From: a virus
Direction: 5' to 3' (one strand)
Virus record (IMG/VR): IMGVR_UViG_3300030090_000331
Span: 1-28,165 of that record
Length of the DNA: 28,165 nt
In this document: positions 1 through 28,165 of the stretch, piece by piece
Layout: each line of letters begins with the position of its first letter
Position numbering within the stretch: position 1 is the stretch's first letter
Translations under genes and position numbers: made by a program
The notes under the pieces: generated by a model
What the model saw: only the letters and a program-made list of their open reading frames with translations
What the model was told of the DNA's origin: nothing
Database searches by the model: none

Positions 1-90
1 GCTGACATCGTCAGAGGTATGCATCTCTATGGACGTAAAATATTACGACCTGAAGCACTTACTCGTGCTATATATGTATCAAAATTCTAA
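1..90 (+). CDS. C-terminal end of probable major capsid protein (partial)
   Basis: An open frame enters from the left edge in frame 1 and stops with TAA at 88-90, giving the last 29 residues (begins ADIVRGMHLYGRK, ends YVSKF). The fragment is basic and resembles the end of N4-gp56-type major capsid proteins, which often close on a 'LYG...RPEAL' stretch. Position also fits: small head-decoration-like genes and then adaptor and nozzle genes follow. The evidence is only a short tail of the protein, so the assignment is an inference from wording and gene order. Confidence 0.5.
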   Translation, partial: ADIVRGMHLYGRKILRPEALTRAIYVSKF

Positions 91-102
91 GGGAGGTAAA
101 TC

Positions 103-597
103 ATGGCATTAGGTGATAATACAACCTCTGTAGCTAGAGGTAGTATGGCTAGGGGAAGACAGCCATACATGATTCAAGCTGACTTGAATTTTGCAACAGC
201 TGCAAGTGATAAGGGTACTGCCCTTGCTGCAAATGATGTGATTCCCGGTCTAACTATTCCTGCTAACACACTCATTATCGCTGCAGGTTTTGAAGTAACA
301 ACTGCTCACGCAGGTACTTCAACCGACACTGATTTTGACTTTGGTGTTACTGGAGGTGACTTGGACAACTTTGTTGATGGCTTTGACTTTGACGGAGCTT
401 CTGTTGGAGACTACGCTTTTAAGGCAGGACAAACTCCTGTTCTTATTGGTGGAACTTCTGACACTATTGACATTGAAATCCAAGCAATGACAGGTACAAC
501 AACAGGTGGTGTAATCCGAATGTTTGCTGTATGCATGGATGTTGACGATCAAGGTGCGTTGAATGCTGACGAAGTTGGCAGAGATCAACTAGCCTAA
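103..597 (+). CDS. Small structural protein, possible capsid decoration protein
   Basis: This encodes 164 residues, preceded by a strong Shine-Dalgarno site (GGGAGGT at 91-97). The protein is rich in Gly, Thr, Ala and Asp with alternating hydrophobic residues, suggesting a beta-sandwich, and has no membrane segment. The N-terminus is flexible and basic (RGSMARGRQ); the middle is strongly acidic (residues about 70-100). It sits directly after the capsid gene and before the adaptor gene, where head-decoration or head-completion proteins usually lie. A hairpin terminator follows it, so it is probably the last gene of the high-level capsid transcript, as expected of an abundant virion protein. 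I recognise no defined family; the decoration role is inferred from position. Confidence 0.6.
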   Translation: MALGDNTTSVARGSMARGRQPYMIQADLNFATAASDKGTALAANDVIPGLTIPANTLIIAAGFEVTTAHAGTSTDTDFDFGVTGGDLDNFVDGFDFDGASVGDYAFKAGQTPVLIGGTSDTIDIEIQAMTGTTTGGVIRMFAVCMDVDDQGALNADEVGRDQLA

Positions 598-606
598 ATT
601 AAAACT

Positions 607-648
607 TAGGGGGCAGGTGTAACAGGATTGACCTGCCCTCTATTTTAA
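607..648 (+). terminator. Rho-independent terminator after the capsid genes
   Basis: GGGCAGGT (611-618) pairs perfectly with ACCTGCCC (631-638) around a 12 nt loop. The stem can extend outward by a G-T, a G-C and two A-T/T-A pairs to 607-642, and is followed by TTTTAA. It lies in the largest intergenic gap of the window, just after the stop at 597. Its role is probably to let capsid-region mRNA accumulate over downstream tail mRNA, with partial read-through. Confidence 0.8.
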
Positions 649-663
649 CATAAAGGAATAACA

Positions 664-1062
664 ATGGCAGATACAGTCACAAGTCAAACAATATTAGATA
701 CACCTTACAGGTTAGTTATGAAGTTTACCAATGTAAGTGACGGCACAGGAGAGAGTGCAGTTAAGAAAGTAGATGTAAGTGCATTTACTGCAGGTGAAAA
801 AGGTGCAACATGTACAGGTGTAACAATAGATAGAATACATTTTGTAAATGACGGAATGAAAGTACAAATACTTTGGGATGCATCTTCAGATGTAGAAGCA
901 TACAAACTATTAGATACCGAAGGATATTATGACTTCTCTAACTTTGGAGGTCTACAAAACAATGCAGGTTCAGGTAAAACAGGTGATATCATGTTTACAA
1001 CTGTTGGGGCTGCAAACACAGAAACATACAACATCATACTAGATATGACAAAACAATCCTAA
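664..1062 (+). CDS. Small virion structural protein
   Basis: This encodes 132 residues; the start is supported by AAAGGA 8 nt upstream. The protein opens with 'ADTVTSQTILDTPYRLVMK' followed by a 'FTNVSDGTGES' segment and ends with a beta-rich stretch. This pattern recurs in uncharacterised structural proteins of marine podo- and myoviruses next to the capsid or tail genes (from memory). No transmembrane or catalytic motif is visible. It is the first gene after the 607-648 terminator, and the tail adaptor gene follows after 14 nt. A head-decoration or tail-interface role is likely; the exact role is unknown. Confidence 0.6.
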   Translation: MADTVTSQTILDTPYRLVMKFTNVSDGTGESAVKKVDVSAFTAGEKGATCTGVTIDRIHFVNDGMKVQILWDASSDVEAYKLLDTEGYYDFSNFGGLQNNAGSGKTGDIMFTTVGAANTETYNIILDMTKQS

Positions 1063-1076
1063 AAAGGATATATTGA

Positions 1077-1796
1077 ATGGCATATAATTTTCTTGGCTTA
1101 GTAAATGCAATGAACAGAAGATTGAATGAGGTAGAACTTACCTCATCTAATTTTGCTACAGCTATAGGTTTTTACTCACAAGCTAAAGATGCAGTTAATG
1201 CTTCTATTAGATACATAAATCAGTCAGAATACTTTTGGTCTTTCAATCATACTACAAAAGAACAAACATTAACTGCTAACACAAGCCGTTATGCTTTTCC
1301 CACAGATGCCAAAATAATTAACTTTAATTCATTCCGTATTAAAGAGAATACTACATTAGGCAATTCCACCACACGTCTTACAGAAATTGTATATGAAGAT
1401 TATCTAGATAGATATGTACAACAAGAGTATAGTTCATCTACTGGTCAAGGTATACCTAAACAGGTAGCACAAGCACCTGACTTAAAATATATTATGACAC
1501 CAGAACCAGACAAAGCATATGAACTGGTGTATGAATATTATACTTTTCCATCAGATTTATCTGCAGCAACAGATGCCCCAACAATTCCAGAAAGATTTCA
1601 ACACGTTATTGTAGATGGTGCAATGCACTACGGTTATCTATTTAGAGGTAACACACAAGATGCAATGGTAATGAAACAAAAATTTGACGAAGGTATTAAG
1701 TATATGCGTTCACAACTCATAAATAGAACGCCATATGTAAGGTCATATATGGTTACTAGTGGTACAGGTGGAGTAAGTACTGGTTTTAATATTTAA
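1077..1796 (+). CDS. Head-tail adaptor protein (T7 gp11 / P22 gp4 type)
   Basis: This encodes 239 residues, with AAAAGGA upstream. In T7-like and P22-like phages a protein of about 160-240 residues forms the ring joining portal to tail nozzle and lies immediately before the large nozzle gene, as here. Supporting features are a helical N-terminus with 'VNAMNRRLNEVEL', a central Trp/Phe-rich 'SEYFWSFNH' segment, and a helical C-terminal half starting at 'PERFQHVIVDGAMHYGYLF', typical of adaptors. The assignment rests on size, order and composition, not a diagnostic motif. An equivalent tail-tube role in another nomenclature is the main alternative. Confidence 0.6.
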   Translation: MAYNFLGLVNAMNRRLNEVELTSSNFATAIGFYSQAKDAVNASIRYINQSEYFWSFNHTTKEQTLTANTSRYAFPTDAKIINFNSFRIKENTTLGNSTTRLTEIVYEDYLDRYVQQEYSSSTGQGIPKQVAQAPDLKYIMTPEPDKAYELVYEYYTFPSDLSAATDAPTIPERFQHVIVDGAMHYGYLFRGNTQDAMVMKQKFDEGIKYMRSQLINRTPYVRSYMVTSGTGGVSTGFNI

Positions 1797-1807
1797 AGGC
1801 TAACACA

Positions 1808-3787
1808 ATGGATGCATGGCAAACCTATCCAGTTGAGTTTCGTGGTGGTCTTATAACAAATCTTTCCCCTCTGCAACAAGGTACAAATGCTCCGGGAAGT
1901 GCAAGAATACTACGTAACTTTGAACCCTCTGTTGAGGGTGGTTATAGACGGATTGAGGGATTTGATAAGTATGACAGTAATATCATTCCTCCATATGGCT
2001 CACCTGTAGTACATGGGGCTAGTCAATCTGGAACAACATTAATAATAGCTGCAATACACACTACACCAGTTGTAGGTGATACTTTAGAAATAGCAGGAGT
2101 TAGTGGCACTTATACAATTGCATCTGGGGGTGTTAGTTTTGATGCTACAAACAATAGAGCTACATTAACTCTTTCAACCTCGTTAGCAAGTAGCCCTGCA
2201 AATGCAGCAGCTGTAACTTTTAAAACAACAACATCTAGTTATTTGACTATAGGTGTTGCATCATGGGAAGACAGTGCAATTGTTTGCAAAAATGCTGACA
2301 TATTTAAAACTGGTGGCAGTGGCTTTACAAAGATTAACGTACCAGACTACGGCACTCCTCTTGTAAATGGTGGTAGTCAAGGAACTGGTAGCAGTCTAGT
2401 AATTGATGGTTTGACTTCTGCCCCACAAGCAGGTGACGTATTTAAAGTTGCAGGTTTAGATAAAGTATATACAGTTACAGCAAATGCCACAGTTTCATCA
2501 GGTGGTGCTACACTAGCAATTAGCCCTAACCTTGCAGATAGTCCTGCTGATAACGCAGCAATTACTTTCTTATCAACAAGCAGAGAAGGTGCTAATAAAA
2601 CTAGATTTGCTAAGTATAACTTTAATGGTACAGAAAAAATTGCAATTGTTGATGGTTTGAATGAACCTGCACTTTATGACAACGCTACATTTACAGTTCT
2701 ATTAGATGCACCTACAGACGTAATTGGTTCAACTTTTACAGCAGAATTTAAAAACCATTTATTCTTTGCTAAAGGTTCGACAGTAACATTTACTGCACCA
2801 TATACAGATACAGACTTTTCAGCAGCAAATGGTTCAGGAAGTATAAATGTTGGTGGTACAGTCACTGCACTAGCAGTATTTAGACAACAGCTAATTATTT
2901 TTACAGAGACTAGCATTCACCAGTTAGTAGGTAGTACCGTTGCAGATTTTAACCTACAGCCAATTACAAAAGACATTGGATGTATCGATTCAGACACTGT
3001 ACAAGAAATAGGTGGTGACATAATGTTTCTTGGTCCTGATGGGTTAAGACTCGTTAGTGGAACAGACAGAATAGGAGACTTTGGACTAGCCGTAGTATCT
3101 AAAACAATTCAAGATACAATGACAAGTTTGGTTTCTACTAATACGTCATTTACAAGTTGTGTAATTCGTGAAAAGTCACAGTATAGAATATTTGGTTATA
3201 ACAATAATATTACACAAGAAAATGCTCAAGGTATATTGGCAACACAGTTTGCTCCTCAAGGTGGTGAGGGCATGGCTTGGGCAGAGACACGAGGTATAAG
3301 AGCTTACGTAGCAGACAGTAATTATAATCAGAATACAGAGGTAGTGCTGTTCTCAAACAACGATGGTTACTTATATCAAATGGAAAGTGGCAACTCATTT
3401 GATGGTTCAAATATTAAAACTACATTTGCTACACCACATATAGCTATAGATGACCCACGTAGAAGAAAAACATTTTACAAATTATTTTTGTACACTGACC
3501 CTCAAGGTAGTGTTGCATTTAATGTAAGTCTAAAACTAGACTTTGACGGTTCAGGTACTATTCAACCTGAACCACTTAGTATCTTAAATAATCAGGGAGT
3601 TGTTGGGTTTTTTGGTAGTGGCGTATTTGGTAGTACAAAATTTGGTGAAAAGTTACTTAAACTGTTTGAAGCACAAGTTGTAGGTTCAGGATTTACAGTA
3701 TCATTTCAGTTTGATTCAGATGACACAAACCCACCCTACTCAATTGATGCACTGACAGTTGAATACGGATTAAACGATAGAAGGTAA
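1808..3787 (+). CDS. Tail nozzle / DNA-stabilisation protein with duplicated insert
   Basis: This encodes 659 residues, with AAAGG upstream. The N-terminus 'VEFRGGLITNLSPLQQG' followed by 'GSARILRNFEPSVEGGYRR' is the usual opening of podovirus nozzle proteins (T7 gp12 / P22 gp10 type), which have a beta-propeller core and close the tail tube. The middle and C-terminal parts are beta-rich ('LIIFTETSIHQLVG', 'FLGPDGLRLVSG'), matching that fold. Residues about 64-138 and 182-256 are an internal duplication that may form surface domains decorating the nozzle. It follows the adaptor gene by 11 nt and precedes the fibre cassette by 5 nt. The family name is inferred from order, size and the N-terminal pattern. 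Confidence 0.6.
   Translation: MDAWQTYPVEFRGGLITNLSPLQQGTNAPGSARILRNFEPSVEGGYRRIEGFDKYDSNIIPPYGSPVVHGASQSGTTLIIAAIHTTPVVGDTLEIAGVSGTYTIASGGVSFDATNNRATLTLSTSLASSPANAAAVTFKTTTSSYLTIGVASWEDSAIVCKNADIFKTGGSGFTKINVPDYGTPLVNGGSQGTGSSLVIDGLTSAPQAGDVFKVAGLDKVYTVTANATVSSGGATLAISPNLADSPADNAAITFLSTSREGANKTRFAKYNFNGTEKIAIVDGLNEPALYDNATFTVLLDAPTDVIGSTFTAEFKNHLFFAKGSTVTFTAPYTDTDFSAANGSGSINVGGTVTALAVFRQQLIIFTETSIHQLVGSTVADFNLQPITKDIGCIDSDTVQEIGGDIMFLGPDGLRLVSGTDRIGDFGLAVVSKTIQDTMTSLVSTNTSFTSCVIREKSQYRIFGYNNNITQENAQGILATQFAPQGGEGMAWAETRGIRAYVADSNYNQNTEVVLFSNNDGYLYQMESGNSFDGSNIKTTFATPHIAIDDPRRRKTFYKLFLYTDPQGSVAFNVSLKLDFDGSGTIQPEPLSILNNQGVVGFFGSGVFGSTKFGEKLLKLFEAQVVGSGFTVSFQFDSDDTNPPYSIDALTVEYGLNDRR
1997..2575 (+). 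repeat. Two diverged copies of a ~75-residue domain inside the nozzle gene
   Basis: Copy 1 starts at 1997 (G-S-P-V-V-H-G-A-S-Q) and copy 2 at 2351 (G-T-P-L-V-N-G-G-S-Q), 354 nt (118 codons) apart. Both continue through matching segments (VGDTLEIAG / AGDVFKVAG, then GTYTIASGG / KVYTVTANA) to 'SSPANAAAVTF' and 'DSPADNAAITF'. The copies are recognisable at protein level but clearly diverged in DNA, so the duplication is old. Confidence 0.85.
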
Positions 3788-3792
3788 AAATT

Positions 3793-5778
3793 ATGGGAAC
3801 AGGCTACACTAGAACCGATACCAGTAATAATATTGCTGATGGTAACATTATAAACGCTTCTGACTTTGATGGTGAATATGATGCCATTGAAGCTGCCTTT
3901 AACAGTAGTTCAGGACACACACATGATGGCACATCAGCCGAAGGTGGTCCTGTCACTGTGCTTGGACCTGCTCAAGATTTTGTAGCAAGCACTTCAGAGA
4001 TTAAACCTAAATCAAATAACACACTAGATATTGGTACAACATCGTTAAAGTTTAAAGATATGTTCCTAGCAGGTACAGCTAATCTTGTAAACGTAACTAC
4101 TACAGGTGATGTCACTTTAACAGGTGCAGCAAACAATATTGTTTTTGATGCCAGTGACAATGCACTAGAGTTTGCAGATAGTGCTAAAGCTACTTTTGGT
4201 GCAGATGCAGATTTACAAATTTTTCACGATGCATCAAATAGTATCATCAGAGATTCAGGCACAGGTAAACTTGCATTAGACGGTAGCACAGTTGAAGTCA
4301 GAAAGAATGATGGCTCAGAGGTTATGGCACAATTCGTAGAGGATGGTGCTGTAAGTTTATATCATGACAATTCTGTTAAACTAGCAACAACAGCAACAGG
4401 TGTTACTGTTACTGGTAGTATTGCTATGGACGGTTTAAGTTTAGGAGACAATGAAAAAGTTCAACTTGGTGCAGGAACAGACCTTGAATTATACCACGAT
4501 GGCACAGACAGTATTATAGAAAACAATACAGGTGAGTTATTTATTCAAGGTAATAATATAACTCTACGTAGTGATACAAGCACTGAAACTTTTATTGCTA
4601 TGGATAAAGATGGTGCAGTAGAACTTTATCACGATAATAGTAAAAAACTTGATACTGATTCTGCAGGTATTAATGTTACTGGTCAAATTGATGTTAGTAC
4701 AAATGTTAATATCACAGGTGATTTAGATGTAGGTGATGATGTAAGTCTATCATCAGATGCCGCAATAATTAATCTTGGAGCAGATAGTGAAGTAAATATA
4801 ACACATGTAGCAGATACAGGTGTCACTCTTAACGTAGAAAACAGCACTACAAATGCTGTCACTGACCTACTCAAACTGCAAGTACAAAGCAGTGGCACAC
4901 CTGCCGTGGGCATTGGTACTGGTATTGAGTTTTCTACTGAGACTGCAGCAGGTACACTTGAGACAGGTGGTGTCATTGAGTCTGTAACAACTGGTATTAC
5001 ACCTACCTCTGAAGAGTTTGACATGGTATTTAAAACTATGTCAAGTGGTGCTACTGCAGCAGAAAGACTAAAGTTAAACGGTAGTGGTGCTACTATTGGT
5101 AACATCAATCTTAATGCTAACGCTATTATTAGCACTAACACTAATGGTAATCTTGCTCTCACTCCAAATGGCACTGGTGATGTTCAGCTTGATGCTGACA
5201 CAGTGCGTGTTGGTGACAATAATGCTAATGCAACAATTACCACAAATGGTACAGGTGACTTAACATTAAGTACTAATGCAGGTACAAATTCTGGGGTAAT
5301 TACGATTGCTGATGGTGCTGATGGCAATATTGCACTCACACCTAATGGCACTGGTGAAGTTGACATCACTAAAGTAGACATTGATAGTGGGGCTATTGAT
5401 GGTGTAACACTAGGTACTAACTCTGCTATTACTCAGGCTGTTATTGATAATATTAATATTAATGGTGCAACTATTGGTCACACAGATGATACAGACCTAA
5501 TAACATTAGCAGATGGTGTAGTCACCGTAGCAGGTGAAGTCTCTATGACAACACTTGACCTTGGTGGCACTAATGTATCTGCAGACGCAGGTGAACTAAA
5601 TTTACTAGATGGTGACACATCTGTTGGTGGTTCTATAACCGTAGCTGATAGTGATGGTATAATTATCAATGATGGTGGAACGATGAAGACTATTCCTGCG
5701 TCTGATATTAAAACATATGCTGCATCTGCATCTGCAACAACAGATGATGCAACGGCTCTTGCTATAGCGTTAGGATAA
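3793..5778 (+). CDS. Repeat-rich tail fibre protein
   Basis: This encodes 661 residues, with GAAGG upstream. The N-terminus (about 1-60) is non-repetitive and contains 'DGEYDAIEAAFNSSSGHTHD', a pattern common at the virion-attachment end of marine phage fibres. The rest is almost entirely beta-repeat. Two copies of an 89-90 residue unit are visible (FGADADLQIFHDAS / LGAGTDLELYHDGT at residues 135 and 225; DGAVSLYHDN / DGAVELYHDN), then shorter 'NGTGD' and 'LTPNGTG' repeats around residues 455-530. The end carries 'VSADAGELNLLDGDTSVGG', typical of fibre shafts. The composition is rich in Gly, Thr, Asn and Asp, with no Trp or catalytic motif seen. It probably forms a trimeric shaft, with tip functions supplied by the following small genes. 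Confidence 0.8.
   Translation: MGTGYTRTDTSNNIADGNIINASDFDGEYDAIEAAFNSSSGHTHDGTSAEGGPVTVLGPAQDFVASTSEIKPKSNNTLDIGTTSLKFKDMFLAGTANLVNVTTTGDVTLTGAANNIVFDASDNALEFADSAKATFGADADLQIFHDASNSIIRDSGTGKLALDGSTVEVRKNDGSEVMAQFVEDGAVSLYHDNSVKLATTATGVTVTGSIAMDGLSLGDNEKVQLGAGTDLELYHDGTDSIIENNTGELFIQGNNITLRSDTSTETFIAMDKDGAVELYHDNSKKLDTDSAGINVTGQIDVSTNVNITGDLDVGDDVSLSSDAAIINLGADSEVNITHVADTGVTLNVENSTTNAVTDLLKLQVQSSGTPAVGIGTGIEFSTETAAGTLETGGVIESVTTGITPTSEEFDMVFKTMSSGATAAERLKLNGSGATIGNINLNANAIISTNTNGNLALTPNGTGDVQLDADTVRVGDNNANATITTNGTGDLTLSTNAGTNSGVITIADGADGNIALTPNGTGEVDITKVDIDSGAIDGVTLGTNSAITQAVIDNININGATIGHTDDTDLITLADGVVTVAGEVSMTTLDLGGTNVSADAGELNLLDGDTSVGGSITVADSDGIIINDGGTMKTIPASDIKTYAASASATTDDATALAIALG
4195..4665 (+). 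repeat. Tandem 89-90 codon repeats in the fibre gene
   Basis: The segment encoding FGADADLQIFHD (4195) recurs as LGAGTDLELYHD (4465), 270 nt later. The segment for EDGAVSLYHDNSVKL (4339) recurs as KDGAVELYHDNSKKL (4606), 267 nt later. The unit therefore has two landmarks, each containing a Tyr/Phe-His-Asp triplet, and is repeated nearly in register. Such repeats build fibre shafts and provide sites for recombination between fibre genes. Confidence 0.85.
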
Positions 5779-5790
5779 AGGAGAAATAAT

Positions 5791-6150
5791 ATGGCAAATA
5801 CATTTAAGGTAGTAAGTCACGATGTCATGCCTGCATCTGCTACTACGCCAGAAGACTTATATACTGTACCCGGAAGTACAACGACTGTAGTTATTGGTTT
5901 GATGCTAGCCAATGTTCATACTGCACAAGTAACAGCATCAGTAAAATTAGTATCAACAACATCTGGTGGTGGTAGAACAGCAACCAACACAACAACATTT
6001 TTAGCAAAAGATGTTCCTATTGCTGTAGGAGAAAGTATAAATGTGTTAGCAGGTGGAAAAGTTGTTTTAGAAACTGGTGACAAAATACAGATAGATTGTT
6101 CCGTTTCAGATAAAGTATCGGTCACTATGAGCATAATGGAGATAACCTAA
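5791..6150 (+). CDS. Small beta-rich fibre-associated structural protein
   Basis: This encodes 119 residues, with a strong AAAGGAG site. The sequence alternates hydrophobic and polar residues throughout (VVSHDV, TTVVIGLMLANVHT, VSVTMSIMEIT), suggesting one all-beta domain, with no Cys-rich or enzymatic signature. It lies between the main fibre and the shorter fibre modules and ends in a TAATG overlap with the next start, so it is translationally coupled to it. The likely role is a structural collar or fibre-linker subunit, inferred only from position and fold type. Confidence 0.55.
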   Translation: MANTFKVVSHDVMPASATTPEDLYTVPGSTTTVVIGLMLANVHTAQVTASVKLVSTTSGGGRTATNTTTFLAKDVPIAVGESINVLAGGKVVLETGDKIQIDCSVSDKVSVTMSIMEIT

Positions 6151-6335
6151 TGTCAGAGTATAGCATAGGAAAAAAAGGCGATGGCACAAGCTATGAGCCA
6201 GTTATTCGCCAATCAGAAAACACAATTAATAATTCATTCACAATAGATGCAACAAATAATGCTGTTGCTGCAGGTCCAATAACAATAGGTAGCAGTGCAA
6301 CCGTGACTGTATCTGGGGTATTGGTGATAGTATGA
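6150..6335 (+). CDS. Small fibre-cassette protein
   Basis: This encodes 61 residues, starting within the stop of the upstream gene (TAATG) and ending in an ATGA overlap with the next gene, so it is embedded in a tightly coupled set. The N-terminus 'SEYSIGKKGDGTSYEPVIRQ' is followed by 'NNSFTIDATNNAVAAGPITI' and a hydrophobic beta tail. The second half resembles the connector in fibre N-terminal regions, so this could be a free-standing shaft segment or a split fibre piece. No independent function can be given. Confidence 0.5.
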   Translation: MSEYSIGKKGDGTSYEPVIRQSENTINNSFTIDATNNAVAAGPITIGSSATVTVSGVLVIV

Positions 6336-6853
6336 GTACATTGCAAGTCAATACAGTACAAGTCGATACACTACAAGGTAAGACTACAGCAGGAACTGTG
6401 GCTATGCCTGCAGGTCATGTTATTCAAACACACTTTCATACTTTTACGAATACAACAACAGAAACAGGCACTTCTTATGTTGATGTGAATGGTTCTTCAT
6501 TTTCATTTACACCAAAAATTGCATCAAGTGTTTTACATATTAGTTACTCTGTTCATGCTTATAGTTTTAGAAGTAGTGATGATAATGGTGGCTCTGTAGA
6601 TATTAATGTTGATGGGTCTAATATTTCAGCAAGTGGCGATAATAGAGAATTATTGTTTTCCATTGGTGGAGCATCATCACTAGCTTTTTTTACAAGAATA
6701 CATAAAGAAGTTTCAGTAGCTGCAACAAATACGAGTGCAAAAACAATAAAACTTCAGATGCAAAATAATCAATCAGGAGATAGTGGGGGATTTAGAATTA
6801 ATGATGGTGCTGCTTATACCAGTTCAATTAAAGTACAGGAGATAGCTCAATGA
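6332..6853 (+). CDS. Short fibre / receptor-binding module
   Basis: This encodes 173 residues with an ATGA overlap at its start and another at its end. The N-terminal 32 residues (MSTLQVNTVQVDTLQGKTTA, then GTVAMPAGHVIQ) are a motif common to marine phage fibre and tip proteins. The remainder (about residues 33-173) is a single jelly-roll-like domain with alternating strands (SYVDVNGSSFSFTP, SVLHISYSVHAYS, KTIKLQMQNN), likely exposed and receptor binding. The first 15 residues resemble the starts of the genes at 7276 and 8178, suggesting a shared attachment site. Interpretation as a receptor-binding tip is inference. Confidence 0.6.
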   Translation: MSTLQVNTVQVDTLQGKTTAGTVAMPAGHVIQTHFHTFTNTTTETGTSYVDVNGSSFSFTPKIASSVLHISYSVHAYSFRSSDDNGGSVDINVDGSNISASGDNRELLFSIGGASSLAFFTRIHKEVSVAATNTSAKTIKLQMQNNQSGDSGGFRINDGAAYTSSIKVQEIAQ

Positions 6854-7266
6854 AAATAGATATATCAGCTGCACTATTTGCATTAGGTATTAAAGAATGG
6901 GTTCTACGAGGAGAGCCTACAACAGAAGATGAGTTTAACCAAATGTTTCGCAAAATTATAGGAGCAGATAAAAATAATTCAGCCATTGAAAGTGCAGACC
7001 CAAAGGACTTTGGAACGACATGGAAAGCAGTAAGTGATAAAAAGAAAGCGTTGGAAGATGCAGAGCCAATGCGATTGCTTAGAGTGAAACGTAATGGGTT
7101 GCTTGCCGAAACAGACTGGATGGCAAATTCTGATGTAACTCTTGCAGATAACTGGAAGACCTATCGACAACAGCTTAGAGATTTACCAGATGGTGCATCA
7201 CCAAAGCTATCAAGTAATGGATCGCTTGATATGTCCTCAGTAACCTTCCCAACAAAACCGAGTTAG
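6850..7266 (+). CDS. Tail fibre assembly chaperone (Phage_tail_APC-like)
   Basis: This encodes 138 residues. The stretch around residues 73-115 contains 'RVKRNGLLAETDWMANSDV' and 'NWKTYRQQLRDLPDG', the signature of the phage tail-assembly chaperone family (R-x2-LL-x-x-TDW ... W-x-x-YRQ-x-LRD-x-P). The C-terminus 'SSVTFPTKPS' is also typical, as these proteins usually end near W/F-P-x-K/P. Such proteins bind fibre tips or assist trimerisation and are normally encoded next to the fibre they serve. Here it lies inside the cassette between two fibre modules, with an ATGA overlap to the upstream one. No membrane segment or enzyme motif is seen. Confidence 0.8.
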   Translation: MKIDISAALFALGIKEWVLRGEPTTEDEFNQMFRKIIGADKNNSAIESADPKDFGTTWKAVSDKKKALEDAEPMRLLRVKRNGLLAETDWMANSDVTLADNWKTYRQQLRDLPDGASPKLSSNGSLDMSSVTFPTKPS

Positions 7267-7275
7267 GAGTAAGAC

Positions 7276-8178
7276 ATGGTTTCAAAAATAGAAGTCGATA
7301 CAGTAGTCAATCAGAGTGGCGACCAAGATAGCGGATTAGATTTATCTACTAATGATGTGGTTGCAGTAAAGACTGCTAATACAGAACGCACAAGAGTAGA
7401 TGCTAACGGTAATCTTGGTTTAGGGAATAGCTCACCAACTACTATGTTAGATATTGTTTCTCCAACTAAAGTAAGGTCAGCCATTAGAGGAACAGATTCT
7501 ACATCAGATAATGCGTCTAAAACTTTTGGTATGCTCTGCCGACACTATGATTCAGATGAAGAAGATTTTGTAATGATTCAATCGGTGTCTGGTAGTTCTT
7601 CAAATGTTGTTGATATTGGTGGTGGAGATTTAATCGGAACACATAACGCTTGTACTACACTCAGACTTTTCACTGCAAGTAATCAGACAACAACAGGTGG
7701 AACATCAAGACTATCAATTAATAGCAGTGGTGCTGTTACTATAGGTGGTTCATTATCAAAAGGTTCTGGTTCTTTTAAGATTGACCATCCTCTTGAGTCT
7801 AAAAAAGACACACATCATCTAGTACACTCATTTATAGAAGGACCACAAGCAGACTTAATCTATAGAGGTAAAGCAACCTTATCATCAGGAACAGCTACTG
7901 TAAATATAGATACAGTAAGTGGAATGACCAGTGGAACTTTTGTAGCGTTAAACACAAATGTGCAATGTTTTACAAATAATGAAAGTGGTTGGACAGCAGT
8001 TAAAGGTTCAGTAAGTGGTAACACTTTAACAATTACAGCACAAGATAACTCTTGCACAGATACAATATCATGGATGGTTATTGGTGAAAGACAAGACCCA
8101 CACATCAAAGATAGTAACACGGATTGGACTGACAGTGATGGTAAAGTTATTGTTGAACCAAAGAAAGAGAGTGAGTAA
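7276..8178 (+). CDS. Fibre protein with marine-phage C-terminal domain
   Basis: This encodes 300 residues, with AGGAG 8 nt upstream. The N-terminus 'MVSKIEVDTVVNQSG' resembles the other small fibre genes here. Residues about 30-70 (TERTRVDANGNLGLGNSSPT) are a shaft motif, and residues about 150-300 hold a domain starting 'FKIDHPLESKKDTHHLVHSF' then 'IEGPQADLIYRG', a recurrent C-terminal module of marine phage fibres. The tail ends with 'DWTDSDGKVIVEPKKES'. The C-terminal domain has two Cys (in NTNVQCFTN and QDNSCTDTI) that could pair. The probable role is a second fibre or fibre tip, separate from the 661-residue protein. Confidence 0.65.
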   Translation: MVSKIEVDTVVNQSGDQDSGLDLSTNDVVAVKTANTERTRVDANGNLGLGNSSPTTMLDIVSPTKVRSAIRGTDSTSDNASKTFGMLCRHYDSDEEDFVMIQSVSGSSSNVVDIGGGDLIGTHNACTTLRLFTASNQTTTGGTSRLSINSSGAVTIGGSLSKGSGSFKIDHPLESKKDTHHLVHSFIEGPQADLIYRGKATLSSGTATVNIDTVSGMTSGTFVALNTNVQCFTNNESGWTAVKGSVSGNTLTITAQDNSCTDTISWMVIGERQDPHIKDSNTDWTDSDGKVIVEPKKESE

Positions 8179-8792
8179 TGACATCAACATTAAAAGTAAG
8201 AAACATAGAGATGGGCGAGGGTGCTGCATCAGATAGTAAAATATTGTTTGATGGCAATGCTCAAGACTTTCACATAGGACTAGACGATAGTTCTGATAGC
8301 TTAACAATAGGTCTAGGCTCTGCATTAGGCACTACATCACACATGGTTATGGATGCTAATGGTCATATAACTAAACCATTACAATCAGCTTTTTTAGCAG
8401 TTCCTGCATCAGACCAAACCAGTATTGCAGTAGCTTCTGAAGAAACTGTTGTTTTTGGCACAGAGGTATTTGACCAAAATGGAGATTTTGCATCTAATAC
8501 ATTTACAGCACCAGTTACAGGAAGATACCAGTTAAATGTTGCAGTTAGATTGACGGATGTTGATAGTGCTTCTAACTATTATTATATTAGAATTGTTACA
8601 TCTAACAGAACATTTTATCAGATTTTTGACCCTGATTTTGGTCAAGATGCTGATTTTTGGACTTTAACTATAGCTGTTTTAGCAGACATGGATGCAAGTG
8701 ACACAGCACATGTAATATTTGCACAGCAAGGTGGAACACAGCAAACAGATGTTCAACAAGCTTCTAGTTTTTCTGGTTATCTAGTCTGCTAA
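8178..8792 (+). CDS. C1q/TNF-like fibre tip protein
   Basis: This encodes 204 residues, starting in the upstream stop (TAATG). The N-terminal ~65 residues are a fibre-like region (SKILFDGNAQDFHIGLDDSS; SHMVMDANGHITKP). The C-terminal ~135 residues match the C1q/TNF jelly roll: 'QSAFLAVPASDQ', then 'FDQNGDFASNTFTAPVTGRY' and 'QLNVAVRL', closing with 'SSFSGYLVC'. The F-x-A-P-x-x-G-x-Y pattern and the terminal F-S-G-Y-L are the C1q hallmarks. C1q domains trimerise and often form ligand-binding tips on fibres. The final residue is a free Cys. It is the last fibre gene of the cassette. Confidence 0.75.
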   Translation: MTSTLKVRNIEMGEGAASDSKILFDGNAQDFHIGLDDSSDSLTIGLGSALGTTSHMVMDANGHITKPLQSAFLAVPASDQTSIAVASEETVVFGTEVFDQNGDFASNTFTAPVTGRYQLNVAVRLTDVDSASNYYYIRIVTSNRTFYQIFDPDFGQDADFWTLTIAVLADMDASDTAHVIFAQQGGTQQTDVQQASSFSGYLVC

Positions 8793-8831
8793 TAAGCCAA
8801 TGCGAAATAACATATCTTAAAGGAGGTAACA

Positions 8832-9125
8832 ATGGCAAATCACACTAAATCAGTAGTCTTAACAGACTTACAACAACAAATACTTTCTAACGACTTGTAC
8901 AATGGTTCAGACAACGCAGGTTTGGACGCATGGATACAAGCTGCAGTAGATGGTAAAATAAACAACTGTTGGAAGAGGATGCAACGAGAGTGGACAGATA
9001 AGTTAATGAACGACAGTTCTTTTACTGACCCAATCCCAAGCAACCAAGCTGACTTTGTTAAATTAGTTCTTGCACGAAGTGACTACAAGAACCGTAAAGC
9101 AAGAGATGACGCAAGTAAACTATAG
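8832..9125 (+). CDS. Uncharacterised small protein
   Basis: This encodes 97 residues behind the strongest ribosome-binding site of the area (AAAGGAGGT at 8819-8827). The protein is polar and mostly helical, with 'LTDLQQQILSNDLYNG', 'LDAWIQAAVDGKINNCWKRM', and a C-terminal 'FVKLVLARSDYKNRKARDD'. No membrane segment or enzyme motif is seen. It opens the small-gene block between the fibre cassette and the internal protein genes and is probably made at high level. I do not recognise a family. Confidence 0.6.
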   Translation: MANHTKSVVLTDLQQQILSNDLYNGSDNAGLDAWIQAAVDGKINNCWKRMQREWTDKLMNDSSFTDPIPSNQADFVKLVLARSDYKNRKARDDASKL

Positions 9126-9127
9126 TA

Positions 9128-9622
9128 ATGTTCGATCCCATCACTATATCTGCTAGTCTTGGAATCGCAAGTCAGGCTTTCAGTAACATCAAGCGTATGT
9201 TTCAGGCAGGACGAGACTTGGAAGCCATGTCACAGGACTTGTCAAGATGGATGGGAGCAGTCAGTGATGTAGACAACGCACACAAGTCAGCCAAGAATCC
9301 TTCAATGCTACGTAAGGTTTTTAGTGGTGGCAGTATAGAGCAAGAAGCTATCGAAGCATATACTGCTAAGAGAAAGCTAGAAGAACAACGCTATGAACTA
9401 AAGCAGTTTTTGATGTTCACATATGGCAGTAAGTCATGGGACGATTTGCTTGCAATGGAAGGGCAGATACGCAAGAGAAGACAGAAAGAAGTATATGACA
9501 AACAAGTGTTTAGAGAAAAGGTTATAACATATGTCGCTTTGGCAGTGGTTCTTACTGTTGGTACTGGTGTTTTGGGTATGTTTGTATTTACCCTTATGGG
9601 GTTTGACAGAGGGTGGTGGTAA
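9128..9622 (+). CDS. Helical protein with C-terminal membrane anchor
   Basis: This encodes 164 residues starting 2 nt after the upstream stop. Residues about 1-30 have an amphipathic/hydrophobic start (ITISASLGIASQAFSNI), residues 30-130 are charged and helical with several Arg/Lys-rich segments (TAKRKLEEQRYELKQF, GQIRKRRQKEV), and residues about 134-158 are a clear transmembrane helix (VITYVALAVVLTVGTGVLGM). This is a tail-anchored topology with the body in the cytoplasm. The DNA for the anchor is shared in another frame with the start of the next gene (9531-9622). A role in lysis or membrane remodelling at infection is plausible; I cannot name a family. Confidence 0.65.
   Translation: MFDPITISASLGIASQAFSNIKRMFQAGRDLEAMSQDLSRWMGAVSDVDNAHKSAKNPSMLRKVFSGGSIEQEAIEAYTAKRKLEEQRYELKQFLMFTYGSKSWDDLLAMEGQIRKRRQKEVYDKQVFREKVITYVALAVVLTVGTGVLGMFVFTLMGFDRGWW
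9516..9521 (+). promoter_or_regulatory. Ribosome-binding site inside the upstream gene for the overlapping Cys-rich gene
   Basis: AAAAGG lies 9 nt before ATG 9531, within the coding sequence of the 9128 gene. It supports independent initiation of the second frame. Confidence 0.5.
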
Positions 9623-10025
9623 CGGTGGGTATCACACAAGAGATAAATGTGTACGTAAACAAGGTGGACAAGAGACTTTTGAATGGATTTGTGTAAACAA
9701 ACATGGTATAATACAGGTAGCACAATCCGATAATATTAAAAACTGTTACACCTGTTTTCTCAAGAAGTTCAGTGATTGGACTTGGGAGCAAGAAAAAAGA
9801 CTAGGCAAACGTGAAGACCCAAAGTATATCACATGCCGTAGATACAAAAGAAAGACAGCCAAGAACGGACAGCAAGTGTGCTTGTACAAGGGGGCAAATA
9901 ATACATATACGCTAGTGGTTGAAGGTCAGTGTCCAACAGAGTATCGTTGCAAATATGACCCACATGGATCTGAACCCAATATAGATAGTGTAGTAGATTC
10001 ACTGAATGATAGTTTTAAGAAATAA
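9531..10025 (+). CDS. Cys-rich exported protein overlapping the previous gene
   Basis: This encodes 164 residues and begins 92 nt before the end of the upstream gene, in a +1-shifted frame. ATG at 9531 has AAAAGG (9516-9521) 9 nt upstream; an in-frame stop lies at 9525-9527, and no other Met exists in the frame, so this start is nearly forced. Residues about 2-24 (MSLWQWFLLLVLVFWVCLYL) are a signal or anchor helix. The rest is basic and contains eight Cys (DKC, WIC, NCYTC, ITC, QVC, GQC, YRC), an even number that suggests disulphides in the periplasm. There is no lipobox before the anchor Cys. A spanin-like or outer-surface role is possible but not shown. Confidence 0.65.
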   Translation: MSLWQWFLLLVLVFWVCLYLPLWGLTEGGGNGGYHTRDKCVRKQGGQETFEWICVNKHGIIQVAQSDNIKNCYTCFLKKFSDWTWEQEKRLGKREDPKYITCRRYKRKTAKNGQQVCLYKGANNTYTLVVEGQCPTEYRCKYDPHGSEPNIDSVVDSLNDSFKK

Positions 10026-10027
10026 AT

Positions 10028-10264
10028 ATGGAAATAGACCCAGTAATATTTTGGAACGTAGTGTTAACACTTATCATAGCTCCTGCTGTATGGGCTTTTC
10101 GTAACATGATGGCTGAAATAAAACGTATAGATATACTGCTCAACAGAACACGAGAAGACTATGCATCACGAGCAGAAGTAAAAGATGAGATGCAACATGT
10201 AATGGAAGCACTACACAGACTAGAAGATAAACTAGATAGAGTATTAAGTAGAGAGAGCAGATGA
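10028..10264 (+). CDS. Small membrane-anchored coiled-coil protein (holin/spanin-like candidate)
   Basis: This encodes 78 residues. Residues about 5-24 form one transmembrane helix (PVIFWNVVLTLIIAPAVWAF). Residues 27-78 are a highly charged heptad-like helix ending in 'MEALHRLEDKLDRVLSRESR'. The N-terminal anchor plus coiled coil resembles inner-membrane spanins and single-helix pinholins, and also small structural membrane proteins seen in marine phages. It follows the Cys-rich gene by 2 nt and overlaps the next start (ATGA). Since no holin, lysin or other spanin is seen in the window, this is the best lysis-associated candidate, by topology only. Confidence 0.6.
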   Translation: MEIDPVIFWNVVLTLIIAPAVWAFRNMMAEIKRIDILLNRTREDYASRAEVKDEMQHVMEALHRLEDKLDRVLSRESR

Positions 10265-12156
10265 ATACATTTCAAGGATTTAAACCGTCAGGTATGGAAA
10301 AGATAGCCAACGCTATGGGCTTTCAAGGTAATATAAACGACTTTCAAAAGTTTTTAAATGATAACCCAGATCGTCAAGCTGAGATGATGCGTTATCAAAC
10401 TATGGCACGTAAGATGGTAGAAGGTGGTTATGTAAAGAAGATGCAAGAGGGTGGAGACACTACACCTGAAAAACCAAAGAAAACTACTATTACAGACGTA
10501 ACAGCTACACGAGTTACAGAACCTAAGTTACCCACAGGTGCTGTGGTAAATCCATATGGTGTACCTACAGATGATACTCAATTTATAGACCCAGATAAAT
10601 CTGCACTAGGCACTACACCTACAGGCACTGCTATGGGTGCAGGAACAGAAGACGCAGTAGCACCTGAAAAAACAGATGTTACTACAGTTGAAGCTACTAA
10701 AAAAGCAGATGAAGTAGATGCAGTTAATAAATCAATAGAGACAGCACAATCAGACCCTAATGATCCAAGAGCAAAGGTAACAGCACAAGCATCAACTAAA
10801 TCTATGGTGGGAGATTTAACAGCTGCCGAAGGTGTTGCTCACGTAATAGACAGTCCTGCAAAGAGAGAGTTAGATAGAAACGAGATAATAGAGCCAGTAG
10901 CTAATGCACAAAAAGCAGCTAAGTTTACAGAAGAAGTACAGGCAGCCACTGCTACACCATCAGAGAAAGCTACTGTAGCAGGACAGATGAAGACCCTTAC
11001 AGAGGGTTTTGATGCTACCAATCCACCACCTTGGGCTGCAGGAGCTTTACGAGGTGTTATGGCTCAAATGCAAGCCAGAGGTATGGGAGCATCTAGCATA
11101 GCAGGACAAGCTATGGTACAGGCAGCCTTAGAATCTGCACTGCCTATTGCATCAGCCGATGCAAAAACACAAGCATCCTTTGAAGCACAAAATTTATCCA
11201 ACAGACAGCAACGTGCTATGCTTGCTGCTCAACAACGTGCTACATTTATAGGTCAGGAGTTTGATCAGGCATTTCAAGCCAAGGTTATGAATGCTGCAAA
11301 AGTTAGTGACATAGCCAACATGAACTTTAATGCAGAGCAACAGATTATACTAGAGAATAGTAGGGCTGTAAATACTATGAACCTAGCTAATCTTAGCAAC
11401 AGACAAGCTCTAGTAATGGCAGAAGCAAGTGCATTAGCCAACTTAGATATAGCTAATTTAAATAATAGACAACAAGCACAGGTCATGAACGCACAAAGCT
11501 TTTTGCAGTTAGAAATGGCTAATCTATCTAATAAACAACAAACAGAATTGTTTAAGGCTCAAGCAATGCAAACTGCTCTGTTTAATGATCAAGCTGCAGA
11601 AAATGCCGCAAAACAATTCAATGCAACTAGTCAGAATCAGTTAGATCAGTTTTTTGCAAATCTTAAAACACAAGTGTCACAGTTTAATGCTGCCCAACAA
11701 AATGCTCACAATCAATTTAATGCAGGTGAAGCAAATTCAATGGAAAAGTTTAACCAAGAAATGCAGAACCAACGTGACCAGTTTAACTCAAAGAACAGAC
11801 TTATAATAGATCAGAACAATGCACAGTGGAGAAGAGAGATAGCTACTGCTGATACTACAGCTATTAACAGAGCTAATGAACTCAATGCTACTGCGTTACT
11901 CAATATGTCAAACAGTGCATACAATAACTTATGGAACTATTACAATGACGTTATGGAAATGTCATGGGAAAGTTCTGAGAATGAAAGACAAAGAATTGTG
12001 CAGATGGCAATAGCACAGCTACAATCTGAGACATCTAAGGAGTTAACAGAGATGAAAGCAGATTATGATAGTGCTGTAGGTTTTGGTAGTCTAATAGGTA
12101 CATTCCTGACTGCAGGAGCAGACAGTATATTAGGAAAGATGTTTAAATTTTCATGA
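10261..12156 (+). CDS. Internal/ejection protein with 11- and 22-residue helical repeats
   Basis: This encodes 631 residues. The N-terminal ~60 residues (GMEKIANAMGFQGNINDF ... YVKKMQEGGD) resemble the starts of several marine phage virion proteins. Residues about 65-250 are low-complexity, rich in Thr, Ala, Pro and Asp. Residues 311-440 carry N-L-x-N-R/K-Q cores spaced by exactly 22 residues (311, 377 = 311+66, 399, 421). Residues 453-510 have Phe every 11 residues (453, 464, 475, 486, 497, 508). A hydrophobic C-terminus 'VGFGSLIGTFLTAGADSI' ends the chain. Position before other internal protein genes fits a DNA-ejection protein assembled in the capsid core; that role is inferred. Confidence 0.6.
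   Translation: MNTFQGFKPSGMEKIANAMGFQGNINDFQKFLNDNPDRQAEMMRYQTMARKMVEGGYVKKMQEGGDTTPEKPKKTTITDVTATRVTEPKLPTGAVVNPYGVPTDDTQFIDPDKSALGTTPTGTAMGAGTEDAVAPEKTDVTTVEATKKADEVDAVNKSIETAQSDPNDPRAKVTAQASTKSMVGDLTAAEGVAHVIDSPAKRELDRNEIIEPVANAQKAAKFTEEVQAATATPSEKATVAGQMKTLTEGFDATNPPPWAAGALRGVMAQMQARGMGASSIAGQAMVQAALESALPIASADAKTQASFEAQNLSNRQQRAMLAAQQRATFIGQEFDQAFQAKVMNAAKVSDIANMNFNAEQQIILENSRAVNTMNLANLSNRQALVMAEASALANLDIANLNNRQQAQVMNAQSFLQLEMANLSNKQQTELFKAQAMQTALFNDQAAENAAKQFNATSQNQLDQFFANLKTQVSQFNAAQQNAHNQFNAGEANSMEKFNQEMQNQRDQFNSKNRLIIDQNNAQWRREIATADTTAINRANELNATALLNMSNSAYNNLWNYYNDVMEMSWESSENERQRIVQMAIAQLQSETSKELTEMKADYDSAVGFGSLIGTFLTAGADSILGKMFKFS
11191..11790 (+). repeat. Hendecad repeat region encoding a long regular helix
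   Basis: In codons of the 10261 gene, N-L-x-N-R/K-Q cores begin at 11191, 11389, 11455 and 11521, giving gaps of 198, 66 and 66 nt (multiples of 22 codons). The run of Phe codons at residues 453-508 is spaced by 33 nt. Both periods are multiples of 11 residues, the signature of a hendecad (right-handed or straight) helical bundle. The copies are diverged in DNA, so this is a structural repeat, not a recent expansion. Confidence 0.85.
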
Positions 12157-12377
12157 GCAGATATAGTCCAACAAACCCTGCCGTAGATGCTTGCTTAAAT
12201 TTAGAAGCAATAATCAATAGGCAAAAACCTATGGAGCTAGAGTCAAAAGCTACCAGAGGATTAGTTAGTAAACAAACACCAACAGCACCTGAAGCTAAAC
12301 AAGACGTGATGGACAAAGTTGCGTCTTATGTACAGGCTATTAGAAGAATAAGAGAAAAGTATAAGCAAGATGGCTGA
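12153..12377 (+). CDS. Small uncharacterised protein
   Basis: This encodes 74 residues. It begins in the stop of the upstream gene (ATGA) and overlaps the next by 8 nt, so translation is coupled to both. The protein is hydrophilic, helical at both ends, and basic at the C-terminus (YVQAIRRIREKYKQDG). No motif or membrane segment is seen. It belongs to the run of internal-protein genes and could be a small virion or scaffold component, by neighbourhood only. Confidence 0.5.
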   Translation: MSRYSPTNPAVDACLNLEAIINRQKPMELESKATRGLVSKQTPTAPEAKQDVMDKVASYVQAIRRIREKYKQDG

Positions 12378-12876
12378 TGATAGACAAATACAAATGGATT
12401 CCCCTATTCCGGGAATGGGAATGACTGCACCTTTAGGTGGTAGACCTTGGCAACAACCACCACAGATGGCTACAGTAGAACAAGCTATGGAATATTATGT
12501 GCAAAAGCTAGAAGATCCAGACTTTGTACCAGAGCTACTAACCGTTATAGAATTAGGTGTGCCACTGACAACACTTGCCAACACTATGCAACTGGCATCT
12601 GTTATGGAGGGTAAGCACAGTATTGATGTGGGTATGCTCGTAATACCTATACTGGTAGAACTTATGTCCAACATGGCTGAAGCTAATCAAGTGCCATTCA
12701 AGAGTGGCATGGAGAGAGAAGAAACTGGAGAGATTAGCCCTGCAACTATAGCACTAGCTAGAAAACAGGGTAAACTAAAACCAATGAAAGGGGCAGAAGA
12801 ACCTGCTCCACAACCACAGCCAGAACAACCACCAGAACAGCCACCAATGGGTTTGATGACAAGAAGGGAACAGTAG
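12370..12876 (+). CDS. Pro-rich virion-associated protein
   Basis: This encodes 168 residues. A Gly/Pro/Met-rich N-terminus (SPIPGMGMTAPLGGRPWQQP) is followed by a helical core (residues about 32-115; hydrophobic segments 'PELLTVIELGVPLTTLANTM' and 'DVGMLVIPILVELMSNMAEA'). The C-terminal tail is Pro/Gln/Glu-rich (APQPQPEQPPEQPP). The core hydrophobic stretches are too punctuated by charge to call firm transmembrane helices. Similar architecture occurs in small proteins next to internal virion genes in marine podoviruses (from memory). Overlap with the previous gene and a 1 nt gap to the next place it in the same unit. Function unknown. Confidence 0.5.
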   Translation: MADDRQIQMDSPIPGMGMTAPLGGRPWQQPPQMATVEQAMEYYVQKLEDPDFVPELLTVIELGVPLTTLANTMQLASVMEGKHSIDVGMLVIPILVELMSNMAEANQVPFKSGMEREETGEISPATIALARKQGKLKPMKGAEEPAPQPQPEQPPEQPPMGLMTRREQ

Positions 12877-12877
12877 G

Positions 12878-14113
12878 ATGAAGTTTTTAACAGCGTTAGG
12901 ATTAGCTGCAGGTGGTGCATCTAAGACCATACAAGAGGGTCTAGATAGAGAGCAGAGAGAAAGAGACAGAGCAGCCAGATCTGCAGAAGCTGCAGCAGGT
13001 AGACAGCATCAGACAGATCTACTGTATAAAAGAAGAAGATTTGATCAGTTAGATAAACTTGTAGAAGTGCAAGAAGCTTTATCAGCTTTAGGTCTAGATG
13101 AAAATCAAATAGCTGCAAACTTAAGTGGTGGCATGGCTAATGTAGAAAGGCTACAAAACCTTAAACAAATTTCTGCTGATAACAATATAGACTTCCCCTC
13201 TGCATTAAATGTTACCTTTGGGGAAAACTTTAACCCAGAGGATATACAGGGTGGTGCTGTAAACTTTGTTCAGAGTAACTTATTGGATGCAAGACTAGAG
13301 GGCAAGGTATATAAGAATCCATACAGAACAGAAGTATCTGATCAACTTAAAGCACTAGAATCTATAGGTGATCCTGTAGGATTTAGGAAGCAAATAGAAA
13401 ATCAATATAACACAATATACCGTCTTGAACAACTAATAGATAGGGGTACAAATGTAGAACAAAATCAAAAGTTAGTTAATCAGAAAAGAGATTTAATTAA
13501 AGAGCTAACAAATAAGTATGTTGAGATGGAAAAGACGGTAGCCACAGATAATAAAGGTTTGTTAGCATCAGGATATATGTCTCTAGCACTACGTAAAGTA
13601 AAAGATGCTAAGAAAGGTGCATTTGGAGAGCTTATAGAAACATCTGCTCTGGGAGCAGTTACTAAAAAATTTACAGGTAATTATGGCAGAGCATTTGAAG
13701 CATATCTAACAAGTATAGAAAGCATAAAAAATGAAATACAGGCATATAATCCTAAAAATCCAAATGCAATTAGTGGTGGAAGTGCAGCCTTTATGAATGA
13801 ACTAACTGTGAATGCTAATACACAGTTAATAAATGAGTATAATTTAGAATATCTTGACAGACTAAGAAAAGGTGCAGAAAGAGATCGTGACATTAAAAAT
13901 ACGTTCAAGCCAAAATTAATAAGTTTATCAGCCCCAATGTCTGATGCTGAGAAAAGATTATTAAAATCAGGAGATGTTGTAAAACACATAGTTAATGGTC
14001 AGCCTAAGTATGAAATATTTAGAGGTTTTGCAGAGCCTACTCAGGCAAATCCTACAGGTATACAATTATTCCTTCCTCAGGATATATTAAACACTTATAA
14101 TCCACAACAATGA
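12878..14113 (+). CDS. Internal virion protein candidate
   Basis: This encodes 411 residues, starting 1 nt after the upstream stop. The N-terminus has a short hydrophobic start (MKFLTALGLAAGGASK) and then a strongly charged helix (residues about 20-60; LDREQRERDRAARSAEAAAG). The rest is helical with coiled-coil potential and hydrophobic patches, and a compact C-terminal domain ends near 'IQLFLPQDILNTYNPQQ'. It overlaps the start of the giant gene by 4 nt. In podoviruses the proteins made just before the giant ejection protein commonly form an ejection complex with it; that is the inference here. No enzymatic motif is seen. Confidence 0.5.
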   Translation: MKFLTALGLAAGGASKTIQEGLDREQRERDRAARSAEAAAGRQHQTDLLYKRRRFDQLDKLVEVQEALSALGLDENQIAANLSGGMANVERLQNLKQISADNNIDFPSALNVTFGENFNPEDIQGGAVNFVQSNLLDARLEGKVYKNPYRTEVSDQLKALESIGDPVGFRKQIENQYNTIYRLEQLIDRGTNVEQNQKLVNQKRDLIKELTNKYVEMEKTVATDNKGLLASGYMSLALRKVKDAKKGAFGELIETSALGAVTKKFTGNYGRAFEAYLTSIESIKNEIQAYNPKNPNAISGGSAAFMNELTVNANTQLINEYNLEYLDRLRKGAERDRDIKNTFKPKLISLSAPMSDAEKRLLKSGDVVKHIVNGQPKYEIFRGFAEPTQANPTGIQLFLPQDILNTYNPQQ

Positions 14114-17100
14114 ACCCACAACAACAACAACAAAATGATGACTACATAGCGAGTATGCTAAGTGGTGGTGTCTCTCAGTCACAGGACTCAGAGCAACAAC
14201 CTGCACCACCTATGCAATCACAGCCTAGAAAAAGTCAAAGTAATGATGATTACATAGCTAGTATACTAGAAGGAGAGTCTACTGGAAATGAACTCAATGA
14301 CATAAATATAACTCCACAAGACACTATGGGTGTTCATGCTGAAATAGATCCTACAAAAACTACAACAGAACAGAAGACAGAACTTGCTCCTGAAGGTGAG
14401 AAGTGGGGCTTTGGAGATTATGCAGAAGATATAGCAAAGGGTTTAATAAGAGGTATACCTAGTGCCATAGCTGAAGTGACTGAGACTATTGCCGACATAG
14501 ATGAGTGGAGTAAACAATATACAGGCACATTAATTTCTAAAGACTTAGGTAAAAAAGGTTTTGGCTTTGAGGATCTATTTCAAATACCAGACTATGTATC
14601 TGGTGAAGAGTATTTAAAACTAAAAGAACAATATGGTGAGGAATTTAGAAATTCAACTATGTTATATATGTTCTCAAATAAAATTGATCAAGTTAGAGAT
14701 AAACTTATTACAGATATAGGCGAATTTACAGGCTTAGAAGGGTTTCAAACAGCAGAAACTGAATCAGTTATTGGTGGAATTGGAGAGGGTGGAGTACAGT
14801 TTGCAACAGGGTTTGGAATTACAGGCAAACTAACAAAACTAGGTGGCTATGGATATAAAAATTTATTTCTAAAAGAAGCTATAGTTGGTGCAGCATTCTT
14901 TGATCCAGAGGAAGCACTGCTGACAGACTTAGGTGTGTCATTTTTAGATGGTGTACTTGGCACTAACATGGCAGAATACATAGCAAGACAAGAAGATGAC
15001 AGCGTATTTGTAAAAAGATTAAAAGGTGCAGGAGAGGGTGTATTATTTGGAGTCCCATTAACCTACGCAGGGGACAAGATAGCCAAAGTATTTAAGGGAA
15101 TTAAAGATAAGAAGATAGCTATAGAAGATGCTAAACTAGAGCAGAAGAAGACAGGCAAAGTATCTGACGAAACTATGGAACGCATAGATGCTAATGGCAA
15201 AATAATAGCAGAGGATGCAGCAGAAGTTGAAGAGATAATAGCTAATGCAAAACCTAACAAAAAAACTATAAAAAAAGCAAAGAAGATTAGTGACAATGTG
15301 CAGAAGATAAAGGCAAAGCAGACAGAGGTAAAGCAAAAGAAAATAGAAGCAAACAAAAAGGTTGTGAAGTCAGAGGTAAAGATACACAACGAACTGGTAG
15401 AAGAGTTTGAAGATAATTTAGGCATAAACAAAGACTTTATCAGGGGAGATAGTGGGTATATAACAATAACCACAGTCAAAGGTGGCAAGAGAATACTAGA
15501 CCCAACAAAGTTAGAAGCTGCCAAGAATTTATCTGTACAAAAGATAGATGAAGTTGACACTGCAAACAGTAAGTTAGCAACCAGACAAGACCCAAGGATG
15601 CCACAGAGTGTATATATAGAAAAGGGTGTAGAGGACAAGTATGATATAAGCGAATTGTTTGACAGAGTTTTAAAGGTTGAAAATATTGAAGCTCTCACAG
15701 TCGTAGCTAAAGAACTAAGAGATGCCAATCCTAGTATGTGGAAAGACAAAAAGAAGATAACTATCAGAGATCAGAAAACTGGTAAGAAGAAAAGAGTCAC
15801 AGTAAAAAAATCAGTTATGGAAAACATATTTGACTCTGTCACTAGAGGAGACTTGACACTTCGTGCAAATCATCCTCTGTGGGATGCACTAGATAAGGCA
15901 GGTATGTCTTTTGAAGACTTTACTCTTATGCACCTAGGCTCTGCAAGTCAGGCAGGTAAGATACTAAATAAGTATTCACAGTTAGCCAAGAGAGTAAAGC
16001 CCAAGAGCCAGAAGCAACAAGATGAATTAGATGAAATGTTAAAGAATCAGAACAGAACTGCTCAGTGGTTTAGAAGAGTAGAGAATGTAAGACGTGGTCT
16101 TCTTGTATCTCAGATAGCAACTGCTGCCAGAAACTTAGAGTCAGGTCTGCTCCGTACTCCTATAGAAGCATTAAATAATATAGTAGAAACAGCTACTATG
16201 GATATAGCCAATGGCAATTTCTTTAGTGGTAAGAATAGATTAATAAAGAAAACTACATGGACTGATAGCTTTGCAGGTATGCGATACATATTTGCTGACA
16301 GAAAGACAGCAAAAGAATTTACAGATATTTTATTAGGTGATCCTGATAATCCTGATCTGATAGCCCACCCAAAGCTACAGGATTTTTCTGACAGAATGTT
16401 TAACACAATCAACGAGATACAATTAGCCACAGGTAGAGGTAGTGACACTACATTTGACAAACTTATGTCAAAGGCAGAAGATTTTACACAGTTACTTAAC
16501 AAACCAAATCGTTGGCAAGACTTTATGCTAAGACGTGGTATATTTATGGGTGAAGCACAACGTCTGTTCAGAGATAAGTGGGACATAGATCTAATAGAGG
16601 TACTAAACAGTGGCAGACTAGATGATTTAATGAATGATGCTAGAGATCTTAATCCTACTTTCAAGGTGGTGGATGGCAAAGATCAATTAGGAACAACAGC
16701 AACAGAGATATTTGCAGAAGCTACTGAAAGAGCCTTAGATTTAACTTATGCTAACCCACCTGAGTCACCATTTGGTAAGGCTTTTGCCAACTTCATAACA
16801 AAAAACAATCTTACAGTAATCATACCGTTCCCTAGATTTATGGCAAAGAGTATGGAACTTATGGCTGAGAACTCTGTGGGTGCTTTCCTGCCTTGGACAA
16901 GAAGAATATATGGTCTTACAGGATATGGAGCAAAGAGACTTGGAGATAAGTTCACTCCAAGAGAGCATCGCATGATAGCACGTAATGCAACAGGTGCATT
17001 GGGTGTTATGGCTGCATCAATGATGTTACGAGAGACTGACCAACAGGGAGAGGACTATAAACTTGTACCTGTAGGTGACGGCACAGTTCTGGATGTAACA

Positions 17101-18240
17101 CCACTGTTTCCTCTTAGACAGTTCTTCTTCTTAGGCAAGATATTAAATGAATATTACAGAGCTTCTGAGCAGACTGATTGGCTATCTGGTGGTAAAGAAG
17201 CATTCTTTCAGACATTTGATAGAAGAGAGTGGGCTGAGACATTCCTAGGAACTAGCTTCAGAACTGGTGTGGCAGGTAATCTGGTGGATGAAGCTGCATC
17301 TTTGTTCAATGAGCAGGACTTAACCAACGCTGAATGGTGGGGGAAAAACTCAGGACAGATATTAGGAGATTACTTATCTACATTTGCTGTGCCTTTGAAT
17401 CAGGTGCTAGATTCACAAAGAGCATTAGGCATTAGAGGGCTTGCATACAAAGAGACAGCCAAAGATCCTGAGATTGTGAGTGGCACAGATGCATTTATAG
17501 AGGGCTTTGTTAAGCCATTTAGAAAGTATGATCCTTTTGGAGCAGTGGTAGACGAGAGTGCATTGCCTAAAAAAGAAGATCCTTTTCAAGAAGAAAGAAG
17601 ACGTGTTGCACCACTAGCCAAGATTGCATTAGGTCTTAACATGTACAGTGCTGACAGTGAAGAGGGTAAAAAATTAAAGTCTTTGGGATTTGATAAGTGG
17701 GATGTAAGTAGTAGATCTAGAATACCAACCGTAAGAAACTTTGAGAACAAGTCAATCAGAGAGAACCTACCATTCATAGTAGAAGAAGCCACTGAACTAG
17801 AAGCATTATGGGGTAGCATGTATGATGCTAACCAGAGAGAGCTATCTCAGATAGGTGGTGGTAGAATACTTGGGCTGATAGACACAGGTATTAGCAAAGA
17901 AAAATATATAAAAGATAATGTGAAGAAATATATTAAAGATCAGATAGATCTTTTTAGAAATCCAACTGATAGTCTCGTGGCACTAGATGATCCACAAAAG
18001 ATATTAGAGTATCAGTCTATGATAGATTACAGAAGACTATCAAAGAATCAGAGGTCAAAGGGATGGTTTAGATTTGTGGAAGAAGAGGAAAGATCTCCCT
18101 TTGATTTCACAAGTGAATATCTAGAGAGAGCTTTACCTGAGTTTGAGGATTTAAGTGTTGATGACAAAAAGCAAGCATTAAAGAATCTAAAGCTACAAGA
18201 TTTACAGCTACTTTTTCTCTATGGAAAAGAGTCTCCGTAG
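14110..18240 (+). CDS. Giant internal / DNA-ejection protein candidate
   Basis: This encodes 1376 residues, the largest product in the window and the usual size of podovirus ejection proteins (T7 gp16 is about 1300). The N-terminus contains a short motif twice, NDDYIASMLSGG (9-20) and NDDYIASILEGE (45-56). Residues about 200-325 are glycine-rich and hydrophobic ('FATGFGITGKLTKLGG', 'LKGAGEGVLFGVPLTYAGDK') and could insert in a membrane. Residues about 330-440 are a Lys/Glu-rich coiled-coil. Residues about 650-1376 are helical and mixed, with hydrophobic patches. No lytic transglycosylase, peptidase or ADP-ribosyltransferase motif was found by eye. It ends 4 nt before the first minus-strand gene. 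Confidence 0.6.
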   Translation: MNPQQQQQNDDYIASMLSGGVSQSQDSEQQPAPPMQSQPRKSQSNDDYIASILEGESTGNELNDINITPQDTMGVHAEIDPTKTTTEQKTELAPEGEKWGFGDYAEDIAKGLIRGIPSAIAEVTETIADIDEWSKQYTGTLISKDLGKKGFGFEDLFQIPDYVSGEEYLKLKEQYGEEFRNSTMLYMFSNKIDQVRDKLITDIGEFTGLEGFQTAETESVIGGIGEGGVQFATGFGITGKLTKLGGYGYKNLFLKEAIVGAAFFDPEEALLTDLGVSFLDGVLGTNMAEYIARQEDDSVFVKRLKGAGEGVLFGVPLTYAGDKIAKVFKGIKDKKIAIEDAKLEQKKTGKVSDETMERIDANGKIIAEDAAEVEEIIANAKPNKKTIKKAKKISDNVQKIKAKQTEVKQKKIEANKKVVKSEVKIHNELVEEFEDNLGINKDFIRGDSGYITITTVKGGKRILDPTKLEAAKNLSVQKIDEVDTANSKLATRQDPRMPQSVYIEKGVEDKYDISELFDRVLKVENIEALTVVAKELRDANPSMWKDKKKITIRDQKTGKKKRVTVKKSVMENIFDSVTRGDLTLRANHPLWDALDKAGMSFEDFTLMHLGSASQAGKILNKYSQLAKRVKPKSQKQQDELDEMLKNQNRTAQWFRRVENVRRGLLVSQIATAARNLESGLLRTPIEALNNIVETATMDIANGNFFSGKNRLIKKTTWTDSFAGMRYIFADRKTAKEFTDILLGDPDNPDLIAHPKLQDFSDRMFNTINEIQLATGRGSDTTFDKLMSKAEDFTQLLNKPNRWQDFMLRRGIFMGEAQRLFRDKWDIDLIEVLNSGRLDDLMNDARDLNPTFKVVDGKDQLGTTATEIFAEATERALDLTYANPPESPFGKAFANFITKNNLTVIIPFPRFMAKSMELMAENSVGAFLPWTRRIYGLTGYGAKRLGDKFTPREHRMIARNATGALGVMAASMMLRETDQQGEDYKLVPVGDGTVLDVTPLFPLRQFFFLGKILNEYYRASEQTDWLSGGKEAFFQTFDRREWAETFLGTSFRTGVAGNLVDEAASLFNEQDLTNAEWWGKNSGQILGDYLSTFAVPLNQVLDSQRALGIRGLAYKETAKDPEIVSGTDAFIEGFVKPFRKYDPFGAVVDESALPKKEDPFQEERRRVAPLAKIALGLNMYSADSEEGKKLKSLGFDKWDVSSRSRIPTVRNFENKSIRENLPFIVEEATELEALWGSMYDANQRELSQIGGGRILGLIDTGISKEKYIKDNVKKYIKDQIDLFRNPTDSLVALDDPQKILEYQSMIDYRRLSKNQRSKGWFRFVEEEERSPFDFTSEYLERALPEFEDLSVDDKKQALKNLKLQDLQLLFLYGKESP
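14134..14277 (+). repeat. Duplicated NDDYIAS motif at the giant protein's N-terminus
   Basis: AAT-GAT-GAC-TAC-ATA-GCG-AGT at 14134 and AAT-GAT-GAT-TAC-ATA-GCT-AGT at 14242 encode NDDYIAS twice, 36 codons apart, each followed by a hydrophobic-Leu-x-Gly pattern. The spacer is Gln/Pro/Ser-rich. The pattern looks like two short linear docking sites on a flexible tail. Confidence 0.8.
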
Positions 18241-18244
18241 CACT

Positions 18245-18403
18245 TTACTTCCAGTAAACCTTCCGTAACATATCCTTAATCTCTTTTAGATTATCCTCAT
18301 ATTTTTCCAACCTTTTATTAATCTCTTTTAATATTTCAAATAAAGTTTTAGGTTCTCTGCTTCTTTTGTCCATGAAAGCCTTTGCTTCTTTTTCTAATTC
18401 CAT
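18245..18403 (-). CDS. Small charged coiled-coil protein (start revised)
   Basis: The frame is open from 18517, but ATG at 18403-18401 is preferred because AGAGG (18409-18413) lies 5 nt upstream. The earlier ATGs at 18517 and 18427 lack a clear ribosome-binding site, and the longer form would overlap most of the next gene. The 52-residue product (MELEKEAKAFMD ... YEDNLKEIKDMLRKVYWK) is dominated by charged helix with a heptad-like pattern. It overlaps the Rmf-like gene by 56 nt in another frame and its stop is 4 nt from the convergent plus-strand gene. The function is unknown; a small regulator or accessory protein is possible. Confidence 0.5.
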   Translation of the reverse strand: MELEKEAKAFMDKRSREPKTLFEILKEINKRLEKYEDNLKEIKDMLRKVYWK

Positions 18404-18596
18404 CTCGTCCTCTGTGTATATTATCATAATAGGCTGTGTTAAAGCCACGTTCCCACTCTCTATATAACATAGTGTCGGAACTATAGGGGTTGCGAATCTT
18501 TCCATAAACAAATGCATCGTAACCTTTCATCCACTGTATCTTCAGTGGTGCATCATGTTTACCTAATCCTCTTTCCTTTCTAGATAAGTGTCTCAT
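18348..18596 (-). CDS. Rmf/CrpP-like small protein
   Basis: This encodes 82 residues, with AGGAG 6 nt upstream inside the end of the reductase gene. Residues 25-56 match the ribosome modulation factor pattern: G-Y-x-A-x3-G ... N-P-Y ... W-x2-G-F/W-x2-A (GYDAFVYGKIRNPYSS, then YREWERGFNTAY). E. coli Rmf binds the 30S subunit near the anti-Shine-Dalgarno and blocks initiation during ribosome hibernation; CrpP-type relatives are carried on plasmids. The family is also seen in phages. A basic C-terminal extension (RGRDGIRKRSKGFHGQKKQR) would suit RNA or ribosome binding. The motif match is good; a ribosome role in this phage is inferred. Confidence 0.65.
   Translation of the reverse strand: MRHLSRKERGLGKHDAPLKIQWMKGYDAFVYGKIRNPYSSDTMLYREWERGFNTAYYDNIHRGRDGIRKRSKGFHGQKKQRT
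18409..18413 (-). promoter_or_regulatory. Ribosome-binding site fixing the start of the last minus-strand gene
   Basis: AGAGG on the minus strand is 5 nt before ATG 18403-18401, while the two earlier in-frame ATGs have no such site. It supports the 52-residue form of the 18245 gene. Confidence 0.55.
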
Positions 18597-18597
18597 A

Positions 18598-20484
18598 CTA
18601 AGCTCCTATGTCCACTATCTCACAACTGTCACCAGAACAGGCAAAGGTCTGAGAAGAATTAGTGTTATCCTCTTTTTCATAATCCGTAAATTTATCCCAA
18701 TCAATATGAGTGAACTTACTGCTAAAATCATTGTATACAGCTTCTGTACAATCCTGATATGGTGCTTGCTGATAAGTATGATCGGAGTGTGGTAAGAAAG
18801 AAACACCTGACATCTCGTCAAAGTGTTTGAATACAAACGCACCCACTTCCATCCATTCATTATCACGCACTGACACGGTGACAGAAGGCTTATGCTCACA
18901 CCAATGTCTCTGATAGAGAAGCCACATTTCTAGCTGTTCGATGGCTGTCATGTCGTTTCTTAATACAGATTTCTTTGGTGACTTCATAGGAAAGCTGAAC
19001 ACTGTCTGTGTATCAGGCTTCATAAAGTCAGCTTCACTTGGTATGCCACTGTCCTTCATGAAGTTAGTAAGAGGATCTTTATTATCGCCCCTAACAGTGC
19101 GAATATAATAACTGCTATGACGAGGGTGGATACCACTGCTTGAGTCAACAAGTTGCGATACTGTCCCACTTGGTTTGACACATGTGATAGCAGTGCTTTG
19201 GGGTATTCCAAATATTGCTGACCACTCTTTATTTGTTTCAACTGCAATTTCCCTGAGTGCTGTGAGGGTTTTTTCAAGCCCATGTTTTCTCCCATTTGTT
19301 AATTCATTATCCATAATACCTGTAAGGCTAACTCCTAGAAGTCTTTCCTCTTCAGTATTCTTCTGCCATATCTTTCGCAAATATGGAAACTTAGTGAGTG
19401 TAGCCTGTGCTGTGCCAAGTATTGTGGCAAGCATGACCTTCCTCTTCAAATCTTCAAACTTATCCTTCTCTCGTATCACAACCTCTGTAAGGTTGCAGAA
19501 CTGGTAGGGTCTAAGTATGATCTCACTGCAAGGGTTGCAACCAAACTCATGATCGGCATCTCTTCTGCCAAACTTCTTTGCTTGTTCCTTTGCAGATATT
19601 CTATTAAATATACCACGCTCACCTGACTTAGATTCCACAAGAGATGTCCACTCACGTAAGAATGTTTCTCCGTCTGGCTTATCCGTGTAGACAACAGAGT
19701 TGTTTGATAGTGCCATCTGTGGTGCTGTCTCCCACCATTTGCCAGACTTGGCATGTCTCATTCGTCCATCAGATAGGTTAGATAAACTAATCATGGCTGA
19801 TCTACGTACACCACCAGACACTACAACTTCCCCAACCTTACACATAAGATTGTGACAATCATAACTAGACAGCTTACGACCTGCATTCTGTCGGAACAAA
19901 GCAACAGTAAAGCTAAATAAATCCATGAGAGGTGCAGGACCACTAGCTCTACCACCAAATACTTTGAGTCTAGCACCTGCAGGTCTTACATTTGACATAT
20001 CCCACATAGGAACTTCGCCCATATATAAATGTCCTATAAGTTTGCGTAAGGCTCTTGCCCATCCTTCTTTGCTGTCTTGTACTTTTATTACAGTGTCAAC
20101 GTGATCTAAGCCTTGTGGAATCTCTGGTAGCTGAGATACATATTGTCTTTCTACAGAGAATCCTACACCTGTACCACATAAAAGAATATACATAGCTTCA
20201 TCAAAAGCCTTTGGGTCATCAACAGGCAGATAACTACAGTTATATCCTGCTGTGTTGTCTCTCTCAAGTGCAGAACCTGCAGTCATCAAAGCTCTCATAG
20301 AGGGCATGACTTCTAACTTAGTTATAGCATCAATAATCTGTTGTTTAGGTAAGTGTCCTTTTACCTTCTCAGTAATATAATCCACATACCTTTGTACAGT
20401 TTCTTCCCATGTTTCTCTTCTATTCTCTTCATCAATCCATCTAGCATATCTAGATATTGCAATAAATTTTTGATAATCGTTCAT
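18598..20484 (-). CDS. nrdJ: Class II (adenosylcobalamin-dependent) ribonucleotide reductase
   Basis: This encodes 628 residues, preceded by GGAGG. The protein reduces ribonucleotides to deoxyribonucleotides using a thiyl radical formed from adenosylcobalamin. Key residues align with L. leichmannii RtpR: C83 in 'AGYNCSYLP' (C119), N317-P-C319-S-E321 (N406, C408, E410), and C330 (C419, same 11-residue step). The C-terminal pair C616/C621 in 'FACSGDSCEI' (C731/C736) accepts electrons from thioredoxin. No diiron NrdB or glycyl-radical partner gene is visible, fitting a self-contained class II enzyme. The length is shorter than the 739-residue lactobacillar enzyme, but a monomeric type is likely. 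It depends on host or environmental B12. Its place at the end of the replication operon fits supplying dNTPs. Confidence 0.9.
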   Translation of the reverse strand: MNDYQKFIAISRYARWIDEENRRETWEETVQRYVDYITEKVKGHLPKQQIIDAITKLEVMPSMRALMTAGSALERDNTAGYNCSYLPVDDPKAFDEAMYILLCGTGVGFSVERQYVSQLPEIPQGLDHVDTVIKVQDSKEGWARALRKLIGHLYMGEVPMWDMSNVRPAGARLKVFGGRASGPAPLMDLFSFTVALFRQNAGRKLSSYDCHNLMCKVGEVVVSGGVRRSAMISLSNLSDGRMRHAKSGKWWETAPQMALSNNSVVYTDKPDGETFLREWTSLVESKSGERGIFNRISAKEQAKKFGRRDADHEFGCNPCSEIILRPYQFCNLTEVVIREKDKFEDLKRKVMLATILGTAQATLTKFPYLRKIWQKNTEEERLLGVSLTGIMDNELTNGRKHGLEKTLTALREIAVETNKEWSAIFGIPQSTAITCVKPSGTVSQLVDSSSGIHPRHSSYYIRTVRGDNKDPLTNFMKDSGIPSEADFMKPDTQTVFSFPMKSPKKSVLRNDMTAIEQLEMWLLYQRHWCEHKPSVTVSVRDNEWMEVGAFVFKHFDEMSGVSFLPHSDHTYQQAPYQDCTEAVYNDFSSKFTHIDWDKFTDYEKEDNTNSSQTFACSGDSCEIVDIGA

Positions 20485-20485
20485 G

Positions 20486-20647
20486 TTACTCCTCCAATGT
20501 TATTCTAATATGTTTTACTTTTAGCCCATCAATATCATAGATAAACTCTTCTAATGCTTGTTGTATTTCCTCACTAGGATCACCATCTGCAGGGACAGGG
20601 TAATCATCCTTGTCTAGATTAAGAGTGAGATATACTTTAACAACCAT
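20486..20647 (-). CDS. 53-residue small protein missed by length cut-offs
   Basis: An ATG at 20647-20645 opens a frame of 53 codons ending in TAA at 20488-20486. The start is inside the last codons of the DUF3310 gene (11 nt overlap), and the stop lies 1 nt before the reductase ATG, whose GGAGGAG ribosome-binding site is this gene's own last codons (ITLEE-stop). This tight fit on both sides argues that it is real. The product (MVVKVYLTLNLDKDDYPV ... KVKHIRITLEE) is acidic and probably one alpha/beta domain. I recognise no family. Confidence 0.65.
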   Translation of the reverse strand: MVVKVYLTLNLDKDDYPVPADGDPSEEIQQALEEFIYDIDGLKVKHIRITLEE

Positions 20648-20927
20648 CACTCATCTCTGATAGGATATCTCCAAGAGAATGTTCACTACCTTTCTTTTTA
20701 ATCTCAATCAAACGAGTAAGATACCACTGTGCTTTCTCAAGATCTTGCACACCATTCTTGTATCGGTATCTCCAAAGATACTTAATAATATTACCCTGCA
20801 AATAATATTCGTATCCCTCTCCTGTAGCTGACTGAATAGCTTCGATACATTCTACACCATATTTGTTATAGTGTGGTGGATTGTTTACCATATCTTTGTC
20901 CTTACAATTCATTTCCCATTTTGCCAT
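20637..20927 (-). CDS. DUF3310 protein (start revised)
   Basis: The frame opens at 20942, but the ATG at 20927 is preferred: GGGAG (20936-20940) lies 8 nt upstream and the codon is 1 nt after the previous stop, whereas the first ATG is upstream of that site and has none of its own. The product has 96 residues. 'VNNPPHYNKYGVECIEAI' and 'GNIIKYLWRYRYKNGVQDL' followed by 'KAQWYLTRLI' match the DUF3310 signature, common in phages near replication and nucleotide genes. Its biochemical function is not established; older annotations call it a nucleotide kinase without proof. It overlaps the small gene downstream by 11 nt. Confidence 0.8.
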   Translation of the reverse strand: MAKWEMNCKDKDMVNNPPHYNKYGVECIEAIQSATGEGYEYYLQGNIIKYLWRYRYKNGVQDLEKAQWYLTRLIEIKKKGSEHSLGDILSEMSDGC

Positions 20928-20928
20928 A

Positions 20929-21294
20929 TCATGCACTCCCATTTAGTTTCTTTTTCATTGCTTTAAAGTCTACCTTAATTACATTACCATTTATATTGGT
21001 AATTGCAACTGGTTTTTTTAATTGTTCGTCCATTTCTGATCTAGCAATCTGATATACTTTCTTAGAATGATCTGCATCAGATCTAAGTAGGTCAATGCTT
21101 ATGAGGGTCATACGAGCAAAGAACATTATATCATTAAAGTCTCTGTCGGATAGAGGATTAATGGGTGAATCTATAACTTGTAAATTTACATCACCTGTCC
21201 AATTGTTCTGGTGATCTAGTATAGGTTGCATTCTTATTAGGATATCTTGGTCATCTAATTTGAAATGTAAATCTTTAAATCCGTCTTGTGTCAT
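20929..21294 (-). CDS. Uncharacterised replication-module protein
   Basis: This encodes 121 residues with an ATGA-type overlap with the endonuclease gene upstream. The N-terminal half is beta-like (FKDLHFKLDDQDILIRMQPI, then GDVNLQVIDS) and the C-terminal half is helical (FNDIMFFARMTLISIDLLRS), with a basic terminus (VDFKAMKKKLNGSA). No catalytic, zinc or membrane motif is seen. It lies between a junction resolvase and the DUF3310 gene in one transcription unit, so it is likely an early DNA-metabolism accessory protein. I do not recognise a family. Confidence 0.55.
   Translation of the reverse strand: MTQDGFKDLHFKLDDQDILIRMQPILDHQNNWTGDVNLQVIDSPINPLSDRDFNDIMFFARMTLISIDLLRSDADHSKKVYQIARSEMDEQLKKPVAITNINGNVIKVDFKAMKKKLNGSA
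20936..20940 (-). promoter_or_regulatory. Ribosome-binding site fixing the DUF3310 start
   Basis: GGGAG on the minus strand lies 8 nt before ATG 20927-20925 and inside the end of the preceding gene. It falls downstream of the alternative ATG at 20942, which favours the shorter form. Confidence 0.6.
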
Positions 21295-21755
21295 TTAAAA
21301 CTCCTTATAATCTTTTTCCTTGGAAACTCTATGAGTTCAGGAAGTGGTTTCTTTTTACGTTCTTTAAGCCAAGGCTCTGGTATAACTCTGTCATGGTATA
21401 AGAACTTGTTCTTCTCACACCAATCTCCATAGCTAGTCTTAGAACCTTTCTTAATCTTTCTTTTACTACTTGTAAACACAAAACGTATGTCTAACTTAGG
21501 GTGCTGTTTCTTAATACATATGTGTTTTCTTCTGTCTTCTACAGTGAAGAGTCCTTTGGTTTCTATTATGATACCGTTAGGTAGCACAAAGTCAGGTGTG
21601 TAATGTCTGTAAGCCAAGTCTTCCCACTCTATCTTGATGCCCTCGTAAATATATTTTACTTTTAGTTCATCAAGAAACTCTGAGAGCTTAACCTCAAGCC
21701 CACTACGATAGCCTAACTTACGTGCTACCTTATACTGTTTAGAAGTGTATAACAC
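21291..21755 (-). CDS. T7 endonuclease I-like Holliday-junction resolvase
   Basis: This encodes 154 residues, starting at GTG directly after the upstream stop; no ATG lies further in. The protein matches phage endonuclease I: G-x-x-SGLE with E21, 'YTPDFVLPNG' with D55, and 'ETKG' with E65 and K67, at nearly the same positions as the T7 enzyme's E20, D55, E65 and K67. The segment 'SYGDWCEKNK' and the C-terminal 'VIPEPWLKE' are also characteristic. T7 gp3 resolves branched DNA and degrades host DNA as a homodimer. Its place in the replication unit fits. The GTG start and lack of a strong Shine-Dalgarno suggest translation coupled to the upstream gene. Confidence 0.88.
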   Translation of the reverse strand: MLYTSKQYKVARKLGYRSGLEVKLSEFLDELKVKYIYEGIKIEWEDLAYRHYTPDFVLPNGIIIETKGLFTVEDRRKHICIKKQHPKLDIRFVFTSSKRKIKKGSKTSYGDWCEKNKFLYHDRVIPEPWLKERKKKPLPELIEFPRKKIIRSFK

Positions 21756-21959
21756 CTACCACCAAACAGAGTATGTCCTCGACATAGGAACATGCCTGTC
21801 TCCGTAGAGAGCTTTAGCTTCTGCTAGGTATGCTTCTTTCGCAGCATTATAGGCAGCATACTTCTTCTCATTATATGCTTTCTTCATTTCTGAAAGCTGT
21901 GTTTGTAAGTCGGAGATCTGTTCAGCCATCTCCTCTAGTGTAGGTTCTTTGTTTGTCAT
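21756..21959 (-). CDS. Small coiled-coil protein
   Basis: This encodes 67 residues, with AGGAG upstream and an ATGA overlap with the exonuclease stop. Residues about 8-50 form an amphipathic charged helix (MAEQISDLQTQLSEMKKAYN; YNAAKEAYLAEAKALYG). The C-terminal stretch 'RHVPMSRTYSVWW' is aromatic and could be a docking tail. Its stop directly abuts the GTG of the endonuclease gene. It may be a partner of one of the adjacent nucleases; there is no direct evidence. Confidence 0.55.
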   Translation of the reverse strand: MTNKEPTLEEMAEQISDLQTQLSEMKKAYNEKKYAAYNAAKEAYLAEAKALYGDRHVPMSRTYSVWW

Positions 21960-22819
21960 ATAAGTTTCTCCTTTCTTATTTCAACATATGAAACAATCTT
22001 TGGTTCTTTTGCCTGAGATACCAGAGAAGGTAGCTCTTGCAAGTTAGTCCAACAAGAATGTTTAAATCTACAGAATGAGCATGTCGTTCCTAAGATTTTA
22101 TTTCCTGTAGGCTTACCTCTGAATGTTTCTTCAACTGCATCAAAACATCTTTTGAACTTGTTACTCTGTACTACGCTTACATTATCAGATAGTTTATCTA
22201 CTTCTTTTGTCAAGTCTAAACCAGTGGCAGGTACATATTTAAAGCTACCATTAGATTTATTTATTACCCACCATCCACCTGCTTTCTTATTCAAAGCCTG
22301 TGCATACCCTGCTAACTGTCCTACATACCCAAATGCATCACCATTAGCAAGAGTATCAAATGATTCAAACTTATTCCTGTATGACCAATCAGATGCAGAC
22401 TTAATATCATCAACTGCATCGTCCATGATTATGTCATATGTCCCCTCTATATTGGAATCTATAGTTAGTTCCATAGACACTTTCTTAGAATCCTCAAAGG
22501 CTACACCTGCCTGTCTAAGCAATCCCTTGAACACAGACTCAACTATGTCCCCTAACATCATGTTCATTACAAAGTTGTTAGGAAAAGGTAGTGCTTCCTC
22601 TGGTTTGTTTTTCTCAAACCAAAGCTGACAGGTAGGCTTGCCTATGTTAGACATCCTAAGTCTGAACTCTTTCCTAGTATTTTTAGAGCCAAACTGACGG
22701 TGTAAGGCATCTTTGATGTCATCACAAATCTTATCAATGTTTGCGTCAGACAACACCTTCTTACCGTCAGTGGCTTGATCTAGGAATCGGTGCAGTTGTA
22801 GTTCTGCCTTATGATTCAT
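21956..22819 (-). CDS. Cas4/AddB-like PD-(D/E)XK exonuclease with a predicted Fe-S cluster
   Basis: This encodes 287 residues. The nuclease core shows G-D91-I-V-E94, then 'IEGTYD' with D129, 'DDIKSA' with D138 and K140, and the helical motif Q168-L-A-x-Y. Cys64 (in KPTCQLW) and C247, C250, C256 (CSFCRFKHSC) form the 1+3 arrangement that binds a 4Fe-4S cluster in AddB and Cas4-type nucleases. The family resects DNA ends with 5'-3' polarity in recombination or degrades host DNA. Phages with replisomes of this kind carry such an exonuclease as a counterpart of T7 gp6. It lies between the 302-residue accessory gene and the small coiled-coil gene, with short spacing. No helicase domain is fused. 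Confidence 0.82.
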   Translation of the reverse strand: MNHKAELQLHRFLDQATDGKKVLSDANIDKICDDIKDALHRQFGSKNTRKEFRLRMSNIGKPTCQLWFEKNKPEEALPFPNNFVMNMMLGDIVESVFKGLLRQAGVAFEDSKKVSMELTIDSNIEGTYDIIMDDAVDDIKSASDWSYRNKFESFDTLANGDAFGYVGQLAGYAQALNKKAGGWWVINKSNGSFKYVPATGLDLTKEVDKLSDNVSVVQSNKFKRCFDAVEETFRGKPTGNKILGTTCSFCRFKHSCWTNLQELPSLVSQAKEPKIVSYVEIRKEKLI

Positions 22820-22821
22820 GG

Positions 22822-23730
22822 TTACTGAACTTTCTCATCACTTGTGATGTCGATGAAAGTTTCTACGACAGCAGGATCAATGTCCTCTTTGGAATGAACA
22901 TTCTCATCCCACTGATTCATGATGTACTGGTTGTAGTTAGTAACCCAAGACAGAAGATCACCAAAGAGTTCCTGATCTTTGTCAGATGTCTCTACCTTAT
23001 TGGTAAGGTCTAGCCTTGTGCTTGGCACATAATAGCTGTTACCATTCGGTAGTTTTCTCTCTTCAGATGAAGCGTACACAGTATGATTAACTGGTAGTCT
23101 CTTCATCTTAGAGAGCTTTACAAAGACATCCCCAACAGTTTTGAATGCTTCACGGTTATCTACTTCCCATATGAAAGGTACATAACCTAGATCAGCTTCA
23201 CTGCTGTAGTCACCCTCAACTTTGAGAGCCTTATCAAACTTAGCAAGCCCTAGTATGACTCTGACTCGTTTGATCTGTCTGATCAGTTCCTTCTGCTTGT
23301 CAGGCAGAGAAGCAAAGTCCTGTATATATCCTGCAGGTTTGCCACAGTTGAAGCCACCATCGTTATCCTTTAGATCAACGTTAAGGTTGTCAGACATTAC
23401 TGTCTTAACATAACGATTGGGTGTGCTATCATTACCCTTGATAAACCTTTTATACATATACCTTTGCATGAAAGGTCTGATCTCAATGTCAGACTGGTAG
23501 TACTGACCGTCATCAGGCACTTCTACTTTATAAGCACCAGATGGTATGGTTTCAACATTCACTGTCTTACCATTGATTTCAGTTGTACCCATGATAGGTG
23601 TGTGACTAAGTTTTAGTCTAGCCAAAGAACTAGCAGACTTCTTAGAGATCTCAGTACCCACAGGTTCTGACATGCCCATAGCTTTAGCCATATCGTCAAA
23701 GTTTCCACTTATTGTTACTATTTCATTCAT
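22822..23730 (-). CDS. Uncharacterised replication protein, possible ssDNA-binding protein
   Basis: This encodes 302 residues with a clear GGAG site in the 44 nt gap after the polymerase gene. The sequence has an N-terminal Ser/Lys-rich region, a beta-rich core (VNVETIPSGAYKVEVPDDGQ), a conserved-looking 'GGFNCGKPAGYIQDF' and 'LIRQIKRVRVILGL', and an acidic C-terminal tail (EDIDPAVVETFIDITSDE). The acidic tail, size and place between polymerase and exonuclease match a single-stranded DNA-binding protein, which the replisome otherwise seems to lack. No OB-fold motif can be proven by eye. A recombination mediator is the main alternative. Confidence 0.5.
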   Translation of the reverse strand: MNEIVTISGNFDDMAKAMGMSEPVGTEISKKSASSLARLKLSHTPIMGTTEINGKTVNVETIPSGAYKVEVPDDGQYYQSDIEIRPFMQRYMYKRFIKGNDSTPNRYVKTVMSDNLNVDLKDNDGGFNCGKPAGYIQDFASLPDKQKELIRQIKRVRVILGLAKFDKALKVEGDYSSEADLGYVPFIWEVDNREAFKTVGDVFVKLSKMKRLPVNHTVYASSEERKLPNGNSYYVPSTRLDLTNKVETSDKDQELFGDLLSWVTNYNQYIMNQWDENVHSKEDIDPAVVETFIDITSDEKVQ

Positions 23731-23774
23731 ATATATTCTCCTTATAATTTAAAAAAAGTGTTATAGTTATACCA

Positions 23775-25808
23775 TCATACATCTTTAGTGTCAAGCCAGT
23801 TGTCACCTATTTTTGCATCTAATTTCAAAGGCACATTAAAGTCTATATTCCAACGTGTATCAATGATAGATTTCATGTTACTATTTATACTCTCTACTAC
23901 TTGTAATACCATGTCCACCTCGTCAGGGTGAACGTCAATCACTATTGAATCATGCACAGTATTTACAATACAACTCTGTAAGGGCATCAGCATATTATCA
24001 ATTGTAATAAGAATTAGTGGCACAATGTCTGCAGTAGCAAACGCTTGCACAGGATAATTCTTTATCTGTGTAAAGTATGTAACTGTGCCATTACCTTTAC
24101 GTACTACATCAGGGAAAGAGAAGGAACGTCCTGAAGGAATACCTACACGTCCTGTGTTGATAGCTTCATCACCTAACCTCTTGTGCCATGCAGACACACC
24201 CTTATACTTGTCACCAAACTGCTCGTAGTACATAGCTTCTGCTTCAGATCTGCCAAACCCTGTAGCTCCATACAGAGGAGCAAAGGTATGTGCTTTAGCT
24301 TCTTGCCTAGACGTAGGCTGTCCTGCATCTGTGATAACCTTTGCAGTATAACTATGCACATCAAAGCCTTCGCTTATCTCCTGCATTGCAACTTTGTCCT
24401 GTGACAAATATGCTGCAGTTCTAAACTCTAGCTGTGCAAAGTCAGCTTCAAGTATCTTGCCACCTTCCCAACGTGACACAAAGATCTTCTTCACAGGGAA
24501 CGTACCACCTCTAGGCATGTTCTGCATGTTAGGATCTGCACCACTAAACCGTCCTGTAGATGTACGATGCTGTAGTAATCTAACATGTAACTTGCCATCA
24601 GGCTTAGTGTATGTAGATATACCCTCTACAAAACTAGATAGATATGTGTCTAGGGCAGATAGCCTACGCACATTCTTGAGGAACAACTCTGCCTTTGTAT
24701 TACCTGTACGCTTGGCATAGTGTTCAAGTATCTCAAGGTTTAGTTTGTTTGTGCTAAAGCCATTGGCACTCACCCACTTAGCAGAGGGTGCAGTAAATCT
24801 AAGACCTGCTATTTGTTGTCGTGGTGTGTATACCCAACCTGATTCCTCACAGTTGACACACTTGTTTGGTTTCTTAAAGGGTGAGCCATCCTTCTTGATC
24901 TTTGTGATCTTACCACGTCCTCTACATACAGGGCAGGTACTAGCTGTAACCTTGTAGACAATATCTGTATGATCATTGACAGCATCTGTAAATGCATCCT
25001 TTCTCATGTAAGGCTCAAAGTAATTAGCCCACATAGATTTGTCCTTTGGTTTACGGCTGTAGATTACCCATGACAATTGCTCTGGACTATTGAGATTGAT
25101 AGGTCTGTCACCCATAAGATCACGAACCTGTTGGCTGAGATCATTCCAGATACCCACCTTCTCTTTCTCAAACTCCTTACGCACTTCATCGAGCTTCTTC
25201 AGATCTACACTAAACCCACGCTGATATATCTTACACAGACAAACAGCAACCATGTTGGTGTGTGTAACTGTGTCCATAAGATCTGCGTCACCATTCATAA
25301 GTCTGTGATGTATCTTGTCAGCCAAGTCATATGTGGCACGTAAGTCATATAGTAAATACTCTGATAATTCATCATGTGGTATCTCTGATACAGGTACACC
25401 ACTCTTGAAATAATCTTTCATAGTGTCCTGCTTCTTGTTGGATAACATGTATCGTTCTGCACACTGCTCCAATGACAGAGGTTGTTTCTGTCCACGTTGC
25501 AAGACATACTCACCAAGCATAGTGTCAAATACAATACCATCATACTTGAATCCAGACTCCCATAGCCATATCAGGTCATGTGATACGTTGTGACATACAA
25601 GCACAGTAGCTTTATCTAACTGTTCCTGTACAACAGCATGACCATTCTGTGTGGGTAACTCGTGAGCATGATCAAATGTCACTACCCTCTCCCAGTTGTC
25701 TGTCTTCATGCCAACCATAACAAGACTGTTGCCACTCTCAAAAGGATCTAAGTGTAGCTTGTCATTACGTTTTGTTACAGTGTTCTCTACGTCCAGTATT
25801 AATCTCAT
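23775..25808 (-). CDS. polA: Family A DNA polymerase with DnaJ-type zinc insert
   Basis: This encodes 677 residues and starts in an ATGA overlap. The 3'-5' exonuclease has D6/E8 ('LDVEN'), N74/D78 ('CHNVSHDL') and Y151-x3-D155. The polymerase motifs are A with D456 ('EADFAQLEFR'), B with K505, F509, Y513-G514 ('EAKAHTFAPLYG') and C with H619-D620 ('VHDS'). Between exonuclease and palm are C292-x2-C295-R-G-R-G299 and C317-x2-C320-x3-G324-W325, a partial DnaJ central (zinc finger) domain, as described for HMO-2011. It lacks the 5' nuclease domain of bacterial Pol I. The 762-equivalent residue is Phe (F509). It is the main replicative polymerase. Confidence 0.92.
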   Translation of the reverse strand: MRLILDVENTVTKRNDKLHLDPFESGNSLVMVGMKTDNWERVVTFDHAHELPTQNGHAVVQEQLDKATVLVCHNVSHDLIWLWESGFKYDGIVFDTMLGEYVLQRGQKQPLSLEQCAERYMLSNKKQDTMKDYFKSGVPVSEIPHDELSEYLLYDLRATYDLADKIHHRLMNGDADLMDTVTHTNMVAVCLCKIYQRGFSVDLKKLDEVRKEFEKEKVGIWNDLSQQVRDLMGDRPINLNSPEQLSWVIYSRKPKDKSMWANYFEPYMRKDAFTDAVNDHTDIVYKVTASTCPVCRGRGKITKIKKDGSPFKKPNKCVNCEESGWVYTPRQQIAGLRFTAPSAKWVSANGFSTNKLNLEILEHYAKRTGNTKAELFLKNVRRLSALDTYLSSFVEGISTYTKPDGKLHVRLLQHRTSTGRFSGADPNMQNMPRGGTFPVKKIFVSRWEGGKILEADFAQLEFRTAAYLSQDKVAMQEISEGFDVHSYTAKVITDAGQPTSRQEAKAHTFAPLYGATGFGRSEAEAMYYEQFGDKYKGVSAWHKRLGDEAINTGRVGIPSGRSFSFPDVVRKGNGTVTYFTQIKNYPVQAFATADIVPLILITIDNMLMPLQSCIVNTVHDSIVIDVHPDEVDMVLQVVESINSNMKSIIDTRWNIDFNVPLKLDAKIGDNWLDTKDV

Positions 25809-26293
25809 TTGTCTTCCTTTAGTTGAACCAGTTCAGCTTCCTGATAGGGTATGTGAAAGAAGTATTCATATCTTCTTGCGTTAGATAAGTATATCTCTTG
25901 CACAGTTTCAGGTGTAAACTGATAATCTTTTATTCTCCATGCATACTCCATGTCACCTCTTATAACATAAAAATTAAAGAATGCATCTTTTTCATTCATC
26001 TCTTTAAACTTATTTAATAATTTAAATTTACGATAGGGAATCCTAATCTCTTTCCAAGATGGTAGCCAATCCCCAAACCATTGTCTCTTCATCTCAACCT
26101 CTGAGTAGTATGTATTACCATTCTTCTCACTCTTGATATCAAAAGAATAATCTTCTTCAGTAGATAAGATAGTGTGTCCGTTGTTAACTAAGTAACCTGA
26201 CACTGCATCTTTAGCTACACCATCATTCTTGGCATACGAATAGGGTCTAAACTTCCTAGTGTATGCACCTTTAATAGGCTTAAATGTATTCAT
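25805..26293 (-). CDS. Putative PD-(D/E)XK nuclease
   Basis: This encodes 162 residues, with an ATGA overlap at each end (helicase upstream, polymerase downstream). The core contains 'SFDI' with D52 then 'SEVEMKRQW' with E65, E67 and K69, a spacing consistent with the PD-(D/E)XK active site, preceded by a helix (AKDAVSGYLVNNGHTI). The aromatic C-terminal half (RRYEYFFHIPYQEAEL) is not recognised. Location between helicase and polymerase suggests a job at the replication fork or in host DNA breakdown. The nuclease assignment is from motif geometry only. Confidence 0.5.
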   Translation of the reverse strand: MNTFKPIKGAYTRKFRPYSYAKNDGVAKDAVSGYLVNNGHTILSTEEDYSFDIKSEKNGNTYYSEVEMKRQWFGDWLPSWKEIRIPYRKFKLLNKFKEMNEKDAFFNFYVIRGDMEYAWRIKDYQFTPETVQEIYLSNARRYEYFFHIPYQEAELVQLKEDK

Positions 26294-27513
26294 GCTGTGT
26301 ACCTCGCTGTCTTGTAGTCTAGTTCACAGACAATCTTGCCATGCCAACCAGATAGTTTGTTCTTTACAACGTTGATATGTCTCTGAGGACTTTGCTCCTC
26401 TTCACCTTCAACGTCAGGGTTCTTGGCAAGTAGTAGCATAAGGTCAGCTTCTGCTGCCTTACCAGTTCTACTACCTTCCATCATGGCTTGGTTAAGTACA
26501 ACCTTGCCCTCTGCTTCTGCAGATAGCTGTGACATATAGAATATAGCACAACCATACTGCTTGGCAATCATTCTTGCATGGACTGCATTTGCTTTGAGTG
26601 CTTCATCTTGCCTAGCAAACCCTGCCGTCTTGGCAAACTTATCGCCCATGTCTAAAACAACAACATCAGGTTTAAAAGATTTAGCAATGCTCTCAACCCA
26701 TGCCATGTCACGTCCTGTAGAGTCATACAATTTTATATTCTCCTTAACTGCACCATATTTCTCATGGGCAAGTTTGGGATTATCTTTGATCTCGTATTGA
26801 TTCATGTTAGAACTGGCAGTCAGGTATCGCATACCTACTCTATGCACTGACTCTTCGTTACATAGAACAACACACTTAGCACCTTGTCTGGCAAAGCCAT
26901 TGTCACCTGCAATCATAGATGCATGAAAAGATGTTTTACCTGTGTTGGGTCTAGCTCCAACTTCAATCAAGTGTCCTTCATTTACACCTTCTATCTTGCG
27001 TGTGAGACTAGGTATGTTGAATGCCCAACGTGCTTCCATGTCATTCCTTGCAAGAAGGTTCTCAATAGAGATATCAGCCCACTCTATATTCATAGTAGGT
27101 ATGAAGTCATCACCGTACTGCTCTAGCATATTACGGAGTGGCTCAAGGCTAGTCTGTGAACCATTCACATAATCAAAGCCAAGATTGGCTATCTCTTCAC
27201 CCACCACCTGTTGAAACAGCTTGGACAATACTTCTTGTGCTATGTCATTACCAAGAGGGGACTCCTTCTTGATACGTGTAAACAGATCACCATAGGCTTG
27301 CTTCTGTGCTGTTGTAAGAGTAGGATTGTTTGACATAAACAATACCTCTACCTCATCAGGTGTTACTGTTCTGTTGTACGTCTTCATAGCATAGTCAACA
27401 GAGTTTTTTATCTTTCGCATATCCTTACTAAATAATTTGTCAGGACAACGAATACCTCTATGATCATCATAGAAGTCTTTAGTCATAAGACTACGTATTA
27501 ATGCTTGTTCCAT
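26290..27513 (-). CDS. SF4 replicative DNA helicase (DnaB/T7 gp4 helicase type)
   Basis: This encodes 407 residues. The N-terminal ~150 residues form a helical domain; the RecA core has Walker A G186-T194 (GARPNTGKT), catalytic E220 ('CNEES'), Walker B 'VVVLDMGD' (D288), motif 'FYMSQLS' (Q329) and 'MEGSRTGKAAEADLMLLL'. The C-terminal 'NVVKNKLSGWHG' supplies the expected basic finger. It forms a hexameric ring that unwinds DNA ahead of the polymerase. The primase is separate, overlapping its start by 23 nt, unlike T7 where one chain has both. Its stop overlaps the nuclease start. The motif order makes the assignment firm. Confidence 0.88.
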   Translation of the reverse strand: MEQALIRSLMTKDFYDDHRGIRCPDKLFSKDMRKIKNSVDYAMKTYNRTVTPDEVEVLFMSNNPTLTTAQKQAYGDLFTRIKKESPLGNDIAQEVLSKLFQQVVGEEIANLGFDYVNGSQTSLEPLRNMLEQYGDDFIPTMNIEWADISIENLLARNDMEARWAFNIPSLTRKIEGVNEGHLIEVGARPNTGKTSFHASMIAGDNGFARQGAKCVVLCNEESVHRVGMRYLTASSNMNQYEIKDNPKLAHEKYGAVKENIKLYDSTGRDMAWVESIAKSFKPDVVVLDMGDKFAKTAGFARQDEALKANAVHARMIAKQYGCAIFYMSQLSAEAEGKVVLNQAMMEGSRTGKAAEADLMLLLAKNPDVEGEEEQSPQRHINVVKNKLSGWHGKIVCELDYKTARYTA

Positions 27514-28165
27514 TTAATTCTTCTCCTATTGCTGTTAGTTTTTCAATGTCGTTAGGATGCTTGTATTTCAAATCATCGGTTAATCTAAGTACCTTTACTG
27601 TATCTACTACACTCCTGAGATCTTTACACATCTGTGTTGCTTTGGGTAGTGCATCAGGATCAAGAGCTACTACTGCTGAAGAGAACTGTGACAAGTACCT
27701 CTTGTGTGTGTCTGACAGGGACGTGCCTAACACAGCAACCCCAACATACACGTCACTGCCTTTAGCTACAACTACGGCACTGACACAGTCCTCAACAACT
27801 ACAGCGATCTTACCATAACCATAAGTGTATGGCAACCCACTATTCCCATATCTTTTCCATTTTGGTAAACTATTTTTTAAACTTCTACCAATAGCATCTA
27901 CTACATAGCCATCATGAATGACAGGAAACACTGCTCTGTTATCTTTTACATCATACTCCATGTCATTTACTGATATGCCATATCTCTCTGCAAATCTATA
28001 TAGATCACCCTGTCCACTGTAAGGCACAACAAACTCAGGCATGGTAAACTCTTCTTTATCTTTCTCTTTCTTGGAGAAGGCATTACGGATATCCTTGATA
28101 GACATATGTACAGGTTTAGATCCTGATATATTACACGATGCCTTGTAGCAGTTCCAAAGCAGTCT
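27491..28165 (-). CDS. TOPRIM DNA primase (C-terminal part, cut by window edge)
   Basis: An ATG at 28105 opens 204 residues, but the frame stays open for 20 more codons to the window edge, where 'LLWNCYKASC' reads like the end of a primase zinc ribbon (C-x4-C). The true start is therefore outside the window. The TOPRIM domain has 'AVVVEDCVSAVVVA' with the catalytic Glu (E105 from that ATG), 'VAVLGTSLSD', and D149-P-D151-A, then 'HPNDIEKL'. It makes RNA primers for the adjacent polymerase and pairs with the separate helicase, whose start it overlaps by 23 nt. Confidence 0.82.
   Translation of the reverse strand, partial: RLLWNCYKASCNISGSKPVHMSIKDIRNAFSKKEKDKEEFTMPEFVVPYSGQGDLYRFAERYGISVNDMEYDVKDNRAVFPVIHDGYVVDAIGRSLKNSLPKWKRYGNSGLPYTYGYGKIAVVVEDCVSAVVVAKGSDVYVGVAVLGTSLSDTHKRYLSQFSSAVVALDPDALPKATQMCKDLRSVVDTVKVLRLTDDLKYKHPNDIEKLTAIGEELNGTSINT

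Follow-up and report, generated by a model that had tools for sequence, protein, structure and literature searches.

The 631-aa protein encoded at 10261-12156 (+) of the window, the 28,165-base virus fragment analyzed here, is built around an 11-residue register that holds from residue 301 to residue 553, and among its homologues this rod changes length in whole 11-residue units. We consider it most likely to be an ejection-cassette protein, in the position of gp14 or gp7, with an unusually long hendecad rod. The fragment derives from a marine podophage of HMO-2011 type, and the gene, delimited by its open reading frame and by its homologues, begins with an ATG that overlaps the stop codon of the preceding 78-aa gene (10028-10264). 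Its product shares 57% identity with phage1322_25 of Puniceispirillum phage HMO-2011; homologues are present in 27 phage records, from Roseobacter (CRP), Pelagibacter (HTVC), Vibrio, Aeromonas, Pseudoalteromonas and Rhizobium/Sinorhizobium phages, and the family is encoded on at least 575 IMG/VR contigs. Phage1322_25 and the homologues in CRP, HTVC, CHOED, phiM6 and MQM1 (26-57% identity over the matched part) lie in the same cassette and have rods that differ by units of 11, and some of these homologues possess S74 or LysM domains or long N-terminal additions. The HMO-2011 copy (L066:12001-14118) has an additional C-terminal extension of ~70 residues, unlike most other members. All homologues are annotated as hypothetical except one "huntingtin" (ctYwJ313, L079:2285-4876), a label that probably arose as an artefact from the Gln richness of the repeat; this copy has the longest rod, with 338 residues between the anchors defined below. 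No Pfam or PHROG family matched the 631-aa protein, and the designation "internal virion protein" in the initial annotation was therefore an assumption. A contig scan with the protein as query found no relatives in bacterial genomes, sequence and profile searches found no solved structure of any relative, and Foldseek returned no match of its model to the PDB at E <1.

The periodicity of the protein is real and stronger than first described. The NL.N[RK]Q cores reported at residues 311 (NLSNRQ, 11191-11208), 377 (NLSNRQ, 11389-11406), 399 (NLNNRQ, 11455-11472) and 421 (NLSNKQ, 11521-11538), and the phenylalanines reported at 453, 464, 475, 486, 497 and 508, are exactly placed. They had been described as two series, and both are real, yet they are not separate, since Asn cores and phenylalanines share a single 11-residue grid over residues 301-553 (11161-11919, +), that is, 23 units of 11 with Asn at unit position 11. 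This position is occupied by Asn in 15 of the 23 units, with 6.5 expected and none of 20,000 permutations as high, while the six phenylalanines form a chain at position 10 of successive units that was likewise matched by 0 of 20,000 permutations. Column information in the rod reached significance for a period of 11 (z 8.6) and of 22 (z 8.8) only, and not for 7, 9, 10, 12, 13, 15 or 18. The hydrophobicity autocorrelation, whose lack of a peak at 11 had been named as evidence against the hendecad reading, does show that peak: over residues 251-560 the maxima fall at 33, 22, 44 and 11 (z 4.6, 4.5, 3.2, and 2.9, respectively), and the identity autocorrelation likewise peaks at 11, 22, 33 and 44. 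The first half of the rod (residues 301-443; 11161-11589, +) alternates with period 22 (LSNRQQ... / AQxFLQ...), and the second half (residues 444-553; 11590-11919, +) has period 11, with F-N at unit positions 10-11. A long helix of about 200 residues and ~30 nm had been proposed; the length needs revision, as the register spans about 253 residues and would measure about 38 nm if formed by a single straight helix.

The number of 11-residue units varies among relatives, and it does so by a strict rule. The comparison, which had been suggested with the initial annotation, covered 115 distinct homologues and used as anchors P295 and W523, conserved in 110 and 113 of them (A297 in all 115). The spacing between the anchors equals 228+11k residues in 114 of the 115, with k from -8 to +10 and observed values of 140, 151, 162, 173, 184, 217, 228, 283, 316 and 338; the sole exception is contig L100, with 317. 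Motif positions taken without alignment gave the same lengths for 55 sequences. Within residues 480-553, 39 of 40 gaps are multiples of 11, as opposed to none of 51 in residues 236-295 and none of 47 in residues 554-600, just outside the rod, where the flanking segments vary freely in length. Tree parsimony requires a minimum of 12 length changes at a first indel site and seven at a second; a few of these may be double counts at places where a gap was spread out by the aligner. Such quantised lengths suggest a rigid assembly, which would probably be part of the machinery passing viral DNA into the host.

The rod is one of several distinct segments of the protein, all on the + strand. A small helical N-terminal domain (residues 1-54; 10261-10422), modelled by AlphaFold2 with a pLDDT of about 81-89 for residues 11-50, is followed by a low-confidence, probably disordered linker (residues 55-235; 10423-10965), in which the indels of relatives are of any size; some relatives have long N-terminal additions and one has a LysM domain. 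Additions of several hundred residues before the rod were observed in L027, L028, L035, L037, L052, L070, L072, L075 and L076, and those of CRP-1, CRP-2, CRP-603, L027 and L052 matched no Pfam family. Residues 236-300 (10966-11160) form a conserved helix-turn-helix segment with near-invariant columns (motifs PxWAAGA, RGxGASS and PIA) and predicted helices at 257-272 and from 279 onward. Beyond the rod, a C-terminal helix (residues 554-605; 11920-12075) prolongs it with indels that do not come in 11s, and a Gly-rich hydrophobic C-terminus (residues 606-631; 12076-12153), not universal in the family, closes the protein.

The interpretation of the repeat as a hendecad helical rod is borne out by the whole-unit length changes, by the AlphaFold2 prediction, which contains helix only and no strand in the repeat, and by a near absence of proline (one in 29,173 rod residues family-wide). 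The rod consists of 15.5% Gln and 15% Asn, with 1.4% glycine. On the family-average hendecad wheel, the hydrophobic residues fall into two stripes (unit positions 1/9 and 10/7) that are almost opposite each other, so that the strongest lines of the hydrophobic spectrum are at 11/4 and 11/5, with little power at 11/3. Periodicity near 11/3 = 3.67 is weak over the whole rod (0.4) and clear in residues 444-553 (8.2), while remaining overall far below 11/4 and 11/5. Judging from this spectrum, the rod does not appear to be a hendecad coiled coil of the classical type, with one hydrophobic face. The two stripes are suggestive of helices that each pack between two neighbors, as the helices of a barrel or a sheet do.

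The genomic setting fits DNA ejection. The hendecad gene is the first of a co-oriented cassette located downstream of the tail genes, and is followed by a 74-aa ORF (12153-12377, +), a conserved 168-aa protein that most relatives within the phage group encode as well (12370-12876, +), a mid-sized protein of 411 aa in a gp15/gp20-like position (12878-14113, +) and a very large one of 1376 aa (14110-18240, +), the last and largest, in a gp16-like position; neither of the latter two matched any family. Similar layouts ending in the largest protein occur in HMO-2011, Slicky01, CHOED and phiM6, and the arrangement resembles T7 14-15-16 and P22 7-20-16, podophage ejection genes being ordered as gp14-like, gp15-like and gp16-like (PMC8954989). 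A peptidoglycan hydrolase gene lies directly downstream of the rod gene in CRP-207, CRP-13 and CRP-603 (with matches to LysM and, weakly, GH19; to lysozyme/SLT; and to Hydrolase_2), and the rod protein of CRP-235 itself bears LysM; the hydrolase neighbors and the LysM fusion speak for a function at the cell wall.

The protein would thus be the first of the DNA-ejection cassette and occupy the place of T7 gp14, P22 gp7 or DEV gp73, outer-membrane channel proteins that are likewise helical products of the first cassette gene; the AlphaFold2 model of the 631-aa protein is largely alpha-helical, as are ejection proteins of the gp14/gp7 position. P22 gp7 also shares with it a Gly-rich hydrophobic C-terminal stretch, and T7 gp14 assembles into a hexameric channel whose subunits have two helices each (PMC11784390). 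First ejection proteins of T7/P22 type are, in contrast, about 196-240 aa long (PMC8954989), against 631 aa with a 253-residue rod in the window. Profile comparison of the family with T7 gp14, P22 gp7, P22 gp20 and phiX174 H revealed no similarity, and hhalign against T7 gp14 and P22 gp7 gave probabilities of 0.1-2.4%, a weak test in that even gp7 and gp14 show no match to one another. P22 gp7 (L137:1370-2059) showed an identity excess at lag 18 (0 of 300 shuffles as high), possibly an 18-residue helical repeat, and in T7 gp14 (L135:729-1319) the excess at this lag was borderline (p 0.053).

In the mechanism that we propose, residues 301-553 would make up an almost straight rod of alpha-helix with 23 hendecads, each 11 residues making three turns, and several copies would most likely pack side by side, keeping register, to build a long helical assembly rich in amides. 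Located inside the virion, this assembly would lengthen the path that the DNA takes from the tail into the envelope of the cell, and only whole 11-residue units would be gained or lost because each helix must keep register with its neighbors. Taken as a whole, we regard this explanation as evenly balanced. A rod lining a DNA conduit, as the initial annotation had imagined, appears compatible with the data: the gene stands first in an ejection-like cassette, and its product resembles the phiX174 H tube in being rich in amides; the two opposite hydrophobic stripes also fit a helix flanked by two neighbors. PhiX174 H forms a decameric tube that is 170 A long and spans the cell wall; N, Q and R give its lumen an amide and guanidinium lining, and its helices comprise three hendecads and eleven heptads (PMC7354561). 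Hendecad repeats, helical structure and Asn/Gln richness are thus common to H (Table 1, PMC7354561) and to the rod, but H has three hendecads and then heptads where the rod has 23 hendecads, its hydrophobic residues occupy the neighboring wheel positions 4 and 7 where the rod has two separate stripes, and the two proteins share no sequence similarity. The 30% N+Q of the rod is only suggestive of an amide-lined lumen. Hendecads and an amide-rich lumen have a precedent in phiX174 H; what the present analysis shows is the repeat, its quantised lengths, the predicted helicity and the place of the gene in the cassette, while the location within the virion, the packing of helices next to one another and the role as a channel are inferred. 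The broader proposition, that a widespread family of phage ejection proteins builds a very long hendecad DNA conduit (a rod of 20-50 nm) as a barrel of two-stripe helices, with lengths in 11-residue quanta only, is put forward tentatively and is rather doubtful at present. Our literature search found no virion proteomics or microscopy for any family member, and no description of how the short-tailed virions of HMO-2011-type phages, which are widespread in the sea, cross the cell envelope. In genomes whose genes are called hypothetical the rod protein may serve as a marker for the ejection cassette, and the rule that only whole hendecads change makes the structure of the rod testable.

Peptidase_S74 is a trimeric chaperone of fibres and spikes, and its occurrence in the family makes a trimeric rod a serious rival: three copies of the protein would form an undecad coiled coil serving as a needle, a plug, a spike shaft or a fibre, and S74, where this domain is present, would assist its folding. 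PF13884 is found in eight of the 115 homologues (CRP-3, CRP-738, CRP-212, CRP-235, L030, L034, L039 and L124), right after the Gly-rich C-terminus, and tail-fibre genes lie upstream of the rod gene. Undecad trimers also exist, such as NadA3, an 11-residue periodic coiled coil like the rod (PMC6191539), but an unrelated bacterial adhesin in which, as for any trimer, a single hydrophobic core is expected. A trimer needs a single hydrophobic face, and the family average shows two nearly opposite stripes instead; S74 is confined to those eight homologues and absent from the 631-aa protein of the window, and the cassette and hydrolase neighbors fit ejection. In Octadecabacter DB virus 2, moreover, an S74 protein adjoins a cell wall hydrolase, so that S74 alone is not proof of an external fibre. 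We consider the trimeric rod possible, if on the unlikely side. The Octadecabacter protein (gp18, L213:5356-7832), which is called tail spike/chaperone, directly precedes the hydrolase and resembles an ejection-position protein, and its family did not match the rod family in profile comparison.

The repeat could also fold into a compact helical bundle or a solenoid of 22-residue helical units instead of an extended rod. This is suggested by the period of 22 in the first half of the rod, by the low pTM of the AlphaFold2 models (0.24 and 0.25), and by helix breaks near 331-335, 355-357, 377-379 and 436-448, all in the first half, which also has low pLDDT in the core model. The full-length model (pLDDT 56.6, pTM 0.24) has helix with breaks over residues 279-617, but in the core model the second half belongs to one 172-residue helix (449-620) of moderate confidence (pLDDT mostly 70-85). 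Given also the scarcity of proline and glycine and the occurrence of length changes by single 11-residue units, a compact fold seems improbable, and we retain the extended rod. A beta-solenoid or leucine-rich repeat, an idea prompted by the N-L-x-N cores, the 22-residue period and the weak similarity to Nischarin that phmmer reported (E 0.92), was ruled out by the absence of predicted strand, the single 11-unit indels and the lack of any profile match.

Recombination can expand or contract repeats by whole units, and the length steps might then stem only from a 33-bp DNA repeat that recently duplicated or slipped, with no selection on register. The DNA of adjacent units is, however, only slightly more alike than chance (34.8% of bases identical at lag 33 and 40.5% at lag 66, where chance gives about 29.5%), and identical residues in adjacent units share codons no more often than expected; both comparisons disfavor recent slippage. 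Furthermore, the register is kept in relatives at 25-40% identity, and small indels are nearly absent in the rod while frequent around it. Slippage is for these reasons a very unlikely explanation, and the whole-unit rule appears best explained by selection on the protein register; the 11-residue units may have originated by ancient duplications. The least probable alternative takes up the length ruler of the initial annotation and would have the length of the rod fitted to the periplasm or envelope of the host, an idea that draws on the quantised, more than two-fold range of anchor spacings in the family (140 to 338 residues) but that is hardly tenable because phages of one host strain, FZCC0040, have spacings of 162 (CRP-3, CRP-212 and CRP-235) and 217 (CRP-207), and Pelagibacter phages of 162 or 316.

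Other features of the window were noted in the surroundings of the rod gene. Residues about 314-424 of the 1376-aa protein (15049-15378) have a significant identity excess at lag 7, probably a heptad coiled coil. Just upstream of the 78-aa gene, overlapping ORFs at 9128-9622 and 9531-10025 contain hydrophobic segments and are perhaps part of a lysis cassette, and among the tail-fibre genes a protein with a C1q-like domain (8178-8792; PF00386, E 1.2e-7) is encoded, which is also present in HMO-2011.
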